NCBI RefSeq assembly: GCF_019924635.1
Contig: NZ_CP065037.1
Location: 1,116,001-1,180,000, forward strand
From: Leifsonia sp. ZF2019
Lineage (GTDB): Bacteria; Actinomycetota; Actinomycetes; Actinomycetales; Microbacteriaceae
Reading direction: 5' to 3'
Length of the DNA: 64,000 bases
In this document: positions 1 to 64,000 of the stretch, piece after piece
How positions within the stretch are numbered: the first letter of the stretch is position 1
Layout of the letters: every line of letters begins with the position of its first letter
Made by a program: the position numbers and the translations under genes
Notes under the pieces: generated by a model
What the model saw: only the letters and a program-made list of their open reading frames with translations
Told to the model about the DNA's origin: nothing
The model's database searches: none

Positions 1-1
1 C

Positions 2-715
2 ACCACGGTCATCCCTGGCACCAGTGCCGGGCTCATCCGCGACCTCGAAGGGCTGCCGACCAGCACCATCGTCGACGCCGACCTCGCCTTCCACGCCATT
101 CGGGATTACGTCCCCGGCGACTCCCGCCGCCATGTGCACTGGAAATCGACGGCCAAGACCGGCCGGCTGATGGTCCGCCAGTACGAGGAGGCCAGGCACT
201 CGCGGATCGCGGTCACGATCGGCATCACCGCGGAGGAGGAGTACGAGTCCGACGACGAGTTCGAGCTCGCCGTCAGCGTGGCCGCCTCGCTCAGCCTGCA
301 GGCGGTGCGCGACGGCCGCGACCTGGTCGTGACGACGAGCGCGGAACGGCCGGAGCTCGTGCGCGGCGAGGTCGTCACCATCCGCACCCTCCCGACGCGC
401 AACGCCGCGACCATGCTCGACGGCTTCTCCGAGATCGAGCTGGCGGAGCGGGCGAGTCGGCTGGAAGACGTGGCCAAGCTGACGGCCCAGTCGCATCCCG
501 ACCTCTCCGTCGTCTTCCTCGTGACGGGTGCGCACACCCCGCTCGGGCGGCTGCGCGCCGCCTCGGTGTCCTTCGGTCCGGACACCCGGTGCGTCGGCGT
601 CCGCTGCGACCTCGGCGCCGATCCGGCGTTCCGCCGTCTGGGCCCGCTCAGCATCCTCACCGTCGGCGCCCTCGTGGACCTCGGCAAGCTCATCGCCCGC
701 GGAGCTCTCCAGTGA
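2..715 (+). CDS. DUF58 domain-containing protein, C-terminal part (5' end outside window)
   Basis: The reading frame is open from the first base of the window and 237 residues are visible. The stretch around residues 30-60 (motif VPGDSRRHVHWKSTAKTG) is the hallmark of DUF58, a von Willebrand A-like fold that is usually encoded beside a MoxR-type AAA+ ATPase and a transglutaminase-like membrane protein. The start and any N-terminal membrane segments are upstream of the window. Its stop overlaps the GTG of the next gene by 4 bases (GTGA), so translation is coupled. A structural or chaperone role with a MoxR ATPase is family knowledge; the link to secretion is inferred from the neighbours. Confidence 0.88.
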   Translation, partial: TTVIPGTSAGLIRDLEGLPTSTIVDADLAFHAIRDYVPGDSRRHVHWKSTAKTGRLMVRQYEEARHSRIAVTIGITAEEEYESDDEFELAVSVAASLSLQAVRDGRDLVVTTSAERPELVRGEVVTIRTLPTRNAATMLDGFSEIELAERASRLEDVAKLTAQSHPDLSVVFLVTGAHTPLGRLRAASVSFGPDTRCVGVRCDLGADPAFRRLGPLSILTVGALVDLGKLIARGALQ

Positions 716-3255
716 GCGCGCCGGCGGGCCTCGACGGCGCGCGGGAGGCCGCACGCCGGGCGCGAGCGCGGCGGTCGTCGTCTCTGCGCCTCGACCTGCC
801 CCAGACCGTCCTGGCGTGCGCGTACGTGCTCGTCGCGCTCGGGCTCGCCTGCGCTCTGGCGTGGCCCATCTACCGCACACCGTTGCTGATAGGCGTTGCC
901 GCCTACGCGGGTGTCGTCGGCGTGGGCAGCGCGATCGCCGCCCGGATGCTCCGTTGGCCGTTGTGGCTCCACCTCGTCGCGGTCGCGGGTGCTTATCTGG
1001 TCGGAGTCGTCCCGCTCGCCGTGCCCGCGGCCCTCTCGTCTCCGACGGGTGTGCTCCGCGGGCTGCTGGACGGGGTCACCGGAATCGTCCTCGGCTGGAA
1101 GCAGCTCCTGACCCTCGACCTCCCCGTCGGGCAGTATCAGGCGGTGCTCGTCCCGGTCTACGCGCTCTTCCTGATCGGCGCCGCCCTCGCGGCCGGCCTC
1201 GCCCTGTCGCCCGGTCGCCGCGCGGCCGTCGCCGTCCCCGTCACGCTCGTGATGGGCGTGTTCGGGATCGCCTTCGGGCCGACTGATCCCGGTGCGCCGC
1301 TGCTGGTCGCGGGCATCCGGATCGACGCTCCGCGGGAGGTGCTGCTCGGCCTCCTCCTCGTCGCCGTCTCCCTCCTCTGGCTCTCGCTGCGGTCCCGCCT
1401 GCGTCGCCGTGCCGCCCTCGCCGCCGCCCGCGGGACCGTCGGCGTCGTGCGCCAGGGTTCGGCGTCGACCGCCGCGGCCGTCCGCCGCCGTCTGCTGGGG
1501 GCCGCGCTGATCGTGGTGGCCCTCGTGGCCGGTTTCACCGCCGGGCCGGCGCTGGCGGGTGTGAGCACGCGGGAGACGCTGCGCACCGCCACCGAGCCGC
1601 TCCTCGTCGTGCAGCAGCAGACGACCCCGCTCGGCCGCTACCGCGCCTCGTTCGAGAAGGACGCCTACGACCGGGTGATGTTCACGGTGTCGGGCGCCGA
1701 CGCGAGCATCGACCGGCTGCGGATGGCGACCCTCGACGACTGGGACGGCGAGCACTTCCTCGTCTCCGGGGATGCGCGCTTCTCGCGTCTGCCGGGCGGC
1801 TCGCCCGCCGCGTCCGCACGTGCGCTCACGGTCACCATCGGCGAGGGCTATTCGGGGATCTGGCTCCCGATGCCGTCGGACGCCCGCACGGCGCCGTCGT
1901 TCTCCGGCTCCCGCGCGGCCGCCCTCGCCGACGCCTTCTACCTCGACAAGCAGACCGGCGCGGGCATCGATGTCGCCCCCGAGCCCGACGGGGCGCGCGG
2001 TGTGAGGGCCGGCGACCGCTATCAGGTTCAGGGGACCGGGACGCCGAGAGTCGCGCTCGCCGACCCGGGGAGCAGCAGCCTGCTCGACCTCACGCAGCAT
2101 CCTCAGCTCGCCGCCTGGGTGAAGGCGCAGCAGCAGCCGCGCACTGCGGCCGGGTTCGAGGAGCTCGTGAAGCGGCTCCGCGACCGCGGGTACCTCAGCC
2201 ATTCCCTCGCCGAGGACGATCAGGCATCGGCGTGGATCTCCGCCTTGCGCCGTCAGTCCGCCTATCCGTTCGAATCGAGTTTCGCCGGCCACTCGACGGC
2301 GCGCGTCGAGGAGCTGTTCAGTCAGCTCCTCGAGCAGCAGGACCGGGTCGGGAGCGCCTCCAGCGCCGACATGCTCGTCGCGGGGGTCGGCGACGACGAG
2401 CAGTTCGCGGCCGCGGGGGCTCTGCTCGCGCGGGCGGTCGGGTACGAGTCGCGGGTCGTCGTGGGCGTGCGGATGGGTGCAGGGGAGACCGGCGGGATCC
2501 CCGACTGCTCGGGCGAGTGCACGGGGGCGAACCTCGCGGCGTGGATCGAGGTGCGCGCCCCGGGAGCCGCCGACTGGACGACGGTCGACGTCGAGCCCCA
2601 GTTCACCAAGGCACCGACCCTGATCTCGCTCGACCACGAGCTTCCCAAGAACCCCACGGTGCCCGAGCAGCCGCAGGTCGGGACGGTGCTCCCGCCCGCG
2701 GCGCAGCACGACGACCGCGACGCGACCCGCGCGGTCGTGACCGAGCAGCCCGAGTGGGTGGTCGTCCTCCTGCGGGTGCTCACGATCGTGGGGCTCGCCG
2801 TCGTGACGCTCCTGCTGCTGACGTTGCCGTTCCTCGTCGTGCTCGTCGCCAAGCGGACCCGTCGCCGTCGTCGCCGCCGCGCTCCGGTGCCGGAGGTCGC
2901 CGTCGTCGGAGCGTGGGCAGAGCTGATGGACGCCCGTACGGATATCGGGGAGGCCGCCTCCACGGGAACGCGGCGCGACGCGGCGGCGGCGATGGACTCC
3001 GCCACGGCGGTCGAGCTCGCGGCTCTCGTCGATATCGCCGTCTTCGCCGAGCACCCGCCCACCCGGGATGCGGCCGACCGCGCCTGGGAGCTGGTCGACA
3101 CCGAGCGCGCGCGTCTGCGGGCCGAGCACGGTCCCGTCCGATCGCTGCTCGCCGCGCTCAACCCGGCGTCGTTCGTCCGTGCACTCGGCCGCCCGCGGCC
3201 CGTGTCGTCCTGGCTCGCGTTCGCGACGCCCCGATCGCGGAAGGCGGGCGCATGA
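712..3255 (+). CDS. Membrane protein with degenerate transglutaminase-like domain (TgpA-like)
   Basis: 847 residues, starting at the GTG that overlaps the previous stop. The N-terminal third carries several hydrophobic segments, then a large extracytoplasmic region, one more transmembrane helix near residues 685-710 followed by a basic RRRRR stretch, and a cytosolic tail. The transglutaminase core is recognisable at about residues 555-630. Where the family has Cys-Glu-Gln the protein has Asp562-Glu-Gln, and where it has His-Ala-Trp it has Ala609-Ala610-Trp611. The catalytic Cys and His are therefore missing and enzymatic activity is unlikely. It is probably a structural partner of the DUF58 protein at the membrane. 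The function is inferred; the fold call is fairly secure. Confidence 0.85.
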   Translation: MSAPAGLDGAREAARRARARRSSSLRLDLPQTVLACAYVLVALGLACALAWPIYRTPLLIGVAAYAGVVGVGSAIAARMLRWPLWLHLVAVAGAYLVGVVPLAVPAALSSPTGVLRGLLDGVTGIVLGWKQLLTLDLPVGQYQAVLVPVYALFLIGAALAAGLALSPGRRAAVAVPVTLVMGVFGIAFGPTDPGAPLLVAGIRIDAPREVLLGLLLVAVSLLWLSLRSRLRRRAALAAARGTVGVVRQGSASTAAAVRRRLLGAALIVVALVAGFTAGPALAGVSTRETLRTATEPLLVVQQQTTPLGRYRASFEKDAYDRVMFTVSGADASIDRLRMATLDDWDGEHFLVSGDARFSRLPGGSPAASARALTVTIGEGYSGIWLPMPSDARTAPSFSGSRAAALADAFYLDKQTGAGIDVAPEPDGARGVRAGDRYQVQGTGTPRVALADPGSSSLLDLTQHPQLAAWVKAQQQPRTAAGFEELVKRLRDRGYLSHSLAEDDQASAWISALRRQSAYPFESSFAGHSTARVEELFSQLLEQQDRVGSASSADMLVAGVGDDEQFAAAGALLARAVGYESRVVVGVRMGAGETGGIPDCSGECTGANLAAWIEVRAPGAADWTTVDVEPQFTKAPTLISLDHELPKNPTVPEQPQVGTVLPPAAQHDDRDATRAVVTEQPEWVVVLLRVLTIVGLAVVTLLLLTLPFLVVLVAKRTRRRRRRRAPVPEVAVVGAWAELMDARTDIGEAASTGTRRDAAAAMDSATAVELAALVDIAVFAEHPPTRDAADRAWELVDTERARLRAEHGPVRSLLAALNPASFVRALGRPRPVSSWLAFATPRSRKAGA

Positions 3256-4475
3256 CCGACAAGACCGCCACCCTGCTCGTCCTCACCGCCGTGATCGCGC
3301 TGATCGCGGTCATCGTGGGGCTCGCCGTCTTCCTCTGGTATGCCGCGGCGCTCTCGCGCGTCTTCGCCCGCCGCGGGGTCGAGCCGTGGCGCGCGTGGGT
3401 TCCCGTGCTCAACGAGGCCGAGATCCTCCGCCTCGGCGGCGGCCCGGCCTGGGGAGTCGTGTTCTTCTTCATCCCGGTCGTCTGTCTGTACGCCGTCGTG
3501 CTGCGCGGGATGGCGGCGCACCGGATCAGCGCGACGTTCGGGCGCGGGGCAGGGGCGACCGTGCTGGCCGTGCTCCTCCCTCCGGTGTGGGCGACGGTGC
3601 TGGCATCGACGCGCGACCCGCGGCCGGCCGGCGCTCCGCAGTCGGGCGGAGCGGGGAGGCGCGAGGCGGCCGTGCGGCCCGACGCTCCCGCGGAGACCGC
3701 GGCCCCATCGCCGGTGTCGCCCGTCCCTGTCGCGCCGTCGGCTCCTGTGCCCGTCGCGGGATCAGAGCCTGTCCCGACGGCGATCGCGGAATCCGACACG
3801 CGTGCGCCATCCGGTCCGCCGCCGGCGCCCGAACCTGTGCCGACGTCCGAGCCGGTTTCTGCGTCCGAGCCGCCGCCGATCAGCAGCCCCTTCCTCGATG
3901 CGCCGATCGCTTCGCCCGTGGTCTCCGCGCCGGAGCCGGAGGCTTCCGACAGCATCCGGTCGCCGTTCCTCGAGCAGAGCCTCCCGGACGAGCCGCCTGA
4001 GCTGCTGCAGCCGGTCGAGCCGACTGAGCCGCCGCAGCCGGTCGATCCGGTCGAGTCGGTCGAGCAGCACGCGATCCTGGAGCCGGGCGAGGTCCTCGAA
4101 CAGGACGACGAGGCCGGCGAAACGATCGTCGTCGAGCGCCCGGTCGCGGTCGCCTGGTCCCTCGTCACCGATGATGGCGTGCGGTTCCCCCTGGAGGCGG
4201 ACGTCGTCGTGCTCGGGCGTCGTCCCGCGGGTGACGAGCCGGGCGTGCAGTACCTCGCCGTGCCCGATACGACACGCACGCTCTCCAAGCAGCACGCCTG
4301 CCTCACCCGGCAGGGGGACGGCTGGACGGTCGCCGACCTCGATTCCACCAACGGCGTCTTCCTCGAGCAGGACGGCCGGGAGCGACGCATCGCTTCCGGT
4401 GAGTCGACGGAGCTGAACGGCAGGCTCCTGCTCGGGTCCGTCGGCCTGCGGCTCGAACGCGAGGAGTCCCGATGA
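3252..4475 (+). CDS. Membrane protein with C-terminal FHA domain
   Basis: 407 residues; the ATG overlaps the previous stop (ATGA). Residues 1-110 hold hydrophobic segments of the small DUF5684-like type (motif WRAWVPVLNEAEILRLGG). A long Pro/Glu/Ser-rich linker covers about 120-285. The C-terminal FHA domain (about 300-405) has the expected GRR, SKQH and STNG signature residues for phospho-Thr binding. Just before it, Thr291 lies in GETIVVER, almost the same motif as the repeats of the protein two genes downstream, so it may bind its own phosphorylated linker, as GarA/OdhI do. That mechanism is an inference; the kinase is not in the window. Confidence 0.87.
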   Translation: MTDKTATLLVLTAVIALIAVIVGLAVFLWYAAALSRVFARRGVEPWRAWVPVLNEAEILRLGGGPAWGVVFFFIPVVCLYAVVLRGMAAHRISATFGRGAGATVLAVLLPPVWATVLASTRDPRPAGAPQSGGAGRREAAVRPDAPAETAAPSPVSPVPVAPSAPVPVAGSEPVPTAIAESDTRAPSGPPPAPEPVPTSEPVSASEPPPISSPFLDAPIASPVVSAPEPEASDSIRSPFLEQSLPDEPPELLQPVEPTEPPQPVDPVESVEQHAILEPGEVLEQDDEAGETIVVERPVAVAWSLVTDDGVRFPLEADVVVLGRRPAGDEPGVQYLAVPDTTRTLSKQHACLTRQGDGWTVADLDSTNGVFLEQDGRERRIASGESTELNGRLLLGSVGLRLEREESR

Positions 4476-5284
4476 CGGCGACGCAGTCCGTCCAGCTGAG
4501 TTCCGATGCCCGCAGCGACACCGGTCGAAAGCGCGCCGCGAACGAGGACTCGTTCCTCGCCGTGCCGCCGGTGTTCGCCGTCGCCGACGGTATGGGCGGT
4601 CATGAGGCCGGAGCCCAGGCCAGCGCGCACGTCGTGGCCGCCCTGCGCGAGACGCTCTGCACCGGAGGCCCCGTCGACCTGGTGCGCGTCTCGGCCGCGA
4701 TCGACGAGGCGTCGCGCCGGGTCTCGGCGCTTGCCGCGACCCGGGAACGGGGTGCCGGCAGCACGCTCACGGGAGTCATCCTCGTGGTCCACGACGGCCG
4801 GCCGCACTGGCTCATCGTCAACGTCGGCGACTCGCGCGTCTACCGCCTCGTCGGCGGCTACCTGGAGCAGCTCACGGTCGACCACTCCCTGGTGCAGGAG
4901 CGCGTCGATGCGGGGACGCTGCGCCCTGAGGACCGCGGCACCGCACCGGACAAGAACGTCATCACCCGAGCGCTCGGCTCGGTGGACGCGCGCGCCGACA
5001 GCTGGCTGATGCCGGTCACGACGGGCGAGCGTCTCCTGGTCTGCTCGGACGGGCTCCACGGCGAACTCAGCGACGAACAGCTCCGCGAGATCCTCGTGGC
5101 GGGCGGGCGCCCGGCGGCGACCACGGCTGCGCTCGTGGAGGCGGCGAACCGGGCGGGCGGTCGCGACAACGTCACGGCGGTGGTCGTCGACGTGCTCTCG
5201 GGCGGTGACCCCGGCGGCGACGGACCGGCCGACACCCGCGAATCCCACGCCTGGACGGACGACGGGGACACGGTGCCGGTATGA
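4472..5284 (+). CDS. PP2C-family Ser/Thr protein phosphatase (soluble, PstP-like catalytic domain)
   Basis: 270 residues, ATG overlapping the previous stop. All PP2C metal-binding motifs are visible: DTGRKRAANED near residue 15, ADGMGGHEAG near 38, NVGDSRVYRL near 115, LLVCSDGLHGELSD near 190 and GGRDNVTAVVV near 230. Unlike mycobacterial PstP there is no transmembrane helix or extracellular domain after the catalytic core, so it should be cytosolic. It sits between an FHA protein and a protein rich in acidic Thr motifs, so those proteins are the obvious candidate substrates. The counteracting kinase is not seen in the window. Confidence 0.93.
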   Translation: MTATQSVQLSSDARSDTGRKRAANEDSFLAVPPVFAVADGMGGHEAGAQASAHVVAALRETLCTGGPVDLVRVSAAIDEASRRVSALAATRERGAGSTLTGVILVVHDGRPHWLIVNVGDSRVYRLVGGYLEQLTVDHSLVQERVDAGTLRPEDRGTAPDKNVITRALGSVDARADSWLMPVTTGERLLVCSDGLHGELSDEQLREILVAGGRPAATTAALVEAANRAGGRDNVTAVVVDVLSGGDPGGDGPADTRESHAWTDDGDTVPV

Positions 5285-6570
5285 CGAGCGACCCGACGAG
5301 CGAAGACACGAGCGGACGCGGGCCGGAGCAGGATCCTCGTGAGGAGCTGGATGAGCGTGACGAGCTGGATGAGACGGTGATCGTCGGTCGTGCCGATGCA
5401 GAGCCGGTGGCCGCTGCGGAGGAGCTGGATGAGACGGTGATCGTCCGTCGTGCCGATGCAGAGCCGGTGGCCGCTGCGGAGGAGCTGGATGAGACGGTGA
5501 TCGTCCGTCGTGCCGGTGCGGAGCCGGAGGCCGCTGCGGAGGAGCTGGATGAGACGGTGATCGTCCGTCGTGCCGGTGCGGAGCCCGTGGCGGCCACGGA
5601 CGCGCTCGACGAGACGATCGTCGTGGACCGCCTGCCATCGGACGCGGTCGAACCGCCGCTGACCCCTCGACTCGCCGTGGCCGCGACTGTTTCCGTGGAG
5701 CCTCCCACCGATGTGGAGCCGTCTTCGCTCGTGGAGTCCCCTCTCACGGCGGGATCGCCCCCGGCGCCCGCGGAACCCGCCTTGGATCCGGCGCCTCCGC
5801 GCGAGCCGGTGGCGCCCGTATCCGGCGCGGAGCCGCCCGCCTCGAGCGACGAGTCCTCCAGCGGCGCCCTCGAGACCGACCTCGACGACACGGTCGTTCC
5901 CCCTCGCGCGGCCGCACCTCAGGAGCTTGAGACCGTCCCCATCCCGGGCGCCGATACCGATACCGACAGCGACGTCGATGACGACACCGTCGGCCGCGCC
6001 ACGCTCGACGCCACCCGCGTCGTCCACCGTCACGACGGTCCGCTCGACGCCACCCGCGTCGTCCGACGCGACGACGAGGCTCATGATGATCCGTTCGATG
6101 CCACCCGCGTGGTGCGACGCGATGAGGACGAGGACGAGTCCGACGACACCATCATCGCTCGGCGCCCCGTGGGGACCGTGTCCGGGGATATCGCCGGCTC
6201 GCCGGTACCGTCGGCCCCTGTGGCGTCCCCGACCGCGCGGGCACAGCTCGCGCCCACCCGGCGTTCCCTGCGCGCCAAGCGCACGCCGATCGTCCTGCCG
6301 TCGGGCACCGCCGCGTCGGAGCGCGCTGCTGCAGCGCTCGGGGCGGACGCCGTGGTGCGCTACGAGCCGCGGCCCATCCCGGAGCCGCCCGCACCGGGGC
6401 CAGACCTCGGCAGCGGCCCGGAGGCGACCAGAGCCGCGACACCGTCCATGCGGTCGGTGTCGCGCGCGACCCGTTCCGCGGGGTGGATCACCCTCGGAAG
6501 CATCGTGGGCGCCTGCGTCGTGTCGATCGTCGGGCTGATCGTCATCGTGACGACCGTCGTCGGCGGCTGA
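5281..6570 (+). CDS. Tail-anchored acidic protein with tandem Thr (DETVIV-type) repeats
   Basis: 429 residues, ATG overlapping the previous stop. Residues 27-115 consist of a 20-residue repeat centred on ELDETVIVRR, placing Thr at 32, 52, 72, 92 and 112. Related motifs follow (DDTVV, LETVPI, three DATRVV, DDTIIA). A Pro/Ala/Ser-rich spacer lies between the two groups and a single hydrophobic helix sits at the very C-terminus (about 402-428). There is no signal peptide, so most of the protein should face the cytosol. An acidic residue before Thr and Val/Ile at +3 suits kinase targeting and FHA recognition. I do not recognise a named family. The role as a multivalent FHA scaffold is inferred from the FHA and PP2C neighbours. 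Confidence 0.8.
   Translation: MTSDPTSEDTSGRGPEQDPREELDERDELDETVIVGRADAEPVAAAEELDETVIVRRADAEPVAAAEELDETVIVRRAGAEPEAAAEELDETVIVRRAGAEPVAATDALDETIVVDRLPSDAVEPPLTPRLAVAATVSVEPPTDVEPSSLVESPLTAGSPPAPAEPALDPAPPREPVAPVSGAEPPASSDESSSGALETDLDDTVVPPRAAAPQELETVPIPGADTDTDSDVDDDTVGRATLDATRVVHRHDGPLDATRVVRRDDEAHDDPFDATRVVRRDEDEDESDDTIIARRPVGTVSGDIAGSPVPSAPVASPTARAQLAPTRRSLRAKRTPIVLPSGTAASERAAAALGADAVVRYEPRPIPEPPAPGPDLGSGPEATRAATPSMRSVSRATRSAGWITLGSIVGACVVSIVGLIVIVTTVVGG
5362..5601 (+). repeat. Four near-identical 60-bp tandem coding repeats
   Basis: Four consecutive 60-bp units are almost identical at the DNA level, including third codon positions, and encode the DETVIV repeats. The following unit (DETIVV, about 5602-5625) has diverged. 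The low divergence implies recent expansion or ongoing homogenisation. Confidence 0.9.
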
Positions 6571-6624
6571 GCCGTCGGAGTCGCCCACGCCGCGCGAGCC
6601 GGTACGCGCGTCCTGCCCGGTTAC

Positions 6625-7938
6625 TCAGGCCGTCCCCTCCATCCGCGCCCGCCTGCGGCGCGCCGCGAGGATGCCGACCACAGCGATCGCCGCCAGAATG
6701 GTGAGCCCGATCACGGACACGACCACGGCGGCGGCGCTCTGTCTCGCCTGGCTGTCGTCGTTCGGCTGGACCGTCAGCGCAGGCGATTCGCCGGCCGCGG
6801 GCGCGTGGGTCGACGCGGTGAAGGGGTTCGTCGGCCCGGCCGTCTCCGCTCCGGGGACGAGGACGATCGCCTCGTACGGCTGCACGACACCCCAGCCCGC
6901 GTCGTCGTCACGCGAGCCGGGATGCGCGCGGATGGCACTGGCCATCAGCCGGTAGGCCCACTCGGCGGGGGTCTCGTCGGGATGGGCGGAGGCGACGAGG
7001 GCGGCGGCGGCGGAGACGTAGGCCGTCGCGAAACTGGTCGCGGGGGCATCGGACGCATAGACGCAGTCGCCGCCGGTGCTCGCGGCGGTGAGCACGTCCT
7101 GGCCCGGGGCGCTGAGCGCCACGTGTGCGCCGTGGATGCTGTCGTCCGTCACCGCCCCACCCGTTCCGATCGCGGCGACGCCGAGGACGCCGGGGTAGCC
7201 GGCGGGGTACCGCACGCCGTCCTGCTGGTCCTTCTCAACGGCGAGCGAGGAGTCGCGGTTGCCGGAGGAGGCGACGATGAGGCTGCCGTGGGCGCTCGCG
7301 TAGGCGACCGCCTCCCGCAGCGCAGGGTCGTCGACGGCGGTCGAGAGCGAGACGTTGATGACCTGGGCATGGGCGTCGGCGGCGTAGCGGATGCCCGCGG
7401 CGAGCCGGGCGATGCTGGGGCCGCTGCCCGCAGCGACGGCCTGATCGTCGGTCCCCGCGAAGACCCGCACCGAGAGGATCCGAGCGTCCGGGGCGAGTCC
7501 CTCGACTCCGGAGCCGTCGACGGTCTGCGCGGCGATCTCACCGGCGATCGCCGTCCCGTGGCCGTAGCCGTCTGCGTACCCGGCCGAACCGGCTCCGTCG
7601 CCGACCAGATCGGTCCCGCCGGCCAACACGGAGGCGAGGTGCGGGTTGGCTGCGTCGACCCCCGAGTCGACGACGGCGACCACGATTCCCGCGCCGCGGG
7701 ACTGCTCCCAGGCCGTGGAGGCCTGCAGCTGTGCGAGCGCGGGCGGACGCTGCGGGATGAGCGTGGCCGCGCCGGTGCAGCCTGTGGTGGCCTCGGCGAG
7801 CCGGGCCGTCGACGCGACGGCTCGAGGGGGTCCGGACGCGCCGATCGTCGTGGCCGATGCCGGCGTCGCGACCAGTCCGAGCGCGGCGACGACGGCGGCG
7901 CCGGCGAGCAGCACCCGGGCGGCGGACCGGCCGTTCAT
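6625..7938 (-). CDS. mycP: Mycosin, membrane-anchored subtilisin-like protease of the type VII secretion system
   Basis: 437 residues with an N-terminal signal sequence (about 1-30, ending near ASA), an S8 peptidase domain, and a C-terminal transmembrane helix followed by RRRRAR. The catalytic triad can be read as Asp in AVVDSGVD, His in GYGHGTAIAG and Ser in ATSFATAYVS, with the oxyanion Asn in SSGNRD. The Ser motif has Ala where most subtilases have Gly (GTS). Its start overlaps the eccB stop by 4 bases. Mycosins stabilise and process ESX systems. It converges with the PP2C/repeat operon; no clear terminator is visible in the 54-bp gap. Confidence 0.93.
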   Translation of the reverse strand: MNGRSAARVLLAGAAVVAALGLVATPASATTIGASGPPRAVASTARLAEATTGCTGAATLIPQRPPALAQLQASTAWEQSRGAGIVVAVVDSGVDAANPHLASVLAGGTDLVGDGAGSAGYADGYGHGTAIAGEIAAQTVDGSGVEGLAPDARILSVRVFAGTDDQAVAAGSGPSIARLAAGIRYAADAHAQVINVSLSTAVDDPALREAVAYASAHGSLIVASSGNRDSSLAVEKDQQDGVRYPAGYPGVLGVAAIGTGGAVTDDSIHGAHVALSAPGQDVLTAASTGGDCVYASDAPATSFATAYVSAAAALVASAHPDETPAEWAYRLMASAIRAHPGSRDDDAGWGVVQPYEAIVLVPGAETAGPTNPFTASTHAPAAGESPALTVQPNDDSQARQSAAAVVVSVIGLTILAAIAVVGILAARRRRARMEGTA

Positions 7939-9272
7939 CCGGCGGATGCGCTCGACGTCGCGCCCGCCGCGGACGTGCTGAGCTCCGGTCCGCTGTGCAG
8001 GAGTGCGATCCAGGTCTGTTCGACGGTGCCCACTTCGTCCGGCGTGTAGCCCAGGCGCTTCACCGTCTCGTCGTCGGCGCCGGGGAGCGCGAACGCGGTT
8101 CCCGTGGCATCGACGAGGGTCAGCATCCCGGCACTGCCGGCTCCACGACCCGCGGCGTCGATCAGGGCGCCGTGTCCGGCCTGCACGGTGACGCCCGATG
8201 TCGCCTTCGCCGAGGCCGGCGCCGTCGCGAGCACGGTGGTGCCGCTCGCGCTGAGCAGGGCGCAGGCGCGATCGCTCGCGGTGAGGGAGGTGAAGCCCTC
8301 CGCCGGCCAGTCCGCCCCGCCCGCCGGTGCCTTCGCCGTGCGGAGACCGGCGACGGAGGCCGCCGACACCTCACGCACGGTCGACATCGTGCGCCCGGAG
8401 CCGAGCTGGTAGAGCTGCCAGGCCAGGGGGCTGAGGGTCGCGAGAGACCCGTCGCCCTGGACGACGAAACGCTGCTCGGCGGCACTGCCGGAGGTGTGGA
8501 TGACCTCGCCCACCAGCAGGGGGCCGTCGCTCAGCGCCCCGCCCGGGACGGGCGAGCCGGCGTCGGTGATGACGAGCGGCTCCAGAGCGGCGCCGGGCGA
8601 GAAGAGGTTGAGCCAGTCGGAGGACACCCGCACAGGCGCCAAGGCGTCGATCCCGGCGGCGCGGAGCACGGCATCGGCGTTCTGCCCATCCACCCCGTAG
8701 CGCAGGCCGCCCGCGACGACCCAGCGCTCGCCGCCGTTCTCGACGACCACGGCGCGGTCGGTCGCCGTCGCGGAGGGGCGGGTGCGGATCGATGTCGCGA
8801 CACCACCGTCGTCGGTCACACAGGCGGTCCAGCCGGTGTTCACGAGTGCGTCGGCGCTCGGGAGAGCGTCGGGTGCGCCGACGATCCCGACCGGGGAGCC
8901 GACCGCGATGCCCGAGAGCGCGTGCGAGTCGGTCGTGATGACGGCGAAGCTGGAGGACGGGATGAGGAGACGCGCGCTCGCGGTGTTGATCACCGGGTGG
9001 AGGACGCCTTTCACCGAGACGTAGCGGGCGCCGGTGTCCTTCGCGATGAGCATGCGGCCGTTCTGCCAGCCCTGGGGCAGCCCGGGCTGGATGAGCCCGT
9101 AGAACGCCCCGGCGAGCAGCACGGCGGCGGTGAGCACGATCGCGATCACGACGGCTCGCAGGGGCTTCGCGGGCTCGAGCTCCTTGCCGCCCGGCGCGCC
9201 GCTGACGAACGCGGTGAGGAGCCGTCGGCGCGAGAAGTTCTGGGCCTCGATGAGGTCGGTCTTGCTCGCCAC
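7935..9272 (-). CDS. eccB: Type VII secretion core protein EccB
   Basis: 445 residues with the EccB layout: a short cytosolic N-terminus (QNFSRRRLLTAFVSG), one transmembrane helix at about 42-64, and a large extracytoplasmic domain with the conserved start RMLIAKDTGARYVSV. EccB forms the periplasmic-side ring of the ESX membrane complex. It lies 3 bases downstream of eccD and overlaps mycP, so the three genes form one operon. Confidence 0.93.
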   Translation of the reverse strand: MASKTDLIEAQNFSRRRLLTAFVSGAPGGKELEPAKPLRAVVIAIVLTAAVLLAGAFYGLIQPGLPQGWQNGRMLIAKDTGARYVSVKGVLHPVINTASARLLIPSSSFAVITTDSHALSGIAVGSPVGIVGAPDALPSADALVNTGWTACVTDDGGVATSIRTRPSATATDRAVVVENGGERWVVAGGLRYGVDGQNADAVLRAAGIDALAPVRVSSDWLNLFSPGAALEPLVITDAGSPVPGGALSDGPLLVGEVIHTSGSAAEQRFVVQGDGSLATLSPLAWQLYQLGSGRTMSTVREVSAASVAGLRTAKAPAGGADWPAEGFTSLTASDRACALLSASGTTVLATAPASAKATSGVTVQAGHGALIDAAGRGAGSAGMLTLVDATGTAFALPGADDETVKRLGYTPDEVGTVEQTWIALLHSGPELSTSAAGATSSASAG

Positions 9273-9275
9273 GTG

Positions 9276-10616
9276 TCAGGCCAGCCCGGCGGCGATCACG
9301 CCGATCGGCAGGAGCAGGGCCAGCACCACGACCTCCGCGGTGTCCGCGAGGCGGCCGAGACGGACGCGCACGCGGGGGTCGAGGAGCGTGACGACGATCG
9401 TGATCACCGTCACGGCGCCGAGCACGACGAGCAGCGTGGGGATCAGTCCCGGTTGGGCGACAGCGACGGTCAGCCCGGTCGCGGCGACGCCGGCGGTGCC
9501 GAGGGCCATCAGAGTGAGCACGTTGCTGCGCGAATAGCTCTGGCGCGCTGGGAACATGAGTCCGACGAAGGCGAGCGCGCACAGCACGGCTCCGAGCGGG
9601 GTGGATCCGGCGACGACCGGCGTCGCGGCGAGCACGGCGAGGCCGAGGGCGAGGCGCAGGGCGACGAGGGCGCGCTGTCCGGCGGCCGCCCGGCGGCGCA
9701 CATCCTCCGCGTCGATCGGCGCGGGCGCGGCGAACACCTCGCTGTCGCTCTGCGGGCTGATGACCCGCAGGCGGGTCGAGCTGAGGGCGAGCCACGGGAG
9801 GGCGTTCGCGAGCGTCGCGACGATCGCGACCGTGAGCGAGTAGGCGGCTGTCTGCGCGCCGGGGAGCAGACCCGTGATGACGGCCGGGATGCCGATCGCG
9901 GCCCCGGCGGCGACGGGGATGAGCTGCAGCTCCGGCCGGTAGGGGGTCAGAGCCAGGGCCGCCCCGCCGACCACGACCGCGCCGAGGCCCGCGGCCGCGA
10001 GCGGCCACCCCCAGAGGTCCCACGCGCCGGGGACGGCCAGGTAGCCGGCGACGGCGCCGAAGGCCGCGGACGCGAGGCCCAGGCCGCATCCCGCCTCCGG
10101 CTGGCCGACACGCGAGAGCACGGCCGAGGTGGTGACCAGGAGGACCGCTCCGCAGATCGCGACGATGAGACCGATCGCGAGCGCGTGCCCGGCGGCGACG
10201 AGCAGCACCGCGCACACGCCGAGCATCGTCAAGCTCACGGCGAGGGCGGTGCGGGTGTTGTCGGCAGGAGTCCAGGGACGGTGCTGCTCTGTCGTCGCGT
10301 CGAGCACGGCCTCGACGATGTCGTCGTACACGAGCGGCTCGGCGAGCAGCGCGCCCCGGGCGAGCGTCAGCAGCTCGCCCTCCTGGAGGCCCTGGTCGAG
10401 GGCGCCGCGACTCGGGTCGACGGTGCTGCCGTCGGCGCGCTGCAGCGTGTAGCCGACATGGGTCATGGTCGGGTCGAGCACGCCCAGGCTGCGGGCGAAG
10501 CCCGGCATGAGCTCGATGAGCGGGAGGTGCGCCGGCACGCCGACGTCGAGGCGGCGTCCTTCGCTCTGGACCGAGATGCGCAGGAGCGCCCGTACTGTGC
10601 TGACGGATTGACTCAC
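9276..10616 (-). CDS. eccD: Type VII secretion integral membrane protein EccD
   Basis: 446 residues from the GTG at 10616: a ubiquitin-like (YukD-type) domain at about 5-90 followed by about eleven transmembrane helices, as in EccD. I chose this start because a purine-rich AGGGGGAGG lies about 10 bases upstream and the ubiquitin-like domain begins immediately. A frame extending to 10859 adds only low-complexity Arg/Thr-rich sequence. EccD forms the membrane vestibule of the ESX pore. It is the first gene of eccD-eccB-mycP. Confidence 0.9.
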   Translation of the reverse strand: MSQSVSTVRALLRISVQSEGRRLDVGVPAHLPLIELMPGFARSLGVLDPTMTHVGYTLQRADGSTVDPSRGALDQGLQEGELLTLARGALLAEPLVYDDIVEAVLDATTEQHRPWTPADNTRTALAVSLTMLGVCAVLLVAAGHALAIGLIVAICGAVLLVTTSAVLSRVGQPEAGCGLGLASAAFGAVAGYLAVPGAWDLWGWPLAAAGLGAVVVGGAALALTPYRPELQLIPVAAGAAIGIPAVITGLLPGAQTAAYSLTVAIVATLANALPWLALSSTRLRVISPQSDSEVFAAPAPIDAEDVRRRAAAGQRALVALRLALGLAVLAATPVVAGSTPLGAVLCALAFVGLMFPARQSYSRSNVLTLMALGTAGVAATGLTVAVAQPGLIPTLLVVLGAVTVITIVVTLLDPRVRVRLGRLADTAEVVVLALLLPIGVIAAGLA

Positions 10617-10918
10617 CCGGTCCGTGCCTCCCCCTGTGCGACTGGACGACCCTTGTGCTCGTGGACGCCGCTGCTGTGCTCGTGGACGCCGCTGCGTGGT
10701 CGGGCGGCGTGTCGTGCCACGCCCACCCATCCTACCCAAGCCGACGCGCAGTGGCCCGCGCATGGGTGCTACCACTGATATCCGCGCGGAGAGGTTGCGT
10801 CCACCCCCGAACGCCAATACCGTGGCGGATGTCGACATGACCTCAATTGCGCTCTGCATGTCGGTGAGTTGGGGGGTCTTGCCGTGCGAACAAGCGATGG
10901 AATCAGGAATGGAGTGTC
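10617..10918. promoter_or_regulatory. Divergent control region between eccD and the WXG100 genes
   Basis: 302 bases with no supported gene. It contains the eccD ribosome-binding site, a perfect 21-bp tandem repeat (10654-10695), and a lower-GC stretch from about 10790 just ahead of the first WXG100 gene. I could not define a convincing -35/-10 pair. Confidence 0.5.
10654..10695. repeat. Perfect 21-bp direct repeat (two copies)
   Basis: The 21-mer at 10654-10674 is repeated exactly at 10675-10695, directly upstream of eccD. It may be a duplicated regulator site or slippage in a GC-rich leader. Confidence 0.9.
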
Positions 10919-11233
10919 ATGGCTGATGTGATCTCAGCAGAAGAGGGTGCGCTCAAGCGCGGAGCCCAGGCCGTCGGTACCGCGAAGTCGGGCATCGACC
11001 AGCAGGTCAAGTTCGTCCGCGGTGAGATCGAGCAGCTCCGCGGATTCTGGACCGGCGAGGCGGCGGGTGCGTTCACCCAGCTCATGTCCCGGTGGGACGA
11101 GGAGACGCGCAAGCTGAACGACGTGCTCATCACTCTCGAGGACGCCCTGAGCGGCACCGAGAAGGACCAGGTCCGCACGGAGGAGTCGCACCAGCAGACG
11201 ATCTCCGGTCTCTCGTCGATGATGGGCTCCTGA
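10919..11233 (+). CDS. WXG100 family protein (Esx-like), first of pair
   Basis: 104 residues, all helical in character, with the W-x-G turn at Trp44-Thr-Gly46 (FWTGEAAGAF) between two amphipathic helices. WXG100 proteins fold as antiparallel helix-turn-helix dimers and are the classic type VII secretion substrates. The following gene is a second WXG100 protein 35 bases away, so a heterodimer is likely. No YxxxD/E secretion motif is visible at its C-terminus; the partner has one. Confidence 0.93.
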   Translation: MADVISAEEGALKRGAQAVGTAKSGIDQQVKFVRGEIEQLRGFWTGEAAGAFTQLMSRWDEETRKLNDVLITLEDALSGTEKDQVRTEESHQQTISGLSSMMGS

Positions 11234-11268
11234 GCCGAGAGGCCCAGGCAGCAGGAAAGGTTTTCAAC

Positions 11269-11559
11269 ATGCAGTCGATGTCGGTCGACCCCGGACAGCT
11301 CACCGCTCTCTCCGGCCAGATCCGTACCGGTGCCAATGGCATCAAGTCCCAGCTCGAGCAGCTCGAGTCCGAGGTCGGGAAGCTCCGAGCCTCCTGGGAT
11401 GGTCAGGCGCAGACGGCGTACGACGACGCCCAGCGCAAGTGGACGCAGTCCCTCACCGCGCTGAACACGCTGCTCGAGCAGATCTCGAACAAGACGGATG
11501 AGATCTCGCAGCACTACGTGTCGTCGGACAAGTCGTCCGCCGGGCGCTTCTCGCTCTGA
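11269..11559 (+). CDS. WXG100 family protein (Esx-like), second of pair, with YxxxD export motif
   Basis: 96 residues from the ATG at 11269, preceded by AGGAAAGG. The W-x-G turn is Trp43-Asp-Gly45 and the C-terminal tail contains Tyr83-Val-Ser-Ser-Asp87, matching the YxxxD/E general secretion motif of actinobacterial type VII substrates. It probably pairs with the preceding WXG100 protein and provides the export signal for the dimer. Confidence 0.93.
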   Translation: MQSMSVDPGQLTALSGQIRTGANGIKSQLEQLESEVGKLRASWDGQAQTAYDDAQRKWTQSLTALNTLLEQISNKTDEISQHYVSSDKSSAGRFSL

Positions 11560-11645
11560 ACGACGCCGCTCGCGGATCGTCCCCGGCCGTGGCCGGGGCC
11601 GGTCCGCGAGCGCATGCGCACCCGGTGCCGTAGAAGGGAGAACCC

Positions 11646-12110
11646 ATGGCAGCATCCGGCAAGAAGGTCGGAGTCGACGGCGAGACCGTCCTCGACCACG
11701 CCAAGCGGATCGACGCGGCGACGGTGGCGGACGCCGCGAAACTGGTCCAGGAGTACCAGGTCGGCGGATCGAGTGGTGGTACCGCCGAGCCCGCCCTGTC
11801 GGGCTTCATCGCCCAGCTCGGCGACACGCTCGACACCATCGCGGCGAACGCCACGAAGCTCAACAAGACCGTCGCGTCGAACACGGACGCGCTGCGCGAC
11901 GCGGTCAAGACGCTGAACGAGGCGGACGACCAGGCGAAGTCCGACGCGCAGACGCTGCAGGCGCTGATCGACGACCAGCCCCAGCCGAAGGGCAAGGTGC
12001 CGCCCGCGCCGGCTCCCGCTGCTCCTGCCGGCCCGGTGGCGCCGACGGGCTCGGGTGCGTCGTCGCCCGGCGACGTGTTCCAGAAGTCGGCGGGCAGCGA
12101 CCGGCACTGA
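11646..12110 (+). CDS. Small helical protein of unknown function linked to type VII secretion
   Basis: 154 residues with a good ribosome-binding site (GAAGGGAG) before the ATG. Residues 1-110 are mostly helical, with a coiled-coil-like stretch around 60-110. A Pro/Ala-rich tail (about 118-140) follows and the end reads DVFQKSAGSDRH. There is no signal peptide, W-x-G turn or YxxxD/E motif. Its place directly behind the WXG100 pair suggests a co-secreted protein, substrate chaperone or adaptor, but I do not recognise the family. Confidence 0.75.
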   Translation: MAASGKKVGVDGETVLDHAKRIDAATVADAAKLVQEYQVGGSSGGTAEPALSGFIAQLGDTLDTIAANATKLNKTVASNTDALRDAVKTLNEADDQAKSDAQTLQALIDDQPQPKGKVPPAPAPAAPAGPVAPTGSGASSPGDVFQKSAGSDRH

Positions 12111-12138
12111 GGTCGCGCCACTCGTCGCAGACAGGCGG

Positions 12139-12171
12139 AAGGCCCCGCGGATCATGGATCCGCGGGGCCTT
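12139..12171. terminator. Bidirectional intrinsic terminator
   Basis: A perfect 15-bp stem (12139-12153 with 12157-12171) with a 3-base loop lies between convergent genes; the arms begin AAGG and end CCTT, so it can work on both strands. Confidence 0.85.
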
Positions 12172-12188
12172 CTCCCTGTGACAGGAGA

Positions 12189-13589
12189 TCAGCTCACGTT
12201 CTCGGTGAAGTCGATGTCCTTCGTCTCTTTGGAGAGCAGGAGGGCGCCGAGCGTGAGCAGACCGGCGAGCGACAGGTAGACGCCGACCCACACGGTGGAG
12301 CCGCCTCCGACGGTCCACAGCCACACGGCGATCGTGGGCGCGACGGCTGCACCGAGCACGCTCGACAAGTTGTACGCGATCGCGGAGCCGGTGTAGCGCA
12401 CGTTGGTCGGGAACAGCTCCGGCAGTTCGGCGCCCATCGGGCCGAACGTGAGACCCATCAGGGTGAAGCCGACGATCAGGAGGGCCATCGTGCCGATCGT
12501 GCCGCCCGCGAAGAGGGGCACGAACAGCAGCCCGAACACGATGATCCCGATCGTCACCCAGATCAGCGTCCTGCGACGTCCGAACCGCTCGGCCAACGGT
12601 CCGGCGACGAGCGTGAACACGCCGAAGAACACGACCCCGATGATGAGCATGATGAGGAAGTCGTTGCGCGTGTATCCCAGGCCGGGGACGAAGGTCGCCG
12701 GGTCGAACGCCTTGCCGGCCTTCTCGGCCGCGGCGCGAGCGGCATCGGCGGAGCCTGCGGTGGTTCCGTACGTGAGCGTGAACGCGGTCATCAGGTAGAA
12801 CAGCACGTAGGTCGCCAGCATGATGAAGGTGCCGAGGACGATCTGCCACCAGCTGGTCCTGAAGACGCGGGCGAGCGGAAGCTTCGCCACCTCACCCTCG
12901 TCGACGACCTTCTGGAAGGCCGGCGTCTCCACCAGTTTGAGGCGCACGTAGAGGCCGACGATGACGAGCACGGCGCTGAGCAGGAACGGGACACGCCAGC
13001 CCCAGGCGGCGAAGGCGTCCGCGCTCATCGACAGGTTCAGGATGAGGAAGAGCACGTTGGCGACGATGAAGCCGATCGGTGCGCCCAGCTGCGGGAAGGT
13101 CCCATAGATCGCACGCTTGCCGGCCGGCGCGTTCTCGGTCGCCAGGAGGGCGGCGCCGCTCCATTCGCCGCCGAGGCCGAGGCCCTGGCAGAACCGCATC
13201 ACGACCAGCAGGAACGGCGCCCAGAACTCCCAGCCCGGCGTCTGCGCGGTGGGGAGGCAGCCGATGAGCACGGTCGCGATTCCCATGGTGAGGAGCGAGC
13301 CGACCAGGGTGCCCTTGCGGCCGATCCGGTCGCCGAAGTGGCCGAACAGGATGGACCCGACGGGGCGCGCGATGAAGGCGACGCCGAAGACGGCGAACGA
13401 CGACAGCAGCGCGGCGGTCGGGTCCTCACTGGTGAAGAACAGCGACGGGAAGACCAGTACGGCCGCGGTCGCGTAGACGTAGAAGTCGTAGAACTCGATC
13501 GAGGTGCCGATGAGGCTGGCGAGGATGACGCGGCCGCGCGTGTTCGCGGGTGCGGGGGAGGGGGAGTTGACGGAGGCCGTCGTAGACAT
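12189..13589 (-). CDS. MFS transporter of the metabolite:H+ symporter (MHS) family
   Basis: 466 residues with twelve predicted helices. The N-terminal signature SLIGTSIEFYDFYVY and the loop 2-3 motif GHFGDRIGRKGTLVG are typical of the MHS family (ShiA, KgtP, ProP relatives), which take up carboxylates, shikimate or betaine-like solutes with protons. RFCQGLGLGGEWSGA in helix 4 fits too. The substrate cannot be told from sequence. It is a single gene, convergent with the secretion genes. Confidence 0.88.
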   Translation of the reverse strand: MSTTASVNSPSPAPANTRGRVILASLIGTSIEFYDFYVYATAAVLVFPSLFFTSEDPTAALLSSFAVFGVAFIARPVGSILFGHFGDRIGRKGTLVGSLLTMGIATVLIGCLPTAQTPGWEFWAPFLLVVMRFCQGLGLGGEWSGAALLATENAPAGKRAIYGTFPQLGAPIGFIVANVLFLILNLSMSADAFAAWGWRVPFLLSAVLVIVGLYVRLKLVETPAFQKVVDEGEVAKLPLARVFRTSWWQIVLGTFIMLATYVLFYLMTAFTLTYGTTAGSADAARAAAEKAGKAFDPATFVPGLGYTRNDFLIMLIIGVVFFGVFTLVAGPLAERFGRRRTLIWVTIGIIVFGLLFVPLFAGGTIGTMALLIVGFTLMGLTFGPMGAELPELFPTNVRYTGSAIAYNLSSVLGAAVAPTIAVWLWTVGGGSTVWVGVYLSLAGLLTLGALLLSKETKDIDFTENVS

Positions 13590-13747
13590 GCGTGGAGTAC
13601 TTCCGAGACGGGAGGCGAGACCGCGAGGCGTGCCGGCGTCGATCGGGCGTCGGGAGCTGGTGAGGCGGGAGAGGGGAGAGGGAAGCGCTTGTGGCGCATC
13701 CTCCAGCTTATGCGCGCCCCGCGGGACGCACGAATCCGGCGCATCGC

Positions 13748-13753
13748 TAGGCT
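13748..13753 (+). promoter_or_regulatory. -10 box (TAGGCT) of a leaderless transcript
   Basis: TAGGCT lies exactly 6 bases before the ATG at 13760, so transcription would begin at the start codon. Confidence 0.6.
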
Positions 13754-13759
13754 GGGCGC

Positions 13760-14188
13760 ATGGATACTCTGTTCAACGTCCTGCACGTGGTCTCGGCCGT
13801 CTTCATCGTCGGACCGATGGCCATCCTCCCGATGACGGCGATGCGCGCGGTGCGTGCGGGGAACGCCGGGCAGGTCCAGGTACTCGCCAAGTCGACCAAC
13901 CTCACCGCGCTGCTGTCGCTGCTCGTGATCGTGTTCGGCTTCGGAGCGATGAGTCTGGCCGACAAGAAGTACGATCTCAGCATCGTCACCCCGTGGATCC
14001 TGTGGTCGATCATCCTCTATGTGGTGGCTCTCGGCCTCACGCTGTTCCTGGTCGTCCCGACGATGCGGCGCGCCGCCGAAGCCATCGAGGGCGGAACCGT
14101 CTCGAAGTACCCGGCCATCGCGGCCGGCTCCGGCGTGGCGACGCTGTTCCTGGTCGCGGTCGTGGTGCTGATGGTCTGGAAGCCGTAG
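13760..14188 (+). CDS. DUF2269-like small integral membrane protein
   Basis: 142 residues with four hydrophobic helices. It starts LFNVLHVVSAVFIVGPM, like the DUF2269 family, and ends with a helix and MVWKP. No catalytic motif is visible and the function is unknown. It is a single gene with a leaderless-type promoter, divergent from the MHS transporter. Confidence 0.72.
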   Translation: MDTLFNVLHVVSAVFIVGPMAILPMTAMRAVRAGNAGQVQVLAKSTNLTALLSLLVIVFGFGAMSLADKKYDLSIVTPWILWSIILYVVALGLTLFLVVPTMRRAAEAIEGGTVSKYPAIAAGSGVATLFLVAVVVLMVWKP

Positions 14189-14211
14189 CAGCCAGACCCT
14201 CAGCGCCGAGC

Positions 14212-14688
14212 TCAGCCCCGCAATCCCCGAAGGACGAGCGCGGTGGCGAGTGCCGCGTGCGCCGCCTCCTCGCCCTTGTCCTCCTTGGAGCCGGGGAGGC
14301 CGGCGCGGTCGATGCCCTGGGCTTCGTCGTCGAGCGTCAGCACGCCGAACCCGACCGGCTTGCCGGTGTCGAGCGCGACGCGGGTGAGGCCGTCCGTCGC
14401 TGCCGCCGAGACGTACTCGAAATGCGGGGTGCCGCCGCGGATGATGACGCCGAGCGCCACGACCGCGTCGGCACCGGACTCGAGCGCCGCCTTGCTGACG
14501 ACGGGGAGCTCGAAGCTTCCCGGCACACGGACGAGCGACCAGGTCGCCCCCGCGGCGTCGAGGGTGCGCTGGGCGCCCGCGATCAGGCCGTCCGTGATCT
14601 GCTCGTGCCAGGTGCCGGCGACGATCACGACGTTCAGGCCGCTTCCGTCGATCCGTCCGGTGGTCTCCGGGGCTCCCGCTCCGCTCAT
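14212..14688 (-). CDS. ribH: 6,7-dimethyl-8-ribityllumazine synthase
   Basis: 158 residues, the usual length. Lumazine synthase motifs are present: [33 protein letters not shown] (with the active-site His region) and [10 protein letters not shown]. The enzyme condenses 5-amino-6-ribitylaminouracil with dihydroxybutanone phosphate. Its ATG overlaps the ribBA stop (ATGA). It is the last gene of the riboswitch-controlled riboflavin operon. Confidence 0.97.
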
Positions 14689-15980
14689 CGTGTGGTCCTC
14701 TCCGCTGCGATCGCAGCCGTGTCGTCCATCGGGGTCCGGTCGATGCTCCCGATCGCGTGACCCATGCGGTCCCGCTTGGTCTCCAGATAGCCCTCGTTGA
14801 AGGCGCCGACGCCGACGACGAGCGGCACACGCTCGGCGACGTCGATGCCGTGCTCCTCGAGCTGGCGCACCTTCTCCGGGTTGTTGGTCAGCAGGCGCAC
14901 GGACTCGATGCCGAGGTCCTGCAGGATGGCCGTGGCCGCGCCGTAGTCGCGGGCGTCGATGGGCAGGCCGAGGGCGAGGTTGGCGTCGAGTGTGTCGAGG
15001 CCCTCCTCCTGCAGCTTGTAGGCACGCAGCTTGTTGATCAGGCCGATGCCGCGTCCCTCGTGGCCACGCAGGTAGACGACGACCCCGCCGTCGCGCTGGA
15101 TGGTGTCGAGCGCGGCGTCGAGCTGCGGCCCGCACTCGCATTTCAGCGAGCCGAAGGCCTCGCCGGTCAGGCACTCCGAGTGCACGCGCACCAGGGTGCC
15201 CGTGGCGGCGGGGTCGCCGGCGACGATGGCGACATGGTCGGCGCCGGTCATCCGGTCGCGGTACGCGCGCATCGTGAACGGGCCGTGGGTCGTCGGCACG
15301 GTGGTCTCGACCTCGAAGATGACGCGGGAGGTCTCGGGCACGGGGGTGACCGATTCCAGCTGCTGGTCGCAGTGGAACTCCTGCAGGTACGCGATCAGCG
15401 CCTCGATCGTGATGACGAGCACACCCTCGCGCTCGCCGAGCTCGATGAGGCCGGGCAGGCGCATCATCTCGCCGTCGTCCGCCACGATCTCGGCGATCGC
15501 GCCGACCGGCGTCATCCCCGCGAGCTTCAACAGGTCGACCGCCGCCTCGGTGTGGCCGTCGCGCTCGCGTACGCCGCCCTCCACCGCGCGGAGGGGGAGG
15601 ATGTGGCCGGGCCGGTGCAGGCTGGTGGGCTGCGAGTCCCGATCGGCGAGCACGCGCAGGGTGTGCGCGCGGTCGGCGGCGCTGATGCCGGTGGAGAGGC
15701 GGTCCGCGGCGTCGACGCTCACCGTGTAGTTCGTCCCGCGGGCGTCCTCGTTCGTGGCGACCATCACCGGCAGTTCCAGGCGGTCGGCGATCTCGTTCGT
15801 CATCGGGGCGCAGATGAAACCGGACGAGTTCTTCACCGTCCACGCGATCCACTCCTGGCTCGCGAGCTCCGCGGCGAGGACGACGTCGCCCTCGTTCTCG
15901 CGGCTCTCGTTGTCCACGACGATGACCGGCCGGCCGGCGCGCAGCTCGGCGAGAGCCTCCGGGATCGATGCCAGACTCAT
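14685..15980 (-). CDS. ribBA: Bifunctional 3,4-dihydroxy-2-butanone-4-phosphate synthase / GTP cyclohydrolase II
   Basis: 431 residues. The N-terminal half is the DHBP synthase (ENEGDVV acidic metal site, [11 protein letters not shown]). The C-terminal half is GTP cyclohydrolase II, with zinc ligands in [15 protein letters not shown] and the [10 protein letters not shown] active-site loop. Both halves keep their catalytic motifs, so one protein supplies both precursors of riboflavin. It overlaps ribE and ribH by 4 bases each. Confidence 0.97.
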
Positions 15981-16603
15981 GACGCACTCCGTTCGTCGCG
16001 CTCGCTCAGGGCGAGCATGCGTTCCACGTGACGGGCGAGGATGTCCGTCTCGATGTTGACGCGATCGCCCGGCACGCGGTCGCCGAGCGTGGTCGCCGAC
16101 AGCGTCTCCGGGATCAGGGAAACCTCGAACCAGCCGTCCTCGCGTCCGCCGCCGACGGCGCTCACGGTCAGTGAGACGCCGTCAACGGCGATGGAGCCCT
16201 TGCGCACCACCAGCGGCGCGTGCTCCGGGTCGAGGCTGAGGCGCACGACGCGCCAGGCGCTCCCGTCGGTGACGGAGAGCACGGTCGCGGTGCCGTCGAT
16301 GTGGCCCTGCACGATGTGTCCGCCGAGGCGATCGCCGACCTGCGCCGCGCGCTCGAGGTTGACCCGGCGGCCGGGCGCGACGTCGTCGAGAGTGCTCATC
16401 GCGAGTGTCTCGGCCATGACGTCGGCGGTGAATGTCTGCGCGTCCTGACCGATCACGGTGAGGCACACCCCGCTCACCGAGATGGAGTCTCCGTGCGCCG
16501 CGTCGCTCACGGCGAGCGACCCGCGCACCGTGATCCGCGCCGCGTCGGCGACGCGCTCGACGGCGGTGATCTCGCCGAGCTCTTCGATGATTCCGGTGAA
16601 CAT
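15977..16603 (-). CDS. ribE: Riboflavin synthase, alpha subunit
   Basis: 208 residues made of two homologous lumazine-binding repeats. It opens with the invariant [10 protein letters not shown] and has the second-repeat signature [10 protein letters not shown]. It dismutates two lumazines to riboflavin. It sits 1 base after the ribD stop and overlaps ribBA, so it is translated as part of the rib operon. Confidence 0.97.
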
Positions 16604-16604
16604 G

Positions 16605-17684
16605 TCAGCCTTCCTGGGCGGGGTCGATGGAGCGGGCGGGGTCGATGGAGCGGGCGGGGTCGATGGAGCGGGTGGAGGACGGGATGGGCTCCGCCCGCAC
16701 GTAGAGGTCGCCGCCGAGCTCTTCGACGCCGAGGATGCGCAGGCGGCGCTGCTCGTCGATGGTGTCGACGCCGATCTCGCCGAGCGCGAGGCGCGGACCG
16801 CCGAGGAGGGTCGGAGCGAGGTAGATCGCGTACTCGTCGACCAGGCCTGCGGCGACGAAGGCGCTCGCGAGCGTGGGGCCGCCCTCGACGTACACCCGGC
16901 GGAAGCCGCGCTGGTGCAGGTCGGCGATGACGGCGCGGAGGTCGTGGGTGCCCTCGAAGATCACCGGTCGCGGGTGGCGGAAGACGGCGGCGTCGTTCGG
17001 GACGGCGCGCGTGCCGACCACGACCGGCGTCGGCTGCTGCGGGAGCAGCTCGCCCGCATCGCCGCGCGCGGTCAGGCTCGGGTCGTCGGCGAGCACGGTG
17101 CCGGTGCCGACGACGATCGCGTCCGACGCCTCCCGCTGCTCGTGGACACGCTGGCGCGCGGCCGTGCCGGTGATCCACTTGCTGGTGCCGTCCACCGCTG
17201 CGGCGCGGCCGTCGAGACTGCTGGCCCACTTGACCGTGATGTGCGGGCGCCCGAGACGTGCGGCCATCAGCCAGTCGCCGAGGAACGCCTCGATCTCGTC
17301 TGCGAGCACACCTCCGGTCACCACGACGCCGGCCTCGCGCAGGCGCTCGGCTCCGCCGCCGGAGCTGCGGCCCGGGTCGTCGACGCCGTAGATCACCTCG
17401 GCGACGCCGGCGGCGATGAGGGCCTCGGAGCAGGGCCCCGTGAGGCCCCAGTGGTTGCACGGCTCGAGAGTGACGACGGCCGTGGCTCCACGGGCGCCGC
17501 CCTCGGGCAGCTGGGAGAGGGCGTCCACCTCCGCGTGCGCCGTGCCGGCGCCGCGGTGCCAGCCCTGGGCGATCACGCCACCGTCGGGGCCGAGGATGAC
17601 GCAGCCGACGCGCGGGTTGACGCCGGTCGCCGGGCCGTTGGCCGCCAGCTCGAGCGCGGTGCGCATCGCTGCTTCCCGGGTCAT
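16605..17684 (-). CDS. ribD: Bifunctional diaminohydroxyphosphoribosylaminopyrimidine deaminase / reductase
   Basis: 359 residues from the ATG at 17684 (MTREAAMRTALEL); a longer frame runs up to 17810 into the riboswitch and is rejected. The N-terminal deaminase domain has zinc motifs TAHAEVDAL and TLEPCNHWGLTGPC. The C-terminal reductase domain begins near WASSLDGRAA. The last about 22 residues are an odd tail with three RSIDPA repeats encoded by an 18-bp tandem DNA repeat. It is the first gene of ribD-ribE-ribBA-ribH, downstream of an FMN riboswitch. Confidence 0.96.
   Translation of the reverse strand: MTREAAMRTALELAANGPATGVNPRVGCVILGPDGGVIAQGWHRGAGTAHAEVDALSQLPEGGARGATAVVTLEPCNHWGLTGPCSEALIAAGVAEVIYGVDDPGRSSGGGAERLREAGVVVTGGVLADEIEAFLGDWLMAARLGRPHITVKWASSLDGRAAAVDGTSKWITGTAARQRVHEQREASDAIVVGTGTVLADDPSLTARGDAGELLPQQPTPVVVGTRAVPNDAAVFRHPRPVIFEGTHDLRAVIADLHQRGFRRVYVEGGPTLASAFVAAGLVDEYAIYLAPTLLGGPRLALGEIGVDTIDEQRRLRILGVEELGGDLYVRAEPIPSSTRSIDPARSIDPARSIDPAQEG
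16621..16674. repeat. 18-bp tandem repeat x3 at the ribD 3' end
   Basis: Three 18-bp units, the first two identical and the third differing at one base, encode the RSIDPA repeats at the RibD C-terminus. They keep frame, so the tail can vary without breaking the enzyme. Confidence 0.92.
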
Positions 17685-17762
17685 GGGATGGGGGTCCTGT
17701 CTTTCGAAGGCGGACGTATCCCGGGGTCGCGCGGGCGGCGGTCGTCGCCGACCACCGCTTCG

Positions 17763-17912
17763 TGCTGCCTCCCATCCGGACTGAGCGAGCGGGCTCACGC
17801 CTGCACGCATTACCGTCGGTACCGGAATTCCACCGGTTCAGCAGGAGGCGTTCGCACGCCGCCCGCTCGCGGACTCTGACCGCCGGTTCGGACTCTCACC
17901 GACCCCGGAGCA
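17763..17912 (-). ncRNA. FMN riboswitch (RFN element)
   Basis: Read on the - strand, the region opens with CTCCGGGGTCGGTGAGAGTC, continues with AACCGGCGGTCAGAGTCCGC, then CCGGTACCGACGGTAATG and closes with AGTCCGGATGGGAGGCAGCA. These are the conserved strands of the six-helix FMN aptamer, in the right order. It ends about 80 bases before the ribD ATG, so FMN should repress the rib operon by termination or by hiding the start site. Confidence 0.96.
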
Positions 17913-17928
17913 CGTTGTTCTGTTGTCG

Positions 17929-17934
17929 AGTGTA
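17929..17934 (-). promoter_or_regulatory. Likely -10 box (TACACT) of the rib operon
   Basis: TACACT on the - strand would start the transcript about 10 bases before the aptamer. The -35 side is poor (weak support). Confidence 0.4.
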
Positions 17935-17955
17935 GTCAACGTCCCCTGGGCCGGA

Positions 17956-18954
17956 CTATTCCCCGCGCGACGTGGTGTCATCGTCGCGGGCCACGAGCGC
18001 CCGCGCGGTGCCCTCGTCGACGACGAGGTCGGTGATCAGCCCGGCCGCGAGAGCACCCCGCAGGCTGTGCACCTTCGACGGCCCCGACACGATGCAGACG
18101 CGACGCGGCACGCGCTTGATCAGGTCGATGTCCGGACCGCTGGCCCGCTGGTTCAGGGGGATATCGTGGTGGCTGCCGTCTTCGCGGAAGAACACGGTGG
18201 CCACGTCGCCGACCACCCCGGACTCGTCGAGCGACGCGTAGTCGGCCTGGTCGAGGTAGCCGCCGGCGTAGACGTGCGAGCGCACCTCCGAGAACGGGGA
18301 GCCGAGTCCGAAGAGGGCGACGTCCATCCGCTCCTGGATGTCCAGGATGCGGCGCGTGCTGCGCTCGCGCCACATCGCGACCTTGGTCTGCGGGTCGTCG
18401 AAGAGAGCAGGCACCGGGAACTCCTGGATCGTGCCGGAGTAGGTGTCGCCGAAGCGGCGCAGGATCTCGGACGCGTACAGCACACCGGTCGTATAGGTGT
18501 TGCCGGCCCCGTTGAGCTGCACGAACTCCACGTTGTGCAGCTCCTTGGGGATGAGGTGGCGGCTGAGCGCGCTCATGGTGGACCCCCACGCGACGCCGAC
18601 CGTCTGATTCGAGTCGATGAAGCGGTCGAGAATCCGTGCAGCGGAGATGGCGACGCGCTCGAGGCGGTCGACGTCACTGATGGCGCTCGGCATCGGGACG
18701 ATGTGCGCGGCGATGCCGTACCGGTCGTGGATCTCCTGCTGGATGCGCGTGGCGCGCTCGTGCGGCTGCGCGATCTGGATGGTGACCAGACCGGACGTGC
18801 GCGCGTAGCTGAGAAGCCGGGAGACGCTGGAGCGCGACGTGTGCATCTCGTGCGCGATGGCCTCCATCGTGAGGTCCTGCATGTAGTAGAGGTGCCCGGC
18901 CTTGAGGGCGTCGCGCACCTTGTCGGGGAGGGTCTCGGTCTCGGGAGAGGTCAT
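17956..18954 (-). CDS. SorC-family sugar/polyol-responsive transcriptional regulator
   Basis: 332 residues from ATG 18954; an in-frame upstream Met at 19026 would overlap the glpD promoter. An N-terminal helix-turn-helix (about 20-60, MEAIAHEMHTSRSSVSRLL) is followed by a SorC-type effector-binding domain (VGVAWGSTMSAL, VQLNGAGNT, DVALFGLGSP). Such proteins bind phosphorylated sugars or polyols. It is divergent from glpD, and a shared palindrome stands before glpD and glpF, so control of glycerol use is the best guess. The effector is unproven. Confidence 0.88.
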   Translation of the reverse strand: MTSPETETLPDKVRDALKAGHLYYMQDLTMEAIAHEMHTSRSSVSRLLSYARTSGLVTIQIAQPHERATRIQQEIHDRYGIAAHIVPMPSAISDVDRLERVAISAARILDRFIDSNQTVGVAWGSTMSALSRHLIPKELHNVEFVQLNGAGNTYTTGVLYASEILRRFGDTYSGTIQEFPVPALFDDPQTKVAMWRERSTRRILDIQERMDVALFGLGSPFSEVRSHVYAGGYLDQADYASLDESGVVGDVATVFFREDGSHHDIPLNQRASGPDIDLIKRVPRRVCIVSGPSKVHSLRGALAAGLITDLVVDEGTARALVARDDDTTSRGE

Positions 18955-18984
18955 CGGGGTCGTCTTCTCGGCTCGGGAGGGGTC

Positions 18985-18998
18985 TGCACGTATGTGCA
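18985..18998. promoter_or_regulatory. Candidate operator TGCAC-N4-GTGCA upstream of glpD
   Basis: The palindrome TGCACGTATGTGCA lies in the regulator/glpD divergent region, 80 bases before glpD. The same arms recur before glpF. Confidence 0.6.
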
Positions 18999-19077
18999 AC
19001 CGGCTTGATCGAAGTTGTCGGGGCACCCAAGACTATAGCTGCCCCCTTCACCGATCGACAGAAGTACAGGAGTTCCC

Positions 19078-20817
19078 GTGACAGCGACGTCGAGCGTCCG
19101 CAGCGAGGTCAAGCGCCTCCAGGACCGTCCCACCGCCCAGGTCGTCATCATCGGCGGCGGCATCAACGGTCTCGGCACCTTCCGGGACCTCGCCCTCCAG
19201 GGCATCGACGTCGTCCTCGTCGAGCGCAACGACTTCGTCTCGGGAGCGTCGGCCGCCTCCAGCCACATGATCCACGGCGGGATCCGGTACCTGGAGAACG
19301 GCGAGTTCCGGCTCGTCAAGGAGTCGGTCACCGAGCGCAACGGCCTGCTCAAGATTGCGCCCCACTACGTCAAGCCGCTGCAGACGACCATCCCGATCTA
19401 CTCGACGTTCTCGGGCATCCTCGCCGCTCCGCTCCGATTCCTCACCCACAAGCAGGGCAAGCCGAAGGAGCGCGGCGCGTTCCTCATCAAGACCGGCCTG
19501 ACCATCTACGACGCCTTCTCGCGCGACGGCGGCAGCGTGCCGCGCCACAAGTTCCACGGTCGCAAGAAGTCCCTCGAGACCCTCCCGGAGCTCAACCCGG
19601 GCCTCAAGTACACCGCCACCTACTTCGACGCCTCCGTGCACGACCCCGAGCGTCTGGCGCTCGACGTGCTCGCCGATGGCCTCGCCGCCGGGCCGCACGC
19701 CCGCGCGGTCAACTACGTCGAAGCGATCGGCACGAAGGACGGCGGCGTGCTCGTCCGCGACCGCGAGTCCGGCGAGGAGTTCGCCATCACCGCACAGGTC
19801 GTCGTGAACGCCTCCGGCCCGTGGACCGACCTGACCAACGCGGCGCTCGGCCAGGGCACGACGTACATGGGCGGGACCAAAGGGTCGCACATCGTGCTGG
19901 ACAACCCGCGTCTGCTCGAGGCCTGCCAGGGCCGCGAGATGTTCTTCGAGAACAACGACGGCCGCATCGTGCTCATCTACCCGCTCAAGGGCCGCGTGAT
20001 GGTCGGCACGACGGACATCGACGCGGACATGAACGTGCCGGCCGTCTGCACCGAGGACGAGATCGACTACTTCATCGAGCTGGTCTCGCACGTTTTCCCA
20101 GCGATCCCCGTGACCCGCGACCAGATCGTCTACAGCTTCTCGGGCGTCCGTCCGCTCCCGCACCACGACGACACCGCACCGGGGTTCGTCTCGCGCGACT
20201 ACCGCATCGTTCCCGGCACGCTGGCCGGTCTCGGCGACACCACCGTGCTCAGCCTCGTCGGCGGAAAGTGGACCACCTTCCGCGCGCTCTCCGAGCACCT
20301 CGCGAACGAGACCCTGACCGTGCTCGGCGCGACCCGACGGTTCTCCACGCTGGGCCTGCCGATCGGAGGCGGCGCCGGATTCCCGTCGACGCCGCAGGCC
20401 GAGCGTGACTGGATCGCCCGCTACGGGGCCGATGTCGGCGCGGATCGCGCCGCCCAGCTGCTGCACCGCTACGGCACCAAGGCGACCTTCGTGATCGACG
20501 CGATCGCGGGCGCGGACGGTGACGACGCAGCGCTCGCCGCGGCCCCCGACTACTCGCGCGCGGAGGTCGAATACCTGGTGCGCACCGAGCACGTCGCACA
20601 CCTGTCCGACGTCTTCCTGCGCCGCACCAGCCTCGCGTTCACCGGCTCCATCAGCGGCGCACTGGTCCGCGAGATCGGCGAAATCACCGCAAACGCGCTC
20701 GGATGGTCGCCAAACCGCCGCTCCGAGGAGGAAGATGCGTTCATAGCGGAACTGGCCGCCGCCCACCGGGTGCACCTCGAATCCGGGGACGGGAGCGAAG
20801 CCGCGGCGCTCCGATAA
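19078..20817 (+). CDS. glpD: Glycerol-3-phosphate dehydrogenase (FAD, respiratory)
   Basis: 579 residues starting at GTG with an AGGAG ribosome-binding site. An N-terminal FAD-binding Rossmann motif (VVIIGGGINGLGTF) is followed by SGASAASSHMIHGGIRYL and NASGPWTD, all typical of GlpD. The enzyme oxidises glycerol-3-phosphate to dihydroxyacetone phosphate and feeds electrons to the quinone pool at the membrane face. It is followed by glpF and glpK, giving a complete glycerol uptake and catabolism set. Confidence 0.96.
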   Translation: MTATSSVRSEVKRLQDRPTAQVVIIGGGINGLGTFRDLALQGIDVVLVERNDFVSGASAASSHMIHGGIRYLENGEFRLVKESVTERNGLLKIAPHYVKPLQTTIPIYSTFSGILAAPLRFLTHKQGKPKERGAFLIKTGLTIYDAFSRDGGSVPRHKFHGRKKSLETLPELNPGLKYTATYFDASVHDPERLALDVLADGLAAGPHARAVNYVEAIGTKDGGVLVRDRESGEEFAITAQVVVNASGPWTDLTNAALGQGTTYMGGTKGSHIVLDNPRLLEACQGREMFFENNDGRIVLIYPLKGRVMVGTTDIDADMNVPAVCTEDEIDYFIELVSHVFPAIPVTRDQIVYSFSGVRPLPHHDDTAPGFVSRDYRIVPGTLAGLGDTTVLSLVGGKWTTFRALSEHLANETLTVLGATRRFSTLGLPIGGGAGFPSTPQAERDWIARYGADVGADRAAQLLHRYGTKATFVIDAIAGADGDDAALAAAPDYSRAEVEYLVRTEHVAHLSDVFLRRTSLAFTGSISGALVREIGEITANALGWSPNRRSEEEDAFIAELAAAHRVHLESGDGSEAAALR

Positions 20818-20831
20818 TGCACGAACGTGCA
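20818..20831. promoter_or_regulatory. Candidate operator TGCAC-N4-GTGCA upstream of glpF
   Basis: TGCACGAACGTGCA begins one base after the glpD stop and lies 118 bases before glpF. Both arms match the site before glpD while the 4-base centre differs, as expected for a dimeric regulator. Confidence 0.6.
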
Positions 20832-20948
20832 TAGCACGGTCCTTGTTACGGGTGGGTACGGCCAATAGCGTTCAAGTGCCCACCCTGACTTGGATCACAC
20901 CTCATCGCACAACAGGGTGCGGGTCAACCGAACAACTGGAAGGTCAAC

Positions 20949-21719
20949 GTGGACAATATCGGTGTAGATTTCCTGTCTGAGTTGGTGGGCACGGCAATGC
21001 TTGTCCTCCTCGGTACCGGTGTCGTGGCGAACGTCGCACTCATCAAGAACAAGGGCTTCAACGGCGGGTTCCTGATGGTGAACATCGGCTGGGGCATCGC
21101 GGTGTTCTCGGGCGTCGTCGTCGCCTACAACTCCGGCGCCCATCTGAACCCGGCTGTGACGCTCGGTCTGGTGGCCAACGGTGCGAAGACGTTCGGCGCA
21201 GGCAACGCCACCGTGGACGTGAACTTCGGGACGGTTGCGCTGTTCATCCTCGCCCAGCTGATCGGTGCGATCATCGGCGCGGTGTTCACGTGGCTCGCGT
21301 ACAAGAAGCACTTCGACGAGGAGCCCGACCCGGCGAACAAGCTCGGCGTGTTCTCGACCGGCCCGGCCATCCGCAGCTACGGCTGGAACCTCGTCACCGA
21401 GATCATCGGCACGTTCGTGCTGGTGTTCGTGGTGATCGCGTTCGGCCACCAGCCCGGCCAGGCGGTCGGCCTCGCCGCCCTCGGCGCTCTGCCCGTCGCG
21501 CTCCTCGTGATCGGCATCGGCGCGAGCCTCGGTGGTCCGACGGGGTACGCCATCAACCCGGCCCGTGACCTCGGTCCGCGCATCGCCCACGCCATCCTCC
21601 CGATCAAGGGCAAGGGCAGCAGCGACTGGTCCTACTCGTGGGTCCCCGTCGTCGGGCCGGTCATCGGCGGTCTGCTCGCCGGCTGGCTCGCACTCGTCCT
21701 GCTCCCGATCATCAAGTAG
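20949..21719 (+). CDS. glpF: Glycerol uptake facilitator (MIP family aquaglyceroporin)
   Basis: 256 residues starting at GTG with GGAAGG upstream. Six helices and the two NPA half-helices are visible (HLNPAVTLG and YAINPARDLGPR). The Asp after the second NPAR marks the glycerol-conducting subgroup. It lets glycerol diffuse in for phosphorylation by GlpK, encoded next. Confidence 0.95.
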   Translation: MDNIGVDFLSELVGTAMLVLLGTGVVANVALIKNKGFNGGFLMVNIGWGIAVFSGVVVAYNSGAHLNPAVTLGLVANGAKTFGAGNATVDVNFGTVALFILAQLIGAIIGAVFTWLAYKKHFDEEPDPANKLGVFSTGPAIRSYGWNLVTEIIGTFVLVFVVIAFGHQPGQAVGLAALGALPVALLVIGIGASLGGPTGYAINPARDLGPRIAHAILPIKGKGSSDWSYSWVPVVGPVIGGLLAGWLALVLLPIIK

Positions 21720-21725
21720 CACTCC

Positions 21726-21756
21726 GGGGGCCGGCCCGGACTCCGGGTCGGCCCCC
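21726..21756 (+). terminator. GC-rich stem-loop between glpF and glpK
   Basis: A 14-bp stem with one G-T pair (21726-21739 with 21743-21756) is followed by CTTCTTC. It may partly terminate after glpF, or protect the upstream mRNA. Confidence 0.6.
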
Positions 21757-21800
21757 TTCTTCGCAGCACCACCCCTCCCCAAAGAACAAAGGAGTTACCT

Positions 21801-23321
21801 ATGGCCGACTACGTCGTCGCTATCGACCAGGGCACGACCAGCACCCGCGCCATCATCTTCGACAAGTCCGGGTCGATCGTCTCGACCGGCCAGCTCGAGC
21901 ACGAGCAGATCTTCCCGAAGGCGGGATGGGTCGAGCACAACCCGGTCGAGATCTGGAACAACACCCGCGAGGTCATCGGCCAGGCGCTCTCGAAGGCCGA
22001 CCTGACCCGTCACGACATCGCCGCCGTGGGCATCACCAACCAGCGCGAGACCGCGGTGGTCTGGGACAAGAACACCGGCGAGCCGGTCTACAACGCCATC
22101 GTCTGGCAGGACACCCGCACGCAGCCCATCGTCGACCGCCTCGCGGCCGACGGCGGCGTCGAGCGCTTCAAGCCGATCGTCGGCCTCCCGCTGGCGACCT
22201 ACTTCTCCGGCACCAAGATCGTCTGGATCCTCGAGAACGTGGAGGGCGCCCGCGAGCGCGCCGAGCGCGGCGACCTGCTCTTCGGCACCACCGACACCTG
22301 GGTCCTCTGGAACCTGACCGGCGGCGTCGACGGCGGCGTGCACGCGACGGACGTCACCAACGCCTCCCGCACCCTGTTCATGGACCTCGAGACGCTCAGC
22401 TGGCGCGACGACATCCTCGAGGCGTTCAACGTGCCCAAGTCGATGCTCCCGGAGATCAAGAGCTCCTCCGAGATCTACGGCACGGTGGAGCCGTCGAGCC
22501 TGCTCCGTGAGGTCCCTGTCGCGGGCATCCTCGGCGACCAGCAGGCCGCGACCTTCGGCCAGGCGGCGTTCGATCCGGGCGAGTCGAAGAACACGTACGG
22601 CACCGGCAACTTCCTCATCTTCAACACGGGTGAGGAGATCGTCCACTCGAAGAACGGCCTCCTGACGACGCTCGGCTACAAGCTGGGCGACGAGAAGCCG
22701 CACTACGCGCTGGAGGGCTCGATCGCGGTCACCGGTTCGCTCGTGCAGTGGCTGCGCGACAACCTGGGGATCATCTCGAGCGCCCCGGAGATCGAGGAGC
22801 TCGCCAAGACGGTCGAGGACAACGGCGGCGCGTACTTCGTGCCCGCCTTCTCGGGCCTCTTCGCGCCGTACTGGCGTGCGGACGCGCGGGGAGCCCTCGT
22901 CGGCCTGACCCGCTACGTGAACAAGGGCCACATCGCCCGTGCCGCGCTGGAGGCCACCGCCTTCCAGACCCGCGAGGTGCTGGACGCGGTCAACGCCGAC
23001 TCCGGCGTCGACCTCACGGAGCTGAAGGTCGACGGCGGCATGATCGCCAACAACACCCTCATGCAGTTCCAGGCCGACATCCTCGGTGTCCCGGTCGTCC
23101 GCCCGGTGGTCGCCGAGACCACCGCGCTCGGTGCCGCGTACGCCGCGGGCCTCGCGGTCGGGTTCTGGTCCGACCTGGACGACCTGCGCAAGAACTGGCA
23201 GGAGGACTCCCGCTGGGAGCCGAAGATGGATGCCGCCGAGCGCGACCGCCAGCTCCGCCTCTGGAAGAAGGCCGTCACCAAGACCTTCGACTGGGTCGAC
23301 GAGGACGTCCAGAACGCCTGA
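21801..23321 (+). CDS. glpK: Glycerol kinase
   Basis: 506 residues, the usual length, with AAAGGAG before the ATG. FGGY-kinase motifs are clear: [10 protein letters not shown] (ATP phosphate loop), GWVEHNP, WQDTRT and [12 protein letters not shown]. It phosphorylates glycerol to glycerol-3-phosphate, the substrate of GlpD. It is last in the glpD-glpF-glpK run and is followed by a terminator. Confidence 0.97.
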
Positions 23322-23340
23322 TCGCCCGTGAGCACGAGAG

Positions 23341-23366
23341 GCGCCGCCCGGCCCGCCGGGCGGCGC
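23341..23366 (+). terminator. Intrinsic terminator after glpK
   Basis: Perfect 11-bp GC-rich stem (23341-23351 with 23356-23366) with a 4-base loop, followed by TTCC. Confidence 0.75.
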
Positions 23367-23461
23367 TTCCGTGTTCCCGACGGCACCCCGCCTCCGTGGT
23401 CACTCAGCCGCGCCTCTCGATTTCCTCATCGGGCCGCAAGCCCGTGCGCAGGTCCGGCGTC

Positions 23462-23467
23462 TAACGT
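23462..23467 (+). promoter_or_regulatory. -10 box (TAACGT) of a leaderless transcript
   Basis: TAACGT lies 6 bases before GTG 23474 and supports that start codon for the LCP gene. Confidence 0.55.
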
Positions 23468-23473
23468 CCTCGT

Positions 23474-24751
23474 GTGAGACATTCCTCGACCAACGTCGCC
23501 GTGCGGCACGGCCGCCTGCGTGTCCGGTCGGCTCGCGGGCCGATCGTCCGGCTCCTGTCGGCCGTGGTCGCCGTCGCCGTGGTGTCGGTCGGCGCGGTCA
23601 CCGCCTACGCCGTCAACGACACCATCCACTCGCTGAAGCCGTCCATCCACCTCGTGTCGGCGTCCGGCACGACGATCACACCGCCGACGGTCGGGGCGGA
23701 GTCCGGCGCGGTCAACATCCTCCTGGCGGGCACGGACACGCGCACCGGCCAGGGCGGGGCCTTCTCGACCGCCGACGAGCTGGCGGGCAGCTCGGGCGCC
23801 GGCAACAACGATGTGACGATGGTGCTCCACCTCTCGGCCGACCACCAGCACGCGACCGTCATCAGCATCCCGCGCGACCTCATGGCGCCGATCCCGTCCT
23901 GCCCGACGCCGAACGGGCCCAGCTCGGCGGAATCGAGTGCGCAGTTCAACACCACGCTGTCGATCGGCGGGCTGTCGTGCACCGTGCTCACCGCCGAGGC
24001 GCTCACCGGTCTCACCATCCCGTACGCCGCGGAGATCTCCTTCGACGGGGTGATCGCGATGTCCAACGCCGTGGGCGGTGTGACGGTGTGCCTCGCGTCG
24101 GCCGTGACGGACCCGTACGTAGGCCTCGACTTGCCGGCGGGGGAGCAGACCTTGGTGGGCGCGCAGGCGCTGGCGTTCGTCCGCAGCAGGCACGGGGTCG
24201 GCGACGGCAGCGACCTCGGCCGCATCAGCGACCAGCAGCTGTTCCTGTCCGCCCTCCTGCGTAAGGCGACCAGCGCGGGTGTGCTGAGCAACCCCATCAC
24301 GCTCTACGGGCTCGCGAAGGCCGCGACCTCGAACATCCAGCTCTCCGACTCGCTCGATTCTCCGACGACGCTCGTGTCGATCGCCCTGGCGCTGAAGAGC
24401 GTTCCCCTCTCCGACTTCGTGTTCCTGCAGTACCCGTCCATGACGGACCCGGACAACGACAACCGTGTCGTCCCGGAGCCGACCGGCGTCGCTGCGCTCC
24501 AGCAGGCCCTCGCGTCGGACACACCCGTCCAGCTGACGGGGACGACGGGATCCGCGACGGAGGCTGCGCCGGCGACGTCCGCCGCGAGTCCGTCTCCGAC
24601 GTCCACTCCCGCGGCGACGACCGCTCCGGGAGGTTCCACGGCGGCGCCGACGGACCCGGGCACCCCCGCGCCGACCTCCACGGCCGTCGCACTGCCGTCG
24701 AACGTCACGGGTCAGACCGCGGCCGAGCAGACCTGTACGAAGGGCAACTGA
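23474..24751 (+). CDS. LytR-CpsA-Psr (LCP) family cell-wall glycopolymer ligase
   Basis: 425 residues. A basic cytosolic N-terminus and one transmembrane helix (about 27-48) precede the LCP domain: NILLAGTDTR, VISIPRDL with the conserved Arg, and ALAFVRSRHGVGDGSDLGR with the Arg cluster for pyrophosphate lipid binding. A Ser/Thr/Pro-rich C-terminal tail (about 350-410) follows. LCP enzymes attach anionic glycopolymers or arabinogalactan-like chains to peptidoglycan outside the membrane. It is a single gene that converges with the HAD gene, with only 6 bases between stops. Confidence 0.92.
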   Translation: MRHSSTNVAVRHGRLRVRSARGPIVRLLSAVVAVAVVSVGAVTAYAVNDTIHSLKPSIHLVSASGTTITPPTVGAESGAVNILLAGTDTRTGQGGAFSTADELAGSSGAGNNDVTMVLHLSADHQHATVISIPRDLMAPIPSCPTPNGPSSAESSAQFNTTLSIGGLSCTVLTAEALTGLTIPYAAEISFDGVIAMSNAVGGVTVCLASAVTDPYVGLDLPAGEQTLVGAQALAFVRSRHGVGDGSDLGRISDQQLFLSALLRKATSAGVLSNPITLYGLAKAATSNIQLSDSLDSPTTLVSIALALKSVPLSDFVFLQYPSMTDPDNDNRVVPEPTGVAALQQALASDTPVQLTGTTGSATEAAPATSAASPSPTSTPAATTAPGGSTAAPTDPGTPAPTSTAVALPSNVTGQTAAEQTCTKGN

Positions 24752-24757
24752 GCCGGG

Positions 24758-25492
24758 TCAGCCGACGAGCACGCCCGCGAGATCGTCGAGTCCGGTGATG
24801 CGACGCACACCGAGCGCGTTGGCTTCCGCGGCGTCGTCGGGCGCAGGGGTCTGCCCGCGGCGATCCAGCCACACACCGGTCAGCCCGGCTGCCGCGGCAC
24901 CGATCGCGTCGGTGCGGAGGCGGTCGCCGACGTAGACGGCGCGCTCGGGCGCGACGCCCGCACGCGCGCAGGCGTGGTGGAAGATCTGCGGGTCCGGCTT
25001 GGCCACGCCGACCTCGCCGGAGGCGACCAGCAGCGGGATGCGACGATCGAGTCCGACAGCCTCCACTTTGCGTCGCTGGAAGGCGAGGTCGCCGTTCGTG
25101 ATGAGGCCGAAGCCCACGCCCGGCAGCTCGGCCTCCAGCACGTCCAGACAGGGCACGGCATCGTCGTGGAGGGTCCATGCCGCGACGTAGTGCTCGAAGT
25201 ACGCGGCGAACCAGGCACGTGCCTCCCCGGGGCTCAGCGTCACCCCGTGATGGGCGGCGAAGTCGCGCGCCCGGGCCTCCCGCTGGCCCTCGAAGTCGAG
25301 GCGCCCGGCGAGATAGGAGTGGTAGTGCTCCTCCTCCAGGTCGTGCCAGAGGCCGCCGAGTGCGGCCGCCTCCAACCGTCCGTACGGTTCGCCCAGCGTG
25401 GCGGTGTAGCGAAGGATGCCCGCCTCCACGGCCGCCCGGTGTGCGAAGAGGGTGTCGTCGAGGTCGAACAGGACCAGCTCGGGAGGGTTCAC
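24758..25492 (-). CDS. HAD-superfamily hydrolase
   Basis: 244 residues from GTG 25492, which overlaps the GNAT stop (GTGA) and has GGAG 8 bases upstream; GTG 25498 is an alternative. The four HAD motifs are visible: LFDLDDTLF, LITNGD, the Lys in GVAKPDPQIF and YVGDRLRTDAIGA. The cap region fits the YjjG/PynA-like or haloacid dehalogenase-like phosphatase group. The substrate is unknown; nucleotide or sugar phosphates are possible. It ends the xthA-trpS-GNAT-HAD run. Confidence 0.88.
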   Translation of the reverse strand: MNPPELVLFDLDDTLFAHRAAVEAGILRYTATLGEPYGRLEAAALGGLWHDLEEEHYHSYLAGRLDFEGQREARARDFAAHHGVTLSPGEARAWFAAYFEHYVAAWTLHDDAVPCLDVLEAELPGVGFGLITNGDLAFQRRKVEAVGLDRRIPLLVASGEVGVAKPDPQIFHHACARAGVAPERAVYVGDRLRTDAIGAAAAGLTGVWLDRRGQTPAPDDAAEANALGVRRITGLDDLAGVLVG

Positions 25493-26082
25493 CCCCACGT
25501 CTCCGCAGGCCAGCCGTCGGCCGGGGTCCGCGGATCGTCGGCGAGCAGGCCGGCCTGCCAGTCGTCGCGTCGGCGGCCGCGCTGGACGGCTCCCTGTCGG
25601 CTGATGCCCTCGAAGACGAAACCGGCTCGACGGGCGACGGCGGCGCTGGCATGGTTGCCGGCGTAGGCGTGCCAGACGACGCGCTCCAGCCCCACCCCGT
25701 CGGGCGCCGCGGCGAAGGCGAAGTCGAGGACGAGCCCCACGGCCTCGGTCATGATGCCGTGCCCGCGCGCCGCGGGAGCCAGCCAGAAGCCGATCTCGGC
25801 GGCGGCGTCCGCGATCCCGTCGAGCCCGATCATCCCGACGAGCATGCCGTCGACGCGGATGCCCCAGGTGCAGGAACGCCCGGTGATCCAGCCGTCCGCC
25901 ACCATCCCGGTCACGAACCCGACGGCGTGCTCACGCGTGTACGGTGACGGCACCGTCGTCCATTCGGCGACGGCCGGGTCGACGCACAGCTCGGCGATGC
26001 GGTCGACATCGGCCTCCACGGGGGCGGCGAGCACCACCCGCGCGCCCGTGAGAACCACGGGCGCGGCGGGCGGCGGGGTCAT
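25489..26082 (-). CDS. GNAT-family N-acetyltransferase (RimJ/RimL-like)
   Basis: 197 residues; the ATG shares one base with the trpS stop (TGATG). The fold is recognisable from VLTGARVVLAAPVEADVDRI at the start, AAAEIGFWLAPAARGHGIMT (acetyl-CoA pyrophosphate loop) and ASAAVARRAGFVFEG near the end. RimJ/RimL-type enzymes acetylate protein N-termini or small amines. The target is unknown. Confidence 0.88.
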   Translation of the reverse strand: MTPPPAAPVVLTGARVVLAAPVEADVDRIAELCVDPAVAEWTTVPSPYTREHAVGFVTGMVADGWITGRSCTWGIRVDGMLVGMIGLDGIADAAAEIGFWLAPAARGHGIMTEAVGLVLDFAFAAAPDGVGLERVVWHAYAGNHASAAVARRAGFVFEGISRQGAVQRGRRRDDWQAGLLADDPRTPADGWPAETWG

Positions 26083-27092
26083 CAGCGGACCCGTCGCAGG
26101 AAGCCGACGCGGTCGTACACCTTGGCCAGCGTCGCCTCGGCGACCTCGTCGGCGCGTGCGGCGTTGTGGGCGAGGATGCGGTCGAGCTCCGCCGGATCGG
26201 ACAGCAGCTCGAGCGCACGCTCCCGCACCGGGCCGAGCGTGCCGATCACGACCTCCGCGAGGCCCTTCTTGAAGTCGCCGTAACCCGCGCCCTCGTACTC
26301 CAGCTCGATCGACTCGATGGAGCGGCCGCTGAGGGCGCCGTAGATGCTGAGCAGGTTGGAGATGCCCGGCTTGCCCTCGCGGTCGAACGAGACGACGCCG
26401 TCGGTGTCGGTCACGGCCCGCATGATCTTCTTGCGGGTGACGTCCGGCTCGTCGAGCAGCCACACGATGCCCGCGCCGGAGTCGGCGGACTTGGACATCT
26501 TCGACGACGGGTTCTGCAGGTCATAGATGCGCGCGCTCTCCGAGAGAGTGAGCGTCTGCGGAACGACGAACGTCTCGCCGAAGCGGCTGTTGAACCGTTC
26601 GGCGAGGTCGCGCGTCAGCTCGACGTGCTGCCGCTGGTCGTCGCCGACCGGCACCACCTGGGCGTCGTAGAGGAGGATGTCGGCGGCCATCAGCACGGGA
26701 TACGTGAAGAGGCCGACGGAGGTGGCCTCCGTGCCCTGCTTGGCCGACTTGTCCTTGAACTGCGTCATGCGCGCCGCCTCGCCGTAGCCGGTGAGGGTGG
26801 CGAGCACCCACTGCAGCTGCGCGTGGGCGGCGACGTGCGACTGCACGTAGAGGGTGGAGGCGGAGGGGTCGATGCCCGCGGCGATGTACTGCGCCGCGGT
26901 GCGGCGCGTCTTCTCGCGGAGCTCGGCCGGATCTTGCGCGACCGTGATCGCGTGCATGTCGACGACCGAGAAGAACGCGTCGTGCGTGCTCTGCAGGTCT
27001 TTCCACTGCAGGAGCGCGCCGATGTAGTTGCCGAGGTGCAGGGAGTCCGCTGAGGGCTGCATGCCCGAGTAGAGACGGGGGAGAGAGGTCAT
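26082..27092 (-). CDS. trpS: Tryptophanyl-tRNA synthetase
   Basis: 336 residues, normal for bacterial TrpRS. The class I signatures are present: [13 protein letters not shown] (HIGH equivalent) and [14 protein letters not shown] (KMSKS). The pocket regions VVDMHAITV and [17 protein letters not shown] also match. It charges tRNA-Trp. It lies 33 bases downstream of xthA. Confidence 0.98.
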
Positions 27093-27125
27093 GTCCGTGC
27101 TTTCGAATCGATGGATGCGGATGCT

Positions 27126-27962
27126 TCAGATGGCGTAGTCGACGACCACAGGCGTGTGGTCCGACCATCGCTCGTCGTAGGCGGCCGCACGGTCCACCGC
27201 GTAGTCCTTCACCCGCGCCGCGAGGGCAGGGGTGGCCAGCTGGTAGTCGATCCGCCAGCCGGTGTCATTGTCGAACGCCTGTCCGCGCCACGACCACCAG
27301 GTGTAGGGGCCGTCCACGTCGCCGGCGGCCTTGCGCCCGACGTCGACCCAGCCGAGGCCGGCGCCATCGTTGTATCCCGGCTCACCTTCGGCGCCGACGA
27401 AGCGGTCGAAGTACGCGCGCTCCTCGGGGAGGAAGCCGGCGCGCTTGACGTTGCCCTTCCAGTTCTTGATGTCGAGGGTGCGGTGGCCGACGTTGAGGTC
27501 GCCCACCACAACGGCGAGCTCGTTGTGCTTCTGCAGCTCGGGGAGACGCTTCTCCATCGCGTCGAGGAAGGTGTACTTGGCGACCTGCTTGTCGGTGCCG
27601 GCCTCGCCCGAGTGAACGTAGGCGCTGACCACGGTGACGACCGTGCCGTTCACCTCGTAGTCGGCCTCCAGCCAGCGGCCCGCGCTGTCGAAGTCGGCCG
27701 ATCCGAGCTCCACGCGGTGGATGGCGGCGCGGTGCCGGCTCGCGATCGCCACGCCCGCGCGACCCTTCGCCGTGGCGGGGTCGTGGACGATGTCCCAGTC
27801 GGAGCCGAGCAGCTGCTCGAGGTCTTCCGTGGAGGCGCGGACCTCCTGGATGGCGAGGATGTCGACGTCGCGCGTGTCGAGCCAGCCGCCCATGCCCTTG
27901 CGGAACGCGGCGCGCACGCCGTTCGTGTTGATCGTCGCGATTCGCAGCGGTTTCGTGGGCAT
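27126..27962 (-). CDS. xthA: Exodeoxyribonuclease III / AP endonuclease
   Basis: 278 residues of the exonuclease-endonuclease-phosphatase fold: LRIATINTNGVRAA, LAIQEVRA (metal-binding Glu), GDLNVGH (catalytic Asp/Asn) and WSDHTPVVVDY (catalytic Asp-His). It cleaves abasic sites in base excision repair. The promoter TAGGCT lies 6 bases upstream, inside the end of the YihY-type gene. Confidence 0.95.
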   Translation of the reverse strand: MPTKPLRIATINTNGVRAAFRKGMGGWLDTRDVDILAIQEVRASTEDLEQLLGSDWDIVHDPATAKGRAGVAIASRHRAAIHRVELGSADFDSAGRWLEADYEVNGTVVTVVSAYVHSGEAGTDKQVAKYTFLDAMEKRLPELQKHNELAVVVGDLNVGHRTLDIKNWKGNVKRAGFLPEERAYFDRFVGAEGEPGYNDGAGLGWVDVGRKAAGDVDGPYTWWSWRGQAFDNDTGWRIDYQLATPALAARVKDYAVDRAAAYDERWSDHTPVVVDYAI

Positions 27963-27968
27963 GGATCC

Positions 27969-27974
27969 AGCCTA
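27969..27974 (-). promoter_or_regulatory. -10 box (TAGGCT) of a leaderless xthA transcript
   Basis: On the - strand TAGGCT is 6 bases before the xthA ATG and overlaps the upstream stop codon. Confidence 0.6.
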
Positions 27975-29210
27975 GCGGGAGCGGCCGACGCTCCCGCTGT
28001 CGAGCAGATCGTTCAGCCGGTGCTCCGCCTTCTCCACGCTCCGCTGGGCCGTGAGGCGGCGGAAGAAGCGGGCTTCGGCCAGATCCTGGCGTGCGTTCGC
28101 GAGCTCCGCACGGGCCACGAGCACGCGGGCCTCGTGTTCTGCGGCCGCACGCTCGGCGGCCGCCTGCTCGGGCGTGACCATGCGGGGCGAGAGCCCTTGG
28201 TCGAACATCCCCACGGCGATCCAGGAGGCGGAGAGGAGGATGACCCGCGAGACGAGGTTGAACCAGAGCAGCAGACCGATGAAGACGGCGAACGTCGCCA
28301 GCAGCGGGTTCTTGGTCGCGCCGCCGAGGAGCACGCCGCCGAGCACGCTGAGTCCGGCCAGGATCGAGGCGCCCAGGAGGACGCCGAAGAACAGGTTCCG
28401 CCAGGGGATCGCCACCCGGGCCATCACCCGGAACATCGCCCCCAGCGTGACGATGTTGAGGGCCACCGACACGATGAGGCTCGAGATGCGCGTGACGAGA
28501 CCCGTCGCGACGGAGTCGGAGGGCAGGCCGATCAGGTCGAGGAAGAAGGTCAGCGCCTGCGTGCTGACGATCGTCAACGTCGCAGAGAAGACGAACACCA
28601 GGCCGAAGCCGAGGGCGAGGAACAGGTCGCGGATCTTCTGCAGGACGTAGTTCGTGGTGTCCCTGCTGAGTCCGAACACCGCGCGCACGGCCTGGCGCGT
28701 GTAGTAGAGCCAGCCGATCGCCGTCCACAGCAGACCCACCGCGGCGATCGCCCCGGCCCAGCCGAACGAGGTCGCCTGCTCCAGCTGCGAGGTGTCGACC
28801 ACCCCCTGCGACGTCGGCGTCGCGATCAGGCCGGGCACGGCGCGATTGATGAGCGCGACGAGGGCCTCGTAGATGTCCGGGTTGCTCGTCAGCCACAGCC
28901 CCGCGACCGAGAAGCCGAGCCAGACCGCGGCGAAGATCGCGAACAGGGCTTGGAAGCCCATCCCCGCGGCCCGCAGGTTGCCGTCCGAGTGCGAATAGTT
29001 GATGTAGACGCGGTACGGCCGCAGAGCCTGTACCCACTTCGCGACCAGCGACACCCGCTCGACGGGCTTCTCGAGGCGTTCCTTGATCGGCTCCGTCGCA
29101 CCCAGGAACCGCTCCTTCAGCGACTCCTCGGGCTCGACCGTCCCCTCGGCGCGCTGCACCGACGGATCGGGGCGCGCCGCGGCACGCACGGGGCGGGTCT
29201 TCTTGGCCAC
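27972..29210 (-). CDS. YihY/BrkB-family integral membrane protein
   Basis: 412 residues from GTG 29210. A basic N-terminus (about 1-50) precedes six transmembrane helices with the family features AAGMGFQALFAIFAAV, WYYTR-like WLYYTRQAVRAVFG and LLLWFNLVSRVILLSAS. The C-terminal 70 residues form a charged, Ala-rich coiled coil. Despite the older name ribonuclease BN, the family is a membrane protein group of uncertain, possibly transport-related function. Confidence 0.88.
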   Translation of the reverse strand: MAKKTRPVRAAARPDPSVQRAEGTVEPEESLKERFLGATEPIKERLEKPVERVSLVAKWVQALRPYRVYINYSHSDGNLRAAGMGFQALFAIFAAVWLGFSVAGLWLTSNPDIYEALVALINRAVPGLIATPTSQGVVDTSQLEQATSFGWAGAIAAVGLLWTAIGWLYYTRQAVRAVFGLSRDTTNYVLQKIRDLFLALGFGLVFVFSATLTIVSTQALTFFLDLIGLPSDSVATGLVTRISSLIVSVALNIVTLGAMFRVMARVAIPWRNLFFGVLLGASILAGLSVLGGVLLGGATKNPLLATFAVFIGLLLWFNLVSRVILLSASWIAVGMFDQGLSPRMVTPEQAAAERAAAEHEARVLVARAELANARQDLAEARFFRRLTAQRSVEKAEHRLNDLLDSGSVGRSR

Positions 29211-29216
29211 CGGCTC

Positions 29217-29222
29217 AGGATA
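29217..29222 (-). promoter_or_regulatory. -10 box (TATCCT) of a leaderless transcript
   Basis: TATCCT on the - strand is 6 bases before GTG 29210. It shares a 33-base gap with the promoter of the divergent gene. Confidence 0.6.
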
Positions 29223-29231
29223 TCGAGCCGG

Positions 29232-29237
29232 TAGGGT
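29232..29237 (+). promoter_or_regulatory. -10 box (TAGGGT) of a leaderless transcript
   Basis: TAGGGT is 6 bases before ATG 29244. Confidence 0.6.
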
Positions 29238-29243
29238 GTCGGG

Positions 29244-30248
29244 ATGCCTTCCGCTCTGATCCTCGGCGGCACCGGCCTGCTCGGCCGCGCGACCGCGCTC
29301 CGTCTGGCGAACCACGGGTGGGAGGTGGCGGTCACCGGACGTGACCCGCGGCGGATGCCGGCCGAGCTCGCCGAGGCCGGTGTGGAGCACCGCGCCTCCG
29401 ACCGCCGGGACCCGGACGCGCTGGACGCGGCCGTGGGGGAGGGTGTCGACCTTCTCGTCGACGCCCTCTGCTTCACCGCGGAGGACGCCCGCTCCCTGCT
29501 TCCGCATCTCGGCGGGGTCGGGTCGACGGTGATGTTCTCCAGCAAGGCCGTCTACGTCGACGGGGAGGGGCGGCACATCAACTCGCCGGAGCGGCCGAAC
29601 TTCGGCGGTCCGGTCGCCGAGGGCCAGGCCACCCTCGAGCCGGCCTGGGACGGGCGATACCGGACCCGCGAGGGCTACGGACGCAACAAGGTGGCGGCCG
29701 AGCGCGTGCTGCTCGACAGCGGGCATCCCGCGACCGTCCTGCGAGCGTCCAAGGTCCATGGCGTCGGGGCGGCCCTGCCGCGCGAATGGCACTTCGTCCG
29801 CCGTGTGCTCGACGGCCGCCCGGCGGTGCTCCTGGCCCACGGCGGACGCGGCTTCGACCATCCGACGGCAGCGGTGAATGCCGCGGCGCTCGTCGAGGCC
29901 GTCGCGGGGCTGCCGGGGAGCCGCATCCTCAACGCCGCTGACCCTGACATCCCGACCGGACTCGACATCGCGCGGCTTGTCGCGAGGACGCTGGGGCACG
30001 CGTGGGAGGAGGTACCGGTCGAGGCGGCCGAGCCCGGCTGGCATCCCTGGGACGTCGTGCCCGGCATCCGGCTCGATCTGAGCGCGGCCACCGCGCTCGG
30101 CTACCGGCCGGAAGGCGACTATGCGGTGACCGTGCGTCCGGCGATCGAGTGGGCCGCATCCTTCGGCCCGACACCGCCGTGGGCCGCGGAGGTCGAGGAG
30201 TCGGACTTCGACTACGCCGCAGAGGACGCATACCTCGCGGGGCGCTGA
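29244..30248 (+). CDS. NAD-dependent epimerase/reductase-like protein (atypical SDR)
   Basis: 334 residues. The Rossmann motif LILGGTGLLGRATALRL opens the protein. VMFSSKAVYVDG and a YGRNKVAAERVL element stand where extended SDRs have Ser and Tyr-x-x-x-Lys (here Tyr-Gly-Arg-Asn-Lys). A substrate domain follows. This is the atypical SDR/NAD-dependent epimerase group. The substrate is unknown and no pathway genes adjoin it. Confidence 0.82.
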   Translation: MPSALILGGTGLLGRATALRLANHGWEVAVTGRDPRRMPAELAEAGVEHRASDRRDPDALDAAVGEGVDLLVDALCFTAEDARSLLPHLGGVGSTVMFSSKAVYVDGEGRHINSPERPNFGGPVAEGQATLEPAWDGRYRTREGYGRNKVAAERVLLDSGHPATVLRASKVHGVGAALPREWHFVRRVLDGRPAVLLAHGGRGFDHPTAAVNAAALVEAVAGLPGSRILNAADPDIPTGLDIARLVARTLGHAWEEVPVEAAEPGWHPWDVVPGIRLDLSAATALGYRPEGDYAVTVRPAIEWAASFGPTPPWAAEVEESDFDYAAEDAYLAGR

Positions 30249-30271
30249 GCCCGGTGCCCCCTGGCACGCGA

Positions 30272-30310
30272 AGAGCCCCGGACCCCGCAGAATGCGGTGC
30301 CCGGGGCTCT
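30272..30310. terminator. Bidirectional intrinsic terminator
   Basis: 10-bp outer arms (30272-30281 with 30301-30310) enclose a smaller inner stem, between convergent genes. Confidence 0.75.
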
Positions 30311-30322
30311 GACGCTTCCGGC

Positions 30323-30640
30323 TCAGTACGAGTAGCTGGAGTATCCCGCCGACGCCGCTGCGATGCCGGCCACGATCGCGAGGATCGTGAACAGCACGAT
30401 CAGGGCGATGTAGACGTAGCCGATGATGAGGCCGGCGAGGGCCAGGCCGCGGCCGCTCTCACCCGTGCGCTTGATCTGGCTGAGGGCGATGTGCCCGCAG
30501 ATCACGCCGGCGAGCGGGATGATGAACGCGCCGACGAGGGCGATGATCGCCAACACGTTCGTGCCGCTCTTCTGCGCCGGGTAGGGCGTGTATCCGGCCG
30601 GCGCGGCGGGCGGGTAGGCGTTGGGGTTCTGGTCGGTCAT
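30323..30640 (-). CDS. DUF4190 domain small membrane protein
   Basis: 105 residues. A Pro/Tyr-rich N-terminus (about 1-22) is followed by two transmembrane helices, with SGTNVLAIIALVGAFIIPLAG and GHIALSQIKRTGESGRGLAL between and after them, the DUF4190 signature. The function is unknown; many actinobacteria carry several copies. Confidence 0.85.
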   Translation of the reverse strand: MTDQNPNAYPPAAPAGYTPYPAQKSGTNVLAIIALVGAFIIPLAGVICGHIALSQIKRTGESGRGLALAGLIIGYVYIALIVLFTILAIVAGIAAASAGYSSYSY

Positions 30641-30700
30641 GGTGAGGAGGCTCCGATCGGGATGCGGGGTCGGTGGTGAGGTGGTGCGGTGTTGCTTCTG

Positions 30701-31084
30701 TTACTTCTGCGAGACGCTGTCGGCCAGCACGCCGGCGGGGTGCAGGACGGCCGCGATCGCGTTGGCGGTCTCCTGGAACGCCGTGTCGGTCTTGGCGGCG
30801 CCGATCGCGCCGCCCTTCAGCGCGCCTCCGGCCATGTTGCGGTTGAGGCGCGCGACCAGGCGGCCCTGCTGGTCGACCATGAAGTCGACGAGGAAGGACA
30901 CCTGGAAGTTCTTGCCGGCCCACGCGCCGAGCCAGAAGGTCGACGCGGCGCTGCCACGCTTGGCCAGCAGACCGCCGGTGGGTGTCGTAGTGACGACGAA
31001 TCCCTCGGACTGGAGGGCGGAGACGACGAGCTGCCTGGCGGCCTCGTGGTCGCCGAGCAGGAAGAAATCGTGTGCGGAGGCCAT
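30701..31084 (-). CDS. Conserved hypothetical small protein
   Basis: 127 residues from ATG 31084, preceded by AGGAAA at good spacing; a frame from 31132 lacks such a site. Beginning MASAHDFFLLGDHEAARQLV, it has no signal peptide. An inner Gly/Ala-rich stretch (MAGGALKGGAIGAAKTD) could be a loop or a weak membrane-inserting segment. I recognise no family. It lies 60 bases upstream of the DUF4190 gene on the same strand. Confidence 0.7.
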   Translation of the reverse strand: MASAHDFFLLGDHEAARQLVVSALQSEGFVVTTTPTGGLLAKRGSAASTFWLGAWAGKNFQVSFLVDFMVDQQGRLVARLNRNMAGGALKGGAIGAAKTDTAFQETANAIAAVLHPAGVLADSVSQK

Positions 31085-31221
31085 GGGTTTCCTCGGGTAC
31101 GTGGGCGGGTTCGAGTGCATCCGTGTGGACACGATTTGTCACTCTAGCGGGGGACACGCCCCCTTCGCATCCCGCTGGGCCAGCAATGTCGCCGTCCGCG
31201 GTCCGAACACGCCCCCACGAA

Positions 31222-31259
31222 GAGAGCGCCCCTCCGCCGTGCAGCGGAAGGGCGCTCTC
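31222..31259. terminator. Terminator hairpin downstream of sdhB
   Basis: 16-bp stem with one mismatch (31222-31237 with 31244-31259) lies 14 bases beyond the sdhB stop. Confidence 0.8.
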
Positions 31260-31272
31260 GGTAGCCGGAATG

Positions 31273-32034
31273 CTACGGCTTGCCGCGCATGATGGCCTGC
31301 TTCACCTCGGCGATGGCCTGGGTGACCTGGATTCCGCGGGGGCACGCGTCGGTGCAGTTGAAGGTGGTGCGGCAGCGCCAGACGCCCTCCTTGTCGTTGA
31401 GGATGTCGAGACGCACCTGGGCGTTGTCGTCGCGCGAGTCGAAGATGAACCGGTGGGCGTTCACGATCGCGGCCGGTCCGAAGTACTGGCCGTCGGTCCA
31501 GAACACCGGGCAGGACGAGGTGCACGCGGCGCAGAGGATGCACTTCGTGGTGTCGTCGAAGCGGGCGCGGTCGGCGACCGACTGGATGCGCTCCTTGCCC
31601 TTCTCCGGCTTGCTGTTCGCGACGAGGAACGGCTGTACCTCGCGGTAGCTCGCGAAGAACGGCTCCATGTCGACGATGAGGTCCTTCTCGAGCGGCAGGC
31701 CCTTGATCGCCTCGACGTAGATCGGCTTGGAGATGTCCAGGTCCTTGATCAGCGTCTTGCAGGCGAGCCGGTTACGGCCGTTGATGCGCATGGCGTCCGA
31801 CCCGCAGATGCCGTGGGCGCAGGAGCGGCGGAAGGTCAGCGACCCGTCCTGCTCCCACTTGATCTTGTGCAGCGCGTCGAGGATGCGGTCCGTCGGGAAC
31901 ATCTCGACGTCGAAGTCCTGCCAGCGCGGCTCGCTGTCCACGTCCGGGTCGAAGCGACGGATGATCAGCGTCACGGTGAACGACTGGATCGGGGCTTCCG
32001 GAGCGGGCGGAGTCTCCAGTACGGCGTTCGACAT
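31273..32034 (-). CDS. sdhB: Succinate dehydrogenase iron-sulfur subunit
   Basis: 253 residues from ATG 32034, which shares a base with the sdhA stop (TGATG). The [2Fe-2S] ligands lie in RRSCAHGICGSDAM and LACKTL. The C-terminal ferredoxin part has CILCAACTSSCPVF and CRTTFNCTDACPRGI for the [4Fe-4S] and [3Fe-4S] clusters. It passes electrons from FAD to quinone in complex II. Confidence 0.97.
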   Translation of the reverse strand: MSNAVLETPPAPEAPIQSFTVTLIIRRFDPDVDSEPRWQDFDVEMFPTDRILDALHKIKWEQDGSLTFRRSCAHGICGSDAMRINGRNRLACKTLIKDLDISKPIYVEAIKGLPLEKDLIVDMEPFFASYREVQPFLVANSKPEKGKERIQSVADRARFDDTTKCILCAACTSSCPVFWTDGQYFGPAAIVNAHRFIFDSRDDNAQVRLDILNDKEGVWRCRTTFNCTDACPRGIQVTQAIAEVKQAIMRGKP

Positions 32035-33836
32035 CAGTACTTCCTCTCCATGGGCTCGTAGCGCGTCACGACGACAGGCTTCCAGTCGAGCGTGATGTGG
32101 TCCGCCGCGTCGGCGGAGTGCGGGTCGCCGGTCAGGTAGGCCATCGTGTGCTTCATGTAGTTCTCGTCGTCGCGCTTCGGGTAGTCGTCGCGCATGTGGC
32201 CGCCGCGCGACTCCTTGCGGTTGCGTGCGGAGTAGACGACCACCTCGGCCAGGTCGAGCAGGAAGCCGAGCTCGACGGCCTCCAGCAGGTCGGTGTTGAA
32301 GCGCTTGCCCTTGTCCTGCACGACCACGTTCTTGTACCGCTCGCGGAGCCGGTGGATGGTGCCGGTCACCTTCTCGAGCGACTCGTCGGTGCGGAACACC
32401 TGGGCGTTCTTGTCCATCTCGTCCTGCAGCTCCTTGCGGATCGCGGCGATCCGCTCGGTGCCGGTGCCGCCGCGCAGATCGTCGAGCATGCCGCGGACGA
32501 ACGCCGCCGGGTAGGCGGGTAGCGGCACGGCGGTCGCGGTCTTGACGTACTCGACGGCGTTGGTGCCCGCGCGCTTGCCGAAGACGTTGATGTCGAGCAG
32601 CGAGTTGGTGCCCAGGCGGTTCGACCCGTGGACCGACACGCAGGCGCACTCGCCCGCGGCGTAGAGTCCGGGGACGACCGTGGTGTTGTCGCGCAGCACC
32701 TCGGCGTTGTTGTTCGTCGGGATCCCGCCCATCGCATAGTGCGCGGTCGGCATGACCGGCACGGGCTCCACGACGGGATCGACGCCGAGGTAGGTGCGGG
32801 CGAACTCGGTGATGTCGGGGAGCTTGGTCTCCAGCACCTCGGCGCCCAGATGCGTGCAGTCGAGCAGCACATAGTCCTTGTGCGGTCCGGCGCCACGGCC
32901 CTCGGCGACCTCCTGGACCATGCAGCGGGCGACGATGTCGCGCGGAGCCAGGTCCTTGATGGTCGGGGCGTAGCGCTCCATGAACCGCTCGCCGGACGCG
33001 TTGCGGAGGATGGCGCCCTCGCCACGGGCTCCCTCGGTGAGGAGGATGCCCAGGCCGGCCAGACCGGTCGGGTGGAACTGGAAGAACTCCATGTCCTCCA
33101 GCGGCAGCTTCTTGCGCCAGATGATGCCGACGCCGTCACCGGTGAGGGTGTGGGCGTTGGACGTCGTCTTGAAGATCTTGCCGAAGCCGCCGGTCGCGAA
33201 GATGATCGCCTTCGAGTGGAAGACGTGCAGCTCCCCGGTCGAGAGCTCGTAGGCCACGACGCCCGCGGGCTGGTCGACGCCGTCCACCTCGTTCATGATC
33301 ACGTCGAGGACGTAGAACTCGTTGAAGAAGTTGATGCCGAGCTTGACGCAGTTCTGGAACAGCGTCTGCAGGATCATGTGGCCCGTGCGGTCGGCCGCGT
33401 AGCAGGCCCGGCGGACCGGCGCCTTGCCGTGGTCACGGGTGTGCCCGCCGAAACGGCGCTGATCGATCTTGCCCTCGGGCGTGCGGTTGAACGGCAGGCC
33501 CATGTTCTCGAGGTCGATGACCGCGTCGATGGCCTCCTTGGCGAGGATCTCGGCCGCGTCCTGGTCGACGAGGTAGTCGCCGCCCTTGACGGTGTCGAAG
33601 GTGTGCCACTCCCAGCTGTCCTCCTCGACGTTGGCGAGCGCCGCGGCCATGCCGCCCTGCGCCGCGCCGGTGTGGGAGCGGGTGGGGTAGAGCTTCGAGA
33701 TCACGGCCGTCTTCGCGTGCGGGCCGGCCTCGATGGCCGCGCGCATCCCGGCGCCGCCGGCGCCGACGATGACGATGTCGAACTCGTGGTAGTGGACGCC
33801 GTCGATGACGGTCGATTCAGAATCAGTCGTAGTCAC
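32034..33836 (-). CDS. sdhA: Succinate dehydrogenase flavoprotein subunit
   Basis: 600 residues, GTG start. FAD-binding [14 protein letters not shown], the flavinylation His in [12 protein letters not shown], the catalytic region [11 protein letters not shown], and the Arg-containing [20 protein letters not shown] are all visible. It oxidises succinate to fumarate in the TCA cycle. It is the third gene of sdhC-sdhD-sdhA-sdhB. Confidence 0.98.
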
Positions 33837-33851
33837 TGGTGGGTTTTTCCG

Positions 33852-34295
33852 TTACTTGACCGGGCAGAAGGACGGCAGCTGGTCCGCTGCGGCGCCCACC
33901 GGGCAGGGGTCGAAGGTGAAGATCACGAGGGTGCCGAGCACGACCATCACGACCACCGCGGCGAGGATCGCCCAGCGGAGGATGCGGTTCACCGTCTTGT
34001 TGTGCGCGTAGTCGTTGACGAGGGTGCGCATGCCGTTGCCGCCGTGGATCATGGCGAGCCAGAGCATGAGCAGGTCCCAGACCTGCCAGAACGGGGTGGC
34101 GTACTTGCCGGCGACGAAGGCGAAGTCGATCTGCTTGACGCCGTCGCCGAGCACGATGTTCACCAGGAGGTGCCCGAAGATCAGGACGATCAGCACGAGA
34201 CCCGAGAGCCGCATGTAGATCCAGCCCCATTTCTCCCAGTTGACGCCCTTGCGTGCCGGACGGGCGGGGGAGCGGGGTGCTTCGATGGTCGTCAC
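33852..34295 (-). CDS. sdhD: Succinate dehydrogenase hydrophobic membrane anchor
   Basis: 147 residues, GTG start, with three transmembrane helices. The first carries YMRLSGLVLIVLIFGHLLVN, with the Arg/Ser quinone-site element and a candidate haem His; the second has WLAMIHGGNGMRTLVNDY. It forms the membrane anchor with SdhC. It follows sdhC by one base. Confidence 0.93.
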   Translation of the reverse strand: MTTIEAPRSPARPARKGVNWEKWGWIYMRLSGLVLIVLIFGHLLVNIVLGDGVKQIDFAFVAGKYATPFWQVWDLLMLWLAMIHGGNGMRTLVNDYAHNKTVNRILRWAILAAVVVMVVLGTLVIFTFDPCPVGAAADQLPSFCPVK

Positions 34296-34296
34296 G

Positions 34297-34713
34297 TCAG
34301 TTCACCTCCGCGAAGATGTGGATGAGCTGCACCGGGATGAAGCCGGCCATCAGCACGACCCAGAGGGCGATCACGATCCAGAACATCGCGCGCTGGTACT
34401 TGACGCCCTTGCTCCAGAAGTCGATCAGGATGACCCGGATGCCGTTGAAGGCGTGGAAGACGATGGCCGCCACGAGGGCGATCTCGCCGAGTCCCATGAT
34501 GGGGTTCTTGTACGTCCCGATCACCGCGTTGTACGCCTCCGGGCTGACCCGGATGAGCGAGGTGTCGAGGATGTGCACGAGAAGGAAGAAGAAGATGGCG
34601 ACGCCGGTGATGCGGTGAAGCACCCACGACCACATGCCCTCGCGGCCGCGGTACAGCGTGCCGCCCGGCCGGTTCTTCGTCGGCTGCAGAGTCCCTGCCG
34701 CTTGGTCTGGCAC
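34297..34713 (-). CDS. sdhC: Succinate dehydrogenase cytochrome b556 subunit
   Basis: 138 residues from GTG 34713, chosen because GGGAGG lies 7 bases upstream; a TTG at 34719 would be too close to it. The family start GTLYRGREGMWSWVLHRITGVAIF is followed by three helices with His residues (LLVHILDTS, VFHAFNGIR) suited to haem b binding. It is the first gene of the complex II operon. Confidence 0.93.
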   Translation of the reverse strand: MPDQAAGTLQPTKNRPGGTLYRGREGMWSWVLHRITGVAIFFFLLVHILDTSLIRVSPEAYNAVIGTYKNPIMGLGEIALVAAIVFHAFNGIRVILIDFWSKGVKYQRAMFWIVIALWVVLMAGFIPVQLIHIFAEVN

Positions 34714-34768
34714 GAACAACCCTCCCTGGTTGCGTGGAGCTGAGTGAGGCGCGCTGAGCGCGCTGTCC

Positions 34769-34774
34769 AGTCTA
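34769..34774 (-). promoter_or_regulatory. Likely -10 box (TAGACT) of the sdh operon
   Basis: TAGACT on the - strand lies about 55 bases before sdhC; no good -35 box is visible. Confidence 0.4.
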
Positions 34775-34813
34775 TGCCGCGGCCCTTCCCGCCGCTGCTT
34801 AGGGTGACCTCAG

Positions 34814-34833
34814 TTATCTCGACGTCGAGATAA
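34814..34833. promoter_or_regulatory. Perfect 20-bp palindrome upstream of sdhC
   Basis: TTATCTCGACGTCGAGATAA is fully self-complementary and lies about 100 bases before sdhC and 80 before the divergent small gene. It looks like a dimeric regulator site; the regulator is unknown. Confidence 0.7.
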
Positions 34834-34898
34834 TCGTTGGTGGACGTTCCGAGTCCGTGAGAGCGCTGTGCATCCCTTGTGCGGGCCCCTCCGCGGCG

Positions 34899-34904
34899 TA
34901 CGTT
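34899..34904 (+). promoter_or_regulatory. -10 box (TACGTT) of a leaderless transcript
   Basis: TACGTT is 7 bases before ATG 34912; TTGTGC 16 bases further up could be the -35 box. Confidence 0.5.
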
Positions 34905-34911
34905 CCACCGC

Positions 34912-35136
34912 ATGAGTCAGGACGAACCCGTCATGGACGGGAGCAACGAAGCCGGTGCCGATGCCAAGGTCGCCGGGATCATCGACCAGGTACGTGCGGA
35001 CATGCAGCTGCGGCCGCGGGAGGACAGCGAGAAGCTGCTGCGCCAGCGGCTGAGCGACGCCGGCATCCAGCTCGACGACGCGGAGATCTCGCGCATCGCA
35101 GGAGAGGTGCAGAGCGGCCCGTCCGTCGTCGACTAG
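34912..35136 (+). CDS. Small hypothetical protein divergent from sdh
   Basis: 74 residues, acidic and helical, with no signal peptide or membrane helix. Its core reads IIDQVRADMQLRPRED and LLRQRLSDAGIQLDD. The start is supported by a leaderless-type -10 box. I recognise no family. It faces manC, with 12 bases between stops, and shares its upstream region with the sdh operon. Confidence 0.65.
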   Translation: MSQDEPVMDGSNEAGADAKVAGIIDQVRADMQLRPREDSEKLLRQRLSDAGIQLDDAEISRIAGEVQSGPSVVD

Positions 35137-35148
35137 CGGCCGACCGGC

Positions 35149-36273
35149 CTAGAGGACGTCCGTCGAGCCGGTGACCTTGAGGGCGTCGACGACCGACTTC
35201 ACCCGCTGGGCGTGCTCGCTGGTCGTGACCAGGAGGGCATCGGGGGTGTCGACCACGACGATGTCCTTCACCCCGATCAGGCTGATGACCCGCTTGCTCT
35301 GGCTCACCACGATGCCGCTCGACGAGTCGGCCAAGACCCGCGCGTTCTCGCCGAGGATGGCGAGGTCGGACTTGCGTCCGCCCGAGTTCAGCTTGGCGAG
35401 GGAGGCGAAATCGCCGACATCGTCCCAGTCGAAGTAGCCGGGGATGACGGCCAGACGGCCGGCGGCGGCGGCGGGTTCGGCGACGGTGTAGTCGATCGCG
35501 ATCTTCTCGAGGCCGGGCCAGATGCGGTCGACCGCGGGGCCGCGGGTCGCCGGGTCGTCCCAGGCGGCGGCGAGTGCGAGCAGACCGGCGAGGAGCTCCG
35601 GCTTGGTGCGCCCGATCTCCTCGAGCAGCAGGTCGGCGCGCGCGATGAACATGCCCGCGTTCCAGAGGTAGGAGCCGGACGCGACGTACCGCTCGGCGGT
35701 CGGCAGGTCGGGCTTCTCGACGAAGGAGTCCACCAGATGGGCGGAGGGAGCCCCGTCGATCCCGGCCGGATCCGCGGCGCAGTGGATGTAGCCGAAGCCG
35801 ACGGCGGGCTCGAGCGGCTGGATGCCGATGGTCGTGATGTACCCGGCGGCCGCCGCGTGGACGGCCTCCCGGACCGCCTGCCGGAACCGCGTCTGGTCGC
35901 GGATGACGTGGTCGGCGGCGAAGGAGCCGATGATGACGCCGGGCTCGCGGCGTTCGAGGATCGCAGCGGCGAGGCCGATGGCGGCGGTCGAGTCGCGGCC
36001 TTCGCTCTCGAGGACGACGTTCGCGTCGGCCAGATCGGGCAGCTGGGCCTCCACGGCGGCGCGGTGGGCGCGACCGGTGACGACCATGATCCGCTGGTCG
36101 CCGGAGAGCGGGGTCAGCCGGTCCCAGGTGTCGCGCAGCAGCGTCTGCCCCGATCCGGTCAGGTCGTGCAGGAATTTGGGCGCGTCGGCGCGCGAAAGCG
36201 GCCACAGCCGGGACCCCACGCCGCCGGCGGGGATCACGCTGTAGAAGCGGTCGAGCGGGGTGCTGCGGGTCAT
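35149..36273 (-). CDS. manC: Mannose-1-phosphate guanylyltransferase
   Basis: 374 residues, the short form without the isomerase domain. The nucleotidyltransferase signature VIPAGGVGSRLWPLSR, VVLESEGRDSTAAIGLAA and LVDSFVEKPD are clear, plus GYFDWDDVGDF near the end. It makes GDP-mannose from mannose-1-phosphate and GTP, the donor for mannosyltransferases such as the one encoded divergently 87 bases away. Confidence 0.95.
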   Translation of the reverse strand: MTRSTPLDRFYSVIPAGGVGSRLWPLSRADAPKFLHDLTGSGQTLLRDTWDRLTPLSGDQRIMVVTGRAHRAAVEAQLPDLADANVVLESEGRDSTAAIGLAAAILERREPGVIIGSFAADHVIRDQTRFRQAVREAVHAAAAGYITTIGIQPLEPAVGFGYIHCAADPAGIDGAPSAHLVDSFVEKPDLPTAERYVASGSYLWNAGMFIARADLLLEEIGRTKPELLAGLLALAAAWDDPATRGPAVDRIWPGLEKIAIDYTVAEPAAAAGRLAVIPGYFDWDDVGDFASLAKLNSGGRKSDLAILGENARVLADSSSGIVVSQSKRVISLIGVKDIVVVDTPDALLVTTSEHAQRVKSVVDALKVTGSTDVL

Positions 36274-36280
36274 GGTGGAC

Positions 36281-36286
36281 AGGATA
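36281..36286 (-). promoter_or_regulatory. -10 box (TATCCT) of a leaderless manC transcript
   Basis: TATCCT on the - strand is 7 bases before the manC ATG. Confidence 0.55.
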
Positions 36287-36347
36287 CCGATCGGTGCTGG
36301 ACATCCGCCGTTCACGGGTGGGCAATGGTGGGGCCACCCTCGCCGCC

Positions 36348-36353
36348 TACCGT
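36348..36353 (+). promoter_or_regulatory. -10 box (TACCGT) of a leaderless transcript
   Basis: TACCGT is 7 bases before ATG 36361. Confidence 0.55.
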
Positions 36354-36360
36354 GAAGGCC

Positions 36361-37530
36361 ATGCGGGTAGCCGTCGTCAGCGAGAGCTTCCTCCCCACGG
36401 TCAACGGGGTCACCAACAGCGTGCTCCGCGTGCTGGACCATCTCGCGGAGGCGGGACACGAGGCGATCGTCATCTGCCCGGACGCGGGGGCGCCGGCCGA
36501 GTACGCCGGGTTCCGGATCCACCAGGTCCCGTCGATCGCGTACCGGCAGTTCCCGGTCGGGCTGCCGAGCCCGCAGGTGCAGCGCATCCTCGCCCGCTTC
36601 GCGCCCGACGTGCTGCACGCGGCCTCTCCCTTCTTCTTGGGCGCGCAGGCCATCGCTGCCGCCAACCGCCTGGGCGTCCCGTCGGTCGCGATCTACCAGA
36701 CGGATGTCGCCGGCTTCGCACGCCGCAACGGGCTCGGCCTGACGTCGGCGATCGCCTGGAAGTACGTGCGCTGGGTGCATGAGGGAGCGGATCTCACGCT
36801 CGCGCCGTCCGCGGCCTCCGAATACGACCTCCGGGAGGCCGGTGTTTCGCGCATCGGGCGCTGGGGTCGCGGTGTGGACCTCGAGCGCTACCACCCGAAC
36901 AAGCGGCGGACGAAGGCGGCGGCCGCTCTGCGCGAGCGCCTGTCGCCCGACGGCGAGGTGGTCGTCGGCTACGTCGGACGCATCGCGCCGGAGAAGCAGG
37001 TCGAACGCCTGCGCACCCTGCGCGGCGTCCCCGGCCTGTCTGTCGCCATCGTCGGATACGGACCGGCCCGTGAGGCTGTCGAACGCGAGCTGCGCGGTGT
37101 TCCCGTCACCTGGCTCGGGCGCCTCGGGGGCGAGGAGCTCGCCGCCGCCTACGCCGCGTTCGACGTGTTCGTGCACACCGGCTCCGAAGAGACGTTCGGC
37201 CAGACGGTGCAGGAGGCGCACGCCTCCGGGCTGCCCGTCGTCGCGCCGCGCGCCGGCGGTCCGGTCGACCTCGTCGAGCACGGCGTCGACGGCCTCCTGT
37301 TCCCGCCCGGCGACGAGCGGGCGCTCCGGGCAGCGGTCTCCATGATCGTGAGCGACACCGGGCTGCGGTTGCGCATGGGGGAGGCCGGCCGCCGTGCCGT
37401 CCTCGGCCGCGGGTGGGACGTGCTGTGCGGGGAGCTGATCGGGCACTACGAGCGGGTCATCCTGAACGCCTGCGCAGAGCCGGAGGGGAGCGGCGTCCAG
37501 CCGGTCGGCAGGCAGCGCGCGTACAGTTAG
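36361..37530 (+). CDS. GT4-family glycosyltransferase, probably a mannosyltransferase
   Basis: 389 residues in two Rossmann-like domains. MRVAVVSESFLPTVNGVTNS opens the acceptor domain. VVGYVGRIAPEKQVERL and the donor-site motif EETFGQTVQEAHASGLPVV (EX7E) define GT4. The sequence style resembles GDP-mannose-dependent alpha-mannosyltransferases of actinobacterial glycolipids (MgtA/PimB-like), and its divergent neighbour makes GDP-mannose. The acceptor is probably a membrane lipid or lipoglycan, but this is inferred. Confidence 0.88.
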   Translation: MRVAVVSESFLPTVNGVTNSVLRVLDHLAEAGHEAIVICPDAGAPAEYAGFRIHQVPSIAYRQFPVGLPSPQVQRILARFAPDVLHAASPFFLGAQAIAAANRLGVPSVAIYQTDVAGFARRNGLGLTSAIAWKYVRWVHEGADLTLAPSAASEYDLREAGVSRIGRWGRGVDLERYHPNKRRTKAAAALRERLSPDGEVVVGYVGRIAPEKQVERLRTLRGVPGLSVAIVGYGPAREAVERELRGVPVTWLGRLGGEELAAAYAAFDVFVHTGSEETFGQTVQEAHASGLPVVAPRAGGPVDLVEHGVDGLLFPPGDERALRAAVSMIVSDTGLRLRMGEAGRRAVLGRGWDVLCGELIGHYERVILNACAEPEGSGVQPVGRQRAYS

Positions 37531-37583
37531 GTGGCCGCTCGCGGCGGCCGTCCACCCTTCCGCACGCTCCCTGGAGGTGAACG

Positions 37584-38720
37584 ATGGCGAACATCAACCG
37601 ACGCGGCATTCCGATGCCTTTCGTGTCCCGGTCGCGGAGGACCGACCCTCCCAGTGCCGTCGTCTCCGCCGAGCCTGTGGAGGCGGGCGTCCGGTCGCGC
37701 AACAGCATGGTGGACAGCGCGGTCTACCGCGATGGCGTCCGCGTCGCCTCGCCGACCACGCTCGCCGAGACCTACCACGCGCTCGACAGCACGCCCGGGG
37801 GCGTCGCGTGGATCGGGCTCTACCGGCCGAGCGAGCGCGAGCTGATGTCGCTCGCGGAGGAGTTCAACCTCCACCCCCTGGCGATCGAGGATGCGATCGT
37901 CGCCCACCAGCGGCCCAAGCTGGAGCGCTACGACACCGTGTTGTTCGTCGTGCTCAAGGCGGCGAACTACCTCGACGTTCCCGAGGAGGTCGACTTCGGT
38001 GAGCTGCACCTCTTCGTCGGCCCGAACTTCGTGATCACCGTCCGCCACAGCGAGTCTCCCGACCTCTCCACCGTGCGCCACCGCATGGAGGCCGAGCCCG
38101 ACCTCCTGGCCCTCGGGCCTCAGGCGGTGCTCTACGCGATCATCGACGCCGTCGTGGACGCGTACAGCCCGGTCGTCGCGGGTCTCGCCAACGACATCGA
38201 CGAGATCGAGACCCAGGTGTTCGGCGGGGACGCCCTCGTCTCCCGACGCATCTACGAGCTGTCGCGGGAGGTCATCGACTTCCAGCGCGCCACCCATCCG
38301 CTCTCCGCGGTGATGGTCGCTCTCGAACGCGGCAGCGCCAAGTACGGCGTCACCCAGGAGCTCGAACGCCGCCTCCGCGACGTGGCGGACCACCTCACCC
38401 AGGTGAACGAGCGCGTCGACGGCTTCCGCTACCTGCTGCGAGACATCCTCACGGTGAACTCCACTCTCGTCTCCGAACGCCAGAACGAGGAGATGACCCG
38501 CCTCGCCCTCTCCACCCACGAGCAGGGCGAGCAGGTCAAGAAGATCTCCTCCTGGGCGGCCATCCTCTTCGCCCCGTCCCTCATCGCCGGCGTCTACGGC
38601 ATGAACTTCGAGCACATGCCCGAACTGAGCTGGACGCTGGGCTACCCGCTCGCCATCCTGGCGATGCTCGGGCTGAGCACGCTGCTGTACGTGCTGTTCA
38701 AGAAGCGCGGGTGGATGTAA
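37584..38720 (+). CDS. corA: CorA-family magnesium/cobalt transporter
   Basis: 378 residues with GGAGGTGA before the ATG. A long soluble alpha/beta domain with helical stalk precedes two C-terminal transmembrane helices. The selectivity motif is Tyr-Gly-Met-Asn-Phe in AGVYGMNFEHMP, and the end is basic (LFKKRGWM), as in CorA. It is a pentameric divalent cation channel. A strong terminator follows. Confidence 0.95.
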   Translation: MANINRRGIPMPFVSRSRRTDPPSAVVSAEPVEAGVRSRNSMVDSAVYRDGVRVASPTTLAETYHALDSTPGGVAWIGLYRPSERELMSLAEEFNLHPLAIEDAIVAHQRPKLERYDTVLFVVLKAANYLDVPEEVDFGELHLFVGPNFVITVRHSESPDLSTVRHRMEAEPDLLALGPQAVLYAIIDAVVDAYSPVVAGLANDIDEIETQVFGGDALVSRRIYELSREVIDFQRATHPLSAVMVALERGSAKYGVTQELERRLRDVADHLTQVNERVDGFRYLLRDILTVNSTLVSERQNEEMTRLALSTHEQGEQVKKISSWAAILFAPSLIAGVYGMNFEHMPELSWTLGYPLAILAMLGLSTLLYVLFKKRGWM

Positions 38721-38734
38721 GGAGTCCGTTCGAC

Positions 38735-38778
38735 GCGCGGTTGGTGACTGCTCAAATGAGCAGTCGCCAACCGCGCGC
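38735..38778 (+). terminator. Long intrinsic terminator after corA
   Basis: 21-bp stem with a single G-T position (38735-38755 with 38758-38778) and a 2-base loop, followed by CGCGTTTG. Confidence 0.85.
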
Positions 38779-38902
38779 GCGTTTGTAACGCTTGCATGAA
38801 GAAGCCGGATTTTCGGACGGAGCGGTCTGTCACATTCGGTAACGTCAATGCATACCCTGGCCGGCGAGCACCCACGCCGGTCACGCATCTTGGAGGACAA
38901 CC

Positions 38903-39985
38903 TTGACAATCACAGCTCGTAAGGCCGGCCTCGTCGGTCTTGCGGCGACCGGCGTCATCGCGCTGCTCGCCGCGTGTTCCGCTGCACCGTCCGACAGCTC
39001 GTCGACCGGCGCCGCGAAGAGCGACTTCCTGCCCTGCATGGTCTCCGACTCGGGCGGGTTCGACGACCACTCGTTCAACCAGCTCGGGTACGAGGGTCTC
39101 ACCGAGGCGGCCAAGTCGCTGAACGTGACCCCGAAGTCGGCCGAGTCGAAGAGCGAGAACGACTTCGCTCCGAACATCCAGAGCATGGTCGACGCGAACT
39201 GCAACCTCGTCGTGACCGTCGGCTTCCTGCTCGCCGACGCCACCAAGAAGGCCGCCGCGTCGAACCCCGACGTCGACTTCGCCATCATCGACGACAACTC
39301 GATCCAGGCCAAGAACGTCAAGCCGATCATCTTCGACACCGCGCAGGCGGCGTTCCTCGCCGGCTACGCGGCCGCGAGCTACTCGAAGACCGGCATCGTC
39401 GGCACCTTCGGCGGCATGCAGATCCCGACCGTCACCATCTTCATGGACGGCTTCGCGGACGGCGTGAAGTACTTCAACGACCAGAAGGGCAAGTCGGTCA
39501 AGGTCGTCGGCTGGGACGTCGACGCGCAGAACGGCTCGTTCACCGGCGGCTTCGACGCCAACGAGACCGCGAAGAACACGGCGCAGGGCATCATCGACCA
39601 GAACGCCGACGTGATCATGCCGGTCGGCGGCCCGATCTACCAGTCGGCCGCGCAGGCGATCAAGGACTCCGGCAAGTCGATCGCCATGGTCGGCGTCGAC
39701 GCCGACGTCTACGAGTCGGACCCGAGTGTGAAGGACCTCCTCCTCACCTCGGTCATGAAGGGCATGAAGCCCGCCACCAACGACGTCGTCAAGCAGGCGG
39801 CGGGCGGCAAGTTCGACAGCACGCCGTACGTCGGCACGCTGAAGAACGACGGCGTCGGCATCGCCCCGTTCCACGACTTCGCCTCGAAGGTGGACTCGGG
39901 CCTGCAGGGCGAGCTCGACAAGATCAAGGCCGGCATCATCGACGGCTCGATCAAGGTCACCTCCCCTTCGTCGCCCAAGCAGTAA
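38903..39985 (+). CDS. BMP-family nucleoside-binding lipoprotein of an ABC importer
   Basis: 360 residues starting at TTG with GGAGGA upstream. The N-terminal signal ends in the lipobox LLAAC (Cys25), so it is a membrane-anchored lipoprotein. The Bmp/PnrA domain is recognisable from SDSGGFDDHSFNQLGYEG, VDFAIIDDN and IIFDTAQAAFLAGYAAA. BMP proteins bind purine or other nucleosides. ATPase and permease genes follow, then cdd, deoA and add, which supports nucleoside uptake. Confidence 0.94.
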   Translation: MTITARKAGLVGLAATGVIALLAACSAAPSDSSSTGAAKSDFLPCMVSDSGGFDDHSFNQLGYEGLTEAAKSLNVTPKSAESKSENDFAPNIQSMVDANCNLVVTVGFLLADATKKAAASNPDVDFAIIDDNSIQAKNVKPIIFDTAQAAFLAGYAAASYSKTGIVGTFGGMQIPTVTIFMDGFADGVKYFNDQKGKSVKVVGWDVDAQNGSFTGGFDANETAKNTAQGIIDQNADVIMPVGGPIYQSAAQAIKDSGKSIAMVGVDADVYESDPSVKDLLLTSVMKGMKPATNDVVKQAAGGKFDSTPYVGTLKNDGVGIAPFHDFASKVDSGLQGELDKIKAGIIDGSIKVTSPSSPKQ

Positions 39986-40000
39986 CGACGGACAACACTC

Positions 40001-40033
40001 GACGGGGAGGTCAGCATGGCTGGCCTCCCCGTC
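40001..40033 (+). terminator. Stem-loop after the binding-protein gene
   Basis: 15-bp stem with one mismatch (40001-40015 with 40019-40033). It probably acts as a partial terminator, giving more binding protein than transporter. Confidence 0.65.
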
Positions 40034-40106
40034 TGCCGTTGTCACGCATGTGTCGGGATGCTCATCTGAGCAGAGACTGACATATGCGCAGAAGGTAGAT
40101 TGATCT

Positions 40107-40137
40107 CGCGCGACGAGGCCACCAGCGTCGTCGCGCG
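40107..40137. other. Stem-loop in the leader of the ABC ATPase gene
   Basis: Perfect 10-bp stem (40107-40116 with 40128-40137). It has no U-tract, so an RNA-structure or regulator-site role is open. Confidence 0.45.
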
Positions 40138-40194
40138 CCACCTTTCACGTGTCTCTGTGCTCACCACGGGCGAGGAGAGAAGGAACCCACCCGA

Positions 40195-41715
40195 ATGAAG
40201 CTCGAACTCCGCGGCATCACCAAACGGTTCGGTGCCCTGGTCGCGAACGACCACATCGACCTCACGGTCGAACCCGGCGAGATCCACTGCCTGCTCGGCG
40301 AGAACGGCGCAGGCAAGTCCACCCTGATGAACGTGCTCTACGGCCTCTACCAGGCCGAGGAAGGCGAGATCCTGCTGGACGATGTGGTCCAGCACTTCGC
40401 CGGCCCCGGCGACGCCATGAAGGCCGGCATCGGCATGGTGCACCAGCACTTCATGCTCATCCCCGTCTTCACCGTCGCCGAGAACGTCATGCTCGGCCAC
40501 GAGCAGACGAAGTTCGGCGGTCGCCTCGACCTCGCCGCGGCCCGCGCGAAGGTGCGCGAGATCTCGGCCCGGTTCGGCTTCGACGTCGACCCGGACGCCC
40601 TGGTGGAGGACCTCCCCGTCGGCGTCCAGCAGCGCGTCGAGATCATCAAGGCTTTGTCGCAGAACGCGAAGGTGCTCGTCTTCGACGAGCCCACGGCCGT
40701 GCTGACGCCACAGGAGACCGACGAGCTGATGGGCATCATGCGCCAGCTCAAGGAGCAGGGCACCGCGATCATCTTCATCACCCACAAGCTGCGGGAGGTA
40801 CGCGAGGTCGCCGACCGCATCACGGTCATCCGCCTCGGCAAGGTCGTCGGCGAGGCGGAGCCGACCGCGACGAACGCCGAGATGGCGTCGATGATGGTCG
40901 GCCGCGCCGTCTCCCTCACCGTCCACAAGGACCCGGCCACCCCCGGCGACGCGGCGCTCGTCGTCCGCGACCTCTCGGTGATCGACCCGATCGGCCAGCT
41001 GGTCGTCAACCGCGTGAACTTCGAGGTCCGCGCGGGGGAGATCCTCGCGATCGCGGGAGTGCAGGGCAACGGCCAGACCGAGCTCACCGAGGCGATCCTG
41101 GGTCTGCAGCCGCGCGTGGAGGGCACGATCGTGCTCGACGGCGCCGAGATCCAGAGTTACAGCCCGCGCAAGGTGCTCGACGCCGGCGTCGGGTTCGTCC
41201 CCGAGGACCGCAACGAGGACGGCCTCGTCGGCGAGTTCACCATCCAGGAGAACCTGATGCTGGACCGCTCGACCGGGGAGCCGTTCGTCAAGGCCGGCAA
41301 CATCCAGTTCTCGTATCTCAAGCAGTTCGCCGAGGAGAAGGTGCGCGAGTTCGACGTGCGCACCCAGTCCATCGACACCGCCGTCGGCCGCCTCTCCGGC
41401 GGCAACGCGCAGAAGGTCGTCCTGGCCCGTGAGCTGAGCCGCGAGCTGCGGCTCTTCGTCGCGGCGCAGCCGACCCGCGGTCTCGACGTGGGCTCGATCG
41501 AGTTCGTGCACAAGCGCATCGTCGAGACCCGCGACTCGGGAGTCCCGGTCATCGTGGTCTCGACCGAGCTGGACGAGGTCGCGGCGCTGGCCGACCGCAT
41601 CGCGGTGATGTACCGCGGCGGGATCGTTGGAATCGTGCCGGGGGACACGTCGCGCGACGTCCTCGGCCTCATGATGGCCGGCGAGTCGCCGGAGCAGGCA
41701 GGAGCAGCAGCATGA
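40195..41715 (+). CDS. Nucleoside ABC transporter, double ATP-binding subunit
   Basis: 506 residues with two fused ATPase domains. The first has Walker A GENGAGKSTLMN, signature LPVGVQQRVEI and Walker B VLVFDEPTA. The second has GVQGNGQTELTE in place of a canonical Walker A, a clean LSGGNAQKVVLAREL signature, and AAQPTRGLDVGS at Walker B. This asymmetric pair is normal for the NupO/RbsA-type simple sugar and nucleoside importers. It overlaps the first permease gene by 4 bases. Confidence 0.95.
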   Translation: MKLELRGITKRFGALVANDHIDLTVEPGEIHCLLGENGAGKSTLMNVLYGLYQAEEGEILLDDVVQHFAGPGDAMKAGIGMVHQHFMLIPVFTVAENVMLGHEQTKFGGRLDLAAARAKVREISARFGFDVDPDALVEDLPVGVQQRVEIIKALSQNAKVLVFDEPTAVLTPQETDELMGIMRQLKEQGTAIIFITHKLREVREVADRITVIRLGKVVGEAEPTATNAEMASMMVGRAVSLTVHKDPATPGDAALVVRDLSVIDPIGQLVVNRVNFEVRAGEILAIAGVQGNGQTELTEAILGLQPRVEGTIVLDGAEIQSYSPRKVLDAGVGFVPEDRNEDGLVGEFTIQENLMLDRSTGEPFVKAGNIQFSYLKQFAEEKVREFDVRTQSIDTAVGRLSGGNAQKVVLARELSRELRLFVAAQPTRGLDVGSIEFVHKRIVETRDSGVPVIVVSTELDEVAALADRIAVMYRGGIVGIVPGDTSRDVLGLMMAGESPEQAGAAA

Positions 41716-42995
41716 CGGGGACCCCCACCCCCAGCCGGCCCGTGGCGCCCGCACAGCCGGGTCAGCCCGCCGGCAAGGCGGAGAACGACGACCGCTGGAA
41801 CAAGGCGGTCCGCGACATCATGGGCGGCCCGGTGATCATCTCGATCCTGGCCGTCGTGCTGGCGCTGATCGTCGGTGCGATCCTGATCGCCGCGACCGAC
41901 CCCGAGGTGCAGAAGGCCGCCGGGTACTTCTTCGCCCGCCCGGGAGACACCTTCAAGGCGATCTGGGACTCGGTCTCGAGCGCCTACGTGTCGATGTTCC
42001 AGGGCGCGATCTACAACTTCCGCCGTCCGACGTTCGCGGCGGGCATCCGCCCGCTCACCGAGACCTTGACGTTCGCCACGCCGCTCATCGTCAGCGGCCT
42101 CGGCGTGGCCCTCGCGTTCCGCGTCGGCCTGTTCAACATCGGCGGTCAGGGGCAGATCCTCATCGCCGCCGCAGCCTCGGCCTGGGTGGGCTTCTCCTGG
42201 AACCTGCCGCCGGTCATCCACCTGGTGCTCGCGGTCGTCGCGGGCATCGCGGGCGGCGCGATCTGGGCCGGCATCGTCGGCGTCCTGAAGGCGCGGACCG
42301 GTGCGCACGAGGTGATCGTCACGATCATGCTCAACTACATCGCCTTCTACCTCATCGCATACATGCTGCGCACCCAGGGCCTCCTGCAGGCGCCCGGCTC
42401 CAACAACCCGAAGGCTCCGCCGATCCACGCCAACGCGGTGTTCCCGCCGCTGTTCGGCGAGCAGTACAACCTGACCTGGGCCTTCGTGGTCGTCATCGCC
42501 GCGACGGTCTTCGTCTGGTGGCTGATCAACCGATCGAGCCTCGGCTTCCGCTTCCGGGCGGTCGGCGAGAACCCGAACGCGGCCCGCGTCGCCGGCATCA
42601 ACGTCAAGAACGTCTACCTCTACGCGATGCTCATCGCCGGTGGACTTGTCGGCATCGCCGGCGCCAGCCAGGCGCTCGGCGTCTTCCCGCAGGGCATCAG
42701 CTCGGGCGTCGACGCGGGCATCGGCTTCGACGCGATCACCGTCGCGCTGCTCGGCCGGTCGCGGCCGTGGGGCGTCTTCGTCGCGGGCCTCCTCTTCGGC
42801 GCTCTCAAGGCCGGTGGATACACCATCCAGGCCGCGAACGACATCCCGATCGACATCGTGCTCGTGGTGCAGTCGCTCATCGTCCTCTTCGTCGCCGCGC
42901 CGCCGCTGGTGCGCGCGATCTTCCGCCTCCCGACGCCGGGCAGCACGCCCCGGAGACAGCGTCCGATCGTCACGAAGGAGGTGGCGGCCAAGTGA
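41712..42995 (+). CDS. Nucleoside ABC transporter permease 1
   Basis: 427 residues. A hydrophilic Pro-rich N-terminus (about 1-35) precedes about nine or ten transmembrane helices, with the BPD_transp_2 element GLFNIGGQGQILIAA and the coupling-helix region FRAVGENPNAARVAGINV. It is the NupP/YufP-type half of the channel. It overlaps both neighbours by 4 bases. Confidence 0.94.
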   Translation: MTGTPTPSRPVAPAQPGQPAGKAENDDRWNKAVRDIMGGPVIISILAVVLALIVGAILIAATDPEVQKAAGYFFARPGDTFKAIWDSVSSAYVSMFQGAIYNFRRPTFAAGIRPLTETLTFATPLIVSGLGVALAFRVGLFNIGGQGQILIAAAASAWVGFSWNLPPVIHLVLAVVAGIAGGAIWAGIVGVLKARTGAHEVIVTIMLNYIAFYLIAYMLRTQGLLQAPGSNNPKAPPIHANAVFPPLFGEQYNLTWAFVVVIAATVFVWWLINRSSLGFRFRAVGENPNAARVAGINVKNVYLYAMLIAGGLVGIAGASQALGVFPQGISSGVDAGIGFDAITVALLGRSRPWGVFVAGLLFGALKAGGYTIQAANDIPIDIVLVVQSLIVLFVAAPPLVRAIFRLPTPGSTPRRQRPIVTKEVAAK

Positions 42996-44281
42996 CCACC
43001 ACGGCCCCCGTCGTCCCCGACTCCTCGCCCATCGTGCTGGAGAAGGCCGAGATCCGCTCCTGGAAGGCGCCCATCGCCTTCGCGGTGTTCGTGGTCATCA
43101 GCCTGGTCCTGTTCCTCGGCTTCTCCCGTCACGGCGCGAGCACCTTCCGGTTCTCCGAGTCGTCCGACGCGATCAAGCTGCCGAATCTGGTGGTCGACAC
43201 CTTCTCGACCACCGTCGTCGTGATCGTCCTGCTGGCGATCGTCACCGGATTCAGCGCGTGGCTCTCCTGGAACGCGCGCAAGACGCCGATCTGGCTGGTC
43301 GTCGTGTTCGCGCTCGTGTTCATGTTCGGCTTCCTCGCCTGGGCCGGGTCGGGCGAACTGCCCGTGCCCGTGACCGGCCTGCTGCTGGGCACGATCAGCC
43401 TCTCCGTCCCTCTCGTCTTCGGCGCCCTCGGCGGCGTGATCTCCGAGCGCGGCGGCGTCGTCAACGTCGCCATCGAGGGTCAGCTGCTCGCCGGCGCCTT
43501 CGTCTCGGCCATGACCGCGACGCTCACCGGGAGCTGGGTGGTCGGCCTGCTCGCCGCGATGGTCGCGGGCGTCCTCGTGTCCTTCGTGCTCGCCGCGTTC
43601 GCGATCAAGTACCTGGTCGACCAGGTGATCGTCGGCGTCGTGCTCAACGTGCTCGTCACCGGTCTCACGAGCTTCCTGTACTCGAAGGTACTCGCCGCAG
43701 ACCCGACCGTGCTCAACCACCCGCCGCGCCTGCCCGACTGGCCGATTCCGATCCTGAGCGACATCCCGATCCTCGGCAAGGTGCTCTTCAACCAGACGAT
43801 CATCGAGTACCTGATGTACATCGCGATCTTCGTGGTCTGGTTCGGGCTGTTCAAGACCCGCTGGGGCCTGCGCCTCCGCTCGGTCGGCGAGCACCCGGAG
43901 GCCGCGGACACCGTGGGCATCAAGGTGAACAGCACCCGCTTCTGGAATGTCTCGCTCGCGGGTGCGGTGGCCGGCCTCGGCGGCGCATATTTCACGCTCG
44001 GCTCGGTCGGCGCCTTCTCCAAGGAGATGACGGCCGGTCAGGGCTTCATCGCCCTCGCCGCCGTGATCTTCGGACGCTGGGACCCGATCCGGGCCACGCT
44101 CGCCGCGCTGCTGTTCGGCTTCGCCTCGAACCTGCAGAACGTGCTCGGCATCATCGGCTCGCCGGTCCCGAGCGAGTTCATGCTCATGCTGCCGTACGTC
44201 GTCACGATCTTCGCCGTCGCCGGCCTGGTCGGGATGTCGCGCGCGCCCGCCGCCGACGGCAAGCCCTACATCAAGTCATGA
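42992..44281 (+). CDS. Nucleoside ABC transporter permease 2
   Basis: 429 residues from the GTG overlapping the previous stop (GTGA). About ten helices, with GGVVNVAIEGQLLAGAF and the coupling region LRSVGEHPEAADTVGIKV near the middle, mark the NupQ/YufQ-type partner permease. Compared with short family members it has an extra N-terminal block of about 110 residues with three helices. Confidence 0.93.
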   Translation: MTTTAPVVPDSSPIVLEKAEIRSWKAPIAFAVFVVISLVLFLGFSRHGASTFRFSESSDAIKLPNLVVDTFSTTVVVIVLLAIVTGFSAWLSWNARKTPIWLVVVFALVFMFGFLAWAGSGELPVPVTGLLLGTISLSVPLVFGALGGVISERGGVVNVAIEGQLLAGAFVSAMTATLTGSWVVGLLAAMVAGVLVSFVLAAFAIKYLVDQVIVGVVLNVLVTGLTSFLYSKVLAADPTVLNHPPRLPDWPIPILSDIPILGKVLFNQTIIEYLMYIAIFVVWFGLFKTRWGLRLRSVGEHPEAADTVGIKVNSTRFWNVSLAGAVAGLGGAYFTLGSVGAFSKEMTAGQGFIALAAVIFGRWDPIRATLAALLFGFASNLQNVLGIIGSPVPSEFMLMLPYVVTIFAVAGLVGMSRAPAADGKPYIKS

Positions 44282-44700
44282 CCGGAGACACGATGACCGG
44301 GATCGACTGGGCCGCCTTGCGCGACGCGGCGAACGCGGCGAAGGAACACGCGTACGTCCCGTACTCGAAGTTCCCCGTCGGCGCCGCCGCCCTGGTGGAC
44401 GACGGTCGCATCGTCAGCGGCTGCAACGTGGAGAACGCCAGCTACGGCGTGACCCTGTGCGCCGAGTGCGGGCTGGTCTCGTCGCTGGCGATGACCGGCG
44501 GTGGCAAACTCGTCGCCTTCACGTGCGTGAACGGCGACGGCGACACCCTCATGCCGTGCGGCCGCTGCCGCCAGTTGCTCTACGAGCACTCGGCTGAGGG
44601 GATGCTGCTGGAGACCGTGTCGGGGATCCGCACCATCGACGAGGTGCTGCCCGACGCGTTCGGCCCGCGCCAGCTCGACGAATACCGCAACAACGATTAG
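44278..44700 (+). CDS. cdd: Cytidine deaminase
   Basis: 140 residues, the tetrameric short type. The ATG overlaps the permease stop (ATGA); a second Met 15 bases on is possible. Zinc ligands and catalytic Glu are in LCAECGLV and MPCGRCRQLL, and the substrate strip is SKFPVGAAALVDDG. It converts cytidine and deoxycytidine to uridine forms for the phosphorylase encoded next. Confidence 0.97.
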   Translation: MTGDTMTGIDWAALRDAANAAKEHAYVPYSKFPVGAAALVDDGRIVSGCNVENASYGVTLCAECGLVSSLAMTGGGKLVAFTCVNGDGDTLMPCGRCRQLLYEHSAEGMLLETVSGIRTIDEVLPDAFGPRQLDEYRNND

Positions 44701-44712
44701 GACAGACACCCC

Positions 44713-46020
44713 GTGACTCAGACCGCAGGAACGGTCGAGGCGTTCGACGCCGTCGACCTGATCAGGACCAAGCGCGACCGCGGAGAGCTCAGCACCGCGG
44801 AGATCGACTGGCTGGTGGACGCGTACACGCGCGGGTACGTGGGCGACGAGCAGATGTCGGCGATGACGATGGCCATCTTCCTCAACGGGATGACGCGCCG
44901 CGAGATCAAGGACCTCACCCTCGCCATGATCGCCTCGGGCGAGCGGATGGACTTCTCGGGCCTCGGCAAGCCGACGACCGACAAGCACTCCACCGGCGGC
45001 GTCGGCGACAAGATCACGCTGCCGCTGATGCCGCTCGTGGCGACGTTCGGCGTGGCCGTCCCCCAGCTCTCGGGCCGCGGTCTCGGCCACACCGGCGGGA
45101 CCCTCGACAAGCTGGAGAGCATCCTCGGCTGGCGCGCCAACCTCAGCAACGAGGAGATGTTCGCCCAGCTGCGCGACCAGGGCGGCGTGATCTGCGCCGC
45201 CGGCTCCGGCCTGGCGCCCGCGGACGGCAAGCTGTACGCGCTGCGCGACATCACCGGAACGGTGGAGGCCATCCCGCTGATCGCCTCCTCGATCATGTCC
45301 AAGAAGATCGCAGAAGGCACCGGCGCGCTGGTGCTCGACGTGAAGTTCGGCTCCGGCGCCTTCCTCAAAGACATCGAGAAGTCGCGCGAGCTGGCCCGTA
45401 CCATGGTCGAGCTGGGGAAGGACGCGGGCGTCGCGACCTCCGCGCTCCTCACGGACATGAACGTGCCGCTGGGCCTCGCGATCGGCAACGCCAATGAGGT
45501 CCGCGAGTCCGTGGAGGTGCTCGCCGGAGGCGGCCCAGCCGACATCGTCGAGTTGACGGTCGCCCTCGCGCGCGAGATGCTCGCGCTGGCGGGCCGTCCG
45601 GACGAGGACGTGGAGGCAGCCTTGAAGGACGGCCGCGCGATGGACAAGTGGCGCGAGGTCATCCGCGCCCAGGGCGGCGACCCCGACGCCCCGCTGCCGG
45701 TCGCGAAGGAGACGCACACGGTGGTGGCGGAGTCCGACGGCATCCTCGTCGAGCAGCAGGCGCTGCCCTTCGGCATCGCCGCCTGGCGGCTCGGCGCCGG
45801 CCGGGCCCGCAAGCAGGACCCGGTGCAGCACGCCGCGGGCATCGACCTGCACGCCAAGCCGGGGGACACCGTCCGCGCCGGCGACCCGCTCTTCACGCTG
45901 TCCGCCGACGAGCCGGCCCGGTTCGAGCGTGCCCTGGAGGCCGTCGAGGGGGCGTACCGCATCGCCCCGCTCGGAACGCCGTTCACCCGCGGTCCGCTGA
46001 TCGCCGACCGCATCTCCTGA
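44713..46020 (+). CDS. deoA: Thymidine (pyrimidine-nucleoside) phosphorylase
   Basis: 435 residues, GTG start. The family signature SGRGLGHTGGTLDKLES is intact, as is the phosphate-binding KHSTGGVGDK. The C-terminal domain has HAAGIDLHAKPGDTV. It splits thymidine or (deoxy)uridine into base and (deoxy)ribose-1-phosphate. It lies 12 bases behind cdd in the nucleoside uptake and salvage operon. Confidence 0.97.
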   Translation: MTQTAGTVEAFDAVDLIRTKRDRGELSTAEIDWLVDAYTRGYVGDEQMSAMTMAIFLNGMTRREIKDLTLAMIASGERMDFSGLGKPTTDKHSTGGVGDKITLPLMPLVATFGVAVPQLSGRGLGHTGGTLDKLESILGWRANLSNEEMFAQLRDQGGVICAAGSGLAPADGKLYALRDITGTVEAIPLIASSIMSKKIAEGTGALVLDVKFGSGAFLKDIEKSRELARTMVELGKDAGVATSALLTDMNVPLGLAIGNANEVRESVEVLAGGGPADIVELTVALAREMLALAGRPDEDVEAALKDGRAMDKWREVIRAQGGDPDAPLPVAKETHTVVAESDGILVEQQALPFGIAAWRLGAGRARKQDPVQHAAGIDLHAKPGDTVRAGDPLFTLSADEPARFERALEAVEGAYRIAPLGTPFTRGPLIADRIS

Positions 46021-46064
46021 GCGGCCCCTCCTCCGCACCCGCTGCGACCGATAGATTGAAGGAC

Positions 46065-47183
46065 ATGAGCGAACAGAACGCCGGGTACACGCTGGCCGAC
46101 GGCACCGACATCCGCGCCCTGCCGAAGGTGTCGCTGCACGACCACCTCGACGGCGGCCTGCGCCCCGCCACGGTGATCGAGCTGGGCGACGCGATCGGCC
46201 TGGAGCTGCCGACCACCGATCCCGTCGAGCTCGCGCGGTGGTTCGGCGAGAAGTCGAACTCGGGTTCGCTCGTCGAGTACCTGAAGACCTTCGACCTGAC
46301 GACCGCGGTCATGCAGACCCGCGAGGGCTTGGTGCGCGTCGCACGCGAGTTCGTCCAGGATCTCGGCGCCGACGGCGTCGTCTACGGCGAGATCCGCTGG
46401 GCGCCGGAACAGCACCTGACCCGCGGGCTCAGCCTGGACGAGACCGTCGAGGCCGTCCAGGAGGGCATCGAGGCCGGTATCCAGGACGTGCGCGACAGCG
46501 GCAAGCGCATCCGCGTCGGGCAGCTCGTCTCGGCGATGCGTCACCTCGATCGCGGTCTGGAGATCGCCGAGCTGGCCGTCCGTCACCGCGACAACGGGGT
46601 GGTCGGCTTCGACATCGCCGGCCCGGAGGCGGGTTTCCCGCCCGCGAACCACCGTGCGGCGTTCGACTACCTGGCCGAGCAGTTCTTCCCCGCCACCATC
46701 CACGCGGGAGAGGCCGACGGCCTCGACAGCATCCGCAGCGCCCTCCTCGACGGCCGCGCGCTGCGCCTCGGCCACGGCGTGCGCCTCGCGGAGGACATCG
46801 CGATCGAGCGCCAGGACGACGAGAACACCTACGTCACGCTCGGCACGCTGTCGCAGTGGGTCAAAGACCGCGAGATCGCGCTCGAGACCAGCCCCACCTC
46901 CAACCTCCAGACGGGCGCCATCGCCGCCTGGGGCAAGGACCTCCTCGACCACCCGTTCGACCTGCTGTACCAGCTGGGCTTCCGGGTGACCGTGAACACC
47001 GACAACCGCCTGATGAGCGGGACCACGCTGACCCGCGAGCTGAGCATCCTCGCCGACGCCTTCGCCTACGACCGCACGGACCTGGAGATCTTCCAGCTCA
47101 ATGCGGCCGCGGGCGCGTTCCTCCCGCTGGAGGAACGTGAGGAGCTGGCCGACATCATCACAGCGGGTTTCGAGGGTTCCTGA
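46065..47183 (+). CDS. add: Adenosine deaminase
   Basis: 372 residues from ATG 46065, with GAAGGA upstream and a TAGATT box (46052-46057) 7 bases before it. The TIM-barrel zinc motifs are visible: LHDHLDGGLRP (His-x-His), ATIHAGEADG (His and catalytic Glu), RLGHGVRLAE and VTVNTDNRLMSG. It converts adenosine to inosine, which the PNP encoded at 51188-52021 can cleave. Confidence 0.96.
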   Translation: MSEQNAGYTLADGTDIRALPKVSLHDHLDGGLRPATVIELGDAIGLELPTTDPVELARWFGEKSNSGSLVEYLKTFDLTTAVMQTREGLVRVAREFVQDLGADGVVYGEIRWAPEQHLTRGLSLDETVEAVQEGIEAGIQDVRDSGKRIRVGQLVSAMRHLDRGLEIAELAVRHRDNGVVGFDIAGPEAGFPPANHRAAFDYLAEQFFPATIHAGEADGLDSIRSALLDGRALRLGHGVRLAEDIAIERQDDENTYVTLGTLSQWVKDREIALETSPTSNLQTGAIAAWGKDLLDHPFDLLYQLGFRVTVNTDNRLMSGTTLTRELSILADAFAYDRTDLEIFQLNAAAGAFLPLEEREELADIITAGFEGS

Positions 47184-47195
47184 GCCGGCGGCGGC

Positions 47196-47201
47196 TACGC
47201 T
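47196..47201 (+). promoter_or_regulatory. -10 box (TACGCT) of a leaderless transcript
   Basis: TACGCT is 6 bases before ATG 47208, so the PTS pair may have its own promoter. Confidence 0.55.
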
Positions 47202-47207
47202 GAGATC

Positions 47208-47666
47208 ATGCCGCTGCCACCGTTGCCCGAGTCCGCCGTCACCGTCGGGGCCCACGCCTCCGACTGGCGTGATGCGGTGCGGCTCGCGGGAGCGGCGCTG
47301 ACCCGGTCGGGAGCGACCGAACAGGGCTATGCCGACCGGATGATCCAGGTGATCGAGGAGTTCGGCGCGTACATCGTGATCGCGCCCGGTCTGGCTCTCG
47401 CGCACGCGCGCCCCGGCCCCGACGTGAACTTCGACGGGCTCTCGGTCGTGACGCTCGACGAGCCCGTCGTGTTCGGTCACCCGCACAACGACCCGGTCTC
47501 CGTCGTGCTCGGCCTCGCCGTGTCGACGCCGGAGGCGCACGTGACGAGCGTCGCCGAGCTCGCGAACGTGTTCAACGACCCCGAGGCCATCCCGGCCCTC
47601 GCGGCGGCCCGCGACGTCGACGATGTGCGGCGCGTCATCGCCCGGTCGGAGGAGGGCGCCCGATGA
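47208..47666 (+). CDS. PTS system EIIA component (fructose/ascorbate EIIA-2 type)
   Basis: 152 residues. The EIIA-2 fold is recognisable from YADRMIQVIEEFGAYIVIAPG. The phosphorylated His lies in LALAHARPG, as in UlaC-type ascorbate EIIA proteins. The phosphoryl group would pass to the EIIB encoded next, which overlaps by 4 bases. No EIIC permease gene adjoins the pair. Confidence 0.9.
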   Translation: MPLPPLPESAVTVGAHASDWRDAVRLAGAALTRSGATEQGYADRMIQVIEEFGAYIVIAPGLALAHARPGPDVNFDGLSVVTLDEPVVFGHPHNDPVSVVLGLAVSTPEAHVTSVAELANVFNDPEAIPALAAARDVDDVRRVIARSEEGAR

Positions 47667-47935
47667 AGATCGTCGCCATCTGCGGCGTCGGGCTCGGCAC
47701 GTCCGGCATCCTCAAGGTGAACGCGGAGCGGGTGCTCGAGCGCCTGGGCATCGACGCCGACGTGACGGCCACGGACGTCGGCAGCCTGTCCACTGCCGCC
47801 GCCGATGCGCAGGTCATCTTGTCGTCGCCGGAACTCGTGGAACGGATCGGCACGACCAACGCCGACGTCATCGTCGTCGAGAACTATTTCGACCTCGACG
47901 AGCTGGAGCGCAAGCTCGACGAAGCCCTCGGCTGA
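47663..47935 (+). CDS. PTS system EIIB component (lactose/cellobiose- or ascorbate-type fold)
   Basis: 90 residues, ATG overlapping the EIIA stop. The phosphorylated Cys8 sits in IVAICGVGLGTSGILK, typical of UlaB-like EIIB. The rest fits the small EIIB domain (DVIVVENYFDLDELERKL). Without a nearby EIIC it either works with a remote permease or acts as a phosphorylation sensor. Confidence 0.9.
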   Translation: MKIVAICGVGLGTSGILKVNAERVLERLGIDADVTATDVGSLSTAAADAQVILSSPELVERIGTTNADVIVVENYFDLDELERKLDEALG

Positions 47936-47947
47936 CCGCCGGCGTCG

Positions 47948-48250
47948 CTAGTCGCTCAGCAGAGCGGCGATCAGCCCCGGGAAGCGGGCGTCGAGCTCGG
48001 CGCGGCGCAGCTGGATGTCATGGGTGCGGCCGTTGACGATCGTGTTCGTGAGACCTGCCTCGCGCAGGGTCTTGAAGTGGTGCGCCATGGTGGATTTCTG
48101 CACGTCGCACCCCCACTCGGTCAGGGCTTTGGGGTGCGGTTCGCCGTCGGCGAGGACGCGCACCATCTGCAGGCGGACCGGGTCGGCGACGGCACGGAGG
48201 AGGTCCACCAGCTCGACCTCGTCCATCGGCGGCGAGGGGTATTCGGTCAT
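47948..48250 (-). CDS. ArsR-family winged-helix repressor
   Basis: 100 residues. The ArsR-type core is visible in LLRAVADPVRLQMVRVLADGE, and the recognition helix in VQKSTMAHHFKTLREAGL. No metal-binding Cys pair typical of ArsR/SmtB is seen, so it may sense a small molecule or act constitutively. It is divergent from an MFS exporter, with an inverted repeat over that promoter, so it most likely represses the exporter and perhaps itself. Confidence 0.9.
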   Translation of the reverse strand: MTEYPSPPMDEVELVDLLRAVADPVRLQMVRVLADGEPHPKALTEWGCDVQKSTMAHHFKTLREAGLTNTIVNGRTHDIQLRRAELDARFPGLIAALLSD

Positions 48251-48260
48251 GCGGCGTCCA

Positions 48261-48284
48261 ATTGTTTGACAATCATCGAACAAT
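48261..48284. promoter_or_regulatory. Inverted-repeat operator for the ArsR-type regulator
   Basis: ATTGTTTGA and TCGAACAAT form 9-base arms with one mismatch around a 6-base centre. The site covers the -35 box of the MFS gene. Confidence 0.65.
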
Positions 48285-48295
48285 CGCCCTACGCT
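48266..48295 (+). promoter_or_regulatory. Promoter of the MFS exporter (TTGACA, 18 bases, TACGCT)
   Basis: A consensus -35 box (48266-48271), an 18-base spacer and TACGCT (48290-48295), 6 bases before ATG 48302. It is the best-defined promoter in the window and predicts a leaderless mRNA. Confidence 0.75.
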
Positions 48296-48301
48296 AACCG
48301 T

Positions 48302-49495
48302 ATGACGATCATCGAACAATCGTACCGCAGGACCACGCCGGCGCTCGTGGTCCTCGCGCTCGGGCTCTTCGTCGTCGGGACGAACGCCTTCGTCATCGCG
48401 GGCCTCCTGCCCCAGATCGCGACGACGCTGGGAACGAGCCCGGCGGCGGTCAGCGTGTCGATCACCACCTACTCGCTCGTCGTCGCGGTCGCCGCTCCGG
48501 CGGTCTCGATCCTCCTCCCGCGGGTGCCGCGGTCGGCCCTCATGGGCGTCGGTCTCGGCGTCTTCGCCATCGGCACGGCCGTCGCCGCCGTCGCGCCCGA
48601 CCTCGGCTGGTTCATCGCCGGACGCACGTTCTCCGGCATCGGCGGCGCAGCCCTCGTCCCGACAGCCACGGCGGCCGCCGCCTCCCTGTCCGCGCCCGAG
48701 AAGCGAGGTCGCGCCCTCGCGCTCGTCGGCGCCGGGTTCACCCTCGCGACCGCCGTCGGCTCGCCGCTCGGGACGGCGCTCGGCGGCGTCGCCGGTTGGC
48801 GGTTCGCGCTCTGGTGCGTGGTGGGCCTCGGCGTCGTCCTCGCGGCGGCGATCCCGCTGCTCGTCCGCCGGGTGCCACTCGCCCCTCCCGCGACGCTGCG
48901 ACGCCGCCTCGCCACCCTCGCCGATCTGCGGGTGCTCGCACTGCTCGCGACGACCGTGTTCATGATCGCGGGCTTCAACATCGTCTACATCTTCTCGGCG
49001 GCCGTCACCCATGCCTCCACCGGCGGGTCCGGTCCCCTGCTGGCGGCGCTGCTGCTCGCCTACGGCGCAGCGGGCGTGATCGGCAACAGCATCGCCGGTC
49101 CTCTCACCGACCGCTTCGGGAGCCGCACGGTCGCGGCCGTCGCGCTGCTCGGGCAGGTCGTCGCGCTCATCGTGCTGCCGTTCGTCGAGGCATCGTTCGC
49201 GGCTTCGCTGGTGGTCTTCGCGCTCTGGGGTGTGACGGCGTTCGCCATCGCGATCCCCGTCCAGCACCGGCTCGTGCACGTGGATCCCGAGTCCTCCGCC
49301 CTCGCGCTCTCCTGGTACTCGACGGCGATGTACGTCGGAATCGCGATCGCCCCGCCCATCGGGTCTCTCGCGCTGGGTGCGGGCGGTGCGGAGGCCGTCC
49401 CGGTCGCGGGAGCGGTGGTGACCGTGGCGGCGCTGGCAGCGTTCCTGCTCAGCTACGCGGCCCGCGCCGCCACCCGGCCGGTCCCTACGCCGTGA
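48302..49495 (+). CDS. MFS efflux transporter (drug/sugar exporter type, DHA1-like)
   Basis: 397 residues with twelve helices. The start FVVGTNAFVIAGLLPQIA and the loop FIAGRTFSGIGGAALVPTATA fit the AraJ/Cmx-like DHA1 exporters. It is probably induced by the compound it exports, through the divergent ArsR-type repressor. The substrate is unknown. Its 3' end overlaps the convergent phosphomutase gene by 11 bases. Confidence 0.88.
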   Translation: MTIIEQSYRRTTPALVVLALGLFVVGTNAFVIAGLLPQIATTLGTSPAAVSVSITTYSLVVAVAAPAVSILLPRVPRSALMGVGLGVFAIGTAVAAVAPDLGWFIAGRTFSGIGGAALVPTATAAAASLSAPEKRGRALALVGAGFTLATAVGSPLGTALGGVAGWRFALWCVVGLGVVLAAAIPLLVRRVPLAPPATLRRRLATLADLRVLALLATTVFMIAGFNIVYIFSAAVTHASTGGSGPLLAALLLAYGAAGVIGNSIAGPLTDRFGSRTVAAVALLGQVVALIVLPFVEASFAASLVVFALWGVTAFAIAIPVQHRLVHVDPESSALALSWYSTAMYVGIAIAPPIGSLALGAGGAEAVPVAGAVVTVAALAAFLLSYAARAATRPVPTP

Positions 49496-51191
49496 GTGCC
49501 CGCATCGCCTCGCCGAGCGCGGCGACGCGCGCGGTGGCGGTGGCACGTCGCTCGGCGAGCGTGCCCTCGTCGCTCGAGGCGTCGATGTAGATCTTCAGCT
49601 TGGGCTCGGTGCCGCTCGGGCGCACCATGACGCGTGAGCCGTCCTCGAGCAGGATACGCAGAACGTCGCTCGGGGGGAGGCCTCCGAAGCCGTCGCGGAG
49701 GTCGTCGATGCGGTCGACCTTGACGTCGCCGAGAGTGCTCGGCGGGGTCGCGCGCAGGGCTGCCATGATCGCGTCGATCCGCGAGAGGTCCGTCACCCGC
49801 AGGGAGATCTGGTCGCTGGCGAAGTAGCCGAACCGCTCGGCGAACGCATCCAGACGATCCGCGATGGTCAGGCCCTCCGCGGCGAGCGTCGAAGCCAGGT
49901 CGAGCAAGGCCGTCGCGGCGGAGATACCGTCCTTGTCGCGCACCGTCCCGGGATTGACGAGGTAGCCGAGGGCCTCCTCGAAACCGAAGATCAGACCGGG
50001 TGCGCGGGAGACCCACTTGAACCCGGTGAGGGTGTCGGCGAAGTCGAGGTGGTACGCCTCCGCCACCGCCGCCAGCGCGGGCGAGGAGACGATCGAGCAG
50101 GCGAGCACGCCGTCGGCCGCTCCGTCGCCGGCGGCGGCCTCGGCCAGCTCGGCGGCGCGCCAGCCCAGGAGGGCTCCCACCTCGTTGCCACTCAGCCGGC
50201 GATAGTCGTCCGCGGACGACGGGTCCGGGATGGCGACGGCCAAGCGGTCGGCGTCGGGGTCGTTCGCGATCACCAGGTCGACACCGGTGGCCCGCGCGGT
50301 CTCGAACGCGAGATCCATCGCTCCCGGCTCCTCGGGGTTCGGGAACGACACCGTCGGGAAGGCCGGGTCGGGGTCGATCTGCGCGGCGACCACCTGAGGC
50401 TCGGCGAAGCCGGCGGCGGCGAACACATCGCGCGCCGTGCGCCAGCCGACACCGTGCATCGCCGTGTACGCGAACGACACCGCGTCGCGAGGGGCGCCGG
50501 TCGCCGCGACGCGCGCGGTCGCGTCGATGTAGGCCCGCTCCACGTCGTCGGATGCGATCTCGTACTGCTCGGAGCGGGGGAGGTCGCTGACGCTCCCCGA
50601 GGCGACCTCGATGATGTGGGCCGCGATCTCCGCGTCCGTCGGCGACACGATCTGCGAGCCGTGGTCCTCGCCGCCCAGATAGACCTTGTACCCGTTGTCA
50701 TTCGGCGGGTTGTGGCTCGCGGTGACCATGACACCGGCACTCGCGTCGAGGTGGCGGACCGCGAACGCGAGGACGGGGGTCGGCAGCAGGCGGGGGAGGA
50801 GCACGGCGCGCACGCCGGCCCCGGCCATCAGCTCTGCCGTGTCCCGCGCGAAGACGTCGGAGTTCTTCCGGCCGTCGTAGCCGATCACGACCGACGGCGT
50901 GACGCCGCCGGCGTGTTCGAGCAGCCAGCGCGCGAATCCGGCGGCGGCCTGCGAGACCAGCACGCGGTTCATCCGGTTGGGGCCGGCCGCGATCTCCCCG
51001 CGCAGCCCGGCGGTGCCGAAGGCGAGGCGGGTGTCGAAGCGCGAGTGGAGGTCGGCGAGGGCATCCGCGGAGCCGTCGGCCGCAGCGGCGACCAGCGTCT
51101 CCAGCTCGGCGCGGGTCTCCGGGTCGGGGTCCTGATCCTGCCAGGCGCGAGCGGCGGCCAGCAGGTCGGCGGTGGCGAGCGCGGGGCTCAC
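49485..51191 (-). CDS. Phosphohexomutase (phosphoglucomutase/phosphomannomutase family)
   Basis: 568 residues, GTG start overlapping the PNP stop. Alpha-D-phosphohexomutase motifs are all visible: FGTAGLRG, the phospho-Ser loop VMVTASHNPPNDNGYKVY, the metal loop NDPDADRLAVAIPD, GFEEALGY and the phosphate-binding MVRPSGTEPKLKIYI. The long form is the PGM2/PmmB type, which can also act on pentose phosphates. Coupling to PNP suggests that it turns ribose-1-phosphate into ribose-5-phosphate. That substrate is inferred. Confidence 0.92.
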   Translation of the reverse strand: MSPALATADLLAAARAWQDQDPDPETRAELETLVAAAADGSADALADLHSRFDTRLAFGTAGLRGEIAAGPNRMNRVLVSQAAAGFARWLLEHAGGVTPSVVIGYDGRKNSDVFARDTAELMAGAGVRAVLLPRLLPTPVLAFAVRHLDASAGVMVTASHNPPNDNGYKVYLGGEDHGSQIVSPTDAEIAAHIIEVASGSVSDLPRSEQYEIASDDVERAYIDATARVAATGAPRDAVSFAYTAMHGVGWRTARDVFAAAGFAEPQVVAAQIDPDPAFPTVSFPNPEEPGAMDLAFETARATGVDLVIANDPDADRLAVAIPDPSSADDYRRLSGNEVGALLGWRAAELAEAAAGDGAADGVLACSIVSSPALAAVAEAYHLDFADTLTGFKWVSRAPGLIFGFEEALGYLVNPGTVRDKDGISAATALLDLASTLAAEGLTIADRLDAFAERFGYFASDQISLRVTDLSRIDAIMAALRATPPSTLGDVKVDRIDDLRDGFGGLPPSDVLRILLEDGSRVMVRPSGTEPKLKIYIDASSDEGTLAERRATATARVAALGEAMRALTA

Positions 51192-52021
51192 AGGGCCGCC
51201 ACGATCCGGGCGAGCAGCGCGCTGATCACCGGCTCGGCCGCCTGGCCCGCCTCGATGACCTCGGCGTGGCTCAGCGGGGTCTTCTGGATGCCCGCCGCCA
51301 GGTTGGTGATCAGGGACATGCCCAGGATCTCCATGCCGGCCTGGCGGGCGGCGATCGCCTCGAGGGCGGTCGACATGCCGACGATGTGGCCGCCGATGGC
51401 CTTCGCCATCTGCACCTCCGCCGGGGTCTCATAGTGCGGGCCGCGGAACTGCGTGTAGACGCCCTCGTCCAGCGACGGGTCGATCGTCTTCGCGAGCGCC
51501 CGCAGGCGGCCCGAGTAGAGGTCGGTCAGGTCGATGAAGGTGGCGCCTTCGAGCGGGGAGTCCGCCGTCAGGTTGATGTGGTCGCTGATCAACACCGGGG
51601 TGCCGGGCTTCCAGTGCTCCTTGATACCGCCGGCGCCGTTGGTGAGGATCATGGTCGTCGCACCCGCCGCGGCCGCCGTGCGCACGCTGTGCACGACCCG
51701 GCGCACGCCGTGGCCTTCGTAGTAGTGCGTGCGCGCGCCGATCACGAGCGCGCGCTTGCCGCTCGGCAGCAGTACCGAGCGCAGGGTGCCGACGTGGCCC
51801 TCCAGCGCCGGCCTGCCGAAGCCCAGGATCTCGGTCGCCGGGATGGTCGCGGTGGTCTCGCCGATGAGGTCCGCCGCCGTGCCCCATCCGCTGCCCAGGG
51901 TGAGGGCGATGTCGTGCTTCTCGACGCCGGTCTTCTCGGCCAGCTGCTCCGCCGCCTGGCGGGCCACCTCGAACGGGTCGGCCTGCGGGTCGTCGAGCGG
52001 GTTCGTGTTCGTTTCGAGCAT
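51188..52021 (-). CDS. punA: Purine nucleoside phosphorylase
   Basis: 277 residues, the trimeric type. The phosphate site LTLGSGWGTAADL and the base/ribose sites HYYEGHG, LTNGAGGI, YTQFRGPHYETPAEV and GMSTALEAIAA are present. It splits inosine and guanosine into base and ribose-1-phosphate, downstream of Add. It is first in a two-gene operon with the phosphomutase. Confidence 0.96.
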   Translation of the reverse strand: MLETNTNPLDDPQADPFEVARQAAEQLAEKTGVEKHDIALTLGSGWGTAADLIGETTATIPATEILGFGRPALEGHVGTLRSVLLPSGKRALVIGARTHYYEGHGVRRVVHSVRTAAAAGATTMILTNGAGGIKEHWKPGTPVLISDHINLTADSPLEGATFIDLTDLYSGRLRALAKTIDPSLDEGVYTQFRGPHYETPAEVQMAKAIGGHIVGMSTALEAIAARQAGMEILGMSLITNLAAGIQKTPLSHAEVIEAGQAAEPVISALLARIVAAL

Positions 52022-52027
52022 GAGCCA

Positions 52028-52033
52028 ACTCTA
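52028..52033 (-). promoter_or_regulatory. -10 box (TAGAGT) of a leaderless punA transcript
   Basis: TAGAGT on the - strand is 6 bases before the punA ATG. Confidence 0.6.
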
Positions 52034-52118
52034 CTGAGCGCTCCCGGCGCGTCCAGGCGGCGCGGGATGCGCATCGGAGCGTGCGCGCCGGCGCGTGCGC
52101 ATGCGGAAGAATGGGGGC

Positions 52119-53555
52119 ATGGCCTTTGAATTCGAGCGCAAGCAGCGCATCGCCGTGCTGGGCGGCGGACCGGGCGGCTACGAGGCGGCGATCGCGGGCG
52201 CGCAGCTGGGCGCCGACGTGACCCTGGTCGAGCGTTCCGGAGTCGGCGGTTCGGCCGTCATCACCGACGTCGTCCCGTCGAAGAGCCTCATCGCGACCGC
52301 CGAGGCCACCAACTCCATCGCCGAGGCGGCCGACCTCGGCGTGCAGTTCTTCACCCGCGGGAGCCACGGGAAGCCGGTGCGCCCCGAGCTCGCGGTCAAC
52401 CTCGCCGCCGTCAACAAGCGGCTCATGGGCCTCGCGCGCCAGCAGTCCGAGGACATGCGCGCCGAGCTGGTGCGCTCGGGTGTTCGCATCGTGAACGGCG
52501 AGGGGCGCCTCGACGGCGACGACGCCGTGATCGTGTCGACGTCGCGCGGCGACCGCGGCACCGACTTCGACCGGGTGGAGGCCGACACGATCGTCATCGC
52601 CGTCGGCGCCAGCCCGCGCGTCCTCCCCACCGCCGTCCCGGACGGCGAGCGCATCCTGACCTGGACACAGCTCTACGATCTGGGGGCCGTGCCCGAGCAC
52701 CTCATCGTGGTCGGCTCCGGCGTCACGGGCGCCGAGTTCGCCTCCGCCTACACGGCGCTCGGCTCCAAGGTGACCCTGATCTCCTCCCGCGACCAGGTGC
52801 TCCCGGGCGAGGACGCCGATGCCGCCCGCGTGATCGAGAACGTCTTCAAGCGCAACGGCATGCAGGTGCTCTCGAAGTCCCGCGCCGAGTCGGTCGTGCG
52901 CACCGAGAACGGCGTCGTCGCGACGCTCGCCGACGGCCGCACCGTCGAGGGCAGCCACTGCCTCATGGCGGTCGGATCCATCCCGAACACCGCGGGCATC
53001 GGGCTCGAGGAGGCCGGGGTGCAGCTCACACCGTCCGGCCACATCCGCGTCAACCGCGTCGCCCGCACCTCCATCCCGAACATCTACGCCGCGGGCGACT
53101 GCTCGGACCTGCTGCCGCTCGCCTCCGTCGCCTCCATGCAGGGGCGCACCGCCGTGTTCCACGCGATGGGGGACGCGGTCAACCCGATCGAGCTGCGCAA
53201 CGTGACGTCCAACATCTTCACCCAGCCCGAGATCGCGACGGTCGGCTGGAACCAGAAGCAGATCGAGGACGGCATCGCCCAGGGCGACATCTACAAGCTG
53301 CCGCTCAAGTCGAACCCGCGCGCGAAGATGCTCGGGCTGCGCGACGGCTTCGTCAAGCTCTTCGCCCGCACCGGGTCCGGCACCGTCATCGGCGGCGTCA
53401 TCGTCGCCCCGCGGGCATCCGAACTCATCTTCCCGCTCGCGCTCGCCGTGGAGCACCGTCTCACGGTCGACCAGGTCGCCCGCGCGTTCACCGTCTACCC
53501 GTCGCTCTCCGGATCGATCTCCGACGCCGCACGCGCCATGCATATCGTCCTCTGA
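52119..53555 (+). CDS. lpdA: LpdA-like NAD(P)H:quinone oxidoreductase (flavoprotein)
   Basis: 478 residues with FAD motif IAVLGGGPGGYEAAI, NAD motif LIVVGSGVTGAEFAS and the C-terminal dimer domain. At the position of the redox disulfide (CLNVGC in lipoamide dehydrogenase) it has GVGGSAVITDVVPSK without cysteines. That matches M. tuberculosis LpdA (Rv3303c), which reduces quinones rather than lipoamide. I start it at ATG 52119; the upstream frame is short and unsupported. Confidence 0.88.
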   Translation: MAFEFERKQRIAVLGGGPGGYEAAIAGAQLGADVTLVERSGVGGSAVITDVVPSKSLIATAEATNSIAEAADLGVQFFTRGSHGKPVRPELAVNLAAVNKRLMGLARQQSEDMRAELVRSGVRIVNGEGRLDGDDAVIVSTSRGDRGTDFDRVEADTIVIAVGASPRVLPTAVPDGERILTWTQLYDLGAVPEHLIVVGSGVTGAEFASAYTALGSKVTLISSRDQVLPGEDADAARVIENVFKRNGMQVLSKSRAESVVRTENGVVATLADGRTVEGSHCLMAVGSIPNTAGIGLEEAGVQLTPSGHIRVNRVARTSIPNIYAAGDCSDLLPLASVASMQGRTAVFHAMGDAVNPIELRNVTSNIFTQPEIATVGWNQKQIEDGIAQGDIYKLPLKSNPRAKMLGLRDGFVKLFARTGSGTVIGGVIVAPRASELIFPLALAVEHRLTVDQVARAFTVYPSLSGSISDAARAMHIVL

Positions 53556-53557
53556 GG

Positions 53558-53563
53558 TAGGGT
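53558..53563 (+). promoter_or_regulatory. -10 box (TAGGGT) of a leaderless transcript
   Basis: TAGGGT is 6 bases before ATG 53570, inside the 14-base gap after lpdA. Confidence 0.5.
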
Positions 53564-53569
53564 CCCGGC

Positions 53570-55234
53570 ATGGAGATGGGAGTCCTCATCGGTGTGCTCG
53601 CCGTGCTGGCGATCGCCGCGGCAGCCACGATCGGCCCCAGGTTCGGCGTCGCCTCGCCGCTGATCCTGGTCGCCGTCGGCATCCTGGTGAGCCTCCTGCC
53701 GTTCGTCCCCGCCCTGCACATCGAGCCGGAGTGGATCCTGGCGGGCATCCTCCCGCCGTTGCTCTATTCGGCGTCCGTGTCGATGCCGTCGATGAACTTC
53801 CGGCGCGAGTTCGCGGCCATCGGCGGGCTCTCCGTCCTGCTCGTCGTGGTCAGCTCCGTCGTCCTCGGGCTGTTCTTCTCGTGGGCCATCCCCGGTCTGG
53901 ACCTTGCCTGGGGCATCGCGCTCGGCGCGATCGTGAGCCCCACGGACGCCGTGGCCACCTCCATCGTGAAGCGCAGCGGCGTCTCGCCCCGCGTCGTCGC
54001 GATCCTGGAGGGCGAGAGCCTGCTCAACGACGCCACCGCGCTGGTGCTGCTGCGCGCCGCGATCGCCGCCGCCGCGGCCTCCTTCGCGGTCGGCACGGTG
54101 ATCTGGACCTTCACTTACTCCGTCGTGGTCGCCGTCGCTCTCGGCTGGGCGGTCGGCCGCCTCAACCTCATCGTGCGCGCCCGGGTGAAGGACGCCACCG
54201 TCAACACGGTGCTCTCGTTCACCGTGCCCTTCGTCGCCTCCCTCCCGGCGGAAGCGCTCGGCGCCTCCGGACTGGTCGCCGCCGTCGTCGCCGGCCTGGT
54301 CACGGGGAGCCGCGCGCCGCGCGTCCTCTCCCCGCAGCATCGGCTCTCCGACGCGCAGAACTGGAAGACGGTCGAGCTCGTGCTCGAAGGCCTCGTCTTC
54401 CTGACGATGGGTCTGCAGCTGTTCGGCATCCTGCAGGAGGTCGAGGAGGTGCACGAGGGCGTCGGGCCGGCGGCCCTCGTCGCCGCAGGGGCCTTGGTTC
54501 TGACCATCGTGGTCCGTGCCGGCTATGTCGCGCCGCTGCTGCGTTCGCTGGGCAGGCGGCACCGGCGCACCGCGGCGATGAAGCCGCGCCTCGAGACGAT
54601 GCAGAAGCGGATCGCGGACGCCGACAACGATCCCACCGCGCTCGTGCGGCAAGGCGGCCCCGGCAAGGGTCGCGTGCCGTCGCAGCGCGACGTGGGGCGC
54701 TTCACGACGCGCATCCGCCGGACGCTGGCGGATATCGACTACTTCACAGGTGCCCCGCTCGGCTGGCGCGAGGGCGCGGTCGTCGTGTGGGCCGGGATGC
54801 GCGGCGCGGTCACGGTCGCGGCGGCGCAGACCCTGCCGACTGACACGCCGGGCCGCCAGGTGCTCGTGCTCATCGCGTTCCTCGTCGCCGCCGGTTCGCT
54901 GCTCATCCAGGGTGGGACGATCGGCTGGGTGCTGAAGTGGCTCAAGCCCGCGCAGGTCGATCCGGAGACGGAGAACGCCGAGCGCAAGCGTGTGGCGTCG
55001 ATGCTCCACGAGGCCGCCCGCCACATCCCACTGCCCGAGTCCCGCGAGCGCACCCCCGAGAACATGGAAGTGATGAAGAAGTTCGCTCTCGACCGCCTCC
55101 ACGCCCAGCGCGCTGCCCTCCTCGACGCGCGCGACGACGGCACCTTCGACGCCGACGTGCTCGACCGCGCGCTCACCAACCTCGACGCCGACGAGATCAG
55201 CATCTCCCTCAAGGGCTCGCCCCCCGAGAACTGA
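53570..55234 (+). CDS. CPA1-family Na+/H+ antiporter
   Basis: 554 residues with about twelve helices. The family site residues are visible in GAIVSPTDAVATSIVKR and ILEGESLLNDATALVL (the Asn-Asp pair), and WAGMRGAVTVAAA lies in the last helices. A soluble, helical C-terminal domain of about 110 residues follows. It exchanges Na+ or K+ for protons. A C-rich pentanucleotide tract follows the stop. Confidence 0.93.
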   Translation: MEMGVLIGVLAVLAIAAAATIGPRFGVASPLILVAVGILVSLLPFVPALHIEPEWILAGILPPLLYSASVSMPSMNFRREFAAIGGLSVLLVVVSSVVLGLFFSWAIPGLDLAWGIALGAIVSPTDAVATSIVKRSGVSPRVVAILEGESLLNDATALVLLRAAIAAAAASFAVGTVIWTFTYSVVVAVALGWAVGRLNLIVRARVKDATVNTVLSFTVPFVASLPAEALGASGLVAAVVAGLVTGSRAPRVLSPQHRLSDAQNWKTVELVLEGLVFLTMGLQLFGILQEVEEVHEGVGPAALVAAGALVLTIVVRAGYVAPLLRSLGRRHRRTAAMKPRLETMQKRIADADNDPTALVRQGGPGKGRVPSQRDVGRFTTRIRRTLADIDYFTGAPLGWREGAVVVWAGMRGAVTVAAAQTLPTDTPGRQVLVLIAFLVAAGSLLIQGGTIGWVLKWLKPAQVDPETENAERKRVASMLHEAARHIPLPESRERTPENMEVMKKFALDRLHAQRAALLDARDDGTFDADVLDRALTNLDADEISISLKGSPPEN

Positions 55235-55250
55235 CCCCGCTGCCACCCGC

Positions 55251-55305
55251 CCCCCCACCCCACCCCACCCCACCCCACCCCACCCCACCCCATCCCACCC
55301 CACCC
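55251..55305. repeat. ACCCC pentanucleotide microsatellite
   Basis: Seven perfect ACCCC units (55257-55291) plus degenerate ones on both sides. The - strand reads as repeated GGGGT, a strong G-quadruplex candidate, in the gap after the antiporter gene. Confidence 0.92.
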
Positions 55306-55485
55306 GACTAAATCCGGAGATGAGCCGCGACAGGCGCGTTTCCTCCGTTCGAACGGCGAACTGAGCGGCGTGGCGATCTCAGCCTCCGGAGTTACGGAGT
55401 GCACCACAGGCGGCCCAACGGACCGGTTCTCCACCGATCCTGCCGAGGCACGCCACGTGTGCCCGTCGCCCGGCACGCTGGGGCC

Positions 55486-56361
55486 ATGGATTGGATGATG
55501 CGTTTGCGAGACCTCGGGGGTGTCGCATCGTCGGCGCAGCTGATCGCTGCGGGCGCGACAGCCGAGGCCCTCACCCGTGGTGTGCGCAGTGGCACGATGA
55601 TGCGCCCGCGGCGCGGGTACTACGCGCTTCCCGCCGCTGATCCGATGGCTGTCAACGCGGTGCGAGCGGGAGGTCGGTTGTCGTGCCTCTCGGCGGCGGC
55701 GAAGTACGGGCTTTGGGCAGGGCGCGATCCGCGGCTGCACGTCACCGTCCCGGCAAAGTCGACGCGGCTGGCCGATCCCGGCGTCGACGTCGTGCGGCAC
55801 TGGACGACGCGGAGCGGCGGTTCGGAGGTGTGGCGGGTGTCCGTGGTCGACTGCCTGCGCTCGGTCGTCCGATGTGCACCCCGGGAGGATGCTGTCGCAG
55901 TCTTGGACACGGCGGTCACCTCGGGGTTGGCACGTCTCGCGGACATGGCCTCACTGGTCGCCGGTGAGCCTGCATGGACGGCGGGCGTGTTCGCGCGCGC
56001 TCGCCCCGGTTCGGATTCAGGGATCGAGTCGATCGTCCGGCAGCGACTCACAGAGGGCGGCCATGTCGTCGAGCAGCAGGTGCATGTCGCCGGCGTCGGA
56101 CGGGTGGACCTGCGCGTCGGAGGACGCCTCCTCGTCGAGATCGACGGGTACGCGTTCCATTCCGACCGCGGTGCGTTCGAGCGGGACAGGCATCGCGATG
56201 CGGAGCTCGCGCGTCGTGGGCTGCGCGTGCTCCGGTTCTCCGCCGCGCAGGTGCTCGACAGTTGGCGCCAGGTCGAGGCGGCAATTGATCGGGCGGTCAC
56301 AGATCCGGAGGTCCGGTACGACACTCCGCTCAGAACGCAGCAACTCCGGAGTCTTGCCTGA
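55486..56361 (+). CDS. AbiEi-like N-terminal / DUF559-like nuclease-fold protein
   Basis: 291 residues from ATG 55486. The N-terminal half resembles AbiEi-type winged-helix proteins (LRDLGGVASSAQLIAAGAT, RRGYYAL, AAKYGLWAG). The C-terminal half has a Vsr/DUF559-like PD-(D/E)xK core: VDLRVGGRLLVEIDGY, RDRHRDAELARRGLRVLRF. Many actinobacteria carry several such genes of unknown role. No toxin partner adjoins it, and similar ccggagttac sequences flank it at 55386 and 56377. Confidence 0.75.
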   Translation: MDWMMRLRDLGGVASSAQLIAAGATAEALTRGVRSGTMMRPRRGYYALPAADPMAVNAVRAGGRLSCLSAAAKYGLWAGRDPRLHVTVPAKSTRLADPGVDVVRHWTTRSGGSEVWRVSVVDCLRSVVRCAPREDAVAVLDTAVTSGLARLADMASLVAGEPAWTAGVFARARPGSDSGIESIVRQRLTEGGHVVEQQVHVAGVGRVDLRVGGRLLVEIDGYAFHSDRGAFERDRHRDAELARRGLRVLRFSAAQVLDSWRQVEAAIDRAVTDPEVRYDTPLRTQQLRSLA

Positions 56362-56405
56362 TGTCGGGCAAGAACGCCGGAGTTACTGGGGAGATGCGCG
56401 AAGCG

Positions 56406-58172
56406 CTAGACGATGCTGAGGAGGAGGTGGCCGGAGGAGACGGTCTCGCCGACGGCGGCATTGATGCCGGAGATCGTCCCGTCCTTGTGGGCGGTGAGCG
56501 GCTGCTCCATCTTCATGGCCTCGAGGACGAGCACGAGGTCGCCCTTGACGACCGCATCGCCGTCCGCGACGGCGACCTTGACGACAGTCGCCTGCATCGG
56601 GGCCGTGAGGGAGTCGCCGGTCGCGGTGTCGACCGCGGCGGCACTGCCGCGGCGACGCGGGGCGGGAGCGCTGGACGCGGATGCGGAGCCGCCGCCGGTG
56701 AGGAGCTTCGCGGGCAGAGACACCTCGATGCGCTTGCCCTCGACCTCGACGACCACGCTGCTGCGGCGCTCGGCCGGCGTCTGGTCGCCCAGCTCGCCGG
56801 ACCACGGCTCGATCTCGTTGGTCCACTCGGTCTCGATCCAGCGGGTGTAGATCGAGAACGGCTCGCCGTCCTGCGGGGCGAAGGCGGGGTCGCGGACGAT
56901 CGCGCGGTGGAACGGCAGGACGGTCGGCAGGCCGGCCACCTCGAACTCGTCGAGGGCACGGCGGGAGCGCTCGAGCGCCTCCTCGCGGCTGGAGCCGGTC
57001 ACGATGAGCTTGGCGAGCATGGAGTCGAAGGCGCCGCTGATCTCGTCGCCGGCCTGGATGCCGCTGTCGACGCGGACGCCGGGTCCGCCGGCGGGCTTGA
57101 AGACGTGCACCGGACCGGGGGAGGGGATGAAGCCGCGGCCGGCGTCCTCGCCGTTGATGCGGAACTCGAACGAGTGACCGCGCGGCGCGGGGTCCTCGTA
57201 GTCGAGGGTGCCGCCCTCGGCGAGGCGGAACTGCTCGCGGACGAGGTCGATGCCGGTGACCTCTTCCGAGACGGGGTGCTCGACCTGGAGCCGGGTGTTG
57301 ACCTCGAGGAAGGAGACGGTGCCGTCCTTGCCGATGAGGAACTCGCAGGTCCCGGCGCCCTGGTAGCCGACCTCCTTGAGGATGGCCTTGGACGCGGTGT
57401 AGAGCTGCTCGGTCTGCTCCGTGGTGAGGAACGGGGCCGGCGCCTCTTCGACGAGCTTCTGGTGGCGGCGCTGCAGCGAGCAGTCGCGGGTGGAGACGAC
57501 GACGACGTTGCCGTATGCGTCGGCGAGGCACTGGGTCTCGACGTGGCGCGGCTGGTCGAGGTACTTCTCGACGAAGCACTCTCCGCGGCCGAAGGCGGCG
57601 ATGGCCTCGCGGGTGGCGGAGTCGAAGAGCTCCGCGACCTCCTCGCGGGCGCGGGCGACCTTGAGGCCGCGACCGCCACCGCCGAAGGCGGCCTTGATGG
57701 CGACGGGGAGGCCGTACTGGTCGACGAACTCGAGGACCTCTGCGGCGTCTGCGACCGGGTTGAGGGTTCCGGGCGCGAGCGGGGCGCCCACCTTCTCGGC
57801 GACGTGACGAGCCGACACCTTGTCTCCGAGACGCTCGATGGCGTCGGGCGACGGGCCGATCCAGGTGAGGCCGGCAGCGATCACCGCGCGGGCGAAGTCG
57901 GCGTTCTCGGCGAGGAAGCCGTAGCCCGGGTGCACGGCGTCGGCGCCGGACCGCCGGGCGATCGAGAGCAGCTTGTCGATGACCAGGTACGTCTCCGCGC
58001 TGGTCGTGCCCTCGAGCGCGTAGGCCTCGTCGGCGAGCTTCACGTGGAGGGCGTCGCGGTCCTGGTCGGCGTAGACGGCGACGGAGCCGATCCCGCTGTC
58101 CTGAGCGGCGCGGATGACGCGGACGGCGATCTCGCCCCGGTTTGCGATGAGAACCTTGGTGATGGCTGGCAC
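56406..58172 (-). CDS. accA3: Acyl-CoA carboxylase alpha subunit (biotin carboxylase + BCCP)
   Basis: 588 residues, GTG start. The biotin carboxylase domain has [18 protein letters not shown], the ATP-grasp loop [11 protein letters not shown] and [18 protein letters not shown]. The C-terminal biotin carrier domain has the acceptor Lys in [10 protein letters not shown]. This fused alpha chain is the actinobacterial AccA3 type and works with AccD beta chains and AccE, both encoded at the window's right end. The product is malonyl- or methylmalonyl-CoA for lipid synthesis. Confidence 0.95.
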
Positions 58173-58251
58173 AGTTCTCTAGCCTATGCCGCCCGGCACC
58201 CCTCGTTTTGGACGATCCTCACAAAAATGAGTGCCGCGGTGATTGGAGGGT

Positions 58252-58887
58252 CTACAACCGATTCCAGAGCGAGGTCCACTCCACGCCGAGTTCGCGGACC
58301 AGGGTGCGCAGTGTCGAGAGCGAGAGGCCCACCACGGTGCTGGGGTCGCCGTCGACGCGTGTGATGAAGGGGCCGCCCAGGCTGTCGATCGTGAACGACC
58401 CGGCGACCTCGAGCGGCTCGCCGCTCGCGATGTAGGCGTCGATCTCGGCGACGGTCACGTCGGCGAACGTCACGGATGCGGTCGCGGTCGCGCCGACCGC
58501 GGCGTTCTCGCGGCCGTCGCGGTGGTCGATCAGCCAGTGGCCGGAGTGCAAGACGCCCGTGCGGCCGCGCTGGGCGAGCCAGCGCTCCCGCGCGACCTCG
58601 GGCCGATGCGGCTTGCCGTGGATCAGCCCGTCGATCGCGAAGGCGGAGTCGCCGCCGAGGATGAGCCCGTCGATCGGTGCGCCGTCGAGCGTGCCGCGGA
58701 CGGCCTCGGCCTTCAGTCGCGCGAGGAGGTGGACCATCGCGTCGGGGGCGAGCGGACCGTGCTCCGCCTCCGCCGCGGCGACAGCGGCGGGCTCGTCGAC
58801 GTGCGACGGCACCACGATCGGCTCGATGCCGGCGGCGCGCAGGAGCGCGAGGCGTGCCGGGGACGTGGACGCGAGGTAGAGGCGCAT
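58252..58887 (-). CDS. maf: Maf-family nucleotide pyrophosphatase
   Basis: 211 residues from ATG 58887. The Maf signature LYLASTSPARLALLRAAGIE and the conserved GGDSAFAIDG, GKP and GSFTIDSLGGPFI elements are present. The family hydrolyses non-canonical or pyrimidine NTPs and prevents their incorporation. It lies upstream of the carboxylase gene on the same strand and is divergent from the methyltransferase gene (24-base gap). Confidence 0.93.
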   Translation of the reverse strand: MRLYLASTSPARLALLRAAGIEPIVVPSHVDEPAAVAAAEAEHGPLAPDAMVHLLARLKAEAVRGTLDGAPIDGLILGGDSAFAIDGLIHGKPHRPEVARERWLAQRGRTGVLHSGHWLIDHRDGRENAAVGATATASVTFADVTVAEIDAYIASGEPLEVAGSFTIDSLGGPFITRVDGDPSTVVGLSLSTLRTLVRELGVEWTSLWNRL

Positions 58888-58911
58888 GGTCACCTGTGGG
58901 ATGCTCGAAGG

Positions 58912-60204
58912 ATGCCCCAGAACGATGAGGTCGACCTCGACATTACCAACGTCGCCCACGGCGGCGTGTTCGTCGCGCGCCATGAAGGACGGGTCGTGTT
59001 CGTTCCGGACACGCTTCCGGGCGAGCGCATCCGCGCGCGGATCTCCGACCGCACCCACGACCGATTCTGGCGCGGCGAGACGGTGGAGGTGCTGGAGGCC
59101 GCCCCCGAGCGGCAGGAGCACGTCTGGGAGGCGGCGTCGATCGACCGCGCACCCGGGCGGCGGGCCGGAGGCGCCGAGTTCGGGCACATCCGCCTCGACC
59201 ATCAGCGCGAGCTCAAGCGCCGGGTCATCGAGGACGCTCTGCAGCGCACCGCGAAGCTCGACGCCGACGCGATCGCGCAGGTCGGCCCGTCGGGAGGCCG
59301 GGTCCGGGTGGAATCCGTGGCCGGTGAGACGGCGGACGGCACCGGCTGGCGCACCCGCGTGCGGCTGCAGGTCGGTGCGGCCGGCGAGGTGGGCCCGTAC
59401 GCGGCGCGCACCCACACCATCGTCCCGGTGCGCAGTCTCCCGCTCGCGACCGCGCTGGTGCAGGAATCGGCGCCGTTCGGGCAGACGTTCCCCGGCGCGG
59501 AGTCCGTCGACGTCGTCGCCACCGGGGCGGGAGCCGCGCACGTGCTCGTCAACGAGGCGCCCGTCCGCACGGGCAAACGTCTCGCGCGCCCGCGCCGGCG
59601 TCCGGTCCCGATCCGCGAGCGCGTCGGGGACCGGGAGTTCCGGCTCGACGCTCGCGGATTCTGGCAGGTGCACCGCGGTGCGGCCGAGACCCTCACGCGG
59701 GCGGTGCAGGAGGCGGTGGACGAGGCCCTCTTCGACCCGCGTGCCGCGAACCTCGACCTCTACGGCGGCGTCGGCCTGCTGGCGGCGGCGGTCGGGGACA
59801 GGTTCGGCTCCACCCTCCGCATCACCTCCGTCGAGAGCGACGAGGCCGCGACCGATGACGCCGCGGAGAACCTCGCCGACTGGGTGGGCGCCTCCGCCGT
59901 CACGGCGAGGGTCGAGCGATTCGCCGCCGACCTCGCGGCCAACGCGAGCGCGAGCGAGCGTGCGCGGCTGCGGGCCGCGACCGTCGTCCTCGACCCGCCG
60001 CGCTCGGGCGCCGGACGTGCGGTCGTCGACTCGATCGCCGCTCTCGCGCCGGCCCAGATCGTCTACGTGGCGTGCGACCCCGTCGCGCTGGCGCGCGATC
60101 TGGCGTTCTTCGCCGACCGCGGCTACCCGCTCCGCTCGCTGCGCGCGTTCGACCTCTTCCCGAACACGCACCACGTCGAAGCGGTCGCCACGCTGACGCC
60201 CTGA
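58912..60204 (+). CDS. TRAM-domain class I SAM RNA methyltransferase (TrmA/RlmD type)
   Basis: 430 residues. An N-terminal TRAM domain (about 1-60) precedes a Rossmann methyltransferase domain with LDLYGGVGLLAAAVGD, VVLDPPRSGAGRAVVD and the catalytic VYVACDPVALARDL, in which Cys is the nucleophile for uracil C5 methylation. The Fe-S cysteines of E. coli RlmD are absent (GGAEFGHI here). The rRNA or tRNA target is not determined. Confidence 0.9.
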   Translation: MPQNDEVDLDITNVAHGGVFVARHEGRVVFVPDTLPGERIRARISDRTHDRFWRGETVEVLEAAPERQEHVWEAASIDRAPGRRAGGAEFGHIRLDHQRELKRRVIEDALQRTAKLDADAIAQVGPSGGRVRVESVAGETADGTGWRTRVRLQVGAAGEVGPYAARTHTIVPVRSLPLATALVQESAPFGQTFPGAESVDVVATGAGAAHVLVNEAPVRTGKRLARPRRRPVPIRERVGDREFRLDARGFWQVHRGAAETLTRAVQEAVDEALFDPRAANLDLYGGVGLLAAAVGDRFGSTLRITSVESDEAATDDAAENLADWVGASAVTARVERFAADLAANASASERARLRAATVVLDPPRSGAGRAVVDSIAALAPAQIVYVACDPVALARDLAFFADRGYPLRSLRAFDLFPNTHHVEAVATLTP

Positions 60205-60229
60205 CGGGGGTCATGGGGTCCTGCACCAC

Positions 60230-60235
60230 TACGAT
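60230..60235 (+). promoter_or_regulatory. -10 box (TACGAT) of a leaderless transcript
   Basis: TACGAT is 7 bases before ATG 60243, first gene of the two-component operon. Confidence 0.55.
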
Positions 60236-60242
60236 GAACCAC

Positions 60243-60902
60243 ATGGTGCGGGTATCTATCGTCGACGATCACGAGTCGGTGCGGCTGGGGCTGAAGGCGG
60301 CCTGCCAGGACGCCGGTTACGAGGTCGTCATCACCGCCGCGACGGTCGACGAGTTCGTCGCCGAGATCGGCGGCCAGGAGTGCGACGTGGTCGTGCTCGA
60401 TCTCTCGCTCGGCGATGGGTCGAAGGTGACCGACAACGTCAAGCGCGCCCAAGCCACCGGAGCCGCCGTGCTGGTGCACAGCATCGCGGACCGCGTCGCC
60501 AGCGTCCGGGAGGCGCTCGCCGCGGGCGCGGCGGGAGTCATCCCGAAGTCGTCGCCCACGACGACCGTGATGAACGCCATCGCCACGGTCGCGCGGGGGG
60601 ATGTCCTCAACAACCTCGAGTGGGCGACCGCGATCGACGCGGACAGCGACTTCGCCAAGGCCCAGCTGGGCCGGCGCGAGCGCGACGTGCTGCATCTCTA
60701 CGCGTCGGGCCTGCCGTTGAAGGCGGTCGCGGCGCAGCTCGGGATCGCGAACTCGACCGCTCGCGAGTACCTGGACCGGATCCGGGTCAAGTACGTGGAG
60801 GTCGGCCGCCCGGCCCCCACGAAGGTGGATCTGCTCCGGCGCGCGGTGGAAGACGGCATCCTGCCGGGTCTCGACCCCGACACGGGCAATGAGCGCGTCT
60901 GA
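60243..60902 (+). CDS. NarL/LuxR-family response regulator
   Basis: 219 residues. The receiver domain has the acidic pair IVDDHE, phospho-acceptor Asp53 in VVVLDLSLGDG and the Lys in GVIPKSSP. The C-terminal LuxR-type helix-turn-helix (LGRRERDVLHLYASGLPLKAVAAQL) binds DNA. It overlaps the sensor kinase gene by 14 bases. Confidence 0.94.
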   Translation: MVRVSIVDDHESVRLGLKAACQDAGYEVVITAATVDEFVAEIGGQECDVVVLDLSLGDGSKVTDNVKRAQATGAAVLVHSIADRVASVREALAAGAAGVIPKSSPTTTVMNAIATVARGDVLNNLEWATAIDADSDFAKAQLGRRERDVLHLYASGLPLKAVAAQLGIANSTAREYLDRIRVKYVEVGRPAPTKVDLLRRAVEDGILPGLDPDTGNERV

Positions 60903-62151
60903 CTTCGCGCGCCCCGGCAGCGTGCCGGGTGCTCCGCGCGAGTCGTCGAAGCCTCGCAACCCGCTGAGCCGCGCCCGCATCGAGCGCATCGCGGACCGCA
61001 CCGTGGCGGCGTTCGGACTCGTCTTCGGGCTGCAGACCATCCCGTCGGCACTCGCCCAGCAGCACGCGCTCGTGCAGCCGTGGGGTCTCGTGATGACGAT
61101 CGTCATCTTCGGCGGCATCGTCGTCACCGTGCTCCTGGCGATCCTGCAGCGCTGGGTCAAGGGGGCGATGGCCGTCCTGGCCGTGCTCTACCTCGTCGCG
61201 ATCGTAACGTGGCCGTTCGTGGTCTCCGACCCGGCGGCGTTCACGGCGGACAAGCCCTGGATCTGGTTCCTCTGCAACGTCTTCACCGCGTTCGCCGCTG
61301 TCGCCTACCCGCTCTGGCTGGCCGTGGTCTACACGCTGATCGCCCCGATCGCGTACGGCGTCGTCCGGGCGCTGCCTGCCGGTGGCGGCGTCGGCGCCGA
61401 GCTGGCCGGCTTGGACGCGGTCTACGCGATCATCCTCGGCGGAGCCATCCTCGCCATCATCGCGATGATGCGTCAAGCGTCGTCGGGCGTCGACGCGGCG
61501 CAGAGCCAGGCGCTCGCCCGGTACGCCACCGCCGTCCGTCAGCACGCCACGGAGGTGGAGCGCGTCCAGGTCGACGCCATCGTGCACGACAGCGTGCTCA
61601 CGACCCTGCTCTCGGCGGCCAGCGCGCGGACTCCGGCGCAGAAGGAGCTGGCGGCGACCATGGCGGCGGACGCGATCGGCCACCTGCACGCGGCCGAGGC
61701 GTCCGGTCCGGAGGACCAGTCCCTCGTCGGCCTCGACCGCCTGAGCGACCGGCTGGTGACGGCCGCCAACGCGTTCTCCTCGCCGTTCGCGATCGAAGTG
61801 CAGGACGTCGAGGTCCACAGCCTGCCCGTCAACGTGGCGGAGGCCGTGTACTCGGCCAGCGTGCAGGCGATGGTGAACAGCATGCAGCACGCGGGCGGGC
61901 CGGAGGTGCGCCGCAGCATCAGCATCCGCGGGGGCACTCCGTCCGCGACCGTTCATATCGTCGTGCGCGATGAGGGGAAGGGCTTCGCCGCGGACGAGGT
62001 GCCGGCGGAGCGTCTCGGGCTGCGGGTGAGCATCCGCGATCGCCTCGCGAAGGTCGGCGGGCGCGCGCGCATCGAGTCCGAGCCCGGCGCGGGGACGACC
62101 GTCGTCATCCTCTGGCCGTCCTCCGACCGGGAGCCGGAGGTGGTCGAGTGA
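60889..62151 (+). CDS. NarL-type sensor histidine kinase
   Basis: 420 residues. Four or five transmembrane helices (about 35-200) precede the HisKA_3-like helix with the candidate phospho-acceptor His233 in DAIVHDSVLTTLL. The ATPase domain follows, with VQAMVNSMQHAG (N box), VRDEGKGFAADEVPAERLG (G boxes) and GAGTTVVILWP. Few extracellular residues are visible, so the signal is probably in the membrane or cytosol. It overlaps the third gene by 4 bases. Confidence 0.92.
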   Translation: MSASDFARPGSVPGAPRESSKPRNPLSRARIERIADRTVAAFGLVFGLQTIPSALAQQHALVQPWGLVMTIVIFGGIVVTVLLAILQRWVKGAMAVLAVLYLVAIVTWPFVVSDPAAFTADKPWIWFLCNVFTAFAAVAYPLWLAVVYTLIAPIAYGVVRALPAGGGVGAELAGLDAVYAIILGGAILAIIAMMRQASSGVDAAQSQALARYATAVRQHATEVERVQVDAIVHDSVLTTLLSAASARTPAQKELAATMAADAIGHLHAAEASGPEDQSLVGLDRLSDRLVTAANAFSSPFAIEVQDVEVHSLPVNVAEAVYSASVQAMVNSMQHAGGPEVRRSISIRGGTPSATVHIVVRDEGKGFAADEVPAERLGLRVSIRDRLAKVGGRARIESEPGAGTTVVILWPSSDREPEVVE

Positions 62152-63170
62152 TCACCCTGAACCGGGTCCTCTTCCTCGGCCTCGGCGCCCTGTTCTCGGC
62201 GTATCACCTGTTCCTCGCGCTGTCCTCGCTCTCGATCCCCGCCAATCCCGGGCCGCCCATCGCGGCGATGATCCTGTACGGGGTCGCGACCGTGATGAGC
62301 CTCTGGCCGACGAGCCCGACGAAGATGCCCCTGTGGCTCGCGGCGTTCGACCTCGCCGTGTGCGTCGTCATCCCGATCCTCGTCACGAGTCAGCTCGACC
62401 CGGCGAAGGACAACGGCTACGGCACGTGGTACGTCGCGGCCGTCGGCACGCTGATGACCATCTGCGCGGTGCGCAGGCAGTCCATCTTCGCGTGGGCCGG
62501 AGTCGGTTTCCTCGCCGTGCAGACCGTCGTCTGGGCCGGCCCGGGGGCGCTCGCCGGGCTCGGAGTCATCGGCTCGGTCGTCTGGGTCGGCGTCGCCGTG
62601 GTGATCGCGGGCTCGCTCGCCAAGGCCGGCCGCGACTCCCTCCAATTCGCCAGGGCCGAGCGGGAGGCCACGGAGTGGCAGGCCGCTCAGGAGGCGCACG
62701 TCATGGAACGTCAGCTGCGGCTGCGGCAGACGTATCGTGTCGCGGCCCCGATGCTCGCCGAGATCGTCCGCCGCGGCGGCGACCTGACCGAGGCCGAGCG
62801 TCGCGAGTGCCGTTATCTCGAGGGCGCCATCCGCGACGAGATCCGGGGGCGACGCCTGCTGAACGACGACGTGCGCCGGGAGGTCATGGACGCCCGTCGG
62901 CGCGGCGTGGTCGTCAGCCTCCTGGACGAGGGCGGGATCGACGACCTGGACCAGCGCGGCCTCGAGACGGTGTTGCGCCGTCTCGCCGAGGCGATCCGGG
63001 GAACGACGACGGACAAGCTGATCGTCCGCACCGTGCCCCGCTCGTCGAAGACGGCCGTGACCGTCGTCGGCTTGCGCATGTCGGACGACGGCGCTGCCAA
63101 CGCGCTGGGCGCCGAGTCGGATGACGACGAGGTCGATCTCTGGCTCGAGATCCCGCGACCGGTCGTCTGA
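62148..63170 (+). CDS. Membrane protein resembling a kinase without ATPase motifs
   Basis: 340 residues, GTG overlapping the kinase stop (GTGA). The N-terminal half has about six transmembrane helices (1-160). The cytosolic half has a helical stretch (ERQLRLRQTYRVAAPMLAEI) followed by RRECRYLEGAIRDEIRGRRL and a mixed alpha/beta C-terminus. It keeps the size and layout of a NarL-type sensor but has no phospho-acceptor His motif or G boxes. It may modulate or sense for the kinase, but I do not recognise a named family. Confidence 0.75.
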   Translation: MITLNRVLFLGLGALFSAYHLFLALSSLSIPANPGPPIAAMILYGVATVMSLWPTSPTKMPLWLAAFDLAVCVVIPILVTSQLDPAKDNGYGTWYVAAVGTLMTICAVRRQSIFAWAGVGFLAVQTVVWAGPGALAGLGVIGSVVWVGVAVVIAGSLAKAGRDSLQFARAEREATEWQAAQEAHVMERQLRLRQTYRVAAPMLAEIVRRGGDLTEAERRECRYLEGAIRDEIRGRRLLNDDVRREVMDARRRGVVVSLLDEGGIDDLDQRGLETVLRRLAEAIRGTTTDKLIVRTVPRSSKTAVTVVGLRMSDDGAANALGAESDDDEVDLWLEIPRPVV

Positions 63171-63223
63171 TCCTCACCCGCCGGCCCGGCCGACAGGCGT
63201 GGGTGAGCGCGAGTTAACAGGAG

Positions 63224-63256
63224 AAAGGGGCCGACACCCGAATTGTCGGCCCCTTT
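63224..63256. terminator. Bidirectional intrinsic terminator (first of two)
   Basis: Perfect 13-bp stem (63224-63236 with 63244-63256), A-rich before and TTTT after. Confidence 0.85.
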
Positions 63257-63264
63257 TCAAACCC

Positions 63265-63301
63265 CGAGTCAGGGCGACAACCCGAATATCGCCCTGACTC
63301 G
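63265..63301. terminator. Second hairpin, likely back-up terminator
   Basis: Perfect 13-bp stem (63265-63277 with 63289-63301) directly behind the first. Its loop repeats the CCCGAAT of the first loop. Confidence 0.7.
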
Positions 63302-63536
63302 CCCCCAAAGCACTCGCCCGCTTACCCTAGTCGGCGAGTGATTCGGCGGTGTGACTCACGAGGAGAGACACCTAGCAACAACAATATTGGCGCGCTTCCC
63401 AGGTATTACATAGTCGTCATTTTGGAGGACATCGGGGGACACTCGGTGTCCTCCCTGTTCCCGCTCGTCCGGAATCGCGCCTGTACCGCATCCGGGGGAC
63501 GCCTCCTCCGGGGTACAAACCGGGGGACGCGACCGC

Positions 63537-63764
63537 TCAGGCGGAGAACGACCGCCAGGCCCCGGGACCGGGGGAGAGCGGCGTGCGGAGGCTGCGCTGG
63601 CTGCGCCCCCAGGCGTCCGGACCCGTCGCGGGTCGGGCGTCCCGGGCGGCCGCGGCCTGCTCCGCAGCGGCTGCCGTCAGCACGGCGGTGACGGCAGCGA
63701 CTTCCTCGGCTGTCACGCCACGCGTAATGAACCGGATCTGCGACGGGTCGAGGCCGGCGCTCAC
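63537..63764 (-). CDS. accE: Acyl-CoA carboxylase epsilon subunit
   Basis: 75 residues, the size of the actinobacterial AccE/PccE subunit. It opens with IRFITRGVTAEEVAAVTAVL and ends in the conserved LSPGPGAWRSFSA. The epsilon chain stabilises the AccA3-AccD carboxylase complex. Its ATG overlaps the beta subunit stop (ATGA). Confidence 0.93.
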   Translation of the reverse strand: MSAGLDPSQIRFITRGVTAEEVAAVTAVLTAAAAEQAAAARDARPATGPDAWGRSQRSLRTPLSPGPGAWRSFSA

Positions 63765-64000
63765 AGCGGGATGTTCCCGTGCTTCTTCGGCGGCATGGTC
63801 GCGCGCTTGGTGCGCAGCGACCGCAGCGCCTTGATGACCGAGACGCGGGTCGCCGCCGGCTCGATGACGCCGTCCAACTCGCCACGCTCCGCGGCGAGGA
63901 ACGGGCTCGCGACGTTGTAGGTGTACTCGTTGGCGAGCTTGGTGCGCACGGCGGCGACGTCCTCGCCGGCCTCCTCCGCCCGCTTGATCTCGCCGCGGTA
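63761..64000 (-). CDS. Acyl-CoA carboxylase beta subunit, C-terminal end (5' part outside window)
   Basis: The last 79 residues of a biotin-dependent carboxyltransferase are visible, from YRGEIKRAEEAGED to the end MPPKKHGNIPL. LANEYTYNVASPFLAAERGELDGVIEP is characteristic of AccD5/PccB-type beta chains acting on acetyl- or propionyl-CoA. The rest lies beyond the window edge. It is translationally coupled to accE. Confidence 0.93.
   Translation of the reverse strand, partial: YRGEIKRAEEAGEDVAAVRTKLANEYTYNVASPFLAAERGELDGVIEPAATRVSVIKALRSLRTKRATMPPKKHGNIPL

Follow-up and report, generated by a model that had tools for sequence, protein, structure and literature searches.

A PFNA-type phospho-threonine module beside a type VII secretion locus in Leifsonia sp. 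ZF2019 as a proposed control of secretion

At the start of the 64,000-nucleotide stretch of Leifsonia sp. ZF2019 DNA analysed here (the window), genes for a phospho-threonine switch stand against genes for a type VII secretion system (T7SS), which raises the question of whether the two sets belong together. Pfam placed the genes of the window as a first-pass annotation had claimed, the Thr-repeat protein having no family. On the plus strand, a DUF58 gene (PF01882; 1..715, starting 658 bases before the window) is followed by genes for a membrane pseudo-transglutaminase of TgpA-like fold that has lost its catalytic Cys and His (712..3255), a DUF5684 membrane protein with a C-terminal FHA domain (Pfam DUF5684 and FHA; 3252..4475), a PP2C/PPM Ser/Thr phosphatase (PF13672 and PF00481, with NF033484 below its cut-off; 4472..5284) and the Thr-repeat protein of 429 aa (5281..6570). 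Every junction from DUF58 to the Thr-repeat gene is a 4-bp overlap, which bears out the coupling that had been proposed. On the minus strand lie mycP (PF00082, subtilase; 6625..7938), eccB (PF05108, 9.5e-63; 7935..9272) and eccD (PF19053 and PF08817, a YukD and transmembrane domain protein whose start is uncertain and may be further upstream; 9276..10616). Plus-strand genes for an esxA-like (10919..11233) and an esxB-like (11269..11559) WXG100 protein, both PF06013, and for a 154-aa protein present in few relatives and without a Pfam family (11646..12110) follow.

The first-pass annotation had counted all parts of a reversible phospho-switch except the kinase. The kinase lies upstream on the same strand, and it seemed to be missing because the edge of the window falls inside DUF58, downstream of it. 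The flank directly upstream of the window (L008, C1:1096001-1116000) carries, all on the plus strand, mycP2 (L008:1676-2923), a gene for a Gly-rich 443-aa protein (L008:2920-4251), the second EccD-like gene of the locus (L008:4320-5756), a gene for a zinc-ribbon/RDD-FHA protein, which is the second FHA protein of the locus (L008:5753-7051), eccC (L008:7048-11016), the Ser/Thr kinase gene (L008:11153-12289, starting 8847 and ending 7711 bases upstream of the window), the gene of a giant Ig-domain protein (L008:12286-18321) and a MoxR ATPase gene (L008:18371-19336). The kinase, MoxR and EccC that had been named as the things to look for in the flank were thus all found there. Together, 13 same-strand genes form one run from mycP2 to the Thr-repeat gene, with 4-bp overlaps at 8 of its 12 junctions, the RDD-FHA gene directly 5' of eccC and a gap of 136 bp between eccC and the kinase gene. 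The run converges on the opposite-strand mycP-eccB-eccD genes, so that module and mycP-eccB-eccD do not form one operon in the window.

The signalling proteins of the module keep their active residues. Kinase Arg, Asp, Lys, Asn and DFG were kept in 100/100 sequences and the PP2C ligands in 100 or 101 of 101, while the FHA signature was found in 103/116, 11 of the 13 misses falling in loci with incomplete sequence. Both membrane FHA proteins of the locus carry the complete pThr-binding signature. As for the transglutaminase-like protein, the Cys position was D, E or Q in 121/121 relatives, the His was kept in 6/121 and the Asp in 112/121; 80 of these relatives were named ones from a scan seeded partly on the degenerate active-site motif, and the other 41 did not come from it. 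Judged from these residues, the protein is catalytically dead, as had been claimed, and the label 'transglutaminase' is put in doubt for this family. A fold model (pLDDT 71.5, pTM 0.43) matched TgpA, and a PDB sequence search with the transglutaminase piece returned nothing useful. In the Ig giant, a Pfam search at E <= 0.001 found only Big_9 and Cadherin_4, with no FN3 match.

What the kinase might phosphorylate is suggested by a motif, [DE]-x-T-[V/I]-[V/I]-V-x-R, which stands in tandem in the repeat protein and as a single copy some 31 residues N-terminal to the FHA domain. The repeat protein, of low complexity and with a C-terminal hydrophobic tail, contains ten D-x-T-x-hydrophobic motifs and one weaker one, the first five spaced 20 aa apart; in the FHA protein of the window, the motif GETIVVERP around Thr291 lies 31 aa N-terminal to the FHA Gly-Arg. 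It is improbable, in our judgement, that the Thr repeats are an ordinary low-complexity expansion, with no phosphosites, in a protein serving as spacer or tether. Such an origin would agree with the poor conservation of the rest of the repeat protein (7 rows found, the window's own among them) and with the fact that linkers rich in acid, Ala and Pro are common in these proteins. The strict motif was observed 219 times in 61 repeat proteins against 5.6 after shuffling, a statistic inflated because the repeat ORF of each relative was picked by motif count. A looser form, with [DE] within three and a hydrophobic residue at +2, showed a modest excess, 363 against 147, with 23/61 proteins beyond nearly all shuffles, and the claim therefore rests on the strict motif. 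Against mere expansion, the motif precedes the FHA domain in 92/98 proteins, 85 of these at 29-32 aa, in a region chosen blind to the motif (other sequence windows, as controls, gave 17/98, 12/85, 7/83 and 6/81), and an Arg at +5 and an acid at -2 recur in it. Moreover, the strict motif occurs at about the shuffled level in kinase, Ig, MoxR, DUF58 and transglutaminase-like proteins, and above it in FHA and PP2C. The RDD-FHA protein encoded with the T7SS has no T motif.

The nearest homologues are found in Leifsonia and other Microbacteriaceae. The order kinase-Ig-MoxR-DUF58-transglutaminase was present in 71/71 named loci with enough upstream sequence, and mycP-eccB followed the module convergently in 23/64 named loci with more than 9 kb downstream. 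Linkage of the module to T7SSa was seen in three named families, and the linked order, whose conservation had been proposed as a check, was met again in Microbacteriaceae and in one genome each of Demequina and Cellulomonas. Sampling 60 family genomes irrespective of linkage gave 50 T7SS-type ATPases, of which 18 had a transglutaminase of this superfamily within 30 kb, against about 1.6 expected from random placement, and 32 had none; this excess strengthens the linkage and has no bearing on mechanism. Three kinds of T7SS-type ATPase are linked to the gene set. In 18 loci fetched with a TsdC-type ATPase profile, itself built from linked loci, the upstream module was complete in 9, partial in 3 and absent in 6. 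This ATPase carries an FHA domain of its own and accompanies the module also in G144, G205, G064, G177 and G070 and, within the family, in G026, G011, G007 and G045. In G037, G058 and G032, the ATPase is a short one with a paralogous cluster upstream, and the short ATPase of G037 fits EssC best.

Chance adjacency of unrelated genes, which would suit the convergent junction in the window and the absence of the locus from the sister species G055 (both module and T7SSa are missing there), is rejected as extremely improbable on the conserved order and on the excess of linked ATPases. In addition, mycP-eccB converges on the module in 24 named loci from at least three families, and in 5/5 family genomes with both a close-type module (transglutaminase E < 1e-95) and T7SSa the two are adjacent. 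The first-pass annotation would have accepted chance if kinase and eccC were not nearby and the order not conserved; since both genes are close and the order is conserved, its own ground for refutation does not apply. Strict dependence of the module on a T7SS is rejected as well, because module-only and T7SSa-only genomes exist. No linked T7SS was found in 7/12 family genomes with a close-type module; of these seven, five carry a TsdC/EssC-like ATPase at another place, G032 has only the short ATPase beside its paralogous cluster, and G046 only a weak partial match. Six T7SSa genomes have no close-type module, among them G003 and G019, which keep an RDD-FHA protein with intact signature, and G048, in which the strict RDD-FHA signature was not found. 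Module and T7SSa co-occur weakly: p is 0.033 when 12 module genomes are counted and 0.12 when 16 are.

These unlinked modules lend weight to the alternative that kinase, Ig giant and MoxR-DUF58-pseudotransglutaminase form an independent envelope-signalling unit with its own output, e.g., surface display or cell-wall assembly, and that the T7SS genes remain next to it through inheritance and do not depend on it. We consider this quite possible, while leaning against it. In its favour, 56/103 loci in the tree are unlinked to a T7SS within the available sequence, the same genome may hold a paralogous second cluster that no ATPase adjoins, the 10 changes on the tree for T7SSa-linked rows would fit a single joining followed by many losses, and the bifidobacterial cluster descriptions in PMC8430577 and PMC6803598, in the parts consulted, name no secretion genes. 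One old neighbourhood is hard to sustain, however, in view of the three ATPase kinds and the excess of linked ATPases, and FHA domains recur at the secretion ATPase itself, in the gene directly 5' of eccC and within the TsdC-type enzyme.

Our preferred reading, to which we give about an even chance, is that a reversible phospho-threonine module of PFNA type is connected to the T7SSa and acts as a clustering switch at the membrane; that it would thereby control secretion is likely. The kinase, whose partner outside the membrane is probably the Ig giant, would phosphorylate the motif threonines. The FHA domains would bind the phosphorylated threonines of the repeat protein in trans, and FHA proteins might also join one another head-to-tail, a TIFA-like binding. 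Membrane proteins would thereby be clustered, PP2C would reverse phosphorylation and clustering, and MoxR, DUF58 and the dead transglutaminase may use ATP to assemble or remodel the envelope part. The state would then probably be read by the RDD-FHA protein encoded beside EccC and passed on to the secretion machine. Some relatives keep the gene set beside other versions of the machine, so that the set may work as a portable switch turning secretion on and off. More tentatively, and with some doubt on our part, one portable module could regulate type VII secretion generally across Actinomycetes, coupling to at least three T7SS ATPase kinds, with membrane FHA proteins clustered by phosphorylation on a repeat scaffold whose motif number sets valency, and with the bifidobacterial PFNA operon as its descendant. 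If so, that operon, studied for cytokine binding, descends from a secretion regulator.

The arrangement had been called not a named system, which does not hold for its parts. The half from kinase to PP2C is not new in kind and matches the PFNA operon of Bifidobacterium, given in the relevant parts of PMC8430577 and PMC6803598 as pkb2, fn3, aaa-atp, duf58, tgm, prpC, a hypothetical gene and fha. Kinase, giant extracellular repeat protein, MoxR, DUF58, transglutaminase-like protein, PP2C and FHA are common to both in nearly the same order, and the locus shows the order pkb2-fn3-aaa-duf58-tgm by which PMC8430577 defines the cluster, as kinase, giant, MoxR, DUF58 and transglutaminase-like protein. 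It differs in that the giant has bacterial Ig domains instead of FN3, the FHA gene precedes PP2C, the host is not Bifidobacterium and T7SSa genes lie in the same gene run; 'type vii' and 'wxg' do not occur in PMC8430577. G096 and G079, small genomes presumed to be bifidobacterial relatives, show these shared gene kinds too, and there a different hypothetical protein holds the position of the Thr-repeat protein. That the PFNA-like cluster of such small genomes is their T7SSd operon was unsupported, the T7SSd-like ATPase of G141 lying about 33 kb away with another kinase-like gene.

Kinases, PPM phosphatases, FHA proteins and an Ig giant had also been described beside T7SSs: the section consulted of Garrett et al. 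2024 (PMC11217815) gives, for T7SSd and T7SSe, a Ser/Thr kinase, an Ig giant (TsdI/TseI), the PPM phosphatase TseF and the FHA protein TseJ. The locus resembles these in its kinase and large Ig-domain envelope protein, TsdD/TsdI being compared by description only. TsdH and TseK, described there as a single transmembrane segment with a short unstructured cytoplasmic part, may be counterparts of the repeat protein by analogy of description, not of O. uli sequence. MoxR, DUF58 and the pseudotransglutaminase go unmentioned in section 9 of that paper, and 'moxr' does not occur in that paper. The T7SSd hallmark, an EssC-like ATPase with N-terminal FHA, is absent here, and G205 and G068 are among the relatives that have it. 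In contrast, the ATPase of the locus, without FHA match or signature, is a true T7SSa EccC of EccCa/EccCb type (TIGR03924 897 bits, TIGR03925 827 bits, both above cut-off), and EccB, EccD, MycP and the WXG100 pair complete the likeness to ESX. The EccE profile PF11203 matched nothing in the genome, a negative of no weight, since the control gave no match in any of 14 genomes. Unlike T7SSa/ESX, the locus has two mycosins, two EccD-like proteins, RDD-FHA before EccC and the attached kinase/PP2C/FHA module.

As far as our searches show, the link of a PFNA-type module to T7SS-type ATPases and the motif shared by repeat protein and FHA linker are new; no paper found tied PFNA or MoxR-DUF58 to T7SS. 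PMC8191103, in the parts seen, has MoxR and DUF58 in an expression table and T7SS words in its references, and 'type VII' in the part seen of PMC12067865 means ABC transporters. The locus unites two lines not found joined, the bifidobacterial PFNA operon and the kinase- or FHA-bearing T7SS variants, and offers a concrete candidate set for post-translational T7SSa control (repeat protein, motif, kinase, phosphatase and two readers), by which phosphate control of type VII secretion becomes testable in non-pathogenic bacteria.

In the threonine phosphorylation pathway of T6SS (PpkA, PppA, Fha, TssL), a kinase, a phosphatase and an FHA reader control a secretion machine, and its verified Fha ligand DLPpTVVEI, in the part of PMC3953482 consulted, resembles the D-x-T-V-V-V found here. 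The machine is unrelated, however, and here many motif copies sit on a dedicated protein. In the OdhI/GarA switch, Pkn-type kinases phosphorylate an ETTS motif N-terminal to the FHA domain (relevant parts of PMC2784874 and PMC12321487), as the predicted phosphosite also lies N-terminal to the FHA domain here. The FHA protein of the locus differs in being membrane-bound and in having no more than about 31 aa between motif and FHA Gly-Arg, a spacing at which binding in cis may be sterically hard, so that binding in trans would be favoured.

The first-pass annotation had proposed a search for a kinase, MoxR and EccC beside the phospho-Thr signalling genes; all three were found directly upstream, on the + strand of L008 (C1:1096001-1116000), and Pfam matches bore out the gene content named for the window itself (G000:C1:1116001-1180000). 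The + strand of L008 encodes mycP2 (L008:1676-2923), a Gly-rich protein of 443 aa (L008:2920-4251), an EccD-like protein (L008:4320-5756), RDD-FHA (L008:5753-7051), EccC (L008:7048-11016), a Ser/Thr kinase (L008:11153-12289), an Ig-domain protein of 2011 aa (L008:12286-18321), MoxR (L008:18371-19336) and DUF58 (L008:19342 to window 715). From mycP2 to the Thr-repeat gene there are 13 + strand genes, with 4-bp overlaps at 8 of the 12 junctions, that of the kinase and Ig giant genes included, and gaps of 68, 136, 49 and 5 bp at the remaining four. mycP-eccB-eccD is convergent with this run and divergent from the WXG100 pair. A hydrophobic tail closes the kinase, which has no extracytoplasmic part. 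This one ESX-type (T7SSa) locus holds two mycosins and two EccD-like proteins (L008:4320-5756; window 9276-10616), the latter possibly forming a hetero-oligomeric EccD. A long minus-strand frame at the left end of L008, with an apparently helical, WXG-like N-terminus and a C-terminus hydrolase-like by appearance, gives the impression of a possible T7SS substrate. Window 14200-16603 holds what we take, from the translations, to be riboflavin biosynthesis genes, ordinary neighbours.

Gene order proved to be conserved across Microbacteriaceae, a point that the annotation had left to be checked. Among the best 80 of at least 336 relatives of the pseudo-transglutaminase (TGase) in named genomes, the order kinase-Ig-MoxR-DUF58-TGase was present in all 71 loci with sufficient upstream sequence, FHA and PP2C matches lay at most 6.5 kb after the TGase in 55 of 65, and the T7SSa-linked order recurred, with convergent mycP-eccB downstream in 23 of the 64 loci with more than 9 kb of downstream sequence. 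The latter belonged to Leifsonia, Schumannella, Microbacterium, Mycetocola, Rhodoglobus, Leucobacter, one Demequina, one Cellulomonas and unplaced records. In Microbacterium galbinum and M. commune (L073, L087), a second Ig giant and MoxR downstream of the first module suggest a tandem duplication, and at a T7SSa-linked locus of G037 (C2 86459-90637) the WXG100 pair is duplicated.

In order to quantify linkage, every TGase-superfamily place (78 over 52 genomes) was compared with every T7SS-type ATPase place (50) in an unselected sample of 60 family genomes. A TGase lay within 30 kb of 18 of the 50 ATPases (5/12 EccC, 8/23 TsdC and 5/15 other EssC-like), where random placement expects about 1.6, and 32 had none within that distance. 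Nine of the 18 were read gene by gene, five EccC-linked and four TsdC-linked (G026, G011, G007, G045); the other nine, in G002, G004, G009, G017, G043, G049, G050 and G056, correspond to a TGase match alone, and some of these ATPases, 14-20 kb from the TGase, may have another layout. The close-type module (TGase E < 1e-95) occurred in 12 of the 60 genomes and a T7SSa-like EccC (43-72% identity, best match) in 11; both were present in five, and adjacent in all five. Of the seven genomes whose close-type module had no linked T7SS, five carried a TsdC/EssC-like ATPase elsewhere (G014, G018, G053, G029, G051), linkage being only partly seen in G053 and G051 because the contig ends about 7 kb or less past the TGase. 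The other two, G032 and G046, gave partial ATPase matches only, that of G032 being a short ATPase adjoining its second cluster. T7SSa was found without the close-type module in six genomes (G003, G019, G020, G031, G048, G056), with an RDD-FHA match near EccC in G003, G019 and G048. The presence of module and T7SSa was only weakly associated (p 0.033; p 0.12 once the four TsdC-linked genomes are counted too). A genome search of G055, of the same genus as the window genome, found neither close-type module nor T7SSa.

In other families, module genes precede an ATPase of 1484-1552 aa with an N-terminal FHA and a better fit to EssC than to EccC, which we consider to be of the T7SSd type described in PMC11217815. 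This TsdC-type ATPase had matches in 87 of 149 genomes of the order, with 37 places above 1600 bits (seven fetched via the module, 18 via the ATPase, 12 left out). The full module lay upstream in nine of the 18 ATPase-fetched loci (G163, G083, G100, G067, G196, G204, G133, G153, G082; gene order rotated in G196 and G082), part of it in three (G149, G185, where the contig end cuts it, and G098) and none in six, a sample biased towards linked ATPases because the search profile was built from module-linked ones. The window's own genome (4.34 Mb, close to Leifsonia) has a second, paralogous cluster at C1:2051112-2066555 (L229/L230), in the order zinc-ribbon-FHA, PP2C, kinase, Ig giant, MoxR, DUF58, TGase-like and FHA, followed by a presumably alanine-dehydrogenase-like gene. 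After the corresponding cluster in G037, G058 and G032 stands an EccC/EssC-like ATPase of 921-1031 aa with a hydrophobic N-terminal stretch (L232:1331-4264, L236, L237/L238; best profile in G037 TIGR03928, EssC, 4e-79), possibly a small T7SS-type ATPase not described so far; it was absent beside the cluster in G000, the window's genome, and G055. Considering the EccC, TsdC-type and short ATPase neighbourhoods together, the module therefore adjoins three kinds of T7SS-type ATPase.

In a FastTree-only MoxR-DUF58-TGase tree of 103 loci (100 different rows, several long branches), 14 of the 17 TsdC-linked rows fell in one deep group, the TsdC linkage taking five changes overall. All 30 T7SSa-linked rows (10 changes) lay inside one group of 65 that also held 35 unlinked rows; this fits a single T7SSa joining followed by many losses, and several independent joinings would be a possible alternative.

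The repeat protein of the window carries D-x-T-x-hydrophobic at Thr 32, 52, 72, 92, 112, 204, 245, 258, 275 and 290, a weaker motif at Thr 383 and a C-terminal hydrophobic segment. Across the post-PP2C ORFs (61 proteins) [DE]-x-T-x-[VILAM]-x-x-R, the strict form of the motif, occurred 219 times vs 5.6 in shuffled sequences, a count favoured by choosing the motif-richest ORF per locus; 57 proteins had at least one copy, 50 at least two, 49 beat nearly all shuffles, and 59 had a hydrophobic run within the last 45 residues. At least one strict motif was present in 22 of 24 T7SSa-linked vs 33 of 35 unlinked loci, so the repeat protein follows the module rather than the T7SS. The region before the FHA domain was chosen irrespective of the motif; there, of 98 proteins, 92 had a T motif 20-45 aa ahead of the FHA Gly-Arg (85 of these at 29-32 aa), whereas control windows lying further upstream gave 17/98, 12/85, 7/83 and 6/81. 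In small genomes carrying a PFNA-like cluster, the FHA protein shows DWDSTVLSS or EWDGTVLSS ahead of its FHA domain, and in family f10, one of whose members (G176) the tree places as identical to a named Demequina, the post-PP2C ORF repeats DDSTVLSSRR or DDATRLASRR. The 101 PP2C rows hold 40 strict motifs; 24 of these, by the strings listed, read [DE]xTT[IV]PVR, possibly another phospho-motif, carried by a subset of the relatives' PP2C proteins.

At the level of sequence, the analysis demonstrates the module parts, their intact active residues, the common T motif and the conserved neighbourhood. We propose that the module kinase would phosphorylate the motif threonines, that FHA domains would bind them once phosphorylated, and that the resulting clustering might alter secretion. 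RDD-FHA would be a plausible connection to the secretion ATPase, its gene and eccC sharing a 4-bp overlap; no T motif was found in this protein itself, and it must have another ligand too, since G003 and G019 keep its FHA signature intact without the close-type module. Cross-talk is possible, given seven kinase and eight FHA matches in the window genome. Phosphorylation of the T7SS substrate CFP10 is described in a 2023 report (PMC10653824).

The T6SS reader Fha binds DLPpTVVEI (PMC3953482), close to the D-x-T-V-V-V core seen here. The arrangement had been considered an unnamed system; this may hold for the tie to secretion, as no paper linking PFNA or MoxR-DUF58 to T7SS was found in the literature searched (many subscription papers being outside its scope), but not for the kinase-to-FHA set, which is in kind the same as the bifidobacterial PFNA operon. 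The kinds of gene listed for T7SSd/e, a kinase, a PPM, an FHA protein and an Ig giant, are also present here.
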